From: a virus
Direction: 5' to 3' (one strand)
Length of the DNA: 64,000 nucleotides
Virus record (IMG/VR): IMGVR_UViG_3300025151_000024
Location: 17,435-81,434 of that record
Part shown: positions 1-64,000 of the stretch, piece by piece
Numbering within the stretch: the first letter of the stretch is position 1
Layout of the letters: every line of letters starts with the position of its first letter
Notes under the pieces: generated by a model
Seen by the model: the letters and a program-made list of their open reading frames with translations, nothing else
What the model was told of the DNA's origin: nothing
Databases searched by the model: none
Made by a program: the position numbers and the translations under genes

Positions 1-623
1 GTATGATGAAGGCTCTTAGCAGCGCACTAGAGTTACCTGTGGCTCAGACTGTAAACGACATAGAAAATGTAACTGACATGGAACTTGTAAAGCAGAAGCA
101 TAACGATGTCTACTATCTCTTTGTTACTGGAAATGTCGAGAGCGACCAATCAACTCTAGTTCTTCGTGGTGCTACTCAATCAACACTTGATGAAGTGGAA
201 AGAGGATTCGATGATGCACTGGGTGTAGTTGGTATGGTAAAAGACGAAAATAGTGTAGTGTATGGAGGAGGCTCTAGTTTTGTTGCTATGGCTTCACATC
301 TACGCAATCATGCCGCTAAGATAGGGGGAAGGGCACAAATGGCAATAGAAGCCTTTGCAGACGCTCTAGAGGTTATTCCTGCTACCATAGCGGAGAATGC
401 TGGGCATGACCCACTAGATACTGTTCTAGCGATGAGGACAAAAGTGTTAGAAGGCGATTTAACACATGGACCTGATGTAACCGAAGGTGGTATTGTTTCA
501 ATGAAAGAAAATAATATTGTAGAACCTTCTAAATTGATTAAACAAGCAGTGCTTAGTGCAACAGAAGTAACTACTGCAATTTTGAGAATTGATGATATAG
601 TTAGTAGAAGGCCGGTGGAGTAA
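1..623 (+). CDS. Group II chaperonin (thermosome subunit), C-terminal part
   Basis: ATP-driven protein-folding ring subunit of the archaeal/eukaryotic (CCT) type. The gene runs off the left edge, so only about the last 207 codons are seen. Visible hallmarks are DDAL before the GGG loop (the DAL aspartate is the usual ATP-hydrolysis residue), VVYGGGSSF in place of the common GGGAxE, FADALEVIPATIAENAGHDP, and the C-terminal SATEVTTAILRIDDIV. The GGGSSF variant departs from typical host thermosomes. The gene overlaps the next by 1 nt (TAATG). Chaperonins have, from memory, been reported in magroviruses, where they could fold capsid or tail proteins. Assignment to the thermosome family is secure; viral rather than cellular ownership is inferred from the neighbours. 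Confidence 0.93.
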   Translation, partial: MMKALSSALELPVAQTVNDIENVTDMELVKQKHNDVYYLFVTGNVESDQSTLVLRGATQSTLDEVERGFDDALGVVGMVKDENSVVYGGGSSFVAMASHLRNHAAKIGGRAQMAIEAFADALEVIPATIAENAGHDPLDTVLAMRTKVLEGDLTHGPDVTEGGIVSMKENNIVEPSKLIKQAVLSATEVTTAILRIDDIVSRRPVE

Positions 624-814
624 TGGGGCGACTGATGGACAAGTTGAATGTAACTTGTCGAGCGTGTAGCCATAAGCACGTACCTCGTAGACTAAGTGCA
701 AGATACCATGATGAATTTAAGAAAAGAATTCATCTTTGGCAATGTAAACAATGTGGGCATTTTTGGCAAGACTCTACTTTTAAGCCAAAGCGTTTATTTG
801 GTGGGCGATGGTAG
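623..814 (+). CDS. Small zinc-ribbon protein
   Basis: A 63-residue basic protein with two CxxC pairs, CRAC near residue 14 and CKQC near residue 41, separated by a basic stretch. This is the spacing of a single zinc ribbon. It starts inside the chaperonin stop codon (TAATG), so it should be translated by coupling. Zinc ribbons of this size in archaea and their viruses often bind nucleic acid or act as transcription factors, but nothing more specific can be read here. The ORF is intact and ends in a basic tail. Confidence 0.75.
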   Translation: MGRLMDKLNVTCRACSHKHVPRRLSARYHDEFKKRIHLWQCKQCGHFWQDSTFKPKRLFGGRW

Positions 815-990
815 CATTGATAGGAGGTTTGCTACGCTAAACGGTGTATTTTTGGTTTCTACCCTCTTTAGGTCGTTCTGACGTTTGTGTTTTTCCTAGT
901 AGCAAGTGCGTATCTCTTCATCTCCTAATTCTTCTTCGCACTTCACCGTACCTCCATTAAACACACAAAAACGAAAGGGAAAAATACTAG

Positions 991-1009
991 TGGTGTATTT
1001 TTTACACCA
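991..1009 (+). promoter_or_regulatory. 7-bp inverted repeat in the left intergenic region
   Basis: TGGTGTA and TACACCA form a perfect 7-bp inverted repeat around a five-T loop. It ends on the A of an ATG at 1009. The rest of 815-1008 holds no gene I can support. The element could be an operator or the hairpin and T run of a terminator for the chaperonin transcript; the sequence alone does not decide. Confidence 0.4.
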
Positions 1010-1083
1010 TGACCCGACCAGCCTCGACTTGCAACATGATGATGAAATTTTTAGATGAACTATTTGAGGGGTGGGAAGATTGA
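1009..1083 (+). CDS. Possible 24-residue leader ORF
   Basis: ATG at 1009, with internal ATGs at 1036, 1039 and 1042, reads through to TGA at 1083. The final codons carry a strong purine-rich GAGGGGTG that serves the next ORF. Its main support is the TTGA overlap with that ORF; no clear ribosome binding site precedes its own start. It may be a translated leader or nothing. Confidence 0.25.
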   Translation: MTRPASTCNMMMKFLDELFEGWED

Positions 1084-1223
1084 TTGACGTAAGCACAATT
1101 TCAAAAGTTTTAGAGGGTGAAATTGATACTTCATTTCTACCCGCTTACATTATGATAGGTTTTGTTTTTGTTATGGGAGCATATGCGGGTTGCTATGCAC
1201 TTTATCAAAAGTCTAGAGTCTAA
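1080..1223 (+). CDS. Small single-pass membrane protein
   Basis: A 47-residue ORF starting with TTG that overlaps the preceding stop (TTGA). GAGGGGTG ends 8 nt before the start. Residues about 22-42 form one hydrophobic membrane helix (AYIMIGFVFVMGAYAGCYAL), followed by a short basic tail, which predicts an N-out/C-in topology by the positive-inside rule. Small membrane proteins of this kind include holins and membrane anchors in viruses, but no family is recognised. It converges on the tail operon with a 15-nt gap. Confidence 0.5.
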   Translation: MIDVSTISKVLEGEIDTSFLPAYIMIGFVFVMGAYAGCYALYQKSRV

Positions 1224-1238
1224 AAATCACCCTTCTAT

Positions 1239-1526
1239 TTAACCTGTCAATTCGTTTTCCAATACCCAATCGGGTAGAACTGGTAGGTTTTCATATGCCT
1301 CATCAGCAGTATCATAATCAGTGATATCTCTCCATGCCTGTCTGTAAGTTTGGATATCTGATAACTGAGAGTCTGTAAGCCCTCTATCGGGGAGAACGAA
1401 TGAGTCAGTATTCTTCATCATCATTTCTCTTTCGATAAATATTTCTTCCCATGTTATAGTTATCTCTAAAGTTTCGACTGTTACTGTTCCGTCTTCTTCG
1501 TATATTTCACGCCTTACACTTACCAT
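1239..1526 (-). CDS. Tail-fibre assembly chaperone-like protein
   Basis: A 95-residue acidic protein. The C-terminal half has the pattern NTDSFVLPDRGLT, then YRQAWRDIT and a PVLPDW ending. This matches the tail-assembly chaperone family common at the end of marine-phage fibre clusters (R..LL..TDW, then YRQALRDI, as in Phage_tail_APC). It is the last gene of the long minus-strand block, directly after the candidate receptor-binding protein, where a fibre-folding helper is expected. The family call is from memory of the motif. Confidence 0.6.
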   Translation of the reverse strand: MVSVRREIYEEDGTVTVETLEITITWEEIFIEREMMMKNTDSFVLPDRGLTDSQLSDIQTYRQAWRDITDYDTADEAYENLPVLPDWVLENELTG

Positions 1527-1538
1527 ACATCTCTCTCC

Positions 1539-2234
1539 TTAACTATAATTTAAATTGAATAGTATATACCTACTACTTGGTGTTCCCATTTTGTATTGCA
1601 TGCCCGAACCACCCGTTGCGAATGTTGCGGGTGGGTCACCACTAAATGTTCCCCACCTTGATACACCGGAAAAGGGTTGGTTGCTATATGAGCCACCTGT
1701 TACCCTACCGGATAAATTAGGTAATCCTCCTATTGATGTTTTCATCTTACAAGTGCCGGGAAAATCAGAAAAAGTCGCTTTACACACAAACCAATATATA
1801 TCTCCGCCTGTAACAGTAGGACTTGATATTGAAGTTATATTCTTATATCCGGTTGTCGAAACATCAATATCTGTTTTACGAAGAATAGCCGTTTGCCCGC
1901 TACAGTCACCATTAGCATCACTTGGATAAATTGCTACTGCTATTTCATCTCCCGATGCGCCCGCCGTTCCTACTTGTAATTCAATAGAGGCTAATGTTCC
2001 GTCTTTCGGCATAACAAAGGGATAAGCGTACCATGCGTTACTTTGCATAAAATAATTCATAGTGTAACCTGTTGATTGCCCATCCACACCAAAAACACCG
2101 TAAGATTTGTGAAATGAATGGTCATAGTTTGCATCCATATCTATCGTTTTATATCCGGGTGGGTCGCCAGCAGAAGCCCCTGCATCTTGCATTGTTCCAT
2201 CGCTTTTCATTTGTCTAAACGGTTGTCTGCCCAT
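1539..2234 (-). CDS. Tail-fibre tip / putative receptor-binding protein
   Basis: 231 residues with a short N-terminal segment, then an apparently all-beta region rich in Gly, Ser, Thr and aromatics. Three cysteines (in GDCSG, WFVCK and PGTCK) could form a disulfide. A GAGGTGATTAAG ribosome binding site lies just before ATG. Its place as the last fibre gene before the assembly-chaperone-like gene suggests the distal adhesin. No family was recognised, so the function is inferred from position and composition. Confidence 0.5.
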   Translation of the reverse strand: MGRQPFRQMKSDGTMQDAGASAGDPPGYKTIDMDANYDHSFHKSYGVFGVDGQSTGYTMNYFMQSNAWYAYPFVMPKDGTLASIELQVGTAGASGDEIAVAIYPSDANGDCSGQTAILRKTDIDVSTTGYKNITSISSPTVTGGDIYWFVCKATFSDFPGTCKMKTSIGGLPNLSGRVTGGSYSNQPFSGVSRWGTFSGDPPATFATGGSGMQYKMGTPSSRYILFNLNYS

Positions 2235-2245
2235 TCTTAATCACC

Positions 2246-3727
2246 TCATGGATGCAAAGTAGCGTATACAGAACCCGCTAATGTTGCTGTTGAACCTTGT
2301 GTATTTTGGAATCGTATTAACATTTTACTCCCTACTGGAACATAAGTTGCTTCTAAAACTCCAATAGCCGCAGCACCATCAAATATTTGCCCGTAAGTAG
2401 TATAATTCACGGTTGTTCCATCGAAATGAGCAACAATCATTTCTGTTTGAACCTCATTATTTGTTGAATCTGTAATATGTACACTTGCGGTTATTGCTTT
2501 ATGGTCTGCACTTGCTACTTCTATTAAACTCAAATAAGCGGTGTTTGCAGTAGATGTACCGCTAACTACTGCACCTGTTTGTGATACACCCATTAAAGTC
2601 ATTTTAGCACCCGCTTGTGCATCAGACTCTAATTGCATTACTTCTGTTTGTGTTCCATTAGCAAATACTCTAAATTCAAGCGAGCCATCATTTGAACCGC
2701 TTGTTACATTATCTGATACTGCTCGTATTCTTGCATAACTTCTTTCGCCTCCTGCTGAATCTTCTCCATCAAAACCAATAGCACCTAAAGCATCACCATC
2801 AGCAGGGGAATCTGTATTTCTATACATTTTGAGAATTGGCCCATTGTTAGCATCACTATCGCCATCAACCAACATTAGAGTTGGGCCTGTATCTGAGCCT
2901 TCTGTTTCATCTCTTGTTACTGTTAATTTTCCTGTTGTTACACCGCTTGGATTGTATGTAGTATCTCCGATTTGTACTTTACCCGAACCATTAGGTTCTA
3001 TTACTATATTACCATTAGATACTGATGTTATTTTATTCCCATTAACATCTAAATTCCCACCTAATTGTGGGGTTGTATCATCCACAACATCGGAAATACC
3101 ACCACTAACAGTAGTCCATGATACAGCCGCCCCACTACCACCGGAAGTTAAAACTTGACCTGCTGTACCATAGTTAGCACCTTGAAGACCCCATTCATCA
3201 TTCGGAGTTATTCTAAACGCTTCTGACGCGCCTAGACCGCCCGCTTTTGCATAAAATTTCAATCCTTGAGTTGATTGAAAACCTAAAGCAGCCTTTGAGT
3301 TATCACTTGCATCTCTAAACTCTAAATAAGCATTAGTTCCGTTAAGTCTTAGTCTAGTATAGTTAGTTGTACCGTCAGAAAGACCGAATTTCAAAACAGA
3401 TGTACTACCTGACCCACCTAAAGCGGCAGTAAATCCTGCTGAACCTTCTATTTCATCGGCTGTGGTTGAACCTACTCCTACTTGGTCTTCTGAAATTGAA
3501 CCTCCGACACCACCACTAACAGCATCAGCAACCCACTTCGACCCATCCCATTTGAGAAACTCACCGCTGCTAGGAGAGTCTTGACCTATCTTTGTGACAT
3601 TACCTGAGCCATCGAAAGTAAAAGCGGCTGTGCCACCTGCTTCTTTCAACGAACCCCCATCATCAAGAGTTATGTCGTCAGTCACTATAAGTCCATTTTT
3701 TACCTTAAAATCCTTTTTTGTCGCCAA
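2246..3727 (-). CDS. Tail-fibre protein, short paralogue
   Basis: 493 residues, Gly/Ser/Thr/Asn rich and repetitive. The start is TTG with GGTGAT just upstream. The N-terminus (ATKKDFKVKNGLIV) is nearly the same as that of the next gene upstream (GTKLDFKVKKGIDV), so both probably plug into the same attachment site. The middle has the fibre strings NGNKITSVSNGNIVIEPNGS and GKLTVTRD. The C-terminal about 90 residues form a beta domain similar in layout to the ends of the two larger fibre proteins (SLIEVASADHKAITASVHITD). No S74 intramolecular chaperone is visible. Confidence 0.7.
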   Translation of the reverse strand: MATKKDFKVKNGLIVTDDITLDDGGSLKEAGGTAAFTFDGSGNVTKIGQDSPSSGEFLKWDGSKWVADAVSGGVGGSISEDQVGVGSTTADEIEGSAGFTAALGGSGSTSVLKFGLSDGTTNYTRLRLNGTNAYLEFRDASDNSKAALGFQSTQGLKFYAKAGGLGASEAFRITPNDEWGLQGANYGTAGQVLTSGGSGAAVSWTTVSGGISDVVDDTTPQLGGNLDVNGNKITSVSNGNIVIEPNGSGKVQIGDTTYNPSGVTTGKLTVTRDETEGSDTGPTLMLVDGDSDANNGPILKMYRNTDSPADGDALGAIGFDGEDSAGGERSYARIRAVSDNVTSGSNDGSLEFRVFANGTQTEVMQLESDAQAGAKMTLMGVSQTGAVVSGTSTANTAYLSLIEVASADHKAITASVHITDSTNNEVQTEMIVAHFDGTTVNYTTYGQIFDGAAAIGVLEATYVPVGSKMLIRFQNTQGSTATLAGSVYATLHP

Positions 3728-3752
3728 ATTATCACCATGATTTCACTTTCCA

Positions 3753-6731
3753 TCATTTGATTAGAAGTGTGTTTACCACACTGTAAGAGTATGTCCCTGT
3801 AGAAGCCGGAGTAAATTGCAGGTCAATTGTAGAAGTGCCCTTCACTGCATCAATTGTACCTAAATCACTAGCGGCTGTTGTAATGTACGCATAAGTTGTT
3901 AAGAAAATATTAGCGGAAGCCGCTGGAGCAGAAGCACCCTCGTATGTAACTAAAACTTCCATACAATCTGTATCAGTTCCATCGCTAACCTGAACTATGA
4001 ATTTAGCAGTTCTATATGTTCCGAATGCATAGTTAGCAATATCATAAGCGGTACTTCCTGTCCAAGATTGACCAGTTGCTTCTGAAACGTCCATTATGGC
4101 TACTACTGTGGCTGAATCTGCGGCGGAATTAGCACCACCAGTCAATTGTAAACCGTCTGCTTCAAGAGCACCAGTAGCGGTTAAATCTCGCAAATCGCCT
4201 ATGTCTTTGTTAGAATCAACAACTAATGCCTTACTAGCCGTTACAGTACCGGCTGTGACTCCATCTAAAACACTCAGTTCGGCAGCAGAAATTGTGTTTG
4301 TACCGTTGTTAAGGCTCAAAGTGCCTGTACATTCTATGTTTCCTGAAACATCCAAACTTGTACCTACGATACTTCCACCAGTCAAAGTCCCTGTAGTAGA
4401 GATTGCTGATGAACCAGTATTTATTGTGCCAAAGCCGGAAGTAATGCTACCACTGTTTAAAGCACCAACTGTTGTTAGAGAAGATGTAGTAACTCCACTT
4501 CCTAATGTTGAGGCAGACAAAACACTAGCGTTGTTTATTTTGAATACTTTTCCTGTAACTAAATTCCAATGCTCACTACTTGTCCAGTTATCATTTGAGT
4601 TATCCCAAGTAATTGTGTGGTCAGTTGAACCCTTTAGAGTAATACCACCACCATCGGCAGTTGTGTCACTAGGAGAATCAACTGTTCCTAATTCTATATT
4701 CTTATCATCAACTTGTAAAGTAGTAGAATTCATTGTTGTAGTAGTTCCATCTACTGTTAAATTTCCTGTTACGGTTAGATTATCGTTAATTGTTACTTCA
4801 GATGTAGTATGACCTATAGAAATTGGAACTCCACTTGTTGCTGTACCGATTGTAATTCCATTTGTGGTGTTTGAGTTATCTATGTTTAGAGAAGTGGTTG
4901 CATCAAGAGAAATTGTAGCACCATCAACTGTTAGATTGTTGTTGAGGTCTGTTGCGCCACTTACAGTAAGACCTGTGAGAGTTCCAACTGCTGTAATTTG
5001 GCTACTTTGGTCTGCATCCACAGCAATTACAGCGTTAGTTGCAGTAAGACCAGCACCAGCCAATAGTGTAGCAATTCTATCTACTGTTGTTTTTCGGTTG
5101 GTTCCACCTGCACCATCATCTACTATGAACAAATCACCTGACGCAAGCCCCCCACCAATGTCGGTCATTCCGTCAATGTCCAAAGAGAAAGTTAAGTCGT
5201 AAGGGTCTCCGTCAGAGCCCGTTGATACATCAGTCCAGTTAATTTCTATTCCATCCCCATCAATGAACTTCACTTCTTTATTTTCATCAATTGTGACTTC
5301 TGTACCGTCCCCATCCTCTAAAACGAAACCGCTTCCCATTCCGTCTGCGCCACCTGCGGCGGCTATCCAAGTCATTACTCCGCCTGTTGTAGAAGAAAGT
5401 ACGTATCCGTTGGAAGCAGGACCAGCAGGTGGTAATGTGTAACTTACAGAAGCGGAAGACGAACCGCTAGCCTTGATTTTTGTAGTTTGAGAATTGTTGT
5501 TAAATTCCAATGTCGCTCCGTCTTTAGACAAACTAGCATTACCGCTTACATCTAATTCAAACATCAAATTAGCAGGTAATAAAGCGGCATTAGAACCGGG
5601 TGAATCATCAAAGTTTGTACCTGCATATCCAATACCGAAATATTCTGTTGAAGAAGCACCTTGAATTACCCTACCTACACCGAAATGGTCGCCTGTGCCG
5701 CTTCTACCTACAGTGAACATCACACCTTGACCTGTACCGGGTACATCTTCTGCGTTATCAAGAAGAAACATATTACCTAATTTATTGTAGGTAGTACCGT
5801 TTATGTCGTCATTTGAAACATCAGTATGCAATCTTGCTTCAACGTAATTTAATGTTGTACCACTCGTACCCGAAAGTGGGTCACCATTAACTTGGAGTCT
5901 AGTATTAGTTTCTCTAGCAGTACCATTTACTCTAAGCCAACCCTCGCCTCCTGCTTTTTCTACTGTAAGAGATGTAAATGTACCTCCAGCGGCACTACTA
6001 CCACCAATTACCGCACCATCTATTGTACCACCGTTAATATCGGCTGTAGTAACCGTACCCAAATTTGCAATAGTAGTGCCGCTAAAAGTTGAATTCTTAC
6101 CAAAAACAATTTGCTCACTTGAATTTGTTGTTATGAATTTGATATAAGAATTTGAACCTTCTGTAATATTTAGAGCATCAGCAAGGTTATCTCCTAATGA
6201 TATTTTAGCAGTAGTTGATGCAGCACCGCTAAAATCAACATTTAACCCAGCAGCAGAAGCATCAACACTAATACTATCGGCGTTTATATCACCAACATTA
6301 GTGATATTGTTATCACCAAGACTCAAATCTCCAGCGAGTGCGGTAATTGTAGTTGTACCGATAGTACCTCCCGATACCTTATCACCACTAATTTGGTCGT
6401 CAGCGAGGGTAAGTGTACCTGCTGAAACATCTAAAGTCTTACCGCTGCCTACTGTAATATCAGATGTGTTTATTGTAGTACCATCAATAGTTCCACCATC
6501 AATGTCTACCTTTGTGATATCTACTTCTCCACTACCTTTTGGAGTAATTGCAATGTTGATGTTGGTGTCAGTACCGTCTGCTTGTAGAGTAGTACCTGAA
6601 AGTGTTACACCTGCTGCGGCTACATTGGTATCAAATGTGGGAGCGTACACAACATTTCCGCTGGCTACGGTTATGTCGCCACCCTCAACATCTATACCTT
6701 TCTTTACTTTGAAATCTAGTTTTGTGCCCAT
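3753..6731 (-). CDS. Large tail-fibre protein
   Basis: 992 residues, almost wholly short beta repeats of the types NLTVTGNLTVDG, GTTINTSDITVG and LSLGDNNITNVGDIN, as in trimeric fibres of marine tailed phages. A segment of about 80 residues (roughly 4550-4800) reads GNLTVDGTTTTMNSTTLQV and then GGGITLKGS. It is paralogous to one in the 812-residue neighbour. The N-terminal attachment motif is shared with the downstream fibre gene. AAGGTGAATTAA precedes ATG. It probably forms the shaft of a host-recognition fibre. Confidence 0.75.
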   Translation of the reverse strand: MGTKLDFKVKKGIDVEGGDITVASGNVVYAPTFDTNVAAAGVTLSGTTLQADGTDTNINIAITPKGSGEVDITKVDIDGGTIDGTTINTSDITVGSGKTLDVSAGTLTLADDQISGDKVSGGTIGTTTITALAGDLSLGDNNITNVGDINADSISVDASAAGLNVDFSGAASTTAKISLGDNLADALNITEGSNSYIKFITTNSSEQIVFGKNSTFSGTTIANLGTVTTADINGGTIDGAVIGGSSAAGGTFTSLTVEKAGGEGWLRVNGTARETNTRLQVNGDPLSGTSGTTLNYVEARLHTDVSNDDINGTTYNKLGNMFLLDNAEDVPGTGQGVMFTVGRSGTGDHFGVGRVIQGASSTEYFGIGYAGTNFDDSPGSNAALLPANLMFELDVSGNASLSKDGATLEFNNNSQTTKIKASGSSSASVSYTLPPAGPASNGYVLSSTTGGVMTWIAAAGGADGMGSGFVLEDGDGTEVTIDENKEVKFIDGDGIEINWTDVSTGSDGDPYDLTFSLDIDGMTDIGGGLASGDLFIVDDGAGGTNRKTTVDRIATLLAGAGLTATNAVIAVDADQSSQITAVGTLTGLTVSGATDLNNNLTVDGATISLDATTSLNIDNSNTTNGITIGTATSGVPISIGHTTSEVTINDNLTVTGNLTVDGTTTTMNSTTLQVDDKNIELGTVDSPSDTTADGGGITLKGSTDHTITWDNSNDNWTSSEHWNLVTGKVFKINNASVLSASTLGSGVTTSSLTTVGALNSGSITSGFGTINTGSSAISTTGTLTGGSIVGTSLDVSGNIECTGTLSLNNGTNTISAAELSVLDGVTAGTVTASKALVVDSNKDIGDLRDLTATGALEADGLQLTGGANSAADSATVVAIMDVSEATGQSWTGSTAYDIANYAFGTYRTAKFIVQVSDGTDTDCMEVLVTYEGASAPAASANIFLTTYAYITTAASDLGTIDAVKGTSTIDLQFTPASTGTYSYSVVNTLLIK

Positions 6732-6744
6732 TTAATTCACCTTA

Positions 6745-9183
6745 TCATATTGTTATTGCTTGCCACGACACCTTCACGGTCATATTCTTTAAATTATGCA
6801 GGGGGGTGACTTGTAATTCAACGTTGCTCCCGTTTATACCGGCATCATATGTTCCTTGTGCGGTCTCTGATGCATCAGATTGCGCCACAGCGTAGGTTGT
6901 TAGTGATGCTCCAGTAGCACCTGCGCCTGATGTACCGTTGTGTGTTAAAATCATTTCAGCAACTTCAAAAACGCCGTCAGTAGTATTCTCAACTTCTACT
7001 AACAATTTTGCTGCTCTAAATTTTGTTCTATCAAATAACGTAACATCAATTGCCGTGGAAGTGCTTGTGCTAGCATCAGTCGTGCTACCATACCCGAATC
7101 CTGTTTCTTTCACTTGGAAAGTTGCATCGGGAGAAGCCTGTCCTACACCGACTCTATCTGTAGTAGTATTTACTTTCAACACATTCGTGTCTATTGTTAC
7201 ATCTCCACTACCAGTAATTGTAGTGAAATTTCCAGCACCATAAACCGTATCGAAATATCCTGCTCTCCAGCGAATTAGAGTTGTACCTAAATCGTAAGTG
7301 CTATCTGCACTAGGCAGGGTATGGAGATTTAATTCCCAAGCATCGTTAGTATCACTGAAAAGAATAGTTTTATCGCCATCTGAAGAATCTAAGGTAATTC
7401 CACCACCATTTACAGCGGCATCATTTCCAACACCATTTCCTAAAGTTAAATTGATATCTTCAACATTTAGAGTGGCTGTGTCAACAGTAGTGGTAGTACC
7501 GCTTACTGTGAGATTCCCTGTTATGGTTAAATCTTGATTTACAGTAAGTGTTCCTGCCGGACCTATGCTAGTGATACCGGCCTGATTAGCATCTAAATTG
7601 AATGCACCACTAGATGCAGTTATTCCTGTACCAGCCATAGCGGTTGCTAAATCCGCAATTGTTTCTTTCTTAGAATTATTAGAATCATTAGAATCAATAA
7701 AGCCAAAAGAATCTGTGGCTACATCTACAACACCGGCTGATAGCGAATTTAAATCGCTGGCAACAGAATCTCCATCTTGTAAAATTTTAGTTGAGCCTTG
7801 ATACAATCTATTAGAATCTGTACTATCTAACCAAAGTGTATTTCCAGCAGTACCACCCGTTACAGGATTAGACGACTGTGGTGTTAATTCTAAGCCAGTA
7901 GGGTCAATAAGCCCAGTTACGGTTAATTTTCCATTTACAGTTAACTCGTTTGAACTAGTATTGAAAGATAAGTTAGCAGAACTTGTAAAACCTGAAGACC
8001 CATCACTCAGTTGCACCCTACCTGATGCGCCGTCTGAAGATGTACTAGTTGTTGTAGAATTGAACATTCTAACCCAAGCAGACCCATCAGCATTGTACGA
8101 ATAAATAGCAGATTCTGTAGGTACGATAGTATCATTCAAACCTGAAGCATCGAATGTGATGTTATTAGTAGCGCCACTTGAATTAGCGTTTGCTACTGCT
8201 ATGGTATGCCCACTAGGGAAAGTGCCTGTTGGATTGAGAGTCGTAGCCACATCTGTTGCTAATCTGTAACTTGTACCTGCATCAAAAGTGAAAGTCGTTG
8301 TTCCGCCACTAGAAGGAAGATTGACTAATTTATCAGGCCCAAGCCTAAATGTTCGCCTGTTACCATCTTGGAAACCGGAGAAATACAATACATCGTTAGT
8401 TTCAGACTGGCCGGGGTCATCCGGCCCTCTGCTCATCCACATAGCACCAAGAGAAGATGCGGTGAGGTCTCCAGTTTCGGTACTAGCAGAAGCGTGGAAG
8501 TTATCTAAATCGGTGTGTGAATCAACAGAAGCACTAGAATCTCCAGTTAATGGTGCGAAATAAATAGGCGAAGGTCGGATGTAACCTCTCTTATCATTTA
8601 TTTCTGAAATTGTAATTTTCAAATCATTAGCAGCAGCGGCGCTTCCATTGTAAGTTGCTCTAATAGTGGCTATAACAAAAGATTGTTTTGAAGTAAGAGA
8701 AGATAGTGGGTCTTTCAAAAACGCTTTTGGTGTTGTAGGAAATGCGGATGCTGTTGTAACAGGTGTCCCTTGTTCAAATCTTAAAGAATTATTATTGCCA
8801 TCTGTACATAAATATACAACGAAAATACACTCTTGACCACTAGTTAAAGCGGTTGTTGAACCTTGTAAATTAGAACTACTGCTGTTTATAGTAATGTTAG
8901 CGGTACTCCCATCCCCGCCACAAAAGTTGTACAGAACATTGTCAATAACAGCATGACCGCCCCTCACTTGAACGATATGGGCATCTCCGGTAGTCGCAAT
9001 AGCACCCGGCAAGTTAGCAGGTGTGTTTCTATCACCGTCATCTGCGACAGCATCTTCTAACAGAAGAATTCCATTACCCCTCGCTAATTCGTAAAGATTA
9101 GTAAAACTAGGACTTACGATGTGACTTCCATCCACTAATCCTTCATTTGCGCCGTCTGTATGTCCGTCTAGTGAGTTAGCCAT
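6745..9183 (-). CDS. Tail-fibre protein with distinct N-terminal domain
   Basis: 812 residues. The first 300 or so are non-repetitive (MANSLDGHTDGANEGLVDGS, then IVQVRGGHAVIDNVLYNF) and look like a baseplate-attachment or fibre-base domain. They are followed by fibre repeats with GNLTVSGTTTTVDTATLNV at about 7320-7550, paralogous to the 992-residue protein, and a C-terminal beta domain. It starts in the stop of the upstream gene (TAATG) behind GGAAGTGAAATA. The order hub-like protein, small connector, then this protein fits a proximal fibre. Confidence 0.7.
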   Translation of the reverse strand: MANSLDGHTDGANEGLVDGSHIVSPSFTNLYELARGNGILLLEDAVADDGDRNTPANLPGAIATTGDAHIVQVRGGHAVIDNVLYNFCGGDGSTANITINSSSSNLQGSTTALTSGQECIFVVYLCTDGNNNSLRFEQGTPVTTASAFPTTPKAFLKDPLSSLTSKQSFVIATIRATYNGSAAAANDLKITISEINDKRGYIRPSPIYFAPLTGDSSASVDSHTDLDNFHASASTETGDLTASSLGAMWMSRGPDDPGQSETNDVLYFSGFQDGNRRTFRLGPDKLVNLPSSGGTTTFTFDAGTSYRLATDVATTLNPTGTFPSGHTIAVANANSSGATNNITFDASGLNDTIVPTESAIYSYNADGSAWVRMFNSTTTSTSSDGASGRVQLSDGSSGFTSSANLSFNTSSNELTVNGKLTVTGLIDPTGLELTPQSSNPVTGGTAGNTLWLDSTDSNRLYQGSTKILQDGDSVASDLNSLSAGVVDVATDSFGFIDSNDSNNSKKETIADLATAMAGTGITASSGAFNLDANQAGITSIGPAGTLTVNQDLTITGNLTVSGTTTTVDTATLNVEDINLTLGNGVGNDAAVNGGGITLDSSDGDKTILFSDTNDAWELNLHTLPSADSTYDLGTTLIRWRAGYFDTVYGAGNFTTITGSGDVTIDTNVLKVNTTTDRVGVGQASPDATFQVKETGFGYGSTTDASTSTSTAIDVTLFDRTKFRAAKLLVEVENTTDGVFEVAEMILTHNGTSGAGATGASLTTYAVAQSDASETAQGTYDAGINGSNVELQVTPLHNLKNMTVKVSWQAITI

Positions 9184-9527
9184 TATTTCACTTCCATAAG
9201 TATCTGAACGCTCATTTCATTTTCAGTAGTTTTCAATATAGGTCGAATTGCGTGTCTTGATATCGGCGTAAAGCCGTTGCTATCTTTTAGTCGGAGGTGT
9301 ACCTCCTTGATAGATTCATTGAAAGATTCAGTGATTGGAAGGTTCGCTTCAATCAAAATTGTCGAAGTATCGAGTACCGTAATCGTAGGTGTTACAGTTA
9401 CGGCTGGCCTTCCTACTGAGCCGTCACTGCTGGTTGCCGGTGTCCCATCAAAACCGAACACAACTTCGTTTATGTTAGAAGCAATTGTATCAATTAAAAT
9501 TCTTTTCAAATTATCAGAAGCCGACAT
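9183..9527 (-). CDS. Small tail/baseplate protein, unknown
   Basis: 114 residues: an N-terminal helix (ASDNLKRILIDTIASNINEV) followed by beta-rich sequence (TVTPTITVLDTSTILIEANL). It overlaps the upstream gene by 14 nt and the fibre gene by 1 nt; GGAGGATTTAG precedes ATG. Its place between hub-like and fibre genes suggests an adaptor linking fibres to the tail tip. No family was recognised. Confidence 0.5.
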   Translation of the reverse strand: MSASDNLKRILIDTIASNINEVVFGFDGTPATSSDGSVGRPAVTVTPTITVLDTSTILIEANLPITESFNESIKEVHLRLKDSNGFTPISRHAIRPILKTTENEMSVQILMEVK

Positions 9528-10950
9528 CTAAATCCTCCGTGAAACTAATTACTTTTTTCTTTGCTGTACCTAGAGATTCTTTTCCTATACCGGGTAGGCT
9601 TCGCCCAGCATTCTTTCCGATGATATACCCGCTATTAGATACATCTCTTGTTTTTACTACTGTAAAGAATGAAATGTCTAGTTCATCGAATAAACTCAAA
9701 TCTTCTTTTTGAATTTGTATTGTCGTATCCTTATTGGATAAATTACCTTCAGCAACAAATCCTTCACTTACACCCTGAATAGCACCTTCAAGCCCAACAT
9801 CTAAAGCGAGGAATTTGAAATTTGAAAGATTAGAATTGAAAGAATGTTCCGCTTCCATAATTGCATATTTTTTCCCTTTGTAAGTTACTAAATTACCCGG
9901 CCTTAAATCCCAACTGTTTGGATGCCCATCTGTTTCAATTGCACCTTTCATTAGAGCGGTGGCTTTCAAAATTTGACGAGCGACTCTTCTAGCGGCTCTT
10001 TCAGTTTTTATCGAAGAATCGAAAACAGGTGTATTAGTTGATTGAATAAAAGAGTCAAATTTACCCTGTTGTCTTGAACCATCATCAACTGTAACTTCGA
10101 CATTACTGTTTAACGCTAAAGGAATACCCGCTACTGTAACTCGATTTACTACGCTATCAACTGGATTTGTTCTTTCAGTACCTTGTCTTAAACTAGATTT
10201 TACCATTCTAGAAGCGTCTGAAAAATTGAAAGGTACATAGATAATATTACCAAACCTGTCAAAATACACCACTCTATTATCATGTCTTGAGACAAATTTC
10301 AAAGCAGAAAGTATTGGGATGTTCTTTACATCTTCAGCCAAGAAACTAGTACTATGTTTTCTTCTCGTTGAGGTAGCATTAGTAATAGTTCTAGGCATTG
10401 CTATGTTTACAGATGTTACATCACTTGTAATTTCTTTAGTTAATTGTAAGGCGTAATCGGTGGTTCTTAGCCCAATATCTACTGGTTGTCCCAAATATAC
10501 TTCATTTCCTGTAAAACCGATATCCTGTAATGTTTTACCCTGCATATTAGAGAGATTCGCTTTAATGCCTCTAGTATGAGTTTCAAAACTATTCAATTGT
10601 AGTCTTTCTTTTTGCTTTTCTTTTCCGTAAATTAATATCCTTTTATCTGAAGATGAAGATAGTTTTGAATTTTCATACCAAGGGGCATTTTCGTATCTAT
10701 GTCCTGCTCTTTCAGAATGAGTTATTTCTAGTGTAGAATTATTTTCTACAATTTCATACGAAGAATTTGAAGCGGTGTGATATGTAGCATTCTTTCTATT
10801 TTCAATCGTAACTTTTTGTTTGTTAGAAGTTTGGGGATTGATTAAACTGTAGTGAACTGCGTTATCAACAAAAACAGGTTTCCTTGTCTCAGTCATTATA
10901 GCGTCAGGACTCACATTGAAGTGACCAGCCGAATCTTCAACTAGTGTCAT
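9514..10950 (-). CDS. Tail-tip hub-like protein
   Basis: 478 residues. The middle and C-terminal part (AEDVKNIPILSALKFVSR, VNRVTVAGIPLALN, ERAARRVARQILKATALMKG, and LRPGNLVTYKGKKYAIMEAEH) has the layout of gpD/gp27-type hub proteins. In those, late beta strands contain a PGN-V...G..Y pattern. It overlaps the giant gene by 4 nt (ATGA), with AGGTGAT upstream. It probably caps the tail tube and carries the giant protein or fibres. The assignment rests on pattern and position only. Confidence 0.5.
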   Translation of the reverse strand: MTLVEDSAGHFNVSPDAIMTETRKPVFVDNAVHYSLINPQTSNKQKVTIENRKNATYHTASNSSYEIVENNSTLEITHSERAGHRYENAPWYENSKLSSSSDKRILIYGKEKQKERLQLNSFETHTRGIKANLSNMQGKTLQDIGFTGNEVYLGQPVDIGLRTTDYALQLTKEITSDVTSVNIAMPRTITNATSTRRKHSTSFLAEDVKNIPILSALKFVSRHDNRVVYFDRFGNIIYVPFNFSDASRMVKSSLRQGTERTNPVDSVVNRVTVAGIPLALNSNVEVTVDDGSRQQGKFDSFIQSTNTPVFDSSIKTERAARRVARQILKATALMKGAIETDGHPNSWDLRPGNLVTYKGKKYAIMEAEHSFNSNLSNFKFLALDVGLEGAIQGVSEGFVAEGNLSNKDTTIQIQKEDLSLFDELDISFFTVVKTRDVSNSGYIIGKNAGRSLPGIGKESLGTAKKKVISFTEDLDVGF

Positions 10951-13900
10951 GCGGCATCACCTGTATGGTCCGAAGTTCCAAAGTCCACATCTGCCTTGTG
11001 ACCTTTTGGATGTAAAGATTGGCTAAATCTCGGTTTTATATTGTAGTCTATTAATTCAGAATTCTTTCTTCTCGGTGCATCGCTTCTGTGGTGGAGAAGT
11101 GTATTTTCAGTAATTACTAATCTACAAACAGTATTGAACAATGTATCCTTATTGAAATTTGTAACTTCTGTACCTAGTAAATTAGCACCCATAGAAGACG
11201 GCACAGCATCATTGCCAGTGGACATATAGATGATAGGCATATACGGTCCATTTGCATTTGGAATAGCACGTGTATCAGGTAAGTTGGTAGTCGCAGTTCT
11301 TCCGCTTGGGGTGTTGTAAACAAACAGTCCGTATTTTCCACCGGCGCTACCTTGGAAGTAATCCCCGTCACTTTGTTTCAATGCTGAGAATTTACTTCTA
11401 AATATTTCAACGTGGTTTTTATCTAAGACTCTAACTGGTCTTACTAAGAATTGAATTGTTTTATCAGTATCATTATTTCTTCTAGTATCTGCGGTGTAAG
11501 TTGTAGTATCTTGGTATGGATTTGTTGTTTTATTTGAACCAGTTAAGGATGTTACACCCCAACCAGTATCATCGAAAAGACCAGCAAAATTTCTTGCTTC
11601 CAAAATATAGTCGCCGCCTAAAGGTCTCATGTTAGATGTGTGACTAAATTTCAAGACACCAGCGTTTGCACCATTTGTGTTATTGAAAGAGAAGTTTGTA
11701 TAATCGGCGTAACCAAGTGACTGAGAGCCTATGGAGTAAGCACCATGCAGTACGGTTCTCTGACCAACATTTCTATCAGTATGCAAACTGTGGGCTTCTG
11801 TATTAATCACAATATGGGATTTTTCTGTTCCTTCGATAGTTTCTGCATCAATACCAATTCTTGGGCTAGAGCGAGAAACTGCATCTTTGTGGGGGCTAGA
11901 ACCTGAAATTTCTTCTACTCTATCACTTACAACAGCCTCCGGCTTCAACAAACCATCCTCTGCAATTTCTAGTCTAGCGCTAATCCCACGAGGGATTTCA
12001 TCGGCTTGCAGTACATCGTTACGGGGGCGTAACAGACCTTCTCCAAAGGTTGGCTCGGCAGTGTTATGACTGAGAACCATACCTGTTGTATGGATAGGTG
12101 CTGAAATTTCAGTTAGCAAATCTTCATTGAATGCTGTTGGGTATCTAACACCCCTTCCGCCACCCATATCACCAATTCTTAATGCGTGTGTGGGAGCAAA
12201 GACATCTACTAAGATTGTAGATAAATTTGTATTATCGTCGTTTAATCTTCCACCAAATCTAGGGATTGTAAAGTTTGTAGTCACGCTTACTTCGCCGTTT
12301 GAATTAACAACATTCTTCAAATTGAAAATTGGTTTTCCATTATTCCAAACCCTCTGATATGGTGTTCTGCCGTTTGTTCTATCATATTCGTAAGCATCCC
12401 CACAGTCCCATGCTGGTCTAATACCGAATCCACGCACTGGAGCACGTCTTACAGCCTCTCCACGAGTATTACCCCACCAATCCACCATATAGTACTGAGA
12501 GGCCTCTACGAGCCTTGTAATGCCCTTCCCTTCTTCATCTCCCCACCAGTCTCTTTCTACCTTGTTGTTATTTCTTAGAGTTCTAACTGGAGAACCAAAA
12601 GGTCTAGTCATCCTTCGACCATCACTTCTTCTAACTTGAACTTCGTATTTGTCTGTACCCAACTGACCAGCGAAATTAGTCAATCTTTCCATTATTCCAA
12701 CATAAGTTGTAGGATATGTTTTCGACCCACCACCGTCTGCTTCGTTCCAAGTTCTTGTTTCGATTTGTACAAGTGGACCTGCCTTAAACCCAACACTAGT
12801 AGCAGAAACGCCGGAAATAGCATCTTCAAGAGCAGCACGAGTTGGGATTAGCCCCCATCTAGGTTTGTTAATCGCTTGACGCAAACTTATACGATAACCA
12901 AACGGTAATCTGTAAGATTGGCCTGTTGTGATTTTTGCTTTTGTTATTCCATTAGTTCTTGAGTAAGCAGCACCTATTGTGGTGTTATCATACCAGCGAT
13001 ACAAATCATCTGAACCGTAAGCCCTCGGAACTATCCAACTAGCAGCAGCCTGTACGAATACATCGGGTCTGCTACTATGAGGGCCACCACGACTACCACA
13101 AGGCCAAAACCGATTCAACATGATGTAATTTGATGCTTGGTCTTGTCCTGCTTGTGAATGTGTGCTATTTGCAACTGTAACACTTCCATCTTTAGTTGAA
13201 TTAGGAGTCTTTATTTTCAAATCAAATGGCCCAAGACTCATTCCATAAATTGCATCTTGATATCTAAACGTTTCAAAATGTTCGGGCATTGAATTGTAAG
13301 ATTGCTTATCTATTGCCCTATCATTTGTATCACCATTCCATGTTCTTGTAGAATCAGAATAGAATGTATATGGTCGGCCTAAGTTATGATGCCACATACA
13401 TAAATATGCATCAGGTATATGTAAATTAGATGTATCTTTTGTACCTGTTTTTAATCTATCTAAATTAGTTGCAAATATACTCTTATCTATTTTTGTAAAT
13501 ATATCAACTGAAGGCATTGTATCATATGCTCTAGTTAATCTAATTACAGTTTCACCATCTACAATATTAGATACAAACCCTGTTGCAGATACCCCAGTAA
13601 ATTGATTTGCTACATTGACAGTTCCATTTTGAAGACCACTTCTTCTCGTATAATCTGAAGTTCTGCGTTTTCCATTAGAATCTACATATTCTAATTTCTG
13701 TCCATAATATGGTGTCTCAGGGAATATACTAGCATCATCAACAGTTACAGTTGTACCTGTACTACTTACAACAGTTGCTTTTGGATTTAGAGATGTATTT
13801 TGTAATATATGCGAATATATGTCAGGATATACAGATGGATATCCTGCAATTGTTAATTGCATTCCTATATTACCAAAAGTACTTCTCGATACTTCATAGT

Positions 13901-16900
13901 AATTATCTAATTTAATTTGAGATAAATGTCTAAATCCATTTGCACTTGAATCATCAGGTGCTACTTTATGTAAAATACTCCACCAAGGTATATTCAAAGT
14001 AATACTTGGTGTGGCGTTTGAGAACATTTTACTATACGGGAATGCTCTTCTTGTAAACGAAGGGCTTTCACTCATTTCAACTCCGAATGGATTGAATAAA
14101 GACAATGGTGGTATTTTGTTAAATTGTGAACCAAAGTCAGGCTCTTGGTCAAGAATAATCTCATTGATGAATACTTCACAACCTCTAACATCTGCTTGTG
14201 TCGCTTCATCTAAGTATAGAACTAAAGCACCAACAGCGGCAACATACTCAGTTCCAATAACTGTGTGTACTTGTTGACTTGTTAATTTCTGTACACTATT
14301 GTAATAGTGATACCCTATGATTTGACTATCGAATAAATTCGGCTGTATTACAATTTGATAAGCCCCGACTTCACGAGGGTCAGGGAAATGATGTTGAAGT
14401 GAATACTTCTTAGCAGCCTCCAAAACAACGGTATGTCCACCTGCTTTGTTAATTACACCTGCATTTCCTCTAGAGCCTAAAACACCGTAACCATCCCATT
14501 TTACGCTAGTTTCAAACATTAAGGTGAAAGCACCGCCGTGTATATCGCTAGGTGTGCTAGGTGTAGCGGTCATTCCACTAAAGAAAATTTCAGGTTCTAA
14601 AGGATTCATTTTGTCCGTAACATTTGAAGAAATATCTGAAGAAACAGAAAGAGGAGTTTTTTCTTCGTTGAATAATTCTCTGTCTCTAAACCCTTTGACT
14701 GAAGAATTTTCAGCAAGATGCTTCCTATACACACTTTGGTAGGCAGGGTGAGCCCAATGCCCCGGTAACATTGGCATAGTGGCTGAAACAAAATGATGAC
14801 CCATTCTAGGATAAGGCATTGGTGTAAGAACTGGCTTTGTGTAAATTGTGTGGGCTTCTGTATCTGAATTCACACCTGTGAAATATTGAGTATGAGCCAT
14901 ATCAGGCGAAGCACCACTTACTTCTGCATGGTCTCTCATACGCTGTGCAGCATAGAATCTAGCACTTCCCGCTGGCATATAGTAAGATGGCACTATCTTC
15001 AAATCAGTAATAGTTTGAGCAGCAATAAAGTCTGTAAAGTCCACATCGCCAACAACACCCGTAAAGGTAGTTCCTGAAATTCCAGTATATGATGCAACCA
15101 CCGATTCTTCAGTTGTAGGATTGTAAATGCGAATGAATCTTCTATCGTCACTTACTTCTTTAGTACCAAAGTCAGCATCGTAAATTCTTGTATTTATTGT
15201 AGCATTCACCGTAAGTACTGAAGTTGAAGAATTCCAAGAAGAACCTGTAAGAACTTGATTTTCAACACCATTTGAATGGGTGTAAGTGGTTGGGTATCTG
15301 TGGGTATGGCTGTGACCCATTTTTGTTACATGGAAGAAAAGAGTTCTATCATGTAATTCGTATGTGGTTTTTAATGGTGCATTTTCTGTAGCATCCACCC
15401 AGCCAGTTTTGATACTATCATTTGAAACTGGGTCAATATGTTCCCAATTCAAATTTTCATAAGTTGGTCCTAGTCGTAATTCTCCACCATTATCATTTGA
15501 ATCGAAAAGATGCTTTAATTCGGTTTCATCGAGGTTTGCTTGTAATACCCCTCCACTACCGAAAGTTTCGTTTTGATGTGCCATAATAGGGTCAAACCCT
15601 GAACGAACTAGGATATTACCCGGAATAGTTTCAGGGTCAGGTAAAGAGACCATTAGTGCTGGCTTATTGCCGCTGTTTGCAAGAGAAGGAGAACTGCCTT
15701 TTACACCTCTATCGTCTAATACTCTAAAAGTTCTAATTACAGTTCCTAATGGGCTTCCACCTTCTACAATATGAGTTTCTCCTGAATCATCAACTACAGA
15801 AATTTCTTCAAATTGAATTTCTTCATTTGGTATCACCAAAACATTACCAGTAATTTCTCTATGCTTATCTGCAAGTTGTGGTTGCTGTAATTCTTGAGTT
15901 TGAATTAGAGGGAACATGGCGCTATTTGTAGTCTCAAAACTAAATCGTACATTGCCGTATATTTTCTCCCCATGTGTGTAGGCTGTATCAGATTCAACTC
16001 TTGTAGTCCAAGGTACAGCGCCTAAACCTCTAGCATTCAAAGCAGGAAGAGATAAATTACCACCATCCATTCTTTTCCAAACAATATGCTCAGTTGAAAA
16101 GTTTAGGGCAGAGGTACGTTTGTACAAATCAAAAGCGTGAACATCTCCTTTCCAAAAATCATCAGGATAATCTGAATCTGAAGTATATGCAGTACCAGTA
16201 TAAAATTCAGGAACTACATTTCTTTCAGTGGTGATACCTGATTCTAAATTTTTAGAGCCAAGAGAGAAGTCTAAATCTGTAATTAAATCACCAGTTTTCG
16301 CCCTATCAGGATTTGCATTTTCTAATCTTAAATCTGTAACACTTCCAGTGTGGAAGGTGTAAGCGCCCAAATCTGTGGCGTAACTAGGCAAAGCGGTGTT
16401 ATCCACAATTAACGCTTCAACATTAGGACCAGCATGGGCTGGTGCAATGAAACGGTCTTGAGAATGGAATCTTTCATCCCATTTTGTTGTCCCAGCATAT
16501 TGTAATTTATTATTTGCAACACCTTTAGAAATTAAGAAATCCCCAACAGCAATAGAACCATCTCTATCTTTTTTCGCTATCAAAGCAAATTCAGATTCAG
16601 ATGCTACTACTAAAAATGCGTGTCCAAATAACCCTTGTGGGTGTGCTAAGTCTGCCGGTAGTGTTGATGTGATATCATAATGTACAGGTTTAGAGTGAAG
16701 GGTATCCGGTGCATTATCATCTGTATCTTTTCTAGCGTATGTTAAATTATTAGTGGTATAAGTTACACCTGTGCTGCTATCGTAAGGGTCGTTAATGTAA
16801 GTCATCAAACTAGAACCAATACCGTCTACTGGTGGTAAACTTTCAGGAGACCTCGCTAATGGCGCTACAATAGGCATATGGCTCAGGGTTTCAAGCATAC

Positions 16901-19900
16901 CGGAACTTATACCATAGGGTGAAAATGCTAGTTCTGAATGCCAAGCACCTAAACCAGCAGAATACCCTTCTGTACCTATTTTTAGGCTGTTTAGATAGGA
17001 GTATCTCTCGCCATGCCAACCCACTGCACCAATTGGTCTAGTGCGGTCTATTGCGTCTACAAGACCCGAAAAGTGAGTTTGACACATATGGTCTCTAGAT
17101 GATGCATTTTCGTTATTGAATCTGTGAACACCCGCTTTAGACCACACATACAAATTGGTATCTGTACCTCCAATTGTAGGGTTAGCAGATGGATTTGCTA
17201 ATGTAACGTAACTTTCAAATTCAGCGTTATTTGAAACTCTATTAGGTGCAAGATAGAATCTAACTTTCCAAGTACCACTATCCTCAAACACTTCTCTAGA
17301 ATGATAAGAAGCCCAAGCAGGGACAGTTGTACTTGAACTTCTATCGGCTTTTAGCCACCCACAAGCGGGTATCTGTTCTAGTGCAGTTTTTGTTGTAATA
17401 GTTGAACTTGAGAAATCTAAATAATTAGGCGCAGAAGAATTATTGTATGACTCAAAAGTGTCTAACTCGACCCAACCATATCTATCTTGACGCATAGCGT
17501 TACCCATAGAAGGCATATGAGTGCCGCCAATGGCTTTCAAAGCACCAGCGCCGGGGAAAGAATTGATTGCTGCTCCTAAAACAGTGGCTAATTCATTACC
17601 ATTTTGACACCTAGTAGCATCCACAATAATATACTCCATATCAACATCTGAAGAAACTAAAGCACCTTCTGATGCTGCGTAATCTAGAACTTTAGTGGTA
17701 ATAGGTCCAGCCACTCTATACGCTGTTGGGTGTAATTGTGATGAAGCACCCCAAGTTGTTAGAATAGTATCAGATTTAGGATGTGGTGGGTTGAATGTAA
17801 TTTGGTTATCCATCCAATTACCGCCCGGATGATAACCACCATCCATATGGAAAACCATATCTGCGCCAGTAGCGATTCCAAATCCTAAAAGTGAATTATG
17901 TCGTAAAGGCATAGAACGTTTAGTATCATCATTGTTCGCAGTAGAACCGCCATCTACGAACATTTGACCATACATTCTGCCGCTTTCAGGTCTTTGATTT
18001 AAAACGCCAACTATTGTTTTTCCTGCTGCCGTTTCCCAGTTTAATTGAGTTCTCCAGTGGAAGCGATTCCTTGCAGTATGGTAAGTTGAAGATAGAGGCA
18101 TATAATCGCCTTCATCGTTTTCAATATGGTTAGGCAGGAAAGTACCTTCGGGAACAGAAGTCCAACCGTTTCCAGCAGTAACTACTCTACCCGGATGTGG
18201 TTGTGCTGTATTGTAATTGATAGAACTAGAGTCTGCTATTTCTTGTGTGAAAGGAAATGATTGCCCCGGTCCAAATATAATGTAAGTAGTTTTATTTTCA
18301 GTTCCATTAACATGGTCTTCGTATCTAGCAGTAGGGTGTGCAAATCTCAGAACTAGTGGGCTTGGTTTCTGCACAACAGTGTTATTTGTTGAATACGGAA
18401 CAGAATTAGGATGGTCGCTGTTAATAGTCCCTGCGCCTGAATCTAAATCAGGAGATAATATGTTATCTCTATTATGTGCTGGTGGAACTAAAGAACCTCT
18501 ATGTTGATTCAAAAGTGGAGTACCGGGGAAGAAAGCCATCATAGCGTTAGCATCTAAAATCGCGTGGCTTGTAACAATCTCATTTGCGTTTTGAATACCA
18601 GCAACCCCTGTAGGACCACTTGCGTATGGATGGGTATAGAAGTCTGAATAATCATTCATAGTGCCGTCATTTACATCTAAAACGACACCACTAAACCCAC
18701 CACCAAAGAAGACTGGTACACTATGGTCAGCACTACTTCTACCTCCTGAGAATTTTACAATAAGAGGTGAATCTACACTACCTATGGAGCGAATACCATC
18801 TATTTGTTGTGTAGTATCTAAATCACCCTTTACAGAAATAACACCTTCTGAAGAATTATCAATATCTCCTTCTCTAAATGCTTGTGTAAGTTCTATACTC
18901 TGTGTACCTGCAATCGGTATTAAAGTAGTTAAAACTGTTCGATATGAGTTAATATTAGCACCTTGATGACCTTCTACTGTAACTCTAGCGCCCGGCCAAA
19001 AAGATACTGTTTTAACTTCTGATACTGATTTTACAGTCCCTGTATCTTTACAGGCTGGTGCTAAGAATCCCCAAATAGAATTATTTAAACCTGAAGTTGC
19101 CATATAAATATGGGTTAAAGTGTTAGAAGAAGAATTTAACCCTTGATAGAATAATGAAGGGTTATCAATTGCGGGTAAGATGTGGTCTCCTGAAGTTTTC
19201 GTAAAATTATCTCCATTGAGATTTTTACGCCATGTATCAATAAAAGTATTATTTACTGGTTCATTTAATGAATCTATTAAGGTAGGAGAATTTGAATTTG
19301 AATTTGGCCCAAATGATTTACTCTTTATCTGTAACAAAGTCATAGGGATGTACCCACAATCAACCCTTCTTCCAGCATCTAAATTAGCATCAGTAACTGC
19401 TCTACTTGTACCAAAAGCCCATTCTGCGCTATTTTCTAAGGATTTTTCTATTTCTCCATATTCTAAATGTGCAGCCCTAATACCGTAATCTTGGTGTACT
19501 TCTGCTGTGAAATATTCACTGATTGGTATAATTTTTCTATTAGGATTAAACGCTCTTATCCTTATACTATCGGCCTTAACTCCCCATTCTCCAAAAGTAC
19601 GACCATCTGCTGCAAGCATTTCTCTACAATCAAAAGATACTCCGCTTTCTTCATTTACATCTACAGCGTTTATTGCAGCGGCGGTTACAGCACAAAGGAG
19701 TTCATCTGTAACTAGAGTAGTCCAATTTAATGATGGAGAAATTAGATAATTAGAAAATGAGGTATCTGATGATAATTCAGAAGTTATGCCGTAAAACTCA
19801 TGAGGGCCATTAAAGTCATTTTGTGTTCTATTTTCATAGTATAGAGTAAGACCAGTATTCCCACTACCTGAAGTATTTGTTAACTGTATTCTACCATTAG

Positions 19901-22900
19901 TTTTTGGGAATCCTAGATAACCTAACAAATCTGTATGTGTTAAATCTTGAGTAGGTGTTGAATCATATGGGTCAGAAAGAACAGCAACTAATTTTTTGGG
20001 AGCATGGATATATTCTGAATTAGTTGTCATATGCAATGCTATATTTTTAGCAGGTACAGGATTCCAAAGACCGCCGTAATATTCTTTTTTAGTATCACTA
20101 GAAAAACCAGTTAATCGCCCAGTTGCATCCCCTGTCCCTACCATATGATGACCTAGAGTGAAACCACCCTGCCCTACACCTCTATCATCGAAAAAGACAC
20201 AAACTTCCTCATCAATGGATTCGGGTAGTTTTGTATTATCATTTTCAAACGGTGTACCCATTTGTGAATAAATAAATCTAATTCTAGATTTTTGGCCTTT
20301 GTGATTTTCTAATTCTATTCCGTAAAGTTGTTTATCACCAATTTTTTCGTTGCTAATTTCTGAGGCAGGTACATAACTTCCATAACTAGTTAATGAAGAA
20401 TTACCGTATCTTCTAGCAATTGAATTATCACCAGTTCTACCCATTCCCCAATTTCCTGCTAATGGCTTCCAACCCGGTACTCCCGCTTGTGTTAAACCAC
20501 CAAAATTAACTCTAGCAAAAGCGTGAGTTCCTGTTCTCAAACCTTCTGTGAAAGTTTGCTCTTTGGAACTTTCAAAAGATTCTGCATTTACAGAATTGAA
20601 GCCTGAGCCACCAGTCGCATTCGATATTGCTCTCAAAACTGGGCTACTGGTATTATCATCTCTAGGTGCAAAATCAGAATTTACAGATGTTTGGATATCG
20701 TTTTCTTCATTAGTTAATTGATGAAGAGTTGTAATTGGGGCAAAAGGTCTTCCATTTTTATCTAAAGGCATAGGTGCAGGGTGCATATTTTCTCCATCTA
20801 TTTCATCAGGCTGTCCCCAAAATGAACGCCATCTACCACCATGACCTACAATAAATTCAGGTCTGTATGGTGATTGCCCTTTGCTGTTATCTAACCAAAC
20901 ACAAAAATTCCTTCCGCTAGCACCGGGAACTGTGCTGTGTATTACAATCGTAAAACCCTTATTTCCGTCTGTATCTTGAACTTCTCTTCCAATATGTGCC
21001 CTAATGTAACCCATATGTGTGCCTCTATCTTTAGAGGCGAAAGCCCTGTTTTCATCCCACCAAGGCGCAGGGTCGTGAGCACTACCACCTTCTTGGAAAC
21101 TAGACTTAGGAGCAGCGGCTTGGTTGATTTTTCTAATTACCTCATTAGCGGCACTTTGAATATTTGTTACACCCTCTGATTCTCCAACCTCACCCAAATC
21201 AATGGTTAATCTTCTTACAAAGTCCATTTGAGTCCAATGTGGTAAATGCTCAAGTCTACTTTCATCATGATTAGATAAATCCAAAGTGGTATTTCTTACA
21301 CCCTTTAGAGAAAGGAAGGCCGGAATTACTCTAGTTCCATCAGGTGTGTCAAAAAAGGTACTAGGTTCTCTTAATGAGGCATTTGAAGTGCCTACTCTTA
21401 ATTTCTTTAAAGCAACAACAAAAGAAGATTCAAAACTTCTAATTCTTGAAAATTCATGTTTTACAGTAGCGAAAACCGATAGTAATGTTTCATCAGATGT
21501 TCTACGCTGAATGCTATCCCCAACTGCGTAGTTTTTGTCTCCACCTGAAATTGAATATCCTAGATGCACATGGTGACCATGAGCCTTTCCGTAAATTGAA
21601 GGAGAAGTAGCACCTGCACTAGATGTTGCTAAATTTGCTGGTAATGAGCCGCTTAACGGCGTTAAAACATCAGTTCCTATTCTATTCGCAATGTCATGTG
21701 CATAAGCAGATTCAATGAATTTAGATTGTTGAGTTGCTCTCAAATATGGATTTTGTGAAGGGAAGCCGTTCGCTACATCTAATTGAGTTGTAGTCCAAGA
21801 AGGACCACCACCAGTAAGAGTTGCTGTGTATTCTGCTAAATCAATCAGAGAACCGTCTTTAACAAATTTACGAGGCCATCCAATTTCTGCTGTTGCTGCT
21901 GAAGACTGAACTTGCATATGTATATCTTGGAAAGCGATAAACTCTCTATCATGACCTACATCATAAAGTAAAACTCTAGCATGACCTTCAGCAGCAAGAT
22001 ATGGGTCAAGATAGGCTATTGTTGGTGCTTCGGCAGCAGTAAGACCGAGAGCCTTGTAATTTTCTTCAATGGTCTTATTGACGTGTTGAACATAATTTCT
22101 TGCGGTTTCTAAACAATTTTCCCCAATCAAGAAATTTTCTAACGGTACACTATCTCTTGGCTCATCCGAAAGTGTGCCTGTGCCCCCAGTAAATCCTTTC
22201 CAAACCCGATTTTCGTTTAAAACACCTCTAGATTTAGAAAATAATCCCTCCATCGCATGAGGATTATTCAAAGTCATGTTACACCAAATAGTGTCCCCAT
22301 TCCTTAAACCACCAGCAGCGTAAGGATAAACCCAAGAGCGATTTAAAATTGCATCAGGGTCCTCAACAAAGGCATTACTGAATGAAACATATAATTGACA
22401 ACCAGTGGCAGTAGCGCCAGCATTTGCAGTTAATGTTACAGTGTAATCATTAGAACCTGAAAAATCTCTAGCACTAATTTCTGAAATTGTTCCAATAGGA
22501 GTTAGAGCAGTATAACCTTGAGTACCACCTGTAGCAAAAACATGGTCTCCTACACGTAAGTTCGCCCCTAGTGTGTTAGAGGTTAGAGGTGTTGTTTCAG
22601 TCGAAGTGATAGTCACTGACGTGCTGCCAGCAGTAGAATTGATTCCCCAATCAGTCGCAATTGCACAATATGTTTCGTATTCTTCATCAAGAATTGAATC
22701 TGCTGCAATTGCACTGATATTAGTTCTGTTGAAATTAATAATCGCTCTACTTCTTCTACTTAGTGTGATTTGTTTCCCAGCAGCCAGCCATGACGGAACA
22801 GTAGTTCCGGTAGCATTGTAAAACCCTAAAGCGATTGTGTTTTCTGCAACATTCTGACTGTCTGCTGTTCTTATTCGACCGTAATAATGCAATCTACGGG

Positions 22901-25900
22901 TAGTACCATCATCATCTAGTTCTATTTCGTAAAGGAAATCTCCAACTGAAAAATTAACTGAAGTGAGATAATCAAAACCAAAATCAGGGAATAATTCTAA
23001 CTCTTCGGGTAATAAACTAACTAGAGCAATACCCATTCCATCACTACCGTCATTATCTTCTACTACTCCTACAATACTTTGGATTTCACCAGTGGCTCTT
23101 TTTGGCTTAATACGGTCAGCGTGAGGGTTACTTTCAGGCCCAGCCTTGAATTCTACAGCGCTAACATATTGTCTAAGGCCGTAATCTACATTCCCACCTT
23201 GTGTTTGAGCACTAGCAGCGTCATAGTAAAAATTACTTCTATTTTCATATCCTACGCTCTTTGTGAAAGGTTCATGTCCAATTGGTGCTAATGTTTCTTT
23301 AGGGATAGAGCCGCTCATAAAAACGGGTAATCCTATATCATATTCCTCTCTAAAAGCGTCAGTAGCCCCCCATTTATAGTCAGGAATTCTAAGATATCCA
23401 TCTGTTGCTGGGTCATTGTCATACAAAGCCCAAGCGCCACTTCTTAGGAAGATTCTTCTAAATCTAGGAACGTTATCAATAGATTGGTACATATCAGTAT
23501 AGGCTGTACCCGCAGCAGCGGTATTTGCCGCAGGGAATTGCGTATGGTTAGTGACGTATAATTTTAGATAATTAGACAAAGAAGTATCAAACCTTTGAGT
23601 GATAATCGCATCATTTACAGATTCATCTTTAGAAATTGAATACGAATATGCTTCGTGTTTAGCCCTGTCAGAATTAAATCCAGCGCCCGGTCTTTTTCCA
23701 ACTGGAGAAGGATTCCAAGAATGTGCAGTGTAAGTGGCATCAATGTGGAATTTCAAAGAATTATCAGGACCGGGATGTGTATGTGTTAGAATGTTATCAA
23801 AAATTTGTTGTTCAAAAATAGGTATTTCCACCATAGCCCTTGTACTAGCATACTGCGTTCCTAATTGATAATCATGATTCACACTACTTCCTGACTGAAA
23901 CATTCTGTCGTTTACAGTCGTTCCATCTGCACTGAAAGAATCTGTACCAAAATGTGGGTCTGCACAAAGAACGAAAGAAACACTAGTTGCCGTTGAACTA
24001 AGCGTTACATTGGATGTTTTCCCAATACCTTTTAGCCAATTTTCAAAAGAAGAATAGACTTTTCCTACTGCATCTGTGTATTTTTGCACATTCACACTAG
24101 ACTCAAGTGTATGCGTGAAAGTTCTAGTTGCGGTGCTGCTTCCTGTAGCGGCATTATTCATAGTCAAAGTTGTAGCAGAATCAATAGACTCAATGATTGT
24201 ATTTGCTGGTATTTGAGAGCCGCTAACACTCATACCTACTACTAAATTAGTAGTATCAACACTAGTTAGAGATGTAGATGTATTAGTTGCTGACGATAAA
24301 CTGTAAGAATCTGTGAAAGTAAAACTAGTGCCGTTTTTAGAATCGTATAGGGCGTTACTTCCATCCTCAAGATACACTCTTCCAATTTTTGCAAACCCAT
24401 AAGTTCCCCAACTAGCCATATCTGTTGAGTTATTATTGATTGGAACTACATTCAAAGTTCCTACACTACTAGCATAAGAAACAGATTTGGTATTTACATG
24501 GAATGACCTTTGTGTAGAAAACGGATGCCTAGATAGAATACTAGGGTCATAGGTTGGGCGTATATCGCTACCACCTTGTCCAAGCCCACCAAGAGTTACT
24601 GTAACCACTGGTGCATTCGGCTCAATTTCCTTTACCACATGAGAATCAGGGCTTCCCTTACCTGTTTTTGAAACATTTTGGTTTACAATGTTTTGATTTG
24701 AACCGTAACAGGTGATTACTGTCTTCTTCACCCCATCGTCTTCTTTCTCATCAACAGAACTAATGCGAGCCTTAGACATCAAGAAATACAAAGAAACATT
24801 ATTTGTTTCGTCAATATCTTCTGCTAAACTTCTCAAACGATACAATTGATTAATTCTTTCTCGATTTGATGGTTGAATGTAAAATCGTAAATTTGCAGAG
24901 GCATTCCCCTCTATCGCTACATTATCTATAACGTCAAACATTTCATGGATTTGGGTATGGCTAGATGTTGTTCCTAAATCGAATTCACCATTAGAAGGAG
25001 AACTAATTACAGTAGAAGGCTCTCTTCTTGAATAAGTTGTTTTATCATTTAGATTTCTATTCTTAGGAGATACTCTTTCTAAGAGAATACGATGGAATAC
25101 GCTGTCATGGTCAGTAGTTGTAGTGTGACTTGCGGTAACTATCTGTGGGGGCGTATTAGGTTGAGCGGTAGCAACGGAAACTGGAGTATAGTTTGCAGGG
25201 GTAAAGGATTCATCTAATTCATCATCGGCTTCATAACCCTCACTTGTATCACCCACTAAATTATGCGATTTTCCTACAATTGATACCCCATCTGATGTTG
25301 GGTTGGCTGCGACATCAATGTACCCACCCGGTGAATAAAGTGTACAATTTGCTATATCTCCATTAATAATATCAAAAACAGTACTTCCCCCACCCACAGA
25401 AGTTATTCCGGCAGGAATTGTCTTTTCAACCATCAAATACGCATTTTCAGATTCATCCCCCATACTATCTCCATTCAAGTCAATAGCGTTATAGTAAACT
25501 AAAACGGTAGATGTAAAGCCTGTATAACTAGATAGTGCTGGGCAATTTAGTACTGCTATTCTAGATTCTTTACTTGGTCTAATATGGTAATCTCGTGTTT
25601 CGGTGTTTATCGCTCCAGCATAGGGAACTGGCCCTTTCAAAACAAAAGGTCTGTAATCAAAATCTGCTCCACCAATACCAATAAGTTCTCTACTACCTGT
25701 TGGTAATCCATTACTTACAATAGCAGCAATGGAAGAAGAATTATTGAAATCTGTAATTCTGTAAGAACTAATATTACGATAGACATCAATTCTAGAATTA
25801 GGTAAAATTTGATTTTCAATGCCGGGTTGTGTAGTATCATAATTAATCTCTACAATATCAGGGCTACCATCTATTTGTTGGATAACTAATTCTTCATTAG

Positions 25901-27398
25901 CCTCCGGTAACATTCGCATAAACTCATGACCAGTAACGTGATTTAGTGTATGCCTACCATTATGCCCTAATCTAAAACTATCATCAACTGAAGTAGGCCA
26001 CGTTACAGCGAAAGGATTGTTTGTATCGTCAACAGTATTAGCCATTCGACTAGAATAAACAATACCATGTTGCTCAAACGGCCCTTCATCTATCGTCATT
26101 TGACCTGTTCTATCTATCATTTGTGTAGCGTAATGGAGCGGCTGGTATGGATATCCTGAAGCCCCATCAATTAGTAAATCAGCACTAATAATTACGAAAT
26201 GATTGTCTACAGAAGTTCTTGAATGTAAAACTGGCCTCAAACCGTTCCCAAGAGATGAATTTGCAAAGTCTAGATGAATACTAGAAACCAGCATATACGG
26301 CGTGGTGTCAATATCATTTATCGAATGTAATCTAACTCTTTCAGGGGGTGAAGTGTTAAGGAGTTTAGTAGAATGGTCGTAAGCACCCGGATTTATTAAC
26401 AAATTAAACGGTACATGAGGGATACTTCTTGTGTTTGTTGTGCCCGGTGAAGTAACTGCATCTGCGACCTTGTAATCTCCACTAGAATAAGTGCTAGATG
26501 TGAAATCAATAGTCCCGCTAGAAACAGTCTTTCCAGTTAATTCACTAGCGAGAGTAGCGGCATCAGCGTTATTTGAAAACAAAATTTTCGTTAATCCACT
26601 CACGGTAGAAGTTGAAGAATTAAACTCGTAAACAGTTGTGAAGGGTGAAATCGGCTCTTCAAATCTATACAAAGCAACTGTGCCGGAATTTTTCAAAGGT
26701 GCACTCCTTTGCACCATCGAATCATCAAATTTTGTAGAAAGATGTAAAGATTCCATTATTCCTCTAAATTCACCACCTTTTCCACCGATATACATATGCT
26801 CTTCACTATGTTGAATATTGTAATCAGGGTTGATTTCTTTCCTAACAACTAACTCACCATTAATGTAAATAACAGCATCTTTAGGTCTAAGAGCGGCCAC
26901 AATATGAATTAGAGGTCTATGTTGAAGATTTAGAATAGAGCCAGTATCATAAGAAGAGTTGAATCTATTGTAAGGCTCGTGAGGCCCACCAAAATCAGGT
27001 GGAGGGTAAACCATACCATCATAACCGTTGGTTTCACTCTCCGCAGTTGAAAGTTTTACCACTTGTTTTCCATTTGGTCTTTCTAGATGAACTTGGAAAA
27101 CACAAGGACCGGGTGTATCTACTGTACCTATCTTTAAACTAAACTGGTTTTCTTTTTCGATTATAGTTCCACCACAATCCGGCATCACCCATGCTTCAAT
27201 CGTTAAACTACTATTGAATCTATTACTCAAAACTGTGGATGTTTGCGAACCTTTAGGGTTACTAGCAAGAAAAGTAGAGGCAGTATTTCCATCAGGTGTA
27301 GTATCACCTAATTTTGTATTTCTTCCTTGAGGAACAACTACGCTATCGCTCACTCCATCAAACAAAAGCCCATGAGAAGAAGTAGCGATAATCGGCAT
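10947..27398 (-). CDS. Giant tail protein (about 5483 residues) with N-terminal LamG-like domain
   Basis: One uninterrupted 16.4-kb reading frame, a quarter of the window. Start chosen at ATG 27398 (MPIIATSSHG), 2 nt after the upstream stop and preceded by GGGTGG; an in-frame TTG lies 15 nt earlier. Residues about 10-245 read as a concanavalin/LamG jelly roll (GLLFDGVSDSVVVPQ, SLTIEAWVMPD, AVIYINGELVVRK, YIGGKGGEFRGIMESL). The rest has many aromatic, Gly- and Asn-rich beta segments with no recognised enzyme motif. Its place between tail and hub genes indicates a virion tail component, perhaps a long adhesin or baseplate scaffold. Absence of stops across such a length argues for strong selection. 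Confidence 0.75.
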   Translation of the reverse strand: MPIIATSSHGLLFDGVSDSVVVPQGRNTKLGDTTPDGNTASTFLASNPKGSQTSTVLSNRFNSSLTIEAWVMPDCGGTIIEKENQFSLKIGTVDTPGPCVFQVHLERPNGKQVVKLSTAESETNGYDGMVYPPPDFGGPHEPYNRFNSSYDTGSILNLQHRPLIHIVAALRPKDAVIYINGELVVRKEINPDYNIQHSEEHMYIGGKGGEFRGIMESLHLSTKFDDSMVQRSAPLKNSGTVALYRFEEPISPFTTVYEFNSSTSTVSGLTKILFSNNADAATLASELTGKTVSSGTIDFTSSTYSSGDYKVADAVTSPGTTNTRSIPHVPFNLLINPGAYDHSTKLLNTSPPERVRLHSINDIDTTPYMLVSSIHLDFANSSLGNGLRPVLHSRTSVDNHFVIISADLLIDGASGYPYQPLHYATQMIDRTGQMTIDEGPFEQHGIVYSSRMANTVDDTNNPFAVTWPTSVDDSFRLGHNGRHTLNHVTGHEFMRMLPEANEELVIQQIDGSPDIVEINYDTTQPGIENQILPNSRIDVYRNISSYRITDFNNSSSIAAIVSNGLPTGSRELIGIGGADFDYRPFVLKGPVPYAGAINTETRDYHIRPSKESRIAVLNCPALSSYTGFTSTVLVYYNAIDLNGDSMGDESENAYLMVEKTIPAGITSVGGGSTVFDIINGDIANCTLYSPGGYIDVAANPTSDGVSIVGKSHNLVGDTSEGYEADDELDESFTPANYTPVSVATAQPNTPPQIVTASHTTTTDHDSVFHRILLERVSPKNRNLNDKTTYSRREPSTVISSPSNGEFDLGTTSSHTQIHEMFDVIDNVAIEGNASANLRFYIQPSNRERINQLYRLRSLAEDIDETNNVSLYFLMSKARISSVDEKEDDGVKKTVITCYGSNQNIVNQNVSKTGKGSPDSHVVKEIEPNAPVVTVTLGGLGQGGSDIRPTYDPSILSRHPFSTQRSFHVNTKSVSYASSVGTLNVVPINNNSTDMASWGTYGFAKIGRVYLEDGSNALYDSKNGTSFTFTDSYSLSSATNTSTSLTSVDTTNLVVGMSVSGSQIPANTIIESIDSATTLTMNNAATGSSTATRTFTHTLESSVNVQKYTDAVGKVYSSFENWLKGIGKTSNVTLSSTATSVSFVLCADPHFGTDSFSADGTTVNDRMFQSGSSVNHDYQLGTQYASTRAMVEIPIFEQQIFDNILTHTHPGPDNSLKFHIDATYTAHSWNPSPVGKRPGAGFNSDRAKHEAYSYSISKDESVNDAIITQRFDTSLSNYLKLYVTNHTQFPAANTAAAGTAYTDMYQSIDNVPRFRRIFLRSGAWALYDNDPATDGYLRIPDYKWGATDAFREEYDIGLPVFMSGSIPKETLAPIGHEPFTKSVGYENRSNFYYDAASAQTQGGNVDYGLRQYVSAVEFKAGPESNPHADRIKPKRATGEIQSIVGVVEDNDGSDGMGIALVSLLPEELELFPDFGFDYLTSVNFSVGDFLYEIELDDDGTTRRLHYYGRIRTADSQNVAENTIALGFYNATGTTVPSWLAAGKQITLSRRSRAIINFNRTNISAIAADSILDEEYETYCAIATDWGINSTAGSTSVTITSTETTPLTSNTLGANLRVGDHVFATGGTQGYTALTPIGTISEISARDFSGSNDYTVTLTANAGATATGCQLYVSFSNAFVEDPDAILNRSWVYPYAAGGLRNGDTIWCNMTLNNPHAMEGLFSKSRGVLNENRVWKGFTGGTGTLSDEPRDSVPLENFLIGENCLETARNYVQHVNKTIEENYKALGLTAAEAPTIAYLDPYLAAEGHARVLLYDVGHDREFIAFQDIHMQVQSSAATAEIGWPRKFVKDGSLIDLAEYTATLTGGGPSWTTTQLDVANGFPSQNPYLRATQQSKFIESAYAHDIANRIGTDVLTPLSGSLPANLATSSAGATSPSIYGKAHGHHVHLGYSISGGDKNYAVGDSIQRRTSDETLLSVFATVKHEFSRIRSFESSFVVALKKLRVGTSNASLREPSTFFDTPDGTRVIPAFLSLKGVRNTTLDLSNHDESRLEHLPHWTQMDFVRRLTIDLGEVGESEGVTNIQSAANEVIRKINQAAAPKSSFQEGGSAHDPAPWWDENRAFASKDRGTHMGYIRAHIGREVQDTDGNKGFTIVIHSTVPGASGRNFCVWLDNSKGQSPYRPEFIVGHGGRWRSFWGQPDEIDGENMHPAPMPLDKNGRPFAPITTLHQLTNEENDIQTSVNSDFAPRDDNTSSPVLRAISNATGGSGFNSVNAESFESSKEQTFTEGLRTGTHAFARVNFGGLTQAGVPGWKPLAGNWGMGRTGDNSIARRYGNSSLTSYGSYVPASEISNEKIGDKQLYGIELENHKGQKSRIRFIYSQMGTPFENDNTKLPESIDEEVCVFFDDRGVGQGGFTLGHHMVGTGDATGRLTGFSSDTKKEYYGGLWNPVPAKNIALHMTTNSEYIHAPKKLVAVLSDPYDSTPTQDLTHTDLLGYLGFPKTNGRIQLTNTSGSGNTGLTLYYENRTQNDFNGPHEFYGITSELSSDTSFSNYLISPSLNWTTLVTDELLCAVTAAAINAVDVNEESGVSFDCREMLAADGRTFGEWGVKADSIRIRAFNPNRKIIPISEYFTAEVHQDYGIRAAHLEYGEIEKSLENSAEWAFGTSRAVTDANLDAGRRVDCGYIPMTLLQIKSKSFGPNSNSNSPTLIDSLNEPVNNTFIDTWRKNLNGDNFTKTSGDHILPAIDNPSLFYQGLNSSSNTLTHIYMATSGLNNSIWGFLAPACKDTGTVKSVSEVKTVSFWPGARVTVEGHQGANINSYRTVLTTLIPIAGTQSIELTQAFREGDIDNSSEGVISVKGDLDTTQQIDGIRSIGSVDSPLIVKFSGGRSSADHSVPVFFGGGFSGVVLDVNDGTMNDYSDFYTHPYASGPTGVAGIQNANEIVTSHAILDANAMMAFFPGTPLLNQHRGSLVPPAHNRDNILSPDLDSGAGTINSDHPNSVPYSTNNTVVQKPSPLVLRFAHPTARYEDHVNGTENKTTYIIFGPGQSFPFTQEIADSSSINYNTAQPHPGRVVTAGNGWTSVPEGTFLPNHIENDEGDYMPLSSTYHTARNRFHWRTQLNWETAAGKTIVGVLNQRPESGRMYGQMFVDGGSTANNDDTKRSMPLRHNSLLGFGIATGADMVFHMDGGYHPGGNWMDNQITFNPPHPKSDTILTTWGASSQLHPTAYRVAGPITTKVLDYAASEGALVSSDVDMEYIIVDATRCQNGNELATVLGAAINSFPGAGALKAIGGTHMPSMGNAMRQDRYGWVELDTFESYNNSSAPNYLDFSSSTITTKTALEQIPACGWLKADRSSSTTVPAWASYHSREVFEDSGTWKVRFYLAPNRVSNNAEFESYVTLANPSANPTIGGTDTNLYVWSKAGVHRFNNENASSRDHMCQTHFSGLVDAIDRTRPIGAVGWHGERYSYLNSLKIGTEGYSAGLGAWHSELAFSPYGISSGMLETLSHMPIVAPLARSPESLPPVDGIGSSLMTYINDPYDSSTGVTYTTNNLTYARKDTDDNAPDTLHSKPVHYDITSTLPADLAHPQGLFGHAFLVVASESEFALIAKKDRDGSIAVGDFLISKGVANNKLQYAGTTKWDERFHSQDRFIAPAHAGPNVEALIVDNTALPSYATDLGAYTFHTGSVTDLRLENANPDRAKTGDLITDLDFSLGSKNLESGITTERNVVPEFYTGTAYTSDSDYPDDFWKGDVHAFDLYKRTSALNFSTEHIVWKRMDGGNLSLPALNARGLGAVPWTTRVESDTAYTHGEKIYGNVRFSFETTNSAMFPLIQTQELQQPQLADKHREITGNVLVIPNEEIQFEEISVVDDSGETHIVEGGSPLGTVIRTFRVLDDRGVKGSSPSLANSGNKPALMVSLPDPETIPGNILVRSGFDPIMAHQNETFGSGGVLQANLDETELKHLFDSNDNGGELRLGPTYENLNWEHIDPVSNDSIKTGWVDATENAPLKTTYELHDRTLFFHVTKMGHSHTHRYPTTYTHSNGVENQVLTGSSWNSSTSVLTVNATINTRIYDADFGTKEVSDDRRFIRIYNPTTEESVVASYTGISGTTFTGVVGDVDFTDFIAAQTITDLKIVPSYYMPAGSARFYAAQRMRDHAEVSGASPDMAHTQYFTGVNSDTEAHTIYTKPVLTPMPYPRMGHHFVSATMPMLPGHWAHPAYQSVYRKHLAENSSVKGFRDRELFNEEKTPLSVSSDISSNVTDKMNPLEPEIFFSGMTATPSTPSDIHGGAFTLMFETSVKWDGYGVLGSRGNAGVINKAGGHTVVLEAAKKYSLQHHFPDPREVGAYQIVIQPNLFDSQIIGYHYYNSVQKLTSQQVHTVIGTEYVAAVGALVLYLDEATQADVRGCEVFINEIILDQEPDFGSQFNKIPPLSLFNPFGVEMSESPSFTRRAFPYSKMFSNATPSITLNIPWWSILHKVAPDDSSANGFRHLSQIKLDNYYEVSRSTFGNIGMQLTIAGYPSVYPDIYSHILQNTSLNPKATVVSSTGTTVTVDDASIFPETPYYGQKLEYVDSNGKRRTSDYTRRSGLQNGTVNVANQFTGVSATGFVSNIVDGETVIRLTRAYDTMPSVDIFTKIDKSIFATNLDRLKTGTKDTSNLHIPDAYLCMWHHNLGRPYTFYSDSTRTWNGDTNDRAIDKQSYNSMPEHFETFRYQDAIYGMSLGPFDLKIKTPNSTKDGSVTVANSTHSQAGQDQASNYIMLNRFWPCGSRGGPHSSRPDVFVQAAASWIVPRAYGSDDLYRWYDNTTIGAAYSRTNGITKAKITTGQSYRLPFGYRISLRQAINKPRWGLIPTRAALEDAISGVSATSVGFKAGPLVQIETRTWNEADGGGSKTYPTTYVGIMERLTNFAGQLGTDKYEVQVRRSDGRRMTRPFGSPVRTLRNNNKVERDWWGDEEGKGITRLVEASQYYMVDWWGNTRGEAVRRAPVRGFGIRPAWDCGDAYEYDRTNGRTPYQRVWNNGKPIFNLKNVVNSNGEVSVTTNFTIPRFGGRLNDDNTNLSTILVDVFAPTHALRIGDMGGGRGVRYPTAFNEDLLTEISAPIHTTGMVLSHNTAEPTFGEGLLRPRNDVLQADEIPRGISARLEIAEDGLLKPEAVVSDRVEEISGSSPHKDAVSRSSPRIGIDAETIEGTEKSHIVINTEAHSLHTDRNVGQRTVLHGAYSIGSQSLGYADYTNFSFNNTNGANAGVLKFSHTSNMRPLGGDYILEARNFAGLFDDTGWGVTSLTGSNKTTNPYQDTTTYTADTRRNNDTDKTIQFLVRPVRVLDKNHVEIFRSKFSALKQSDGDYFQGSAGGKYGLFVYNTPSGRTATTNLPDTRAIPNANGPYMPIIYMSTGNDAVPSSMGANLLGTEVTNFNKDTLFNTVCRLVITENTLLHHRSDAPRRKNSELIDYNIKPRFSQSLHPKGHKADVDFGTSDHTGDAA

Positions 27399-27400
27399 AT

Positions 27401-28576
27401 TCAGGCCACCCAATCCGCAGGTAAGAATACCATATTGAACCCATAAACCGACTCACCAGCATCGTGGGTGATATCTATTTTCTTCATTATACCTTGAATC
27501 CCGGTATATTCATCTCCGGTATCAAAAGTAACTCCGGCAGGTAATGTGTTTGCGTCACTAGATTTTCCAAAAGCACCTTTACCAAGACCAGTAGGCATGA
27601 AAAAATTTCTAGCAACATAAGTATCTCCACCAGCACTTATCGTGCTATTATAGGGAATTTGAATACCGCTAATAAAATCCCCATCAGATTCTCCAGTTAT
27701 TCCACTTACAAGAGAAAGCCCACCACTAGCGATTGCGGCCACTAATATGCCTAAACTTTGACCCACAGCATCTCCTAAAGAATCTATATCTGTACCGAAT
27801 TCACGAGTAGAGTTATTCATAATCCCGTAAATATCTGCTACTTTATCTCCTGCACTCTTTTTTGTTCCATCTACTCCACCTGAAAACGGCTCTATGTAAG
27901 AATCATTCCATGAATAATGCCTACTATTAACATCCCATTTTGGATAAGCAGTTTGATTCCCAAGCCTACCGGCTGTTTTTTGAGTTATCAAAACGGCAGT
28001 ACCAGTACGATTGGACTGTTCACTAGTTATAGTAGATGCTGTAAATTTTGCAGTAGCATCCGTATTTATCCAAGATGTTACAGCAGTAGCGAATTGAGCG
28101 TCAGTAATATTAGTACCACCAGTTGTTCTTACTACGATAGTATTAGCAGTTCCTGAATCATAACCAACACTAGCACCAGTAGTAAAAGCAAGCGAGTACA
28201 CCGTACCATCAGTAGACTTGAGTTTTAAACGATTAGAAGAGTCTGCTAATAAAGCAGTTATGTAAGTATTTGCAGCACCAGTTGTTTTTGCCCAATTTCT
28301 TCTATCTCCATTTGGTGTATAATAAGAAGAAAAATCAATTAGTGCTGTTGCTGCGGTAGCATCACTAGTTTTCCTGTCATCAGTAAAAACACCTTCAATA
28401 ACAATAATTGAGCGATTTTTGTTTAAATCAATAGCATATCTTCTACCCCCACTAACAGGGAGAGGAGTCACATCCACATCTCTATCAACAGTAAGGGCTA
28501 TCGAAGTGGCTTCTAATTCGATTAGTTCCTTGTTATCTTTTACAAGGCGAATTGGAGTGCCATTTGCTTCAGCCAT
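27401..28576 (-). CDS. Tail structural protein, unknown
   Basis: 391 residues from ATG 28576, which shares one base with the preceding TGA; GAGGT lies upstream. The N-terminus is beta-rich (GTPIRLVKDNKELIELEATS, RRYAIDLNKNRSIIVIEGVF), as in baseplate or distal-tail proteins that handle a ring-to-tube joint. It is followed by an Ala/Thr/Gly-rich region and a C-terminal KKIDITHDAGESVYGFNMVF segment. The position right after the tape-measure candidate fits a distal tail protein. No family was assigned. Confidence 0.5.
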   Translation of the reverse strand: MAEANGTPIRLVKDNKELIELEATSIALTVDRDVDVTPLPVSGGRRYAIDLNKNRSIIVIEGVFTDDRKTSDATAATALIDFSSYYTPNGDRRNWAKTTGAANTYITALLADSSNRLKLKSTDGTVYSLAFTTGASVGYDSGTANTIVVRTTGGTNITDAQFATAVTSWINTDATAKFTASTITSEQSNRTGTAVLITQKTAGRLGNQTAYPKWDVNSRHYSWNDSYIEPFSGGVDGTKKSAGDKVADIYGIMNNSTREFGTDIDSLGDAVGQSLGILVAAIASGGLSLVSGITGESDGDFISGIQIPYNSTISAGGDTYVARNFFMPTGLGKGAFGKSSDANTLPAGVTFDTGDEYTGIQGIMKKIDITHDAGESVYGFNMVFLPADWVA

Positions 28577-29214
28577 CACAGATACCTCGTAGCCCTTTGT
28601 TGTGTCCCCGTCTTCCTATTGGCTTCTTCTGCGATTATATTCCCTACAGCCATTGCTGCTCTTCTTTCCATAAAACCACCATGAACATTCACAGTAACAT
28701 TAGTTTCTCCGGCTTTCCGATTAATAGCCTGTACAAGCCCACCTTCATTTTCAATAAGATATCTTAGCCCATCTAAAGTAGATTCTAAACCGGCTAAAGG
28801 GTTTCTTGCAGAACCGGCCATAGCAGCCAAATCTGTACCTAATTGGGCCGAGCCGTAACTAGCAGTAGGAGTAGGAGCAACATAGCCGGGAATATATGCA
28901 TTCGCTGGCTTTCTTGGCCCTGAACCACCTCCCGCTACATTCTTTGGGTCAAAAGATAGCGTAGGAGAAGCATAACCACCAGCCAAGGCGGAACTAACAG
29001 AACCTAATGCATCTTTACCTTTATCTTCTAGAGAAGAAAAGAAAGAATCTACTTGCGTTTTGAAATTTTCAAAGGCAACAAGCCCTGTTGAAAACGCACC
29101 CGCAAGTGCGCTACCAAGACCTCCAATCAAAGAAGAAATACTTGTTAAACCCGATGAAATAAGAGAAATAGATGAACTCACAGATGCTAAAGAGGAAATA
29201 ATTGGAAGTACCAT
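28576..29214 (-). CDS. Short tape-measure-like tail protein
   Basis: 212 residues, starting in the stop region of the chaperone pair behind GGAGGACTTCTG. The first 60 residues are strongly hydrophobic Ser/Gly-rich helices (ISSLASVSSSISLISSGL). A Pro/Gly linker and a C-terminal NVTVNVHGGF plus amphipathic helix follow. Tape-measure proteins normally sit directly after the frameshifted assembly chaperones, and this is the only candidate. At the usual roughly 0.15 nm per residue it would set a tail of only about 30 nm, unusually short, so it may instead be a tail-tip membrane protein. Confidence 0.45.
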   Translation of the reverse strand: MVLPIISSLASVSSSISLISSGLTSISSLIGGLGSALAGAFSTGLVAFENFKTQVDSFFSSLEDKGKDALGSVSSALAGGYASPTLSFDPKNVAGGGSGPRKPANAYIPGYVAPTPTASYGSAQLGTDLAAMAGSARNPLAGLESTLDGLRYLIENEGGLVQAINRKAGETNVTVNVHGGFMERRAAMAVGNIIAEEANRKTGTQQRATRYL

Positions 29215-29492
29215 CAGAAGTCCTCCAATTCTAAGAATGTGTAATCAAGTGTCACGGTTTCGTTCCCCGTATTGCTTTGTGCAGAAGCCCGTTCTTGTTC
29301 TTTCCTATTTTTAGAATCAATAGCAAGCGCCCAAGAAAGCGATTGATTGAAAATTTCAGGAGACATTTGTGAGACCTCGGTTAATGATATGCCGTAATGT
29401 TTTGCGACTAAATAGGCGAACATTTGAGATTGCAGTTCTATATCTTCAGCAGTTTCTATACTGTTTTTCGATAAGAAAGTCTGCACTTTCAA
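29214..29492 (-). CDS. Tail assembly chaperone, downstream frame
   Basis: 92 codons in the -1 frame relative to the upstream chaperone, with a possible TTG start that overlaps its stop (TTGA). The sequence is helical and acidic (TAEDIELQSQMFAYLVAKHY, LDYTFLELEDF). The frame is open back through the GGGGGG run of the upstream gene, so it is probably expressed mainly as a C-terminal extension by ribosomal frameshifting, as in the lambda G/GT pair. It lies immediately before the tape-measure candidate, the canonical place. Confidence 0.6.
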   Translation of the reverse strand: MKVQTFLSKNSIETAEDIELQSQMFAYLVAKHYGISLTEVSQMSPEIFNQSLSWALAIDSKNRKEQERASAQSNTGNETVTLDYTFLELEDF

Positions 29493-29503
29493 TTGCTCGC
29501 TTT

Positions 29504-29515
29504 CGTAAACCCCCC
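29504..29515 (-). promoter_or_regulatory. Probable programmed -1 frameshift site
   Basis: On the minus strand the zero-frame codons are CAA GGG GGG TTT ACG. A tRNA on the second GGG re-pairs perfectly after a -1 slip, and reading continues as GTT TAC GAA AGC GAG CAA into the downstream chaperone frame with no intervening stop. The fused product would be about 213 residues. It lies in the gene pair where such frameshifts are conserved in long-tailed phages. I did not identify a definite downstream pseudoknot. Confidence 0.55.
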
Positions 29516-29807
29516 TTGCATCATCTGTGCTATTTCATCGGGATTAGGTAAAACTGCGCTTATTTGCTCGCCTACATATGCTGAAAGATTGAGCAACTCG
29601 TCAGGAGAAAGTTGTGGATTTGTGCGTGTAACCCAGTTACTGAAAGCGTAACGCCAATACGCCTGTAAATCAAGCGTAACATCACCTTTTGTTACAATAA
29701 ACATCTCTTGTGCTGCTTTCTGTACATCGAAAAACGACATACCTCTCACCCATATTTCCATGACCTGTTCAGGGTCATCAGGGTCTACTTGTATTTCGTA
29801 TCGTCTT

Positions 29808-30533
<726 letters not shown>

Positions 30534-30542
30534 CTTCTCACC

Positions 30543-32534
30543 TCATGAATGTAACAATGTATCCTTCGCAATAACGTGCATAGACTTAGGCATAATACGC
30601 ATCATAGAGCGTAGCGGCCCTTTGTCTTCAGGTATAGGGAGAGGCGCTTCAGTAATGTAGTAATCATCTATTACGATATCTAGAGATTCTCTTGTAGCAC
30701 CAGTTCCTTGTTTTGTAAATGAGAGGCGTATCATATCTGCATCGGTTGTGTCGCTGGTATCGTCATCAAAATTATCTATAGAACGGCGCATTTTGTGGTA
30801 AAATACGGGGTCATCTACGATTATTTCCATTTCTAAATCGTATTCTGTCTTACCTTCAACCGCTAAAGATGCATTTCTTGTACCAGCGAAAGGAACTTGG
30901 TCGGTCTCTGCATCTGCTACGTTTGCTCCATTTATCGTGTAGTATTGCTGTACACCAGTTGAACCATTTAGTGTAAAACTGACTACTTGACCAACTTGTA
31001 CACCGGCAACTTGTATTGTACCATTGTAGAACATAAACGGCTTTTGTGTGCGCTTTGCCACCCCAGCCTCTTTTCTCTTTTGCTCTGTATTGGCTGTGTC
31101 TTCAAACAGGCGATGAGTGTCATATCGGTCACCCTTTGTGGTCTCTAACCGACCTGTATCTGTATAAACTAAGGTAGAATCAAAATCTACACTCAATCTT
31201 AAGGCAGCATCAGTATCGGCAACTAAGGAGAAATTTTTGACTTTACAGCCCCTAAATACACGAGTAAGTTGCTTTGAATCGGATGCTCCTCCGTCAAATG
31301 AACCCTCATCACTATCAGCATCAGTTCTTCTTACACTAACTTCCATTGCGAAAGAAGGAACTGTAGTTCTTGAAAACAGCAATCTTTCGACTGGATTTGT
31401 TAGGTTTCCGGTAGATGTATCCATGTGTGGTGTTCCACGAGTTGAATCACTTTCAAATCTCATAAATTTCATGGCGGTATTATCTGCATGAGAAAAATTG
31501 AATGGGTCGTCAACCCAAATCCTACCACTTCCGCTGCTATCAGAAATAGCCACTACTCTTCTAATCTCTTGCTTTATCGCCCTACTAAGTATAGAATTAG
31601 CACCATTAGTAGGCCATGTACCGTCACTTTGAGTTTCTCTGTTTACCTTAATGTCCGTTGTGGTAGCATCATTAATGACTACATAATCACCAACGTCAAT
31701 ATCTACACTGTTTATTGCCGGTGCAGCAGAACCACCGTCATATGTAAAAGAAGAATCTCCAGCAGAGATAATGCCATTTGTTAGGAAGGTTGCACCACCT
31801 GTATTACCTAATGTGTCGCCAGTAGCATAAGTTACCTCGTGCCCAAGGCAGTAGTATAGCCATCTAGCGTTATGGATATTACACTCAAAAGAGCCATTTG
31901 TGTTGAGGAAACGACCCGGCACTTGGACCGCAACATCTCTTCCTAGACCAACGACATGAAATCGCTTCAAATCTACTTTAGTTTCAGGCAAAGTTACGGT
32001 ATTCACCAAACCTACAAATTGGTCTGTAAGAACTCTTTCTTTACTTAGTAAAGCGTTATTTCCATCAGAAGTCATGGTCGCATCCATAGAGGGTGTGGCG
32101 AAAGGAAGAATTCGCATTACTTCGGCTGCTAAAGAAGAATCTATGTCACTTGAACTATGGTCGGTTCTCAAAGCGGGAGTAATTGTTAATTCTGTTACAT
32201 CTGAAGCGGTTACAGCGTGTTTTACTATGGTAAAAGTTCGACCTGCTTTGGCATAATCGTCATTTATATCGAAATTACCTCCTGCTAAATTAGTAAAAAT
32301 AACCCTAGAACCTACTAGCATACCTACTGGATAATGAAGAAGCCCAGCATGAACTGGAGTATCATCAGCCCCTCCACTAAAAGTAATCACACTAGTATCC
32401 TTGACTAAATCTCTAGCACCACTTTTAGCAGTGAATTTGAAAGAGCCAGCATAACCATGTGGCAAATCCATACCACTTTCATGTCCGAAAGTGACTTCTG
32501 TAAGGTCTCCCTTGTACACAGTTGACGGCGGCAT
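30543..32534 (-). CDS. Tail tube (major tail) protein, large variant
   Basis: 663 residues, starting behind GAGGTGAGAGAGAACC. The pattern VPGRFLNTNGSFECNIHNAR followed by WLYYCLG resembles tail-tube proteins, where a strand pair and Gly-rich turn precede a conserved LL/LG helix. The later NGTIQVAGVQVGQVVSFTLN and ELEMEII-type strands fit tube folds. It is about twice the usual length, so inserted or decorated domains are likely. The place between tail terminator and chaperones is canonical. Confidence 0.6.
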   Translation of the reverse strand: MPPSTVYKGDLTEVTFGHESGMDLPHGYAGSFKFTAKSGARDLVKDTSVITFSGGADDTPVHAGLLHYPVGMLVGSRVIFTNLAGGNFDINDDYAKAGRTFTIVKHAVTASDVTELTITPALRTDHSSSDIDSSLAAEVMRILPFATPSMDATMTSDGNNALLSKERVLTDQFVGLVNTVTLPETKVDLKRFHVVGLGRDVAVQVPGRFLNTNGSFECNIHNARWLYYCLGHEVTYATGDTLGNTGGATFLTNGIISAGDSSFTYDGGSAAPAINSVDIDVGDYVVINDATTTDIKVNRETQSDGTWPTNGANSILSRAIKQEIRRVVAISDSSGSGRIWVDDPFNFSHADNTAMKFMRFESDSTRGTPHMDTSTGNLTNPVERLLFSRTTVPSFAMEVSVRRTDADSDEGSFDGGASDSKQLTRVFRGCKVKNFSLVADTDAALRLSVDFDSTLVYTDTGRLETTKGDRYDTHRLFEDTANTEQKRKEAGVAKRTQKPFMFYNGTIQVAGVQVGQVVSFTLNGSTGVQQYYTINGANVADAETDQVPFAGTRNASLAVEGKTEYDLEMEIIVDDPVFYHKMRRSIDNFDDDTSDTTDADMIRLSFTKQGTGATRESLDIVIDDYYITEAPLPIPEDKGPLRSMMRIMPKSMHVIAKDTLLHS

Positions 32535-32548
32535 GGTTCTCTCTCACC

Positions 32549-32998
32549 TCATGGGATTAGTTCTGCAAAGATAACTACTTCGACTTGGAACGTGGTTCTG
32601 AATAGAAATTTAGTTCTATCAGACAAGTCGGTACGAGTTTTGTAAACCAACCTATCCATATTCACACCATCACCTTTTCTCTTGAGGTGTATTATTCTTC
32701 TGATTTCATTTTCCATCAGTTGCTGTTGTTTTCGACTCTTCATTGTTCTAGCATCTAATGTGATATTTATACGAGTTGTGACGAAATCGTACAATAATTC
32801 AGGAGTTTCTTCGTTGTGTGCAGTTTCAAACACCATAACGTAATCGTGCTTTTTCATATCAATACGCTTACCGCGCTCAGGACTTGTGTCAGCCATATCA
32901 ATAATAATCGGCTTGATGCCGTTAGTATTGCCTCTATTCCAGTTGTCTTGTAACAACTTGATGACTAAATCAATTCCTTCTAGGAACGTTGCGACCAC
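32549..32998 (-). CDS. Tail terminator / head-tail joining protein
   Basis: 149 residues from GTG 32998, chosen because GGAGGT precedes it. The sequence shows helix N-termini then strands (YVMVFETAHNEETPELLYDF, TRINITLDARTMKSRKQQQL, FLFRTTFQVEVVIFAELI), the alpha/beta layout of gpU/gp10-like proteins that cap the tail and join it to the head. It overlaps the neck gene by 29 nt. Position after connectors and before the tube supports the call. Confidence 0.55.
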   Translation of the reverse strand: MVATFLEGIDLVIKLLQDNWNRGNTNGIKPIIIDMADTSPERGKRIDMKKHDYVMVFETAHNEETPELLYDFVTTRINITLDARTMKSRKQQQLMENEIRRIIHLKRKGDGVNMDRLVYKTRTDLSDRTKFLFRTTFQVEVVIFAELIP

Positions 32999-33353
32999 TT
33001 CGCTCTACCTCCTTTAGATGATATCGAACATCAGGTACGATTACTCCGCCTCGATATTCTACGTGATTTCGATATAATTCAGGGCTTTCAGTAAGCATTC
33101 TCTTATCTACAAACCCATCAATAAGTTCAACATACTCTTCGTCTACTGGATTTCCAAAATTATCTTCTATTTCACCAGTAGGAGTCTCTCTAATTTGTGC
33201 AAGAGTCATCTCTTCTCTTTTGATTCGGTCTCTGTAATCGGGATTTTCTCGCTTAAACGCAGACTGTAAATCGTTTTGCATTTCTTTATCCTTAGCGAAT
33301 GCCTTTACGACTTGCTCAAGAAATATTTTAGTTTCAGCAGAAGGCTTACTCAA
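32970..33353 (-). CDS. Neck (head-tail connector) protein, unknown
   Basis: 127 residues from a TTG start at 33353 that overlaps the upstream stop and has GAGGTGGT at proper spacing. It is highly charged and helical (AFAKDKEMQNDLQSAFKREN), with a beta end (YRGGVIVPDVRYHLKEV). No domain was recognised. The position between the large connector and the tail terminator suggests a stopper or HK97 gp10-like neck component. Confidence 0.45.
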   Translation of the reverse strand: MSKPSAETKIFLEQVVKAFAKDKEMQNDLQSAFKRENPDYRDRIKREEMTLAQIRETPTGEIEDNFGNPVDEEYVELIDGFVDKRMLTESPELYRNHVEYRGGVIVPDVRYHLKEVERSGRNVPRRN

Positions 33354-34917
33354 AGGCTACCACCTCAATATATCGGGGTAGCGTTGCATCAATATCTTGA
33401 CGATAAAGTTGAATTTTAGACGATAAATCCACATTTTGTGTGCCTTCAGGGATTAAAACACTTCTATCATCGTTCATTAATAAATCAATAGCAACCATTT
33501 TTGTACAAACATCTTCAATGGCTTTTTCTAGATATCTTTCACCGTAAATGTATGAAACTTTTACAGCGTTCCACTCAAAGAAAGGATAGGAATTGTTGAA
33601 GTAAATAATACCCATTTCGTTGTCAATCCACCAATCTCTTAGTCTTCCTTTATCCCCACTGGCACTTCCTCCTTGCAAATCAATAGCAAGACGATGCTGT
33701 TTTAATGAAGTACCAGCAGAGGCGAGGGTAGTTAGTGGTGTACCGCTAACATTTGTACACCCAGTAAAAGTTGTAGATGTTTTACCAGTGTATGCAAGAA
33801 CTTCATTTCCTACCATAATCAGACCAGCGTTCACGAACCCTTCAGTAGAAGCGACTGTGACAGTTGTGGAAACAACAGAAACACTGGTAGTAGTTTCTTC
33901 ATGAGTTTGAGATATTGTAATTGCAGAGGTATCTGTACACGCTATTGTGCTAGTTTCACCACCAACAGTATCCCTCATACTACTAATTTTGACAATACCA
34001 GTACCATAGTCAGCATTTGCAGTTGCTAAGAATTCATTGTGAACCGCAACATTAGATGTACTTCCCGGTAGGGTAAAAGCAGGAGCAAACTCAATTGCAT
34101 CTCTTGAAACACGGTCTTCTTTATTGATTAAATCAGCAAGAGCCTGTGCTGTTGAAACCTTATCAAAATCTGCTCTCCATGTAGAAGTAGTTGTACCAAC
34201 AGAAAGAGTAGCGTAACTTCCACCAGCACTCAGATAGACTGAATCGCCACTTAGAGCAGTGTAATCTGCAATTTCCACTCTTGCTTCAGCAGCGCCAATT
34301 TCACGATAGTCATCACCCTGCCACAATTCTATACGCAACATTTGTTGAATATTCCTGAATAATAGGGGGGTTGTACCCACATAATCGGTATAATATCGCC
34401 TTCTATACGGCTTATATGTGTCGAAATTGATATATTCGGCTGTAACTAGATTCGGTCTCCAAGAATTATGTGTGATGTTATCTATCCTATCTTGTGCCCT
34501 TTTAATCAGTTCTTCGACCTTACTTTTCTTGACTCCTCTTGTCCTTCCATTAGTAAAAGAGGCTTGATTCTGAACGTAAGTATTGTCAGCCGATTGATAA
34601 TCAGCGGCAGTTATACTTGAAGTGAAATTTAATTTTACACCATTTACAGATGTAGTAATAGATGTAATTGTGCGGTCAATCCCTAATGGGTCTGCGTCTG
34701 AATAAATTAGAATGGTATCTCCAACTGACCAACCACAGTTTCGATAATCCGACCCGGTGATATATACACCATCTGAATCACTATCTGCTGCAACTGCTAC
34801 TGCTTCTTGAGGTCCAATCTCAAGTAAGTCTGCTACCTTTTGAGCGGTTGTATAGACGATAGCATCAGGGTCTAAGGGGCGTGTTTCAGCCTCACCCGGA
34901 CTGAACACTTGTGGCAT
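33346..34917 (-). CDS. Large head-tail connector/adaptor protein
   Basis: 523 residues. The N-terminus (DPDAIVYTTAQKVADLLEIG) and residues 130-200 (KVEELIKRAQDRIDNITHNS, then FRNIQQMLRIELW) resemble gp6-type adaptor proteins that sit under the portal. The C-terminal AIEDVCTKMVAIDLLMNDDR helix is the usual adaptor helix. A Thr/Ser/Val-rich beta insertion (about 210-430) enlarges it well beyond normal adaptors (about 110 residues). It may form a decorated neck collar. It abuts the zinc-ribbon gene by 1 nt. Confidence 0.55.
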   Translation of the reverse strand: MPQVFSPGEAETRPLDPDAIVYTTAQKVADLLEIGPQEAVAVAADSDSDGVYITGSDYRNCGWSVGDTILIYSDADPLGIDRTITSITTSVNGVKLNFTSSITAADYQSADNTYVQNQASFTNGRTRGVKKSKVEELIKRAQDRIDNITHNSWRPNLVTAEYINFDTYKPYRRRYYTDYVGTTPLLFRNIQQMLRIELWQGDDYREIGAAEARVEIADYTALSGDSVYLSAGGSYATLSVGTTTSTWRADFDKVSTAQALADLINKEDRVSRDAIEFAPAFTLPGSTSNVAVHNEFLATANADYGTGIVKISSMRDTVGGETSTIACTDTSAITISQTHEETTTSVSVVSTTVTVASTEGFVNAGLIMVGNEVLAYTGKTSTTFTGCTNVSGTPLTTLASAGTSLKQHRLAIDLQGGSASGDKGRLRDWWIDNEMGIIYFNNSYPFFEWNAVKVSYIYGERYLEKAIEDVCTKMVAIDLLMNDDRSVLIPEGTQNVDLSSKIQLYRQDIDATLPRYIEVVAFE

Positions 34918-35216
34918 TACTCTCTAGCCTCCTCACTTCTCTCTGCTAAATTATATTCCATAGGCTTTTCACACGCACCGCAAGTTTCTCGGTACATGAA
35001 ATGCAAGAAGCCGCAGTAGCGACAACGAGTACCACATCCTATGTTTAGGATATCGCCAATGTTCTTATTTCGTTGTCGCTGCTGCGAAACCACTCCTGCT
35101 AGTGGTTTTTCCGTGTTGAAAACAGAACCCTCTCCGATAGATGACGACAAGCGAACATTCTGCTTTTGTGCCGTTTCTAAGTCATCTATCTCAAGTGTTC
35201 GGAGTTCAAATCCCAT
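34917..35216 (-). CDS. Small zinc-ribbon head/neck protein
   Basis: 99 residues. Four cysteines are arranged as CRYCGF and CGACEKP, with another in NIGCGTRC, so a rubredoxin-like zinc knuckle is likely near residues 55-80. The N-terminal half is helical and polar. It overlaps the connector gene by 1 nt and lies in the head-completion cluster. The zinc site is seen directly; the function is unknown. Confidence 0.55.
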   Translation of the reverse strand: MGFELRTLEIDDLETAQKQNVRLSSSIGEGSVFNTEKPLAGVVSQQRQRNKNIGDILNIGCGTRCRYCGFLHFMYRETCGACEKPMEYNLAERSEEARE

Positions 35217-35235
35217 GTAGTGCCGCCTCCCCTCA

Positions 35236-35403
35236 TCAGGAAGTGTGCGTTACTACAATGAAAACATTACCCAAAACAACTACTGGTTCAGCACCGACTA
35301 GCGTTCCCGAAGGAAGAGCCGACGTTAAATCACTGTTGAGTGTGGTCAAGTCCGAGAATTCTTTCGGACTAAATGGACCAAGAACTGTAACGCCTCGTGC
35401 CAT
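35236..35403 (-). CDS. 55-residue structural-cluster protein
   Basis: A small gene filling the gap between the zinc-ribbon protein and the next gene. It reads from ATG 35403 (MARGVTVLGPFSPKEF) to the stop at 35236, with TGAGGCGGTGATT upstream. The sequence alternates beta strands (VGAEPVVVLGNVFIVVTHTS). The good ribosome binding site and tight spacing make it real. No family is recognised; a head-decoration or completion role is inferred from position. Confidence 0.6.
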   Translation of the reverse strand: MARGVTVLGPFSPKEFSDLTTLNSDLTSALPSGTLVGAEPVVVLGNVFIVVTHTS

Positions 35404-35417
35404 GCCTAATCACCGCC

Positions 35418-35699
35418 TCAGTTGCGGCGACCAAATGCATACCATGTGCCGTCTTGTCCTGCCACTGATTGCACTACTAGAGTGCTGCCGTTGATTAGGG
35501 CAAAAACCCCGTCAACACCAGCACCAGTACCAGCAGTACTACTTCCAGCGTTAGCACCACATCCGATGATTCCTGATAGATAGGCGGAAAGGTCAATGTT
35601 TCCTCCTGTATCAGAACCACCGTTAGTGAATGTGCCAGTCACCATAAGTAGGTCTCCTATGTAGTGCGGTCTTGTGTCAATTGTACTTGCAAATGCCAT
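35418..35699 (-). CDS. Small beta-rich head protein, decoration-like
   Basis: 93 residues, Gly/Ser/Thr rich with strands (YIGDLLMVTGTFTNGG, GSTLVVQSVAGQDGTWYAFG). This is a fold pattern seen in small capsid-decoration or completion proteins of marine phages. It has no cysteine pair or membrane segment. It sits in the set of small genes just downstream of the capsid gene. Confidence 0.45.
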   Translation of the reverse strand: MAFASTIDTRPHYIGDLLMVTGTFTNGGSDTGGNIDLSAYLSGIIGCGANAGSSTAGTGAGVDGVFALINGSTLVVQSVAGQDGTWYAFGRRN

Positions 35700-35705
35700 T
35701 TATTA

Positions 35706-36143
35706 TCACTCCGTAATTGTTTCAGTTGTTTCTTCGGTTGCTGTTTCTTCAACCACTGGCTCTTCGACTACAACCTCTTCCTCAACCACTGGGGGTTCAG
35801 GTACAGGCTCAGGCTCAGGTGCTGGTGGATTGATTACTTCATCAACCATAGTTAGTAGTGTTCCTTTTGTTCGATACGAACCGGATAGGTCAACACCGTT
35901 ATCGGTTAACCAAGTAACGATTTGACCCCTTCTCCATGAAGAATCAGGGATACCATCGTTGCCTTCGTCCACATGAGGTGCTTCATCCCCATCAAGGGTG
36001 AAGTAAGGAAGTACGAGGTATCGGCGGAATTCATCCACCCATTCCTGCGATACTTCCCGTACTTCACCACGAGAAAAGTCCGGCGTGTACGCATCGGGAC
36101 TCCTTCGGTAGAAGGAAGGACCGTTATATCGTACAGTCGGCAT
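35706..36143 (-). CDS. Head-cluster protein with SAP/HeH-like motif and acidic tail
   Basis: 145 residues. The N-terminus is basic and aromatic (MPTVRYNGPSFYRRSPDAYT). Residues about 66-105 (SSWRRGQIVTWLTDNGVDLS, then TKGTLLTMVDEV) look like a helix-extension-helix (SAP/HeH) DNA-binding motif. The last 40 residues are Pro/Glu/Val/Thr-rich and strongly acidic. The same SAP plus acidic tract combination occurs at 29808-30533. It could contact DNA at the capsid interior or neck. Confidence 0.5.
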   Translation of the reverse strand: MPTVRYNGPSFYRRSPDAYTPDFSRGEVREVSQEWVDEFRRYLVLPYFTLDGDEAPHVDEGNDGIPDSSWRRGQIVTWLTDNGVDLSGSYRTKGTLLTMVDEVINPPAPEPEPVPEPPVVEEEVVVEEPVVEETATEETTETITE

Positions 36144-36154
36144 AGGTAGTCACC

Positions 36155-36550
36155 TCAGTTGTACATTACCAATACGTTGGTAGTGTTTGCTGAACCACTT
36201 AGGTACTGTAGTGTGATGGTAAGGCTACTTACACTCGCACCAACGGATACTGCTGCTGTTCCTGAGTCAGTTGTGAAAACTGAAAGGATGCTGCTGATTC
36301 CGCCAGCCAAAATGATAGTCTCACCGTCTGCACCGCCTGTTACACTGATTAACGCCATTTTTGGCGCTGCATCATATCCGTTTGCTCCATCGCTGTTAGA
36401 AGCGTTGAATGTACCCGGACCACCGCCCGGATAAGATACGTCTGCTGCTCCGTCTAACCATTCAGTGGTGTCGTGAGAACCCGCTCGGAGTTCCCATGCA
36501 CCGACTAATGTTGCTGTTGCTGTTCCGCTTAATGTTAATTCACTTGCCAT
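36155..36550 (-). CDS. Small beta-rich head protein, candidate decoration protein
   Basis: 131 residues, Gly/Ala/Ser/Thr rich, consisting of short strands (LTLSGTATATLVGAWELRAG, SVGASVSSLTITLQYLSG). It is directly downstream of the capsid gene with a 12-nt gap and a normal ribosome binding site. Such a beta-sandwich-like protein next to the capsid gene commonly cements or decorates HK97-type heads. The role is inferred. Confidence 0.5.
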   Translation of the reverse strand: MASELTLSGTATATLVGAWELRAGSHDTTEWLDGAADVSYPGGGPGTFNASNSDGANGYDAAPKMALISVTGGADGETIILAGGISSILSVFTTDSGTAAVSVGASVSSLTITLQYLSGSANTTNVLVMYN

Positions 36551-36561
36551 ACTTAATCACC

Positions 36562-37692
36562 TCACTGCAAATCCCTGACGCTTCCATGCGCCCCAAAGAA
36601 CGTTGTCCAAATCTCACCCATAGTTCGGTATAGACCTTCCTGACCGAGACGGTTGATGGCGAATGGGTCACCAGTTTCAATTCCACTCTCGTAATACTGG
36701 GTTGGGATTGCTGTACTGAAATATACATAATCTGTGTCTAGGAAATACATCCTGCTGATTCCGTCCTTGACTACATCCTTGGATGGAATGATTGGAACTC
36801 CGTTGTAGGTTGCTACAATGAATCCAGCCTCGATACCGGGTACACCCTTTACACCGTTGTAGGTTGGGGTGACTCTCTTTTCTTCCATAAAGCGCTGTTG
36901 GCTTTGTAGGAGTTGCTGAAGGCGCATTAGAGTGTCATATCCAGTTAGGATGACCTTCGGGTTGCCTCCTCGCTCCCATATGTTTTGGAACAAAGTGTCA
37001 AGTTGGTCAAGACTTAGATTTCTGTTGTTGCTTGAAGCATCTGCGTTGTCTTCAGCGAAAGCCCAAGTGTTAGCACTTCGGTCAATCGAGTAGATATCTT
37101 CGTCACCAGCATCGTAGTGAGTACCGGAAGCCATCTGATTGTTTCCAACAGTGATTCTGTCTAGAGACTCAAAGTTGTTACCTGCAACAGTTGATGCATC
37201 GGTTAGAAGCATCTTGTTGACCATCTCAGCGTGGTGCTTACCCATTTCTTCCTTCATGACTGAGCGGATGTCGCCTAGTCCGTCATCCTTGTCAGCAAGG
37301 AAAATTGCTGTCTCAGACATATCGAAGGTGTGAGCGATGGTCTTCGGTTTTGCTGCTACGTGCTGGAAAGTTGGCTTTACAGTCTCAGGTAGTGTTGCGT
37401 TTTCTGCAACTCCACCGTGAAGTGCGCCACCGTTTGGCTTTCCAGTAATAACTCTCCAACCGGACCTGTCCCAAGGCCTCTTTGGTAGAATGCTGAATGC
37501 GTTGAACTCTTGGTTCAACTGCGACCATACCTTGCGTCCGTAGATTGCTTGGTATGTTCCAGCGGTTGTGGATAGCATCGGGCTGTCAGCCTTCAGCAAC
37601 TCGCTACCGGAGTAGGAGTATCCCATTGCGTTCCCAGCGCCATAGTAATAGCGCTCCATGTCAGTTATTGTGCGTACGTAATCTCTTGCCAT
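36562..37692 (-). CDS. Major capsid protein, HK97 fold
   Basis: 376 residues. It directly follows the protease/scaffold gene and shows the HK97-like pattern: an N-terminal arm, an E-loop-like segment (NAFSILPKRPWDRSGWRVIT), a spine helix region (EEMGKHHAEMVNKMLLTDAS), and a C-terminal A-domain with ILTGYDTLMRLQQLLQSQQR and PIIPSKDVV. No long delta/scaffold domain precedes the coat part, which fits a scaffold supplied by the upstream protease fusion. GGTGATTATGA serves as the ribosome binding site. The product forms the icosahedral shell. Confidence 0.85.
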   Translation of the reverse strand: MARDYVRTITDMERYYYGAGNAMGYSYSGSELLKADSPMLSTTAGTYQAIYGRKVWSQLNQEFNAFSILPKRPWDRSGWRVITGKPNGGALHGGVAENATLPETVKPTFQHVAAKPKTIAHTFDMSETAIFLADKDDGLGDIRSVMKEEMGKHHAEMVNKMLLTDASTVAGNNFESLDRITVGNNQMASGTHYDAGDEDIYSIDRSANTWAFAEDNADASSNNRNLSLDQLDTLFQNIWERGGNPKVILTGYDTLMRLQQLLQSQQRFMEEKRVTPTYNGVKGVPGIEAGFIVATYNGVPIIPSKDVVKDGISRMYFLDTDYVYFSTAIPTQYYESGIETGDPFAINRLGQEGLYRTMGEIWTTFFGAHGSVRDLQ

Positions 37693-37710
37693 TCATAATC
37701 ACCTTCCTAT

Positions 37711-39081
37711 TCAGACACTCCTAAATGCGCTGTTTGCGAGGTTATGTACCTCATCCCAAGACATATTCCCAAGGTCTTCAGTGGATGGAACGTCAATTGC
37801 TGGAACGGAGGTCTCGCTCTTTGCGATTGTTGTTCCACTCTCAGCAGGAGCAGTTAGACTATCAATTCGCTCTCCTAGAGCGCCGATAGCCTTTGAAATC
37901 TCATCTAGAGGTCCACGAGCATCAAACTCAAGAACTTCATTCTTGGTGATTTCTGCTTGTCTCTCTGTAGCATATCGGTCTGCGAATTGTGCTTCTAGAG
38001 AGGAGCGTAGTTCAGTCTCAGCCATTGCAGCCTTGTAGACTTCGTATGCAGCCTCTACATCAGCAGTGCCTACCATGTCAGGAGTTAGGAAATCGCCCTT
38101 CTCCACTTTTCCGCTGCCGGTAGTCTTACCGAGAGCATTAGTGGATGGCTTTCCGCCTTCCTGAGCACGACCCTTTACCTGTCCGGCAAAGTAGTCAGCA
38201 CCGTCACCGATTGCTTCAGGGGTTGAACCAAGGTTTGCCTTTTCTAGACCATCGAAGTGTGCTCTTGCACCCTCAATGTCTACTCCAGCAGACTTTAGAG
38301 TTCCTTCCATCCAGTCGAGGTACTCAGATGTTATTACATCCGAATACTCGTCTGACTTCTTGGACTCATCCTTGGACTCAGCCTCAGCATCGTCTTTCTT
38401 ATCCTCGTCTTTGCCTTTCTTGTCATCTATGGCCTCTTTCAAAGCAGGAGGCATTTCGCCCTTCTCCATAGCGTCAAGGCGACCTTCAAGACGGGATAAC
38501 ACGTCAGTCATCTGTGTCATCATATCATTTTCGTCAGTCATTTTACTTACTTCCTTGTTTTCTATATCGTGTTTTAGTATGCGAAAAGTGGCTTCAGGAT
38601 TGATGCCACGCTCACAAATCGTGATTTCATGCAGTTCCAGTTTGCTGATTTCTTGGTAATCACCATGCTCAGCATCGGACTTTCGGACACGCTTGAAAGC
38701 CTGACCTCCAATACTAAAACCACGAAGAGACCCCTTACGAATTTCTGCGGCGACTTCTTTCGCCTTTTCTATATCATCACGAAGTGCAACTACAACGAAC
38801 ATTCCGACATCATCTACTTCGGACTTCCATAGTCTTCCTTCACTGTCGGTGTAAGAAGGGATAACTTCACCGACTTGGATATTTGAGTGTGCTAGTTGGA
38901 CGTTTCTGTATTTTTCATCGCCCATGTATTTTGCAAAAGCGTCTTTCAAAGCATCTTTAGTGATTTTGTCACCTTGCTTGTCAACGACTTCTACGCTTGC
39001 ATAACCCGCTACAACGAGGTCTCCACCCTTCAATAGATGGATAGACTTCTCACCCGAACTTCTAAGCGGGGCTGAAAGCAT
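37711..39081 (-). CDS. Prohead protease fused to scaffold
   Basis: 456 residues. Residues 1-180 are an S78/HK97-type serine protease with AHSN (His65), RGFSIGG (Ser123) and ELHEITICERGINPEA (Glu152 region). The rest is scaffold-like: coiled coil near 190-215, a Lys/Asp/Glu tract near 220-250, more helices, and a terminal MSWDEVHNLA segment. It should self-assemble inside the procapsid, then process the coat and itself. A TATA box 25 nt upstream and no ribosome binding site indicate a leaderless start of the capsid operon. Confidence 0.88.
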   Translation of the reverse strand: MLSAPLRSSGEKSIHLLKGGDLVVAGYASVEVVDKQGDKITKDALKDAFAKYMGDEKYRNVQLAHSNIQVGEVIPSYTDSEGRLWKSEVDDVGMFVVVALRDDIEKAKEVAAEIRKGSLRGFSIGGQAFKRVRKSDAEHGDYQEISKLELHEITICERGINPEATFRILKHDIENKEVSKMTDENDMMTQMTDVLSRLEGRLDAMEKGEMPPALKEAIDDKKGKDEDKKDDAEAESKDESKKSDEYSDVITSEYLDWMEGTLKSAGVDIEGARAHFDGLEKANLGSTPEAIGDGADYFAGQVKGRAQEGGKPSTNALGKTTGSGKVEKGDFLTPDMVGTADVEAAYEVYKAAMAETELRSSLEAQFADRYATERQAEITKNEVLEFDARGPLDEISKAIGALGERIDSLTAPAESGTTIAKSETSVPAIDVPSTEDLGNMSWDEVHNLANSAFRSV

Positions 39082-39105
39082 AATTAAAACAACTTTAATT
39101 CTTAC

Positions 39106-39114
39106 TATTTATAT
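39106..39114 (-). promoter_or_regulatory. Archaeal TATA box for the protease-capsid operon
   Basis: Minus-strand ATATAAATA is centred 29 nt upstream of the A of the protease ATG (39081), the distance expected between an archaeal TATA box and the transcription start. Transcription should therefore begin at or next to the ATG, giving a leaderless mRNA. The leader TTAAAGTTGTTTTAATT before the ATG has no ribosome binding site. This fits a dedicated strong late promoter. Confidence 0.65.
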
Positions 39115-39122
39115 GCAACGGA

Positions 39123-42100
39123 TTAAGACAACTTTTGTTTTTTCTCTTTCAATCGCTTTCTTTCTGCTTCAGGATATGGTTCTTCAGGGTCTTCAGTGGA
39201 CCGTTCTCGCATATCCCAATCAGGTACTGTTTGTTCAGAATTCAAAGTAGTCGGACCTCTAGGTGAAGAATTGGGTGTGCCCACATCTATACCCATACCT
39301 TTAGCGCCAGTTGTGTTGAACATTTGTTCTTTTTCTATCAAATCCATAGCCCTTTCCATAACTTCTAAGGCTTTCTGCATTTTAGGTTTTAAGAGTCTAG
39401 ATTCGTCTTTAGGCTTCAAAATCCCAGCACTTTGCTCTTCTGAAATCTTTTTTCGATGTTCTGTTTCTTCTTCAGAAGGGATTGCTTCTTCAGTTTCTAT
39501 GGGTAATTTTTCGACTTTTCCTTTCAACATCAAACTAGCAACTTGTCCCCAATATGGTTTGAGGCTTTCACTTAATTCAATACTGTAATCGCCTAAACCA
39601 ACATCAGATAGAACAGTTGTAGGACTATCTACCCAATATCCAAGAGATGATTTGTTTAAGGTGTAATATACTTCATCTTGCGGAAGTGTAATCTTTAGTT
39701 TATCATCTTCAATATCTATGTCGTGTGGTACATGGATTGGCGGTAATGCTTTTGCAATGATAGACAAAGTTTCCATCGAAACCCCACCTTCTCCCACACC
39801 TTCCCCTACTAAACGGCTAATTTGAACATCGTAAACATCTCTATCATATCTAGAAACTCGGCTAACTCCGCTGAATCTAACTCTAACAACATCTCCTTCT
39901 TCAAACGGCTTATTGCTAGTTACAGTCCCAACATCAACAAATGTTTCCCCTTCTTTCTCAACTGCTCTATTCCCTAGACCTTCTGAATCTATTACAGGGC
40001 CAGCACCTAATCTGTAAGTGTAAGGATTATTTCCTCTTCTATCTAAAACAACGAGGTTCATATCCTTATTACGCCTTAACAAAACCCACTTTGGATGTCT
40101 TTTCTCACCACGCATATAGGTACTCTTACCATCTTTCAAAATCACAGCAGGATGTTCTTTGAGTAGAGTTTCTACTGCATCTTTCAATCCTTCATCGTCT
40201 GTAAATCTAGTATCATGAGGTCCAGCAATTAACACTTTTTCGTGACTATCAAATTGACCTCTTAGAATTTTGAAACGCTCTCTAACAGTCATTTCCATAA
40301 CATCTGAACCGTCATAATGAAGGATATCGCTAATGTGTAAATTTTCTTTTGTTAGCACACCATCTAATGTACAATCTCTCTCACCTAGATTTTTGACTCC
40401 ATTTCTAGCCCAATCAGGAATTGCAGTTCTTGTACCGCTTTCATCATAAGCAGTAACCCTATTTCCTTTCTTTGTAAGTATCAATCTTTTACCTTCGTAA
40501 TACTTAGAAATAGCCCAAGACCCAGTAAAACCTCTTAATTCCTGTAACTGTTTTAATTTGAAAATCCTATGCATTGGTCTGATTGGGGGTATCCAACTTG
40601 GTTCTTTATCACCTTTTAGCAAAGAATCAGGATTCAGTAATGCTACTGCGTATTCAGCAGGTTCACTTGCTAATAATCTAGCAGGGTCATCTAAGATACT
40701 CATACTAGTTTGACCTAAAGCGGTTGTAGGGATTTCGACATTACTAAGTGGTTGCTGAAGTGGCTCCCCTTCAGTTAAAGCATATTGATTACCATAATCT
40801 GCCCCAAAAGCAGCAGTTATATGGTTAGGGTTTGCTGGTCTAAGTGATTCAGTTTGATTTGTAGAGTGGAATGTAGGAGTACCTGTTTCAAAAGAAAAAC
40901 GCCCTTGAGGAGTTACATTTACTCCACTTTTATGTGAAGCGCCGTAGATATTAGTAACCTTAGCACCTTCTTCATTAAATGGAGTAACTGGTTGAATTAC
41001 ACTACCTTTGGCTCTGCGTTTTTCAGTTACATAATCGTCAGTTAACTGAGTACCATCATAAAGAACTAAACCTCTAGAAGCATGAATAGCATCACCATGT
41101 TGGTGTTTTCTGTTAGTGTATCTGTGTCCTAATGAACTAGTAAATGGTGTAGTTCCATCATCATTCATATCCGCTTCAATTAATGATAACCCATGCTCAC
41201 CAAAACCAGCAGTGTTTTTGATATCAGTAATTTTGTTTAAATTATTTAGCGGTGTTGATGCCCTGTATTCAAATGGTGTCTCTTCGTCTATTAGAGTGAT
41301 AAGTTCTCCTACTTTTCCTTGAACAGCGTAAATCATTTCATCTAAATTATTAACATCAGCATCTATTCCTAATTCTTCTACTTTCCTTGCAATCCTTCTT
41401 TTTGCTAATTCGGGATTTCTTTCTTTAGTGTTTTGAACGGATGTAAGTAACCCAATTAGACCTTGCATTTCTCTTTCAGTTGGTCTTAATTTATTCATTC
41501 TTTCAAATTCAGGAGTATCTCTTTTACCTCTTTTTACTGCCTCCTTCATTCTATCTTCTATTGTAGTGTATTTGCTAAATTGACCATGATTATCATAAAT
41601 TTCAGAATCATAATCTTCTTCAATCCCTGACGCTTCATGGGCTATATTCTTTACAGATTGAATAAATCTCTCTTCACCATCAGGGATTGTTGAAAGTGTT
41701 TTATTCAAATGTTCTCTATGCTCAGAATCATTTGGAAAACCTAAATTTTCAATAATATCAGAAATAGGGGTTTTGTTAGTTACTATGAAACCATCTCGCA
41801 TTTTTTGTGATAAACCTCTTACATTTTCATGAACAGGTAAAGAAGTAGTTTCTAGCCCGAAATCTCTAGTAGTGGGTGAAAGACCCTCAACACCCTCATA
41901 ATAATCACTGGGTAAACGATGTAAGGCTAAATTAGCATCAGCAAACAAAGCGGCCATATTTTGTTTAAATTTAGGATTATCTACGCTCAAATAATCAGGT
42001 GGTAATAATTCAGCAAGATGTTTTACCATATTTATGATGGTTAATGTATCATAATCTAATTTATCATTGAACGGACCTGACCTTATTTCTCTACTAGTTT

Positions 42101-44546
42101 TAATTTTATCTTCTAATTTAGCCTTATGGTCATCATTTATTCTTGACATTATATTTGCTTCATGTAAAGCATTTCTACCTGAAATACTATCTCGGTATAT
42201 TTGATTATCAAAAGTCTTAGCATAAATATCTTCAGCCCTTCTAGTTTCACCAGTATCATAATCGGTATATAATTCATAGGGGTCTAAAATATAAGGTAAA
42301 CTCATTGATATTTGCCCGCCATAAGGCTGTCTGCTATCTTTGTGTTTACTATTTAACCAATCATTCACCATATGAGCAGCAGTACTTTTTCCAAACTTTT
42401 CAAAAGCCTCTTGAGGTGTAAGACCACTTAAAGCATCAATAAAATTAGGATGAGTTGATTCTGTTAAATTTGTATTTTGAAGTCTTTTTGACGTACTTAA
42501 CTGTCTTTTAGGGTGTTGAAGAGAGTGTAATGAAAGGGTAGAAGATTCAGGATGTGGGTGAATTAAGAATCCAAATAATCCCTCCAATCCGTCCTTTACT
42601 GAAAATCTAGTTCCATCTATATTAGCGAATAACCCCTCTTCTGTCCCATACGCCGGGTCACTCACCATAGTTGGGCCGAGTAAAGAGTCAGCGAGAATAT
42701 GCCTATCTATCCCAGCAGCCGGTCCTAAAAATGGAGTAGCAAAATCATTAGCGGGGTAAACACCACCTAATTCTCTAACAGCATCTTGTATTTCAGGTGG
42801 TAAAGTGTGTAATTCTTTGTGAGGTTTATTACTACTAAAGAAAGAAAAACCGTCTTCTATTGAGCCTCTTTGAGCACCTATTTTTTGAAAATCTCCAATA
42901 TTACCAAGAATTTCATTCATATGTCTTGAATCTATCAGTGGGCCACTATGGTTTGGATAATGATGTTCACCCGCCTCAATTTCTTTTCCATTTTTATCAA
43001 ACCCTAATGAATACAAAAGAGACTCTTTGCTATGTTCTTTTTTCTCAGCCTCTTTTTCTTTTAATGTTGAAAACAAAGAGCCCCCAAAACCTTCACCTAA
43101 ATCTCTTTTTAATTTGTCAAAATCACTCTTTGTGAGTTTAGGAATATGACTTAAACTTCCTGTAAATTCTTCATCTAATCCTAAAGCGTCATGGATATTT
43201 TCTATGGCTCTTTCAACTAGAGGTGTGGTTTCTTCCCCTTCTTGAAAAGATATTTTTCCTTCATTATCAATATGTGCAGAATGTAAAGCCGCTAATAAGG
43301 AGGAGGATTCTTCGTAAATTTCGGGTTGTAAGGAATGTAAATTAGGTTTTACGTTATTTGGTCCTGAATGAATAGTCGAATTTTCAACATGACCTAGCAT
43401 ATTCGTTGCTCTCATACGCATATTTCGCTTTAGTCTACCCATAGGTAACTCAAAATTATCATCAAATTTTACAAATTGGTCTTTAGAATCTGATGTTTTA
43501 TCAATAAGATGTTCAAAAACTTTAGTTCGCTCTTCGGGGTTTAACCATTCTAAACCCATATGCCATGCTAAATCAGACAAATAAGATGGATGAGCCAAAT
43601 CTTTGGGCGTTCCGGTAGCAATTCCATAATAATCTGCTAATAACGGGTCAACCCCACCTTCAAACTCAGGTGTTACTTCTTCATTTTGCCATCCCTGCAT
43701 TCTATCAGCAAAATGACGTTTTCTTAAATCAAAATCGCTAGATAAACCATCATCATTTTCCTCTTTCCATCTCTCAAAATCTCTTTGATACATATCTTCT
43801 TCATGAGAAAGGGTATTTGCTGATTTTCCTGTATGTAATGAACCTAAAAATGGAATTTTGCCACTACTAAATTTGTGTGTACTGGCTTGTGTATGTGGAG
43901 TATTTTTATCGAGCCAAGACTCTACAGCGGTTTCAAAACTTTTCACTTTAGATGCACGATTAGGCTCTCCTTCTACTGGTGGTAAAAACCTCTTTGCAAG
44001 AATATGATATTTCCAAGGCAAACCGCTAGATGGTTCAATTTTATTTAATGGATTATGTTTTTTATCTAAAGGGTGTGAACCCCCAAAATGCCTTGACGAA
44101 TCTGCTTGAACTTCAAATGGGTAACCGTGAGAACGAGCGAGTCTATGTTTTATGTGCCCTTCCCTATCATCTAAAGGTAAATCCTTCTCAACGTGAGAAA
44201 CTATTCTTTTGTGCCAATGACTTGAAGGTGAGCCTTCTCTTCTTGAAGCGTGACCTTGGTGACGAGCAGACCTAAGTTCTCTTTTCTGTTGTCTAGTTAG
44301 TTTAGGTCTAGCCTCAGTAGAACTTATTCTCAAATAACCCTTCCTTTCTTTTTTAATTATGCTGTCGGCTAAAAAATCACAAACATCTTCTTTCCAAGTC
44401 TTTTCTAATTCAAACTCATGAGCATCTAAATTAGCCTTAGCGAAAGTGTATTCCACTAAGGAAGATTCTATGTCAGTGAAGTCATTAATGGAAGCAAGAA
44501 GGTTATCTCTTGCCCTCACAAATGTGTCGGTAGCATCTTCACGCAC
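39123..44546 (-). CDS. 1807-residue head-cluster protein with DNA-ligase-like domain
   Basis: One long reading frame from GTG 44546, behind AGGGTGGGTAGTGT. Residues 1-1280 are hydrophilic, His-rich and of unknown fold, with many charged helices. Residues about 1300-1600 resemble an ATP-dependent DNA ligase: SKYYEGKR (1347-1354, like motif I KxDGxR), CTLDGVL (1392-1398, motif III), AVILKDGKSTYMRG and PKWVLLRR (motifs IV-V), and an OB-like EEGDVVRVRFSGVSR. The motif I lysine is offset by one residue, so activity is doubtful. The C-terminus is a charged helix. It lies between portal-side genes and the protease, so it is probably a virion or internal head protein. Confidence 0.65.
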   Translation of the reverse strand: MREDATDTFVRARDNLLASINDFTDIESSLVEYTFAKANLDAHEFELEKTWKEDVCDFLADSIIKKERKGYLRISSTEARPKLTRQQKRELRSARHQGHASRREGSPSSHWHKRIVSHVEKDLPLDDREGHIKHRLARSHGYPFEVQADSSRHFGGSHPLDKKHNPLNKIEPSSGLPWKYHILAKRFLPPVEGEPNRASKVKSFETAVESWLDKNTPHTQASTHKFSSGKIPFLGSLHTGKSANTLSHEEDMYQRDFERWKEENDDGLSSDFDLRKRHFADRMQGWQNEEVTPEFEGGVDPLLADYYGIATGTPKDLAHPSYLSDLAWHMGLEWLNPEERTKVFEHLIDKTSDSKDQFVKFDDNFELPMGRLKRNMRMRATNMLGHVENSTIHSGPNNVKPNLHSLQPEIYEESSSLLAALHSAHIDNEGKISFQEGEETTPLVERAIENIHDALGLDEEFTGSLSHIPKLTKSDFDKLKRDLGEGFGGSLFSTLKEKEAEKKEHSKESLLYSLGFDKNGKEIEAGEHHYPNHSGPLIDSRHMNEILGNIGDFQKIGAQRGSIEDGFSFFSSNKPHKELHTLPPEIQDAVRELGGVYPANDFATPFLGPAAGIDRHILADSLLGPTMVSDPAYGTEEGLFANIDGTRFSVKDGLEGLFGFLIHPHPESSTLSLHSLQHPKRQLSTSKRLQNTNLTESTHPNFIDALSGLTPQEAFEKFGKSTAAHMVNDWLNSKHKDSRQPYGGQISMSLPYILDPYELYTDYDTGETRRAEDIYAKTFDNQIYRDSISGRNALHEANIMSRINDDHKAKLEDKIKTSREIRSGPFNDKLDYDTLTIINMVKHLAELLPPDYLSVDNPKFKQNMAALFADANLALHRLPSDYYEGVEGLSPTTRDFGLETTSLPVHENVRGLSQKMRDGFIVTNKTPISDIIENLGFPNDSEHREHLNKTLSTIPDGEERFIQSVKNIAHEASGIEEDYDSEIYDNHGQFSKYTTIEDRMKEAVKRGKRDTPEFERMNKLRPTEREMQGLIGLLTSVQNTKERNPELAKRRIARKVEELGIDADVNNLDEMIYAVQGKVGELITLIDEETPFEYRASTPLNNLNKITDIKNTAGFGEHGLSLIEADMNDDGTTPFTSSLGHRYTNRKHQHGDAIHASRGLVLYDGTQLTDDYVTEKRRAKGSVIQPVTPFNEEGAKVTNIYGASHKSGVNVTPQGRFSFETGTPTFHSTNQTESLRPANPNHITAAFGADYGNQYALTEGEPLQQPLSNVEIPTTALGQTSMSILDDPARLLASEPAEYAVALLNPDSLLKGDKEPSWIPPIRPMHRIFKLKQLQELRGFTGSWAISKYYEGKRLILTKKGNRVTAYDESGTRTAIPDWARNGVKNLGERDCTLDGVLTKENLHISDILHYDGSDVMEMTVRERFKILRGQFDSHEKVLIAGPHDTRFTDDEGLKDAVETLLKEHPAVILKDGKSTYMRGEKRHPKWVLLRRNKDMNLVVLDRRGNNPYTYRLGAGPVIDSEGLGNRAVEKEGETFVDVGTVTSNKPFEEGDVVRVRFSGVSRVSRYDRDVYDVQISRLVGEGVGEGGVSMETLSIIAKALPPIHVPHDIDIEDDKLKITLPQDEVYYTLNKSSLGYWVDSPTTVLSDVGLGDYSIELSESLKPYWGQVASLMLKGKVEKLPIETEEAIPSEEETEHRKKISEEQSAGILKPKDESRLLKPKMQKALEVMERAMDLIEKEQMFNTTGAKGMGIDVGTPNSSPRGPTTLNSEQTVPDWDMRERSTEDPEEPYPEAERKRLKEKKQKLS

Positions 44547-44560
44547 ACACTACCCACCCT

Positions 44561-44989
44561 TCATTCAGTTGTTGGTGTTTTCCCACCACTGGTTATCTCG
44601 TGACTCTCTACTGGTCGGTCATGAGTATTAACACGAGCAGACAAAGCATCCATGTTATAGGATTCAGATGTTGCTCCCTTATTTGCCACATCTTCTGCAT
44701 CTAAAGTGTAGTTGTTAGTGGTATAGTAAGCGTTTCTTGTTTGACCGCCGGATTCTGCGACAAAAGTTACATCTTGAGGCTCTGTGTTAAAAGAAGTAGA
44801 GAAATCAGGCTGAGCCTTAGCCATAGTGCCACAACCAGCCTTCATGCAACCCATTTTATTGACGGTTTCGCCACATTCAGGGCAAACTTTAGCCTTCTCT
44901 AAGGCGTCTGCTCTTTCTAATAATTGCTGTGCTTTTTGAAACATAGCAACTGCTTCGTCACTTACATCAGTATATCTCGGTCTTACCAT
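44561..44989 (-). CDS. Small zinc-binding head-cluster protein
   Basis: 142 residues. An N-terminal helical segment (MFQKAQQLLERADALEKAK) leads into CPEC, then CMKAGC, likely a zinc ribbon near residues 36-54. The rest is polar and disordered in appearance (YYTTNNYTLDAEDVANKG). It is tightly packed between the 1807-residue gene and another small gene. Probably a scaffold or portal partner; no family was recognised. Confidence 0.5.
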   Translation of the reverse strand: MVRPRYTDVSDEAVAMFQKAQQLLERADALEKAKVCPECGETVNKMGCMKAGCGTMAKAQPDFSTSFNTEPQDVTFVAESGGQTRNAYYTTNNYTLDAEDVANKGATSESYNMDALSARVNTHDRPVESHEITSGGKTPTTE

Positions 44990-44990
44990 A

Positions 44991-45329
44991 TCAGTACAAC
45001 TCCAGCGGCGGTTTTACATTTTCAGCCATTTCGTGAATGTCTTCCCAACTCATTTCATGAATTTCTTCGTTGGTATAATTGTTCAAATCTGAGTTATCAC
45101 TCTTCATTATAGCCTCATCATTTCGGAATGGGTCGGCTTCAACATCTTCCGAAAGTGGGGTATTTACCCTAACAAAGCCTGATTTTCTTAGGATTGCAGT
45201 AGGGTTGTTGAGCATTTTCTTAAGTTGTTGATTTTCCCTTTGCACAGCCTTGATATCGTTATCCATAGTTTCCATTTTGGAAATCAGAGCACTCATAAGT
45301 TGCTCTTCTGTGCTAGGTTCTTCACTCAT
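44991..45329 (-). CDS. Small coiled-coil protein with scaffold-like C-terminus
   Basis: 112 residues. The first 45 residues form a coiled coil (ISKMETMDNDIKAVQRENQQ). The C-terminus is EIHEMSWEDIHEMAENVK, closely matching the end of the protease/scaffold protein (GNMSWDEVHNLANSAF). AGGTGAAGTAA precedes ATG. The shared tail suggests both bind the same capsid or portal surface, so this could be an auxiliary scaffold. This is inference from one shared motif. Confidence 0.5.
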   Translation of the reverse strand: MSEEPSTEEQLMSALISKMETMDNDIKAVQRENQQLKKMLNNPTAILRKSGFVRVNTPLSEDVEADPFRNDEAIMKSDNSDLNNYTNEEIHEMSWEDIHEMAENVKPPLELY

Positions 45330-45338
45330 TTACTTCAC

Positions 45339-45692
45339 CTACTGTGGTCTAAATCCGCCATATGTTCCTGTATGTGGGCGCATTTGGTGGTTAGTACGAG
45401 CAGGGATGACTGTACCGGGTAAAACTCGGTCTCTTTGTGCTGTGTCGAAATTTGCACCTCTTTCATTGAATTTCATTACTGGAACTCCACTAGCGAATTC
45501 ATTTAGTGGGTTTTCGTTCTCAGCCTTTTCAATTGTGAAATGCAAGTCATCGTTCAAGAAAGTTCCAACTTTTAGAACCTCTTGGAGATGTGATTTTGCT
45601 AGTTCAGCATCACCATCATCAATTGCTCTAGAGAGCGCTTTTACGTGTACATCCATCTTTCTTGCAAACGAGTCCATCTTGGCTATGTCCAT
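45339..45692 (-). CDS. Small helical head-cluster protein
   Basis: 117 residues from ATG 45692. It is preferred over the in-frame TTG 45701 because GGTGGG sits at a workable distance from the ATG but abuts the TTG. Helical N-terminal half (ARKMDVHVKALSRAIDDGDA), then a Gly/Pro/Arg-rich tail (MRPHTGTYGGFRPQ). It follows the portal gene. No domain was recognised. Confidence 0.45.
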   Translation of the reverse strand: MDIAKMDSFARKMDVHVKALSRAIDDGDAELAKSHLQEVLKVGTFLNDDLHFTIEKAENENPLNEFASGVPVMKFNERGANFDTAQRDRVLPGTVIPARTNHQMRPHTGTYGGFRPQ

Positions 45693-45731
45693 GATACTCA
45701 ACCCACCGACTACATACTCACTTAATTACAC

Positions 45732-47459
45732 TTATGCTCCACGAGGCCTTCTAGAGTCTATCAAAGCGTTAGAAACGTTCTGTGCTAAAGTAGGGTCGCC
45801 ACCTCTTTGTTGGACACTTGAGACTGGTGAACCCGAACCTGCGGTCGCTCTTCTTTCAGGAGAGGCTGGTCCCCTTGGAGTTCTTAGACCGACCCCTTCC
45901 CCACCGGGTTGTGAACCGGGCATCACTCGTTGCATTACTTGTGGAGGGACTCCTTGTGGAGGCATTCCTTGTGGCATTCCTCCTTGCGGTGGCATACCAG
46001 TCATAGGTGGTGCACCACCAGCAGGTTGCTGTTGCATTTCAGCACCTTCTTGTTTTCGATAAACGAATCTAATATCACGCTTTCCTTCTTCCAATAATTC
46101 AGGTTGATAACCTAGCATCATCATTCTTTGTGCCAAGTTAGCCTCCATCTCATCACGGCGTAATCTAGTAATTTCGTCTTCTTCTTCGTTTGGATACAAT
46201 GTTAGTTTCCAATCGTAAACATTCATTTCCTTTAGCATACGAGGGAATAGAACCTCAGTGTACACTTTCTGTCCAAATTCAACTGCCCTATTGGTAACTA
46301 AGATTTGCATACCTTCGTTGTTTAACCCACCTGATTTACCATTATCAATCATAAATATAGCACTCACACCATAATAAGCGGCTATTCTGTTACGAATTTC
46401 ATCTCTTACGGCGATATACTGCATCTCTTCAAGAGTATCCATGAACTTAACCCAGTTCACACCGCCACGGCCTGAAGAAGATTCAATACCAACTTTAGGA
46501 ACATAATGTGGGTCTCTTTCCATCTTTTCGTCAACAGACTTCCAAAAAGACTTCATTGATTCAAGATTATCTGTGGTAACCGAAATAATACCTTTTGGAA
46601 TTCTTCGCTTTTGATATGCGGTGTACATATAATTGTCCATTGCAGTAAGAGTCATTGCTTGTCTCCACATTGTATTTACTGGACTCTTTCCGTAAAGTTT
46701 GGAAGGATTGTACTTACTTATGTGGATAACTTCTCCCTTGATGTAATACTGAGTTTTACCACTTCCAGCCATATTGACATAGTGAGCGTCTTCCATTTCT
46801 GAGCCGCAGACTTGACACTTATCTTCTTGACCGGGATAAGAAACTTCACTTCTGTGGAGTGGGCACACCTTGTACCTCCCACCACGAACACCTCTCTTAT
46901 CTGCTACAATTCTCATAAATATAGGGTCACCACGCATGATATCTTTCACACGATAAAACTCTATTTCACCACTATCAGGATTGACGAAGTACTCTTTTAT
47001 GAGAATTAAAAATGCATCATCTACAATGTTAAGGTCGTTTTCAATTTCTTGAAGGACATTCATAAATGACTGTTCCATACTGTTTTCTTGTCTTAACAAC
47101 CACTTAGGATAGATAATTTCCTGAGCATCCGGTCCTCTAACTTCTCCATCACACAATTTACAAAAATCAACAGAATGCTGGTATTCTTCACCACAATCAA
47201 CACATTTCTTTTCAAATGACTTTTCCCAGTAATATCCTCTTCGGAACACTTCTTGACTTAATTTAGATAAAACTGTCCTCAAAATTAAATTTTCACGAGA
47301 TACAGCATATAGCGCTGGTAACGTAATCCCTTGAGCGAGAACTGGCTCTTGAATACCAGTTGTGTAAAGTGGCATCTGCGGTTGAGGAGTAGTTCTCCTT
47401 CGGAAAGGAGAAGAAAGGGCTGACAGGAATCTACTCACTCTACTTTCATCGTCTGCCAT
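45732..47459 (-). CDS. Portal protein with two zinc-knuckle inserts
   Basis: 575 residues from ATG 47459, behind GGAGGGATT. The core is portal-like: a clip/stem region with IAVRDEIRNRIAAYYGVSAI, NEGMQILVTNRAVEF and an acidic-helical C-terminus. Cys86/Cys89/Cys100/Cys103 (CVDC, CKLC) and Cys199/His202/Cys215/Cys218 (CPLH, CQVC) form two zinc-knuckle inserts, which most portals lack. The C-terminus is a Pro/Gly/Met/Gln-rich disordered tail. The dodecamer would form the DNA entry vertex. It shares one base with the preceding stop (TGATG). Confidence 0.85.
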   Translation of the reverse strand: MADDESRVSRFLSALSSPFRRRTTPQPQMPLYTTGIQEPVLAQGITLPALYAVSRENLILRTVLSKLSQEVFRRGYYWEKSFEKKCVDCGEEYQHSVDFCKLCDGEVRGPDAQEIIYPKWLLRQENSMEQSFMNVLQEIENDLNIVDDAFLILIKEYFVNPDSGEIEFYRVKDIMRGDPIFMRIVADKRGVRGGRYKVCPLHRSEVSYPGQEDKCQVCGSEMEDAHYVNMAGSGKTQYYIKGEVIHISKYNPSKLYGKSPVNTMWRQAMTLTAMDNYMYTAYQKRRIPKGIISVTTDNLESMKSFWKSVDEKMERDPHYVPKVGIESSSGRGGVNWVKFMDTLEEMQYIAVRDEIRNRIAAYYGVSAIFMIDNGKSGGLNNEGMQILVTNRAVEFGQKVYTEVLFPRMLKEMNVYDWKLTLYPNEEEDEITRLRRDEMEANLAQRMMMLGYQPELLEEGKRDIRFVYRKQEGAEMQQQPAGGAPPMTGMPPQGGMPQGMPPQGVPPQVMQRVMPGSQPGGEGVGLRTPRGPASPERRATAGSGSPVSSVQQRGGDPTLAQNVSNALIDSRRPRGA

Positions 47460-48682
47460 CACAATCCCTCCGACCACTTAGCGATATCATCTGAACTACA
47501 ATCCCATTCTTGCAACAAAGAGTCGGCTTTCAAAGCATCATCTTTCCAGTTGTTATACCTCACGACCCGCTGCAATTCTGTCTTACGAAGAGGGTCTTCT
47601 TCATGGATGTATTGCAAAACAGCCTTTGCTTGAACGTCTTTCATTTTTAGATGCGGGAGTATAGATTTGAGTAATTTCTCAATATCCCCTTTGGAGTAAA
47701 ATTGTAGTCTATGCTGCGTTCTGTTGCTAGTTTTAGATATTTTTTGGTCTAATTGTAGAACTCCACAATCTAGAGTTTTGTGTAATTGTTCACAATGAGC
47801 CTTACCTCTTTGCCCAGTTGCAACGAAACCTGCTCTTGGCTCACCACGACCTGTAATTGTAATGTATCCGTCAGCGTCTAAGAATCCTGCTGCATAAGCA
47901 AAAGGGTCTTTCAGAATAAGACCATTTTTGTCCATCTTCACAAAAGTGCCCTTTTTCACACCCTGCGTCACATCAACTTCTTCTCCATACATTTGGAGTA
48001 ATTTTGATAATTTGGAGGCTGTCATACTTTTATGGAGAATATTCTCATCTGTAAGAGATTCAAATATAGCACGAGAACCCATTGGTCCATTCATTTGAAG
48101 AACTTCTGCGGATTTTTCTATAGTTTCACGGTCTTTTTGATTTAATTTATCTATTTGATGAAGAGATGTTTTCCACATTTTTCGGGCTTCAGTACGCATT
48201 TTCATAGCACTAGCCCATGCATTTTGCTCTTCTTCTCCCCAAACATCTTCAAATTCATCTAAAGTTTTGAGAGTTTCATCTGCTTTTTCCCAAAGCAAAC
48301 AAGCCTTGACGAGTCCGACTTCTCTAGAATCTGAAAATCTTCTTAGACTTTTCAAATCTCTATCGCTTAATCCTAAATTACGAAGTGTTTGTTGTCGCTC
48401 TTCTGCCCACGGAATTTGGTTCAATGTAGCCTCTACTTCTAACCTTTTGAGTAATCTAATATCAGAAATCACATCGTCAATGTCGTATTTTGCATCTTTG
48501 TGAATTCTACGCATTTTGCGTAGTTTATCCACAAAATCAGCAGCACTACACCCTAAATGTGTCTCAAACCACCCTTCTCCTGTATTAGAAAAGAATGATT
48601 GTTTTATTACTACTGGTGTTTCTTTTTCGGGTTGGGATTTCTCGATAGGATAGGAGTCTTCAAGAAATGCGCTACCCCACAT
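47459..48682 (-). CDS. LAGLIDADG-domain protein of unknown role
   Basis: 407 residues. The first 190 are a helical charged region. Residues about 195-255 look like a winged helix, and FAYAAGFLDADGYITITG (261-278) is one LAGLIDADG motif, followed by strands and helices to about residue 390 (RTQHRLQFYSKGDIEKLLKS). A homing-endonuclease-type fold is therefore fused to a private N-terminal region. It is not an intein: there is no splicing block and the portal frame is separate. It is co-translated with the portal gene (overlap 1 nt). Confidence 0.6.
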   Translation of the reverse strand: MWGSAFLEDSYPIEKSQPEKETPVVIKQSFFSNTGEGWFETHLGCSAADFVDKLRKMRRIHKDAKYDIDDVISDIRLLKRLEVEATLNQIPWAEERQQTLRNLGLSDRDLKSLRRFSDSREVGLVKACLLWEKADETLKTLDEFEDVWGEEEQNAWASAMKMRTEARKMWKTSLHQIDKLNQKDRETIEKSAEVLQMNGPMGSRAIFESLTDENILHKSMTASKLSKLLQMYGEEVDVTQGVKKGTFVKMDKNGLILKDPFAYAAGFLDADGYITITGRGEPRAGFVATGQRGKAHCEQLHKTLDCGVLQLDQKISKTSNRTQHRLQFYSKGDIEKLLKSILPHLKMKDVQAKAVLQYIHEEDPLRKTELQRVVRYNNWKDDALKADSLLQEWDCSSDDIAKWSEGL

Positions 48683-48768
48683 ACTAATTGACCCCTTAAA
48701 TGACCTTTATGTATGTTCCTATCTCCACCATGTCGTATTGATATTTTCTTCTTCGATTATAGTTAAAT
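48683..48768 (-). other. Intergenic gap upstream of the LAGLIDADG gene
   Basis: 86 bp, AT-rich, with no gene and no convincing TATA box. AAGGGGT lies close to the ATG at 48682. I see nothing else in it. Confidence 0.4.
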
Positions 48769-49074
48769 TCAACAGTTCCACCTCTTTAGTGCTGCACCTT
48801 TCGGCGTTAATTTACCCTTTTTACTTGTCGGCCCTTTAACACCAGTCATACGTGCACAGAATGACTTTCTTCTTTTTGCGGCCTTACTACCACGCTTGAG
48901 TTTACTCGGTTTCTTAGTTACAGGTCTTTTGAGATTAGCACCTGTTGTTCTTTTGAAATGTGCTCTACCTTTGGCACTTAAGCCACCAGTCTTTGCGTGT
49001 TTCTTAGGATTATATCCATGAAATGGCTTGTTTTTAGATTTCAAAAATTCCCAACTTTCCTCAAATGCATCCAT
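48769..49074 (-). CDS. Basic small protein, DUF6321-like, with N-terminal tag
   Basis: 101 residues, very Lys/Arg rich. MDAFEESWEFLKSK opens with the recurrent F-x-x-[AS]-W-x-x-L-K motif. The rest (GGLSAKGRAHFKRTTGANLK, KPSKLKRGSKAAKRRKSFCA, then LKRWNC) is the pattern I know from phage proteins of the DUF6321 type (name from memory). A DNA-binding or internal virion role is plausible from the charge. It is adjacent to TerL. Confidence 0.65.
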   Translation of the reverse strand: MDAFEESWEFLKSKNKPFHGYNPKKHAKTGGLSAKGRAHFKRTTGANLKRPVTKKPSKLKRGSKAAKRRKSFCARMTGVKGPTSKKGKLTPKGAALKRWNC

Positions 49075-49082
49075 TTAATCAC

Positions 49083-50558
49083 CTACGGTATCATCCAACT
49101 TGAATTTGCTTTTGTAGCCCCACCATACCAATCGTCAATGCCCGGTAAAACATCGTCAAGAAGTACAACTGACCCTTTGAATTCTTTAGTAGCCCAATTT
49201 GCTAAAGCGATACTCATTGCCAAGTCATCATGAGTACCAACACTTTCTAGACGACCATTTTTCTGCATACCAAATCGGTTTAATTCTTGTTCTAATTTAT
49301 GAGTATATTCTCGACTCTTCTCATCACCATATGGTGTTTTAATATGACCTTGCTCAAAGGCTAATAGTAAAGACATGAATAGAGATTCTTTCTTTGTGCG
49401 GGTTGTCATAAACACCTTAATCGGCATATCAGCAGCCATTTCCCTCATTTCTGCTTCAAGCATACGTTGGAAATTGTTACCTTCTAATTCTATTAAATCA
49501 GGTTGAAATCTATTATTTAAAACAACCATCATTCTTTTTTGTGCCATGCTAGACATTCCTCTTTCATGCACTACATGAACAATTTGCTTAACATCTTCAT
49601 CGGGTAACATACGCATAACAGTCATGGCAGTAAAGTCAGCGTTCTTATCAGAAGAAATTGCAGGGTCATGACCTATGAAATGCTGACCCCATACTCCATC
49701 AGGCTCTCCTTCTTCATTATAATTGGATTCTGCTCTTTCCATAAGAGTCAAATTTTCATCTCTAGCCATTTCTAAAATGTCCATTGGGAACATACTCGCT
49801 ACATCATGAATCGGTTCACACAGATACTCACGGCTAAACTGAATCGCTGGCATGGATAATCTTCGTTCTTCTAATGCTTCAAGATTCCATCTAGAAGGCC
49901 AAAGTGCCTCTCCTTTGGAATTAATAGCAGGATATGTTTCAACAGTAAAAGTCTCTTTCTTTTCTAATTCTGCGTACAAATCGTTGTACGAGAAAGGTGT
50001 TCCTACCATCATTAAACGACTAGAATGGTGAAGAACAGGAAGTAGTACACCGTAAAACCAGTCTGCCGCTCTTTGCAACTCAGTTCCAGTAGTACCCCAA
50101 AGAATATCGTCACAAACCACAACATCAGGGTGGAAACCACGAGTAGCACCACCAACGGACTTAGCCATAATACGAGAGCCATTTGAGAACTCAAAGTATG
50201 ACTTCGCCCAAGGTTTTCCTTCAGGTTTTAGTGAGCGAAGACAATCTGCTCCTTCGATATTATTTCTAATAAAACGCATATGCTCAAGAGTCTGCTCTAA
50301 AGAGTGTGAAAAAATCATGACGTGAGTTTTCGGGTTAAATGCCGCTAACCAAAGCGCATAAGACATGAAAAATACAGATTTACCGTGGTCACGAGACGCT
50401 TTAACGCAATAATATCGGTTAGAATCTAACCCTTTACCCCACTGTTCGTGATGCCAACTTAACTCAAAACCTAAAATTTCTGTGAAAAAATAATTGAATG
50501 ACTTCTTGCTCATTTCTCTATCCATTTGCTGGATAAAGTCTTGCATATCTTCGGCCAC
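49083..50558 (-). CDS. terL: Terminase large subunit
   Basis: 491 residues. The ATPase has KASRDHGKS (Walker A, 53-61) and VVVCDD (Walker B, about 146-151). The nuclease half has GHDPAISSDKNADFTA, IELEGNN and a late THDDLAMSIALA acidic motif. This motor docks on the portal, packages DNA and cuts it. Its length is normal for TerL. It lies between the basic protein and the 248-residue protein with short gaps, on the same strand as the portal. Confidence 0.92.
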   Translation of the reverse strand: MAEDMQDFIQQMDREMSKKSFNYFFTEILGFELSWHHEQWGKGLDSNRYYCVKASRDHGKSVFFMSYALWLAAFNPKTHVMIFSHSLEQTLEHMRFIRNNIEGADCLRSLKPEGKPWAKSYFEFSNGSRIMAKSVGGATRGFHPDVVVCDDILWGTTGTELQRAADWFYGVLLPVLHHSSRLMMVGTPFSYNDLYAELEKKETFTVETYPAINSKGEALWPSRWNLEALEERRLSMPAIQFSREYLCEPIHDVASMFPMDILEMARDENLTLMERAESNYNEEGEPDGVWGQHFIGHDPAISSDKNADFTAMTVMRMLPDEDVKQIVHVVHERGMSSMAQKRMMVVLNNRFQPDLIELEGNNFQRMLEAEMREMAADMPIKVFMTTRTKKESLFMSLLLAFEQGHIKTPYGDEKSREYTHKLEQELNRFGMQKNGRLESVGTHDDLAMSIALANWATKEFKGSVVLLDDVLPGIDDWYGGATKANSSWMIP

Positions 50559-50562
50559 TCAA

Positions 50563-51309
50563 TTAACCTCCCATAATTGATGAGCCACTAGCACCACCAG
50601 TTAAATCAGGTTGATTTTGTTGCGCTTGGTCTTTTTTATCTTGAAAATTAGATTTATCATACTCATCCAAAAGTGTTCGCATTTGTTGTGGTGTTACTGT
50701 TGGTTCTGCTAAATTGGCTGTAGGTCTTTGTGATAAAACACCCACTTCTTTACTAGTCATAGTAGGTGTCGCTTCAACTGTCGGCTGGCTCAAAGATGGT
50801 AGCCCGCCTGTAATTTCAGGTGAAAAGGTAGTTTGCCCTTCTTGGGTAGTATAGCGTCTTGTTTCAGCAGGCGTTTGAGGCCTAAACATTTCTTCTACTG
50901 GTTGTTTTACTGCTACCCTACCAAATTCGTCTCTTTGTCCTTCTCTCGCCGCTTCAATATTAGATAATGTCCTTCTAGTTAATACGGGTTCAACTGATGC
51001 ACCTGCCATCTGTGCACCCTGTACACCTTGCATAATAGACTCAATAGGTCTAGGTCTACCTCGTAAATACCCTTGACCTAAGTAACTCAAACCTCTCCCT
51101 GCACCATAAAGATTAGCAAGAATTCTTGCTCTTTTTTGAGCAGCGGTAAATTTTTCTCTTTCAGGTTCTGTAAGCCCTAATTTTTCAGCACGTTGCCTAA
51201 CTTGTGCCCCTGTGAGGCTTCCAATAGCCCCACCAAACAAATCACTTAGCATACTATTACCAGCACCAACAGGAGGGGCTTCATTCTTCAAAACGAGAAT
51301 TTTACTCAT
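50563..51309 (-). CDS. Head-cluster protein with MSKxLVLK N-terminus
   Basis: 248 residues from ATG 51309, which overlaps the upstream stop and is preceded by GAGGTGATTCAA. It begins MSKILVLKNEAP, the same opening as the plus-strand gene at 61850 (MSKVLVLKAAP). A Gly-rich hydrophobic segment follows (LSDLFGGAIGSLTGAQVRQR), then a basic and Pro-rich region. It probably joins the virion; no domain was recognised. Confidence 0.5.
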   Translation of the reverse strand: MSKILVLKNEAPPVGAGNSMLSDLFGGAIGSLTGAQVRQRAEKLGLTEPEREKFTAAQKRARILANLYGAGRGLSYLGQGYLRGRPRPIESIMQGVQGAQMAGASVEPVLTRRTLSNIEAAREGQRDEFGRVAVKQPVEEMFRPQTPAETRRYTTQEGQTTFSPEITGGLPSLSQPTVEATPTMTSKEVGVLSQRPTANLAEPTVTPQQMRTLLDEYDKSNFQDKKDQAQQNQPDLTGGASGSSIMGG

Positions 51310-53539
51310 TTGAATCACCTCTGAAGGCCAACTTAACGGCTTTTACAATAACTGGGTTGATATCAAAAGTATTTGAAACTCTCTGCCAATCTCCTTTTGA
51401 AAGTAAAATAGTTCTAATGTCGTTTTTCGCTATGCCCATTTTCTGAGCCATATAGGAGATATCCTCTTCCTTATTCATATTCAAAGAAGAACTAGGGAGT
51501 AATTTTTTGACATCAGGATTAAGATTAGCAGCCTTCATCTGAATATTTTCCATCGCTTTAATCAAACGATTTTGAGCATCTTCACTTTTCATGAAAGGAG
51601 TAAGAGTCTGTTGATACGGGTCTGCTATTGCACTTTGAAACGCGGCTAATCTTTGTTGGGCTTCAGGAGAAGTGAAATCAGGGGCCGCTCTACCTTCTTG
51701 CCCTAATCCAGTTCTAGCAACGTAGACCCTTCTTGCTTGTTGAGGTGTTGCATATTGGAATGCTCTTCTCGCTGCCATAAGTTCTGCATCTGAAGGTTGA
51801 GCAGGTTGTTGAACAGGTTGTTGAACAGGAGCAGGAGCAGGAGCAGGAGCGGGTGGTCTCGGTGCTAATCTCGCCTCTTCTCTTGGTGCGGGTGCAGGTG
51901 CGGGTGCAGGTGCGGGTGCAGGTGCGGGTGCAGTTTGTTTAGATGCAACTGGATTATGAGTATGAATATAGTAATCTTGAACGTGTTGAGGGAAATCCTG
52001 CCTTGCTACACCCGAACTCATTCTACCAGCGTGAGCGGTAGAAGGCATTTCTTCTGCGGATAAAACTCCCCGCTGGGGTTCATGCCCATGATGATGAGAT
52101 AGAGCATTAGCAAAAGCAATTGCTAAATTTTCTTGCCCTTCTACATCTTCGTGAAGATTATAGTCATGTTCTATTGCATTTTTCAAATTACTAACACCGG
52201 GATTTTCGGGGTCTTCCCCCATTAAATTAGCAAAAGCAAACAAATCAGCAGCGGCCTCTTGACTTCTTTTCCCTCTAGAGCGTTGATAATCAGTAGTAAT
52301 TTCTCCCGCTTTTACATGAGTTCTGAATTGATTATAGTCCATTGCATCTTCAGGAGTTTGAATTGAATCTTTCAAAAAATTCACGACTTGCCCAGTAATA
52401 CCTTGTGAAGCGTCACCCATCAATAGATGGAGAATCGCAGGGGTTTGCGCTAATTTTCTCACAGCGGCATTAGCATAAGTTTCGTTACTTAATGCATCTC
52501 TTAATGTTACAACTCCACCTTCATCTTGTAGAATTGGAGTTTCTAATAGTTCAGGAGGCATTTTACTTTGGTCTAAAGAAAGTAAAGTCTTTGCAAACTG
52601 GGCAGTATTAGTAGGCCTCCCTCCCCCACCTTTTCTGTAAAATACATCAGGTAAATGATGAAGAACTTGCCAAGGGTGTACTTCACCAACAGCCATGTCA
52701 GGTTGATTAACATTCATCCTTTTCATCCACTCATCGGACATTTCTCCACTTGGACCGAGTTGTTTTCCAGCACCTCCTCTTTTTCGTGAGCCTACTGGAA
52801 CACCAGTTTCAGGATTTACAGATAAATCATCTACACCAATGTAGTGATGCGTTAAACCTTCATCATACTTTCCTAATTGTAAACCGCTTTCCATAAGCAC
52901 ATCTTTCAAAAAGTGGGCAAAAGGTATGGAATATGTTTCACCAAATCTACCTAAAACTGGATGTTCATGACTATTTGTGAAAACAGTTGCTAGTTTATCA
53001 TGTTGAATTGTGCCTTCTTCTTCACTCCCATGAGAACCATGTGTTCTCATACCGAGTGCTTCTTCTTTGTTTTTACCGGCTTGAAAATCACCATATCGAA
53101 GTTGTCGCCATTCAGGGCTATCTACATCAGGTAGCAAATGACCAGTATCGCCTCTTTTTGCTCTTTCACTATTGTACCTATCAATAGCCTCTTGAACTAC
53201 TTCTTTTGGAATTTGTTGTTTTCCATAACTCCCCAACATATTACCGACTTTACGAATAACACCATCTATTCCATGCATATGGTCTATACCAAATTCGTCT
53301 CGCCAAACGTGTTCACCGTGTTCTCCTTTACCCCACTGCCCTTTTGGGACACCAAGATTCCCGTAATGTGAAAATTTCGGTCGGTCAAAACCATTCTCAT
53401 GAGAGTCTTCGTGATTACCCCACATTAGTTCTTCAGGGTGATTTCCGTAATAGAAAATTTCACCAGTGACCGGATGAATTCCATGATTACCATCACCCTT
53501 CAATAGAAGACGGCCACGAAAACCCTTGATTAATCTCAA
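51302..53539 (-). CDS. 745-residue protein with Pro-Ala repeat hinge
   Basis: Starts with TTG 53539, overlapping the previous stop, with GGAGGT upstream. Residues 1-490 are hydrophilic and His/Gly-rich. A (PA)n tract of about 50 residues (51830-51940) separates them from a helical C-terminal 200 residues (LNMNKEEDISYMAQKMGIAK). The sequence has the style of the 1807-residue protein but no domain I can name. Probably a large virion or internal head component. Confidence 0.55.
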   Translation of the reverse strand: MRLIKGFRGRLLLKGDGNHGIHPVTGEIFYYGNHPEELMWGNHEDSHENGFDRPKFSHYGNLGVPKGQWGKGEHGEHVWRDEFGIDHMHGIDGVIRKVGNMLGSYGKQQIPKEVVQEAIDRYNSERAKRGDTGHLLPDVDSPEWRQLRYGDFQAGKNKEEALGMRTHGSHGSEEEGTIQHDKLATVFTNSHEHPVLGRFGETYSIPFAHFLKDVLMESGLQLGKYDEGLTHHYIGVDDLSVNPETGVPVGSRKRGGAGKQLGPSGEMSDEWMKRMNVNQPDMAVGEVHPWQVLHHLPDVFYRKGGGGRPTNTAQFAKTLLSLDQSKMPPELLETPILQDEGGVVTLRDALSNETYANAAVRKLAQTPAILHLLMGDASQGITGQVVNFLKDSIQTPEDAMDYNQFRTHVKAGEITTDYQRSRGKRSQEAAADLFAFANLMGEDPENPGVSNLKNAIEHDYNLHEDVEGQENLAIAFANALSHHHGHEPQRGVLSAEEMPSTAHAGRMSSGVARQDFPQHVQDYYIHTHNPVASKQTAPAPAPAPAPAPAPAPREEARLAPRPPAPAPAPAPVQQPVQQPAQPSDAELMAARRAFQYATPQQARRVYVARTGLGQEGRAAPDFTSPEAQQRLAAFQSAIADPYQQTLTPFMKSEDAQNRLIKAMENIQMKAANLNPDVKKLLPSSSLNMNKEEDISYMAQKMGIAKNDIRTILLSKGDWQRVSNTFDINPVIVKAVKLAFRGDSNE

Positions 53540-54732
53540 GCAGTTCTACCTCCACGACCTACATCATGCCCAGTAGAATCTAAGCCGAAATGCCTTGGGT
53601 CAGTCTTAGCATCTTCCGTTGCACCCTCCGGTCGTGTGGTTTGTTTTGGTCCATTTTCAGGATGTTTTGGAAGATTTGAGCCTCCCCCACCTGTATCTTT
53701 AGTACCATATCCTTTCTTCTTTTGCTCCTTTTCTCTCAATAACTTCTTGGTTCTATTCAATAAGTGTCGTAATTCTTGAACAGTAGCCCAATCATACCTT
53801 TTTTGAATATCACTTCCTTTGAAATCATCAAAACTCATAGCGACTTGAGATGCCCCACTCATAGCAAGATGTGGCGCTCCTGCAATAGTAGGTGGTTGAA
53901 TTGGTGGTGGTCTATGTGGTTTTAGTTTGGGTTTTGGCATTCCTCTTGTTGAATAACCATATCCTTGAGTAATTTGTGGGGTTGTAGGTTGTGTTCTAAT
54001 TTGACCTTGTTGAGCACGAGAAGCCTGTTGTGCTTGGAATCTTTGATATTTACGAGGGTCTTCTAATCGCATTGGTTGTTTTGTTTTGATACCACGGTGA
54101 CTCATCTCTACAGCAAGATGCGCTCGACCAAGACCTGTTTTCTTTGAGCCACCTAATGAACGACTAAGCGCTTTGGCTCTTCTAGAAGTTGCACTTTTAG
54201 GGCTGTAACCGCCTTTTGGTTTTTTGAATTCACCAGTGCTTGGCTTTCCTTTTGCTCTAGCCTCCTGCTTCATTCTTTTTTCTCTTTCTTTTTTGGAGGC
54301 TTTGAGTAGTTCAGACCAAGCGTGTTCCATTGGTTCACTCATAGCAACCATTTCTCCACGAGCAGCACCCGGCCCTTTTGCACCACCAGCGAGACTTGAA
54401 AGATAGCCAAAATTTCCAGCAGCGCCAGTCTGAGAATGTAACTCACGGTCAGCATCTATTTTTTCTGAATCATCCCGGTCTTCTTCTTCATCTTCGTCTT
54501 CTTCAAACTCTCTAAGCATCTTGGGTTTAACCTTGATATGCTTACGAGATTTCTCTTTTTTCTCCTGCTCTTCTTTTTTCTTTTGCTTCTTCTCTTTTTC
54601 AGCGTCAGCATACCTTGGGTCTGAAGGAGAATAGTTGTCTTCTTCGCCATTATTTCTGAACATATATGACGATTCTGACCTAGGATTGTAGATTCGGGTA
54701 TCAGAACCCCTTCCCATCATTCCTTCAGTCAT
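53536..54732 (-). CDS. Highly charged basic/acidic protein, unknown
   Basis: 398 residues from ATG 54732, overlapping the preceding stop. A Lys/Glu-rich region (KKKEEQEKKEKSRKHIKVK) and an Asp/Glu run follow near the start. Residues about 140-160 have MEHAWSELLKASKKEREKRM, similar to the tag motif of the small basic proteins. The later part is Pro/Gln-rich and disordered. No fold is visible. It may be an internal virion protein. Confidence 0.5.
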   Translation of the reverse strand: MTEGMMGRGSDTRIYNPRSESSYMFRNNGEEDNYSPSDPRYADAEKEKKQKKKEEQEKKEKSRKHIKVKPKMLREFEEDEDEEEDRDDSEKIDADRELHSQTGAAGNFGYLSSLAGGAKGPGAARGEMVAMSEPMEHAWSELLKASKKEREKRMKQEARAKGKPSTGEFKKPKGGYSPKSATSRRAKALSRSLGGSKKTGLGRAHLAVEMSHRGIKTKQPMRLEDPRKYQRFQAQQASRAQQGQIRTQPTTPQITQGYGYSTRGMPKPKLKPHRPPPIQPPTIAGAPHLAMSGASQVAMSFDDFKGSDIQKRYDWATVQELRHLLNRTKKLLREKEQKKKGYGTKDTGGGGSNLPKHPENGPKQTTRPEGATEDAKTDPRHFGLDSTGHDVGRGGRTA

Positions 54733-55138
54733 AGATAGAATCCCCCATGATGTACATCGAAGAGCGGTATAGCGCACTGGCTATGTCTTCATAAAAGTCT
54801 TGAATGGAAGAAGGGCTTGTAAAGCACTTACCCATCTTAGATAACTCATCTTGAACAAGTGGAATTGTCTTCCTTAATTCGGCCCTAACATTGAAAACAA
54901 TTTCCGGCTCATCTGTCTCACAAAGCGCTCTTAACATCTCTATCAAGTCAACAATTTGGTCACCAAAATGCAAACCATATTCTGACCTTTCAACGTATGA
55001 ATTGAATTTTTGGAATACAAGAGAAACATAATCTAAGAAAGTTGGAAGTTGTTTTTCATTTATGATTGGATAATTATTTAGAAGTTGGAAACCGGGGTGG
55101 TTTGCAACAAATAACTCATCAATGTAAATCGGCCTCAA
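54725..55138 (-). CDS. Helical protein next to terminase small subunit, unknown
   Basis: 137 residues from a TTG at 55138, chosen because GGAGGTGA lies 5 nt upstream. A longer in-frame reading to 55267 would only extend into the TerS gene. Mostly helical (LPTFLDYVSLVFQKFNSYVE, DLIEMLRALCETDEPEIVF). It overlaps TerS by 20 nt and the charged protein by 8 nt. A packaging or head-assembly accessory role is inferred from position. Confidence 0.5.
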   Translation of the reverse strand: MRPIYIDELFVANHPGFQLLNNYPIINEKQLPTFLDYVSLVFQKFNSYVERSEYGLHFGDQIVDLIEMLRALCETDEPEIVFNVRAELRKTIPLVQDELSKMGKCFTSPSSIQDFYEDIASALYRSSMYIMGDSIYD

Positions 55139-55820
55139 AAGTCTCACCTCCAGTATTTTCAAGCAATTGTGCCTTAATTCGTTTCCAACTATCAGGACTT
55201 TCTTTTGCGAGTTCGACCTTAAGGACATTAATCGTTTGATTAACAGTTGTCTCGCTGGTATCTCCACCCCACTGGTCGTTAAATTTGAGTAAATCTTTCA
55301 CAGTTTCACGAACTTCTTTGTGAAGAGATACAGCATCACGAACAAAACCGTCTTCATGAACTGAACCTTCAGAAAGTAATTCTGATAACTTGTAATTTAA
55401 CCGCTCAGCATTGCTTCTGAGAAGATTAAGTTCCTGACCTACAGAAAAAGCAACCTCTATTGCTGCTGATTTTTGAACTAAAGGTTGGAAGTGATGTTTC
55501 ATATGATGGTAAACCGTATTCTCAGCAACCTCTAATTCATCGGCTATACTGTCAATTTCATTACCATCAGCGAAAAAACGACTCTCGTAATTAGCACGTT
55601 CAGGATGAGAACAAATTACACAAGAAGGATTAGCAGCCATATGGTATTCACCCATATGATTTCTAAAATGTCGGTCAGCGGTATTCGCCCTCCAACCCAT
55701 ATCTTTGTCTAACTGTTTTGCTGAAAATTCACCAGCCAAAAGCGATGCTTCCAAAGCGTCTCTTTCTTCTGATTGACAGAAGGCGCAAGAGCGTTTAGAA
55801 ACACGAGCGTTATCACTCAT
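55119..55820 (-). CDS. Putative terminase small subunit with duplicated Cys/HTH repeats
   Basis: 233 residues. Two repeats of the same plan occur: CAFCQSEERDALEASLLAGE with a helix-turn-helix ending near ADRHFRNHM, and CVICSHPERANYESRFFADG with IADELEVAENTVYHHMKHH. Each carries a CxxC pair and a possible wHTH, as in small-terminase-like DNA recognition proteins. The C-terminal half is helical. It lies upstream of TerL in the same operon, and DNA-site recognition for packaging is likely. The role is inferred from repeats and context. Confidence 0.55.
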   Translation of the reverse strand: MSDNARVSKRSCAFCQSEERDALEASLLAGEFSAKQLDKDMGWRANTADRHFRNHMGEYHMAANPSCVICSHPERANYESRFFADGNEIDSIADELEVAENTVYHHMKHHFQPLVQKSAAIEVAFSVGQELNLLRSNAERLNYKLSELLSEGSVHEDGFVRDAVSLHKEVRETVKDLLKFNDQWGGDTSETTVNQTINVLKVELAKESPDSWKRIKAQLLENTGGETFEADLH

Positions 55821-55852
55821 TAGTATCGCTTATGAGGGGTAGCCCAATAAAC

Positions 55853-56113
55853 TTAATTCTGCATCTGTGTTATTCTGCCGTAAACAGCGGATAAAAATAC
55901 CAAAGACGTGAACAAACCAAATATGAAAAAAGTAGCCTCATTTGTGTTCAAAGAGTTCCCTTTAAACAACAAAACTGCAACCATCAATACTATCAAACTG
56001 ATTAGTTGTACCATAATCATATCAATGACTACACTTCTTTTTGGACTCCACATATCTAATGATAAATTTGTCAGTTGATTAGGGATTACAGTTAAAGGGT
56101 TATTATCTAACAT
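55853..56113 (-). CDS. Two-pass membrane protein
   Basis: 86 residues with two hydrophobic segments, VQLISLIVLMVAVLLF (about 35-50) and FFIFGLFTSLVFLSAVYG (about 62-79), joined by a short polar loop. It shares one base with the upstream gene stop (TAATG). The holin-like size and topology are suggestive, but it lies in the GTPase/membrane module, so another membrane role is equally possible. Confidence 0.6.
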   Translation of the reverse strand: MLDNNPLTVIPNQLTNLSLDMWSPKRSVVIDMIMVQLISLIVLMVAVLLFKGNSLNTNEATFFIFGLFTSLVFLSAVYGRITQMQN

Positions 56114-56769
56114 TATGCTCTACCTCCAAACATCAAAGACCGGGCAGTTGAACCTAATGCATTACCCATGCTTTCCATCATACCCGGATTTTCCAAAGCA
56201 GCACCAAGAGCACCTTGCAGCATACTTTGATTGGCTGCTGCTAAGATTTGTTGCCTTTTCATTTCAGCGTTTTGGATAATTCCATTAGATTGATTTTGAA
56301 GGTTAGATAATTGTGCAACAATATTTTCTGCACTCAAAGTTTGTAAATCGCTAGGTAGAGAAGTAACATCTAAAGTTAAACTTCCATCCTCTTCATTTAA
56401 AGAAAATTTAGAGTTTTTCAAAACATTTAGTATAGAAAATGTCATGATATTGGTTACCATATCAATGAATACAGGCATTTGTTGACTCACAAAGAACTTA
56501 TCAATCGGGTTCAAAGTTTGCAACATTGCATCCAAAATTTCACTATCTGAAGGAGGTGTTACTGGAGCGTTAGAGTATTGATTGTACTGGTCTCCATACC
56601 CCATTCCACCGAAAAGACCCTGCATCATAGGATTTCCAGCCATACCATTTTGCATAGGTTGTTGTGCAAAACCGTTCATACCAGCACCCATAGGAGCACC
56701 AGTTTGGCTTAGGTTAAGTGAATTTGACGCTAATTGTTGTGATTGATTATTACCAAAAAGTCCGACCAT
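56113..56769 (-). CDS. Gly/Met/Gln-rich protein with helical core, unknown
   Basis: 218 residues. The first 70 are Gly/Gln/Met/Asn-rich low complexity (MGAGMNGFAQQPMQNGMAG). A central region contains VDMVTNIMTFSILNVLKN-like hydrophobic helix near 100-125, then a predicted coiled helix with AENIVAQLSNLQNQSNGIIQ and Ala-rich tail. Membrane association is possible. No family was recognised. Confidence 0.45.
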   Translation of the reverse strand: MVGLFGNNQSQQLASNSLNLSQTGAPMGAGMNGFAQQPMQNGMAGNPMMQGLFGGMGYGDQYNQYSNAPVTPPSDSEILDAMLQTLNPIDKFFVSQQMPVFIDMVTNIMTFSILNVLKNSKFSLNEEDGSLTLDVTSLPSDLQTLSAENIVAQLSNLQNQSNGIIQNAEMKRQQILAAANQSMLQGALGAALENPGMMESMGNALGSTARSLMFGGRA

Positions 56770-56780
56770 TTCTTCTCACC

Positions 56781-57734
56781 TCATTGTGGTTGTTGTGGAG
56801 GCACAGGGGGGGTCGCCTCATTAGCCTGTTGATTCAAGATTTCTTGGAAAGCAGGTGTAGGTTGATTCATTTGCATCAATTCTTTTTGGAATATTCTTAA
56901 GTCAAAATGGACCGATGTTAAATCATTCATACCAGTTTCAGGATTCTTGTAATGAATTATATTTATACCACTAGTTTTTCTTGAATCTTGTTCAAGCATT
57001 TCAAAAAATGGTTCGTATTTTTGTAGCATTTCAGGAACAGGCGCTTCGTCCTTTTTCACAATACTAACTGGGACGGTAACAATTGAGACCCCTTGTTTCA
57101 CTTTATCTCTAAATCTAGAAGGTTTCATTTCATTTTCTTTTTCTTCTTCGGCTTCCCACTTACAAAGAAGATGGAATAAATGGAGATGTTCAGGACAATA
57201 AGTACCCCTCATTTTTCTTCCACTAGTAACTTTGTCCATAGCCAAAAACGCTTCAGCCTCTCCAGTTACAGGATTTTGCCAGTACATATCCCAAAGACTT
57301 CGGCCAGTCTCATCATCACATATTTTTGCATAGAGATTATCATACTGGATTAATTCTTTACAGTCGCAACCATCAACCACACAAAGATGAGATTGCTTGT
57401 TGTAGAGATATTTTGAGCCAAAAATTCTCCTTGGAGAGAAAAGGAAGCGCTTTGTTGGTCTCAAAAGCCGATATGCTTGTCTAATATCTTGACTTCTAGC
57501 CTTTCTAGGATTGGCGTGAGTGCTTGGATAGAAGTTAACTTTTGGAACTTCAAGATTTCTTTGATTTGCGATTTGTTGCATTTCCCTTTGAGCAGCAGCC
57601 TGTTCCATCAACACTGCTCTAGTCAGTTGTGGGTTACCTTGTGCTGCTAAAGCCATAAGTGCAGCATCATTTGAAAATCCTAAGTTTGTGTATTGACTTT
57701 CACCCGAAAAAGGTATATTCATCGTCTCACACAT
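56781..57734 (-). CDS. Cys/His-containing protein of the membrane/GTPase module, unknown
   Basis: 317 residues from ATG 57734 (overlapping the AbrB-like stop); an ATG 12 nt downstream is an alternative. The first 65 residues are Gln/Ala-rich. CVVDGCDC near 118-125, a later C and CPEHLHLFHLLC near 180-191 could form a zinc site. The latter part is Pro/Gln rich. No domain is recognised. Conserved overlaps with its neighbours suggest it works with them. Confidence 0.45.
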   Translation of the reverse strand: MCETMNIPFSGESQYTNLGFSNDAALMALAAQGNPQLTRAVLMEQAAAQREMQQIANQRNLEVPKVNFYPSTHANPRKARSQDIRQAYRLLRPTKRFLFSPRRIFGSKYLYNKQSHLCVVDGCDCKELIQYDNLYAKICDDETGRSLWDMYWQNPVTGEAEAFLAMDKVTSGRKMRGTYCPEHLHLFHLLCKWEAEEEKENEMKPSRFRDKVKQGVSIVTVPVSIVKKDEAPVPEMLQKYEPFFEMLEQDSRKTSGINIIHYKNPETGMNDLTSVHFDLRIFQKELMQMNQPTPAFQEILNQQANEATPPVPPQQPQ

Positions 57735-57912
57735 CCTTTACTGGATTCACTTTGATACAAAAGTCCCCATTTTCTATATCCAACTTCCACGTTAATCGGT
57801 CGCCGGGTTTCAAGTCAAACTGCTCTATAATCCAAATTGGAACTGTAGAGCGTAGACTATTCGACCCACCACCTGTGGCTACGAGGGTGGTGTCGTTTTT
57901 TACTCTAGCCAT
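57727..57912 (-). CDS. AbrB/SpoVT-like swapped-hairpin DNA-binding protein
   Basis: 61 residues. SLRSTVPIWIIEQFDLKPGD followed by RLTWKLDIENGDFCIKVNP matches the AbrB/MazE swapped-hairpin pattern (S.R..IP..V...L..GD.l), a dimeric transcriptional regulator fold. GGTGATACT precedes ATG. No toxin-like gene accompanies it, so a regulator of this operon is likelier than an antitoxin. It overlaps the next gene by 8 nt. Confidence 0.7.
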   Translation of the reverse strand: MARVKNDTTLVATGGGSNSLRSTVPIWIIEQFDLKPGDRLTWKLDIENGDFCIKVNPVKDV

Positions 57913-57974
57913 AGTATCACCGAGATGTTAGTTCTTCAAAAGGATATTGGTGGGGTCATTCAAAAGGATAATTA

Positions 57975-58688
57975 TCAACTGGACAATAAATCAAGCATGG
58001 TTACTTCCACATTCCACCCAATTCTTGTAGCCATAAAGGAACGTTTTGTTCTAATACCTGCTTTTTGTAATCTAATTAAGTCATCACGAAATGGGTCGAA
58101 AATCTTGTGTTCCCCAATTCTTCCCTGTTGCCAAAGCATTGCAGCGTTCTCATCGAAAAATCGGTCTGCTTTATTCCCAACTAACATGATAACTTTAGGA
58201 GAATATCTTTTACCTCGCCATCTACTTTTTAGGGTTCGGTAGCGATAATTTCTTTTAATCAAAGTATCAACTAAGAATTTGAAGCCCGCAACTTGCTCAA
58301 CTCCTTCCATACCTCCTTTAAAAGCCCGGTCGTCAAACATATAGACAACAGCCTCAACTTGGCGAGATACCATATCTTCAACCCATAAATTCCAATATCT
58401 CTCTTGACCACCAATATCTGCTGAATTTACAACTCTTTTTTCACCCTTCCAATGAACTCGTTTTTTAGTAGCCCTCGGTAAAATGTATCTAGTTAGAATT
58501 TTGAAATGCTCTGTTCTTTCATCTTCTGAAATTTCCTCCATTTCACCCGGAGTAGTAAGATAACTGTCTAAAGTTGTTTTACCAACCATACTTGTCCCAT
58601 AAACAGCAACTGACCTCGGTTTCCAAGAATTATAGAGATTCTGACCCCAAAGGGCTGCACCAATGAGTACACTGCCCGTCATGGACAT
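57975..58688 (-). CDS. Arf-like small GTPase
   Basis: 237 residues. P-loop GTSMVGKT (31-38), switch II DIGGQERYWNLW (91-102, the DxGGQ form of Arf and SRbeta rather than DTAGQ of Ras), NKAD (172-175) for guanine specificity, and a late ATRIGWNVE like the G5 region. Residues 1-22 (MSMTGSVLIGAALWGQNLYN) are hydrophobic/amphipathic, like the membrane-binding N-terminal helix of Arf. A Lys/Arg-rich insert sits near 145-165. It lies between two membrane-protein genes and an AbrB-like gene. Substrate and effector are unknown. GTPase folding is likely; membrane switching is inferred. Confidence 0.8.
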   Translation of the reverse strand: MSMTGSVLIGAALWGQNLYNSWKPRSVAVYGTSMVGKTTLDSYLTTPGEMEEISEDERTEHFKILTRYILPRATKKRVHWKGEKRVVNSADIGGQERYWNLWVEDMVSRQVEAVVYMFDDRAFKGGMEGVEQVAGFKFLVDTLIKRNYRYRTLKSRWRGKRYSPKVIMLVGNKADRFFDENAAMLWQQGRIGEHKIFDPFRDDLIRLQKAGIRTKRSFMATRIGWNVEVTMLDLLSS

Positions 58689-58692
58689 AATA

Positions 58693-58950
58693 TCAACTCA
58701 CTAAGTCTACTAACCAATTACCAAAATCTGCTACTTGCTGGAAAAACCACTCAACTGTCATAGACCAAAGAGAAACATCGTAATATAATTCAGTAGCACT
58801 AACAGTAAGAACAGACGCTACACTGACAATTATTGTTCTAACCCAACCATAACCCCATTCGTAGACGTTATCTACAGTATTTGCTAAGTGCATAGCACGT
58901 AGCGTTTCTTCAACGGAGTCGTCTTTTGGTGTTTTGAAAATCTTCCCCAT
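58693..58950 (-). CDS. Small membrane protein next to GTPase
   Basis: 85 residues from ATG 58950; an in-frame TTG at 58956 overlaps the upstream stop. CGTGATTGAGC before the ATG supports the ATG. Residues about 33-53 (WVRTIIVSVASVLTVSATEL) form a membrane segment. A second, weaker segment near 60-84 has two Trp-rich stretches (WSMTVEWFFQQV, FGNWLVDLV). It is followed within 5 nt by the GTPase gene, so a shared membrane complex is plausible. Confidence 0.6.
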   Translation of the reverse strand: MGKIFKTPKDDSVEETLRAMHLANTVDNVYEWGYGWVRTIIVSVASVLTVSATELYYDVSLWSMTVEWFFQQVADFGNWLVDLVS

Positions 58951-58952
58951 GC

Positions 58953-59621
58953 TCAATCACGATTCTTGCTATATCTCAAGTCAGGTGTGCCATCTTTTTT
59001 CAATGGTATGTCTGAAAGTTCGTCAGCCATGTTGTTTAATTCGCTAACTCCAAGTGACTTCGACTCAGTAACTTTGGCTTTGTGAACAGGTGTATTGTTA
59101 GGTGTGCTAGAAACTGGATTTTGCAAAGCCCATTGGTATGCCTCTTCGTTAGTTGAAACCAAAGATGGGTTTAGAGTGGAATGGTAATCTAAACCTAGAT
59201 TTGATTGGTTATTGATATCCCTCATGCTCGGACTAAATGAACTAGGTACTTGGTCAGGATTCTGTTCCATCCATCTAAGTTCTTTTTCTAATTCTAATTC
59301 TTGCCTTCTCAATTCCATATCAGAACGGCGTTGGTCAAATGTAACCTGAATATTTTTGAACCGATTTTGCTGTTGCCTTTGGAATTCTGTTATTCTTGCC
59401 CTTTCTCTTAGATTTCTTTCAAAGAACATCTTAAACAAGTAATAAGCCAGTCCTTGAACAGCGAAAGCCCCCATAGCGTAATTCACTCCGTTCATCCACG
59501 TTTCATCGTTTACTAACCACAGTCTACTATCGAAAATAGCAACTGCTACACCTATCAATGCTGATTGGCTTATGATAAGCCCCATCAGCCTAATTTCTGA
59601 GTCGTTGTTATCGCCCTGCAT
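58953..59621 (-). CDS. Two-pass membrane protein with cytoplasmic coiled coil
   Basis: 222 residues. Membrane segments at about 11-30 (LMGLIISQSALIGVAVAIF) and 43-63 (MNGVNYAMGAFAVQGLAYYL) are followed by a long charged helix (RERARITEFQRQQQNRFKNI to KELRWMEQ), likely a coiled coil, and a polar tail. It overlaps the next small membrane gene. It is the first gene after the 81-nt palindrome. Such a layout fits a membrane anchor for the adjacent GTPase, but this is inference. Confidence 0.6.
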   Translation of the reverse strand: MQGDNNDSEIRLMGLIISQSALIGVAVAIFDSRLWLVNDETWMNGVNYAMGAFAVQGLAYYLFKMFFERNLRERARITEFQRQQQNRFKNIQVTFDQRRSDMELRRQELELEKELRWMEQNPDQVPSSFSPSMRDINNQSNLGLDYHSTLNPSLVSTNEEAYQWALQNPVSSTPNNTPVHKAKVTESKSLGVSELNNMADELSDIPLKKDGTPDLRYSKNRD

Positions 59622-59663
59622 ACTTTGACCTCGACTGAGGCCACCGAAGGGGTCATCATAAAG

Positions 59664-59677
59664 GTTCTGAACAGAAC
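59664..59677 (-). repeat. GTTCTG-AA-CAGAAC inverted repeat in leader
   Basis: A perfect 6-bp inverted repeat with a 2-nt spacer, in the leader between the 81-nt palindrome and the ATG at 59621. A second short CCTC/GAGG hairpin lies nearer the gene. It may be an operator or mRNA structure. Confidence 0.35.
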
Positions 59678-59687
59678 TCTAGCAAAG

Positions 59688-59768
59688 AATCCAATAATCC
59701 GATGTATAGTATATACATAAGATATAATATATATGTAAAGTCTATACTATACATTAGACAATTGGATT
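59688..59768. repeat. 81-nt near-perfect palindrome in intergenic region
   Basis: A symmetric structure centred on 59728: 32 of the 40 pairs match by my count. Outer arms AATCCAAT/ATTGGATT are perfect, and ATGTATAGTATA/TATACTATACAT is a perfect 12-bp block at 59702-59713 and 59743-59754. The AT-rich core could host TATA boxes on either strand. It ends 2 nt from the stop of the upstream gene and lies 67-147 nt before the ATG at 59621. Dimer operator, promoter, termination or packaging site are all possible. Confidence 0.7.
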
Positions 59769-59769
59769 A

Positions 59770-60447
59770 TTACCTTCTGAGAGTTCCACGGTCTTTGAAA
59801 TGCCTAGCCCGGTTTGCGTGTTCACTCTCAAGAGTTAATTTACCACCTTGGGTATGACTCACATCCATATGGTCACCTGACCCATAGATGCCCCTGCGTC
59901 GTCTCTCACGATTGAGTTCCTCTCGATATTTTACTCGTTCCGGGCTAGACTCGTATTTCTTGTCGTATTCCAATTTATGCCGCTTGGCTTCAGGGGATTT
60001 ACGTTCTTTAAGAAAATCAAATGCTTTCTGAAATTCTGTTAATGATGTTTGAGTTGTAGAAGTGTCAGCAGGTTTAGGTGTTGGTTGTGAAACCGGCTTC
60101 TTGAACCACTTATCGGCAGTAAGTGGGCTGATAGTAGCACCTTGAGTTAAAGATGAAGGTAGTTTTTGTTGTTGTTTCACAATAGTGGGTTTTCCACCGA
60201 CACCTTGCTTCTTTGCTCTCTTTCTTTTTGTGGCCGCTTGTTTTTGCCCAGCACTCATTGAACCTGAAGTTTTAGGAGTTTTACTACTGACTTTAACAGA
60301 AGGTCTACACTTTGGGTATCCTTTACTGGATGTTTTCGCTTCACTTCTCCCACAAGGTGGATGTTTTCCATCCTTATCTTTTCTAGATACATCTACCCAC
60401 TTTTCTTTGAACCAACGATTAAGATTCTTGACAAGTATTTCTGTCAC
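59770..60447 (-). CDS. Basic protein with HNH-like C-terminus
   Basis: 225 residues. The N-terminal half is a basic Cys-containing module (KWVDVSRKDKDGKHPPCGRS, then YPKCRPSVKVSSKTPKTSGS) common in marine phage ORFs. After a Pro/Gln linker, TEFQKAFDFLKERK resembles the tag motif. The C-terminus (SPERVKYREELNRERRRRGI, GSGDHMDVSHTQGGKLTLES, ANRARH) has the spacing of HNH-like nucleases (D-x-SH, then N). It starts in the ATG/TAA junction of the upstream gene. Nuclease function is inferred. Confidence 0.6.
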   Translation of the reverse strand: MTEILVKNLNRWFKEKWVDVSRKDKDGKHPPCGRSEAKTSSKGYPKCRPSVKVSSKTPKTSGSMSAGQKQAATKRKRAKKQGVGGKPTIVKQQQKLPSSLTQGATISPLTADKWFKKPVSQPTPKPADTSTTQTSLTEFQKAFDFLKERKSPEAKRHKLEYDKKYESSPERVKYREELNRERRRRGIYGSGDHMDVSHTQGGKLTLESEHANRARHFKDRGTLRR

Positions 60448-60659
60448 TACTCATCACCGACCCAAGCATCGCAAACATGGTCGGCTCTACAGTTAAAATC
60501 GTACATCTTACAATAACCAGTTTCAGGGTCTTTAGTAGCAGAAGCATCCCAAACTTTACAGTTTCCGCAATTTTTTGAGCCTGATGCTTTACGATAATTA
60601 GGTGCATCCTCTTTACCTTTGAGAAGATTCCACGCCTTTGTTATTGCTACGTGGGTCAT
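60447..60659 (-). CDS. Tag-bearing Cys-rich small protein
   Basis: 70 residues from ATG 60659 (ATGA overlap with the upstream stop). MTHVAITKAWNLLKGK carries the tag motif. It is followed by CGNCKVWD, GYCKMYDFNCRADHVCDAWV, a cysteine layout like small iron-sulfur (HiPIP-like) or zinc proteins of phages. Probably metal-binding; partner unknown. Confidence 0.6.
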   Translation of the reverse strand: MTHVAITKAWNLLKGKEDAPNYRKASGSKNCGNCKVWDASATKDPETGYCKMYDFNCRADHVCDAWVGDE

Positions 60660-60847
60660 TTCTTCTTTTTCCCCCTGAATTTCCCACGACAATACTGAAC
60701 CGCCCACCCATTTGCATAAGCAGATGGATAAACTTTGAATTTTCTTTTAGCAGCGGCTTTACCTTCAGGGCACAATTTTTTGTACAAACCATCCCATACG
60801 GTATCCATTGCGTGGCAATGGCCGCATTCACAAGTCATTTTCACCAC
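60656..60847 (-). CDS. Small Cys/Lys-rich protein, KRKFKVYPSAYANGWAV type
   Basis: 63 residues from GTG 60847; an ATG at 60838 is an alternative start. An N-terminal CECGHC cluster precedes KLCPEGKAAAKRKFKVYPSA and YANGWAVQYCRGK, a motif common in marine-phage small basic proteins. It is encoded beside the basic HNH-like protein. Probably nucleic-acid binding or a virion protein; no function assigned. Confidence 0.55.
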   Translation of the reverse strand: MVKMTCECGHCHAMDTVWDGLYKKLCPEGKAAAKRKFKVYPSAYANGWAVQYCRGKFRGKKKK

Positions 60848-60848
60848 A

Positions 60849-61292
60849 TCATTGTGTCTTCAAAATAGACCATGCAAAGTCAAAAGCCTCAGACCTTAGT
60901 ATAGTTGGGGCAGCAGAACCAGTTTCAAAGTCATCATCATCCGAAGAAGAGCCAAATGCCCGCAATTGACTCCTAACTGCAGGTCTTGGTGCAAAAATTC
61001 GCCTTCCTCTCTCCAAGGATGCAGCCTCTCGTGCCGCTCTTTGCCTTTCTAATTCTCTCTGTCTAGACAAAGCCCCACCCGGAGTCGGCATTCTACCGAC
61101 TCTTGCTCTTTCAGCAGCATAATCAGGAGAAAGTGTGGCAGTACCTTCAGGCATTTCACCTAAATGGGATAGAGTTTCCATTTTTTCCTTTTTATCTTTA
61201 TCAGGAGTAGCAGTTTCTGTAGGCTTTTTTGGGCTAGGTTTAGTTACTGAAATGACTAAGGCCATTCCGGGCTTTTTCTTATCTTCAGGCAT
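60849..61292 (-). CDS. Charged protein with tag motif at its C-terminus
   Basis: 147 residues from ATG 61292, overlapping the upstream stop. The body is Lys/Arg/Glu-rich with no fold recognised. It ends LRSEAFDFAWSILKTQ, the F-x-x-A-W-x-x-L-K motif, here placed at the very C-terminus instead of the N-terminus. This supports the motif being a portable linear element. Confidence 0.5.
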   Translation of the reverse strand: MPEDKKKPGMALVISVTKPSPKKPTETATPDKDKKEKMETLSHLGEMPEGTATLSPDYAAERARVGRMPTPGGALSRQRELERQRAAREAASLERGRRIFAPRPAVRSQLRAFGSSSDDDDFETGSAAPTILRSEAFDFAWSILKTQ

Positions 61293-61554
61293 TGCGGTCA
61301 CGCTCCATCATTAATCTTGCAAGTTGAGACATTTTATCTTTCTTTTTCTCTTCTTCATCTTTAATTTCAGGTTTTTCGGTTTGACCGGGGTCGGATTCTG
61401 ACCTTCTTCTAGCGACAGCCATCCTTTCAGCAGCAGAAGTGCCCGGTGGGAAATCGGATTCACGAAGTTCTTTAGGGTCACGATAAGGGTCATCAACTTC
61501 GTCATACCATGCTTTTTTCAAAGAATTCCATGCTAAATCGAATGCTGCTGTCAT
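61285..61554 (-). CDS. Tag-bearing small charged protein
   Basis: 89 residues. MTAAFDLAWNSLKKAWYDEV opens with the tag motif, followed by acidic and Arg/Lys-rich stretches with a possible helical C-terminus (KMSQLARLMMERDRNA). It overlaps upstream (ATGA) and downstream genes. No family was recognised. Confidence 0.5.
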   Translation of the reverse strand: MTAAFDLAWNSLKKAWYDEVDDPYRDPKELRESDFPPGTSAAERMAVARRRSESDPGQTEKPEIKDEEEKKKDKMSQLARLMMERDRNA

Positions 61555-61790
61555 CGTTGTCTTGCCACCCTTACTAATCCTGTTTGTCTCCTCATTTTTG
61601 GTCTAACTGCTCCTCTCGCCAAGTCCCGCTTGTACTTCGCTTTGGCTTTCTTGGTTTTAACCTTTCTCGCCATCCTTTGAACTTTGGCTCGTGCTACCTT
61701 TTTTGGTCGCTGAGAAACATAAGATTCTTTCTTGTATCCGAATTGACCTTTCAAAAGGTCATAACAAAGAGAGAACTCTTCTCCGCTCAT
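61551..61790 (-). CDS. Basic tag-bearing protein at the operon start
   Basis: 79 residues. MSGEEFSLCYDLLKGQFGYK is a degenerate form of the tag; the rest is about one-third Lys/Arg (KVARAKVQRMARKVKTKKAK). It is probably nucleic-acid binding or packaged. It is the first gene of the long minus block, divergent from the plus-strand gene at 61850 with a 59-bp gap. No strong ribosome binding site or TATA box was found in that gap. Confidence 0.5.
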   Translation of the reverse strand: MSGEEFSLCYDLLKGQFGYKKESYVSQRPKKVARAKVQRMARKVKTKKAKAKYKRDLARGAVRPKMRRQTGLVRVARQR

Positions 61791-61849
61791 ACAGAACGAG
61801 CCGAAGGAAAAACGGTAAGTTCTTAGATTTCTCCCTTCTTCGACAGGTC

Positions 61850-62209
61850 ATGAGCAAGGTGTTGGTGCTGAAAGCCGCCCCAGCACTAGCCCTTGCCGCC
61901 CCAGCAGCAACAGGTGGAGCGATGACTACTACTGGGGCAGCAACAGGCGCAGCGCGAATTGGTGTTGGAGCGGGTGCTGGTGCAACAGCAGGGTCGAAAG
62001 GCGCTGGCGGTTTAATTGGAATTTTGAATAAACCAAAAGAAGCGGCTTCATCTGCTCTTTCAAGGACAATGAAAGAAACTCCTTTTGGAAATGAGCAACA
62101 AATGGCTCAAAAAGAAGCAGAAAATAGGGCAGCGTACCAACGATTAGCCGGTGAATCCCGCCAATTAATGCGAGAAGGGGCTAATATTAACACCACGCAA
62201 TTTTCGTGA
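61850..62209 (+). CDS. Plus-strand Ala/Gly-rich protein with MSKVLVLK N-terminus
   Basis: 119 residues from ATG 61850, with AGGT just upstream. It begins MSKVLVLKAAPALALAAPAA, matching the opening of the 248-residue protein near TerL, followed by a Gly/Ala-rich hydrophobic region and a charged C-terminal helix. It runs opposite to its neighbours, and its last 45 nt overlap the HMG-CoA-lyase-like gene. Possibly a virion or membrane protein. Confidence 0.5.
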   Translation: MSKVLVLKAAPALALAAPAATGGAMTTTGAATGAARIGVGAGAGATAGSKGAGGLIGILNKPKEAASSALSRTMKETPFGNEQQMAQKEAENRAAYQRLAGESRQLMREGANINTTQFS

Positions 62210-63097
62210 GATGTATCTTCTTGCTCTTTCTGCAAGTGGAATTTTAATTACTGATTGCAAATAAACTTCAGCAGCCTCTAATTTTGCATTGTCTATCTTT
62301 TGCTCAAGTGGAATACCGTAGTCATTCGCCCAGTCTACTGCAAATTGAGTAGACAAGTTTCCAAAACTTCCCGGCACGAATGGGCAACCGCCCAGCCCGC
62401 CAACACTACAATCGAACTCTCTAACACCGGAAAGATAGGCGGCATTGAGTAAATCTTCAAATCCAACACGTTTTGCTGATGGTTTGTGAAAGTGAACAGC
62501 AACATTATCGAATACAGTTTTTGCTAACTTAATTTTTTCAACTGCAATTTTTGGAGTTGCGGAGCCATCGGTGTCTGCGAGCACGACTGTGCCTACTTTT
62601 CCACTGCACCAGTTTAAAATTTCAATAAATGAAGCATCATCATAGTCTTCAAACGGGCTAGAAAAGGCACAACTGATGTAAGCCCGAATGAAAGAAGGCG
62701 GCATTCCTAGAATTGTTTCTTCATATCTCTCAAAAATTCGGTCTAATGACGGTGTTCCTAGATTTCGGGCATTAAATTCACCGGAAGGAGAAAAATAGAT
62801 GTTGTAATATTCTATTTCGGTTTCTAAACCACGCTCTAATCCTTCTCGATTGGGTACTAAAGCCGCAATTTCGGGCACAATATCGAGATTTTCAACAAGT
62901 TTAGTAAAAACCACGTCTGTATCTCTCATTTGTGGTACGAGGGCTGGGTGAACGAAACTACCAATCTCAATTTTATCTAACCCAGCCTTGATTAGCATCT
63001 CCGCTAAGGCTACTTTTTGGTCCGTAGTGACCTCTTTTTCGATTGTTTGAAGGCCATCCCTCATTCCTACTTCGTAAAGTCGGATTGAGTCAGCCAT
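62165..63097 (-). CDS. HMG-CoA lyase-like (DRE-TIM) metalloenzyme
   Basis: 310 residues from ATG 63097. Signature elements align with human HMG-CoA lyase: GMRDGLQ (Arg13/Asp14), KIEIGSFV (Glu44), FSPSGEFNA, ISCAFSSPFE, LADTDG (Asp175), VHFH (His202/His204), GGLGGCPF (Cys238) and GN (Asn247). Spacings match (offset about 28-31). The HCHDTYG loop is instead HFHKPSAKR, so substrate specificity may differ. The family cleaves HMG-CoA to acetyl-CoA and acetoacetate. In a virus this would be an unusual metabolic gene; it sits downstream of the tag-bearing 63111-63290 gene. Confidence 0.85.
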   Translation of the reverse strand: MADSIRLYEVGMRDGLQTIEKEVTTDQKVALAEMLIKAGLDKIEIGSFVHPALVPQMRDTDVVFTKLVENLDIVPEIAALVPNREGLERGLETEIEYYNIYFSPSGEFNARNLGTPSLDRIFERYEETILGMPPSFIRAYISCAFSSPFEDYDDASFIEILNWCSGKVGTVVLADTDGSATPKIAVEKIKLAKTVFDNVAVHFHKPSAKRVGFEDLLNAAYLSGVREFDCSVGGLGGCPFVPGSFGNLSTQFAVDWANDYGIPLEQKIDNAKLEAAEVYLQSVIKIPLAERARRYISRKLRGVNISPFSH

Positions 63098-63110
63098 GTA
63101 ACCCCGGAAG

Positions 63111-63290
63111 TTACCTTTGCAAATCAACATATCGGGCGAAAAGCATCTCTGCTTCCTCTTGTAGAGCAACGTCTCCGCTGTTCATCATTTTCACTAGGGT
63201 AGTGAAGATAGTATTCTTCTCTTCCAAAGAAAACGTTAGACCCGATGGCTGTGTTTTAAGCAAAAGCCATGCCTCATTAAAAGCGGTCAT
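63111..63290 (-). CDS. Tag-bearing small protein upstream of HMGL-like gene
   Basis: 59 residues from ATG 63290. MTAFNEAWLLLKTQPSGLTF is the clearest copy of the tag; the rest is helical (LVKMMNSGDVALQEEAEMLF). A TATA box 25 nt upstream indicates a leaderless start. It heads a two-gene unit with the HMG-CoA-lyase-like gene, 13 nt apart. Confidence 0.6.
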   Translation of the reverse strand: MTAFNEAWLLLKTQPSGLTFSLEEKNTIFTTLVKMMNSGDVALQEEAEMLFARYVDLQR

Positions 63291-63310
63291 CAGTAAAAAC
63301 CCCACACATG

Positions 63311-63319
63311 ATATATAAA
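63311..63319 (-). promoter_or_regulatory. Archaeal TATA box
   Basis: Minus-strand TTTATATAT is centred 25 nt before the ATG at 63290, the usual TATA to start distance. The transcript should begin at or near the ATG (leaderless). The same AT-rich stretch read on the plus strand (TATATAAAT) could also serve the plus-strand ORF at 63362. Confidence 0.6.
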
Positions 63320-63331
63320 TAAACCCTTCTT

Positions 63332-63358
63332 AGCCTCGACATTATGATATCCGAGGCT
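63332..63358 (+). promoter_or_regulatory. AGCCTCG / CGAGGCT inverted repeat
   Basis: A perfect 7-bp inverted repeat with a 13-nt spacer between the TATA region and the small plus-strand ORF. It could be an operator or an mRNA hairpin in the leader. Confidence 0.45.
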
Positions 63359-63361
63359 TTC

Positions 63362-63484
63362 ATGGGGTTAATTATGGGGTCAATCAAAAAACAACTGTGG
63401 GATTTATCACAGTGGATTTTAGTGATTGGAGTTTCGATTTCACTGTACTTTATCGAAGATTCTATCTTCGTATTTTTATCTTAG
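63362..63484 (+). CDS. 40-residue membrane protein
   Basis: ATG 63362 (or ATG 63374) to TAG 63484. Residues about 15-32 (LSQWILVIGVSISLYFIE) form one membrane helix, followed by a second hydrophobic stretch. A weak GAGG sits before the first ATG and GGGG before the second. It converges on the GNAT-like gene, overlapping its last 23 nt. Small but coherent; not certain. Confidence 0.45.
   Translation: MGLIMGSIKKQLWDLSQWILVIGVSISLYFIEDSIFVFLS
63454..63480 (+). terminator. Hairpin followed by T-rich tract
   Basis: CGAAGAT-TCT-ATCTTCG is a perfect 7-bp stem with a 3-nt loop, followed by TATTTTTATC on the plus strand. It lies at the 3' end of the small plus-strand ORF and near the end of the convergent GNAT-like gene. 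It looks like an intrinsic-type terminator. Confidence 0.4.
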
Positions 63485-63932
63485 GTGGCTTGTACAAACC
63501 CCTTCTCCAGTTCGGGTCTTGTTTCCAGTCCGGTTTTTCTGCACCAGTCTTTTCTCTACGAGCATCCCAAAATTTTTCGGCGGCTTCAGATTGAGCGACC
63601 GCCTCATCTGCAACTGGTAAACCTGTGACTTTTTCGGCATGGTCGTACATATCGGTTGCAATACCTCCTCTCCTGAAAGCAGGTTTCACTTGGGCAGTAC
63701 GTGGAACTAATTTATCTTCATGAACGTAAAAACTGGCAGTTCCATAGTTCATTGGTTTTTGGTCATAAGCCTCTAACCCTTGAGTTGCCGATATGTTTAA
63801 CACAGCAGGACCATGCTCATTTCTTGGAATAATGGAATGCTGCATATAGAATTCTTCAGGGTCGCCATAGTATGGGAAATCAGGCTTTGGCGGCATCTTG
63901 AGCAAGGCCCACGCTTGGTTGAAGGGGGTCAC
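63462..63932 (-). CDS. GNAT-like acetyltransferase with N-terminal tag
   Basis: 156 residues from GTG 63932, chosen because GAGGTGA lies 6 nt upstream. MTPFNQAWALLKMPPKPDFP opens with the tag motif. The core has VKPAFRRGGIATDMYDHAEK, a GNAT motif A (R-x-G-[GA]), followed by a KFWDARR stretch as in GNAT enzymes found in phage genomes. It probably acetylates a protein or small molecule. The C-terminus is basic (LYKPPKIKIRR). Confidence 0.65.
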   Translation of the reverse strand: MTPFNQAWALLKMPPKPDFPYYGDPEEFYMQHSIIPRNEHGPAVLNISATQGLEAYDQKPMNYGTASFYVHEDKLVPRTAQVKPAFRRGGIATDMYDHAEKVTGLPVADEAVAQSEAAEKFWDARREKTGAEKPDWKQDPNWRRGLYKPPKIKIRR

Positions 63933-63943
63933 GATTTTTCACC

Positions 63944-64000
63944 TCAATCGTAACGAATAAACCTCGGTCTTTGGGTCGCATTCTCTTGCATTGCTTGACG
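63944..64000 (-). CDS. C-terminus of a gene running off the right edge
   Basis: Reading in from the right edge, an open frame ends RPRFIRYD at TGA 63944-63946, 11 nt before the GTG start of the GNAT-like gene. Only 18 codons are visible, so identity is unknown and even reality is uncertain. Confidence 0.35.
   Translation of the reverse strand, partial: RQAMQENATQRPRFIRYD

What the first reader, a model, noticed from the sequence alone, without database searches (positions are those of the whole stretch)
59688..59768. An 81-nt, highly symmetric palindrome at the head of the membrane/GTPase module
Centred on 59728, 32 of the 40 pairs match by my count, with perfect AATCCAAT/ATTGGATT ends and a perfect 12-bp ATGTATAGTATA block. 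It is far larger than a simple operator, and splits a tightly packed gene block. It may bind a dimeric regulator (the nearby AbrB-like protein is a candidate), act as a promoter/terminator switch, or be a packaging or replication site.
Basis: seen in the sequence. Interest (0 to 1): 0.75.

Follow-up and report, generated by a model that had tools for sequence, protein, structure and literature searches.

The report
Virus-specific repeat array before late genes
The palindrome is real and belongs to a family of DNA landing pads, built from 9-base repeats facing each other, that related viruses of marine archaea mostly keep in the same place but spell differently in each virus, so it probably acts as a control switch for virion genes (and perhaps replication), read by a fast-evolving viral protein that is not yet identified.

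Summary
The palindrome is real: 31 of 40 pairs match around 59728, against 23 for the next best place in the 81-kb virus record. The record is a magrovirus-like archaeal tailed virus. The element fills the gap directly upstream of the promoter of MP222, first gene of the block leading into the virion genes. Of 82 related loci, 72 carry a self-complementary element in the same slot (z>2), centred about 107 nt before the start codon, although its sequence differs widely between viruses. Its arms are tandem repeats phased at 9 bp (28 of 31 non-redundant elements; shuffles 4.5 on average), inverted about an AT-rich core. Within one virus the same "spelling" recurs elsewhere: before an MCM-like helicase gene (the window's own virus has a half-copy there), and in non-coding DNA near the GC-skew minimum where the two gene arms diverge. 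This fits an array read by a virus-specific DNA-binding protein, most likely a late-operon switch shared with replication control. The AbrB-like protein is a poor candidate reader: its binding motif is conserved while the sites change. An RNA hairpin or terminator is unlikely.

The parts
59688..59768 (.). Imperfect 81-bp palindrome (site A), centre 59728: inverted array of short repeats around an AT-rich core
   Evidence: 31/40 pairs; best in the genome; element conserved in position in 72/82 relatives
59688..59712 (+). Arm 1: AATCCAAT-AATCCGAT-GTATAGTAT, two AATCC units 8 bp apart, then GTATAG; same motif as the half-copy at G000:14283
59744..59768 (-). Arm 2, read on the minus strand: AATCCAATTGTCTAATGTATAGTAT
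59713..59743 (.). AT-rich core between the two repeat arms
   Evidence: sequence
59657..59663 (-). TATA-like box CTTTATG of the MP222 promoter, 42 nt before the start codon; equivalent box at -37 to -43 in almost all relatives with a palindrome
   Evidence: not experimentally tested
59626..59632 (-). Shine-Dalgarno-like GAGGTCA before the MP222 ATG
   Evidence: sequence
58953..59621 (-). MP222: 222-aa predicted membrane protein, first gene after the palindrome, found in 82 of the 85 loci examined (the other three are cut by contig ends or lack a start)
59770..60447 (-). Gene upstream of the palindrome (DUF5872-type protein)
   Evidence: PF19197 E 1e-10
58693..58956 (-). MP87, small membrane protein, same operon
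57975..58688 (-). Ras/Roc-like GTPase of the operon, used to collect relatives
   Evidence: (weak PF08477)
57727..57912 (-).

Best explanation
The palindrome is a double-stranded DNA recognition array. Each arm is a short row of units phased mainly at 9 bp (8 or 9 bp in the window's own arms), the two rows point at each other across an AT-rich core, and the array sits just upstream of the BRE/TATA of the promoter that opens the MP222-GTPase-virion gene block. A sequence-specific protein, most likely encoded by the virus, binds the array cooperatively and sets when this operon is transcribed. The same protein would bind the related sites at the MCM-like helicase promoter and in the non-coding region where the two gene arms diverge, so tying late transcription to replication. 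SHOWN: symmetry, fixed position, 9-bp grammar, fixed spacing to the TATA-like box within clades, and the virus-specific spelling shared between distant sites of one genome. INFERRED: that a protein reads it, that the protein is viral, that it acts on transcription, and the link to replication.
For: Position: 72 of 82 MP222 upstream regions are self-complementary with z>2, about 55 with z>=4; in the scored set the centre lies at a median of -106.5 from the ATG and the TATA-like box at -40. In a scan of all gaps in 19 genomes this gap is the top or near-top one in most. Grammar: exact 5-mers repeat at lag 9 within an arm in 28/31 non-redundant elements (shuffle mean 4.5, max 11; z 45), with further peaks at 7, 12, 16, 18, 21; the helicase and divergence sites also repeat at 9, and the divergence site at 16 and 21. 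Promoter coupling: in one clade, several viruses keep TGA-starting units about 20 and 29 nt before TTATA although the following bases differ (TGACT, TGATA, TGACA, TGAGA). Trans-acting reader: with each genome's own site A excluded, the own palindrome was the best of 16 palindromes at finding another match in 10 of 16 genomes, where about 1 is expected; the site-B matrix has own column rank 1 in 9/9 (selection-biased). The window's own virus carries a half-array in the MCM-like helicase promoter, 31 nt at 84% identity.
Against: No binding, transcript or infection data exist. About 10 of 82 relatives lack a clear palindrome at this place (e.g. L018, L103, L112, L153) yet keep the promoter, so it is not indispensable there. 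The TGTCAT clade lacks the motif in the helicase promoter. A-versus-helicase-site similarity is own-best in only part of the genomes. Self-consistency of the two arms alone could also come from hairpin-mediated template switching. The window's own units are spaced 8 bp in both arms; 9 bp is seen in one arm of its closest relative L010. Other gaps show a weaker lag-9/12 signal, probably residual coding.
Confidence: 0.6

Rival explanations
1. The array is an iteron-type replication origin (or secondary origin): an initiator protein binds the repeats, the AT-rich core melts, and the MCM-like helicase is loaded.
For: Inverted iterons around an AT-rich core; same spelling at site B, which lies near the divergence of the gene arms and within about 0.1-4.5 kb of the cumulative GC-skew minimum in 9 of 10 genomes (G016, a partial contig, is the exception), and at the MCM-like helicase promoter.
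Against: Site A itself is about 6-12 kb from site B in the genomes with both sites, inside a co-directional gene block and locked to a TATA box. Several relatives lack A but have B or the helicase-promoter motif. GC skew is confounded with gene direction.
Confidence: 0.22
2. Packaging (pac/cos) site recognised by the small terminase subunit.
For: Lies in the same operon direction, about 4 kb upstream of the HTH-containing TerS-like gene and about 9 kb upstream of the large terminase.
Against: Extra copies at the helicase promoter and at site B; coupling to a TATA box. TerS-like protein is well conserved (about 65% identity between viruses with unrelated site spelling).
Confidence: 0.06
3. RNA hairpin: terminator, attenuator or processing site between the DUF5872 and MP222 genes.
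For: Strong hairpin, -26.7 kcal/mol, z -5.8; arms co-change in relatives.
Against: Direct 9-bp repeats inside arms have no reason in a hairpin; arms are offset by indels in many relatives; a half-array stands alone at the helicase promoter; B and helicase sites are upstream of promoters or in non-coding DNA.
Confidence: 0.05
4. No specific reader: the symmetry is made and homogenised by palindrome-driven template switching and slippage, or by a miniature mobile palindrome.
For: Explains arm-to-arm identity and tandem repeats without a protein (general knowledge).
Against: Fixed place and fixed spacing to the TATA box in dozens of diverged viruses; same spelling at sites tens of kb apart; no scattered copies in the genome.
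Confidence: 0.05

Closest known systems
SvtR of SIRV1 and AvtR of AFV6 (ribbon-helix-helix regulators of archaeal viruses; review PMC5569661)
   Same: Virus-encoded protein binds imperfect inverted repeats upstream of viral promoters; SvtR's strongest site lies about 80 nt upstream of the TATA/BRE of a structural gene and it is proposed to polymerise along DNA.
   Different: Those sites are short (16-22 bp consensus), studied in single viruses of hyperthermophiles; here 80-200-bp inverted arrays of 9-bp units, virus-specific spelling, in euryarchaeal tailed viruses; reader unknown.
F55 operator arrays of SSV1 (PMC5569661)
   Same: Tandem repeats at several promoters of one archaeal virus, sites differing in number of units.
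   Different: F55 sites are 2-unit direct repeats overlapping BRE/TSS in a temperate virus; here inverted arrays upstream of TATA in viruses whose described relatives are predicted to be lytic (PMC12999244).
Iteron origins of plasmids and phages, archaeal ORB origins, SV40 pentanucleotide palindrome (own knowledge)
   Same: Short repeats, often inverted, flanking an AT-rich core, near replication genes.
   Different: Site A abuts a late-type promoter away from the skew minimum; initiation not shown.
Stoperators/heteroimmune operators of temperate phages such as L5 (own knowledge)
   Same: Phage-specific recognition sequences repeated in one genome and differing between relatives.
   Different: No repressor is known in magroviruses and the described family lacks an integrase (PMC12999244); sites few and palindromic.

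Membership tests
Regulatory operator/UAS array of an archaeal virus | Repeats adjacent to a BRE/TATA promoter at fixed distance | tested here: met
   TATA-like box at -37 to -43 before the ATG in almost all; units at constant offset within clades
Regulatory operator/UAS array of an archaeal virus | Shared sites at more than one promoter of the same genome | tested here: met
   (helicase promoter; not in the TGTCAT clade)
Regulatory operator/UAS array of an archaeal virus | Bound by a regulator and changing transcription | not testable with these tools
   no binding or expression data
Iteron-type replication origin | Phased iterons plus AT-rich core | tested here: met
Iteron-type replication origin | Located at the GC-skew minimum / replication start | tested here: not met
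   site A lies about 6-12 kb from site B in the genomes with both; site B is near the minimum in most; the window's own contig ends before B
RNA hairpin/terminator | Function carried by a stem with compensating changes, no internal repeat need | tested here: not met
   arms made of direct 9-bp repeats, offset by indels; single half-copy elsewhere
AbrB-type operator (AbrB-like protein at 57727-57912) | Binding residues change along with the sites | tested here: not met
   TGGGSNSLRTTVP motif conserved over unrelated sites; VNKKSKCVRTVIP identical in L013, L014 and L025 with different repeats
pac/cos site | Genome ends or packaging starts here | not testable with these tools
   no reads available

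The most novel reading that the evidence does not exclude
Magroviruses carry a private, quickly re-spelled address code: one fast-evolving viral protein reads a virus-specific 9-bp-phased array at the replication origin, the helicase promoter and the virion-operon promoter, so that each virus runs only its own replication-to-late-gene switch even in co-infected cells. A fast-evolving protein of unknown fold encoded beside site B (about 250-315 aa) is one possible reader.
Probability: 0.3. Interest if true: 0.8.

Novelty: new variant of a known kind. Interest (0 to 1): 0.62.

Why it matters
Late-gene control and replication starts of the abundant uncultured viruses of marine Poseidoniales are, as far as the papers searched here show, undescribed. 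This gives a concrete, sequence-testable cis-element in dozens of genomes, a way to place candidate origins (site B), and a clear case of coordinated change of a recognition code across distant sites of one virus.

Tried and rejected
Scattered repeat or MITE: no further copies in the window or genome beyond one half-copy. tRNA/attachment site: no tRNA in the window. AbrB-like reader: motif conserved while sites change. GC skew of the window alone: follows gene strand, no sign change at the palindrome. Family searches of the helicase-like and B-adjacent proteins gave no useful Pfam hit, and no PHROG hit was found for the helicase-like protein. The B-adjacent protein's AlphaFold model (pLDDT 80) has no convincing PDB match, so it stays a guess. 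Literature on magrovirus promoters or origins: none found in the held library; two key papers are not held. The site B of the window's own virus could not be read: the contig ends before it, and two near-identical contigs that appear to extend it show no clear further copy beyond the known A and helicase-promoter sites. A 780-aa protein scan to collect more B sites found only itself.

Full report
OBSERVATION. The window is bases 17435-81434 of an 81,434-bp virus record. Its genes (family B DNA polymerase, RFC-like AAA protein, ERCC4 nuclease, SU10-type capsid protein, large terminase) and their two-directional layout match the published description of magroviruses, tailed viruses of marine Poseidoniales (PMC12999244). 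The palindrome is real: arms 59685-59726 and 59730-59771, 31 of 40 pairs around 59728. The second-best symmetry in the whole record is 23, and simulations of the element's own composition reached 27 at most in 2000.

A SECOND, SINGLE-ARM COPY. One more place in the record carries the arm motif: bases 14282-14312, between the ERCC4 nuclease gene and a 464-aa gene, directly before that gene's TATA-like box. An AlphaFold model of the 464-aa protein (19 orthologues, pLDDT 69) finds almost only MCM helicases in the PDB among its best 50 matches (best E 0.015), so it is an MCM-like helicase with moderate confidence. A lone half-palindrome argues that each arm works as a double-stranded site and not as half of a hairpin.

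RELATIVES: PLACE KEPT, SPELLING CHANGED. The GTPase gene of the same operon brought in 21 and then 80 loci. In 82 loci I took the 260 nt before MP222 and aligned each with its own reverse complement against dinucleotide shuffles. 72 had z>2 and about 55 had z>=4. The loci are not all independent, but those scored reduce to 31 clearly different elements. The centre lies at a median of -106.5 from the start codon, the TATA-like box at -40. The letters differ widely: AATCCAAT..., TTGTCCGAC, TAGTCAT, TTATCAT, TTGTCAT, TTCACTTTA, GTTCACTAT, ATTATTC and others. When all gaps of 19 genomes were scanned blindly, this gap was the most self-complementary one in most genomes. About ten relatives lack it, so it is common but not universal.

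GRAMMAR. In the arms of the 31 elements an exact 5-mer recurs 9 bp away in 28 (shuffles: mean 4.5, maximum 11), with secondary peaks at 7, 12, 16, 18 and 21, i.e. combinations of 9, 7 and 12. Lags 7 and 16 are not multiples of three, so this is not codon structure. The window's own arms have units 8 bp apart; one arm of its closest relative (L010) has 9. The AT-rich centre and the inverted orientation of the two rows are general.

COUPLING TO THE PROMOTER. In the TGA clade several viruses keep TGA units about 20 and 29 nt before TTATA, while the bases after TGA differ between viruses. In the window's clade the last GGACA unit is about 19-20 nt from CTTTATG in many relatives and about 29 nt, one helical turn more, in the window itself (reading). 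This is what a factor touching TFB/TBP or blocking them would need, and is hard to explain for an origin or packaging site.

SAME SPELLING ELSEWHERE IN THE SAME GENOME. In records that include the region where the two gene arms diverge, a third site (B) with the virus's own units lies there. Because B was picked by its match, I repeated the test without that bias: for each of 16 genomes, with its own site A excluded, all 16 palindromes were scored against all other gaps. The genome's own palindrome ranked first in 10 of 16, where one is expected; most of the failures are records where no B site was found, or a B site excluded by my filter (G031). B lies within about 0.1-4.5 kb of the cumulative GC-skew minimum in 9 of 10 genomes; the exception, G016, is a partial contig. 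B is therefore a fair candidate for the replication origin, with the caveat that skew follows gene direction. The window's own record ends before B.

WHO READS IT. It may bind elsewhere, but it cannot easily explain the changing code. A 250-315-aa protein encoded next to B is among the least conserved shared proteins, which is what one would expect of a co-evolving reader, but its model (pLDDT 80) resembles nothing in the PDB convincingly. I regard it as a lead only.

HOW IT LIKELY WORKS. Best reading: a cooperative binding array for a virus-encoded regulator that opens or holds back the operon leading into the virion genes and that also touches the helicase promoter and the putative origin. 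Precedents for viral proteins binding inverted or tandem repeats upstream of viral promoters in archaea are SvtR, AvtR and F55 (PMC5569661); SvtR's main site sits about 80 nt upstream of the TATA of a structural gene. Shown here: anatomy, position, grammar, shared spelling. Inferred: the protein and the direction of control. Rivals: origin or secondary origin (0.22), packaging (0.06), RNA hairpin (0.05), no reader (0.05).

NOVELTY. The kind of element (operator/iteron array) is known; this layout, its re-spelling in each virus and its sharing between three places are, as far as the searched library shows, undescribed.

Noticed in passing
L004:14349-15743 (record bases 14349-15743): 464-aa protein without Pfam or PHROG match whose model resembles MCM helicases; invariant Walker-type motifs (PSRxGKS, NFDEGS). 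Probably the viral replicative helicase.
   Followed up: partly
L042:14890-15798, L198:13220-14062, L194:12326-13264, L182:3714-4523, L240:28-771, L245:3965-4912: Fast-evolving 250-315-aa protein family encoded beside site B in several magroviruses, no known domain; conserved core KKARKAWARxxxGxDWW.
   Followed up: partly
window 62165-63169: HMG-CoA-lyase-like protein (PF00682, E 1e-17) encoded by the virus; G010, G017 and G005 have a relative of it.
   Followed up: no
window 60447-63932 and relatives: Many short genes whose products start with an 'AFD/FNxAWxLLK' signature, a family of small proteins around the accessory region.
   Followed up: no
record bases 16507-18057 (L004 and window start): 516-aa protein that reads like a group II chaperonin (thermosome); identified by eye only.
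   Followed up: no
records G009, G015, G021 (e.g. L050-L052, L061-L063, L084-L086): 10-23% apparently non-coding at the ORF settings used, much more than the 2-5% of most relatives; possibly frameshift-rich assemblies.
   Followed up: no
L013, L014, L025 versus window (AbrB-like protein): The AbrB-like protein falls into two classes (STGGGSNSLRTTVP versus VNKKSKCVRTVIP) that appear to follow the two repeat grammars (9-7 and 9-9-12).
   Followed up: partly
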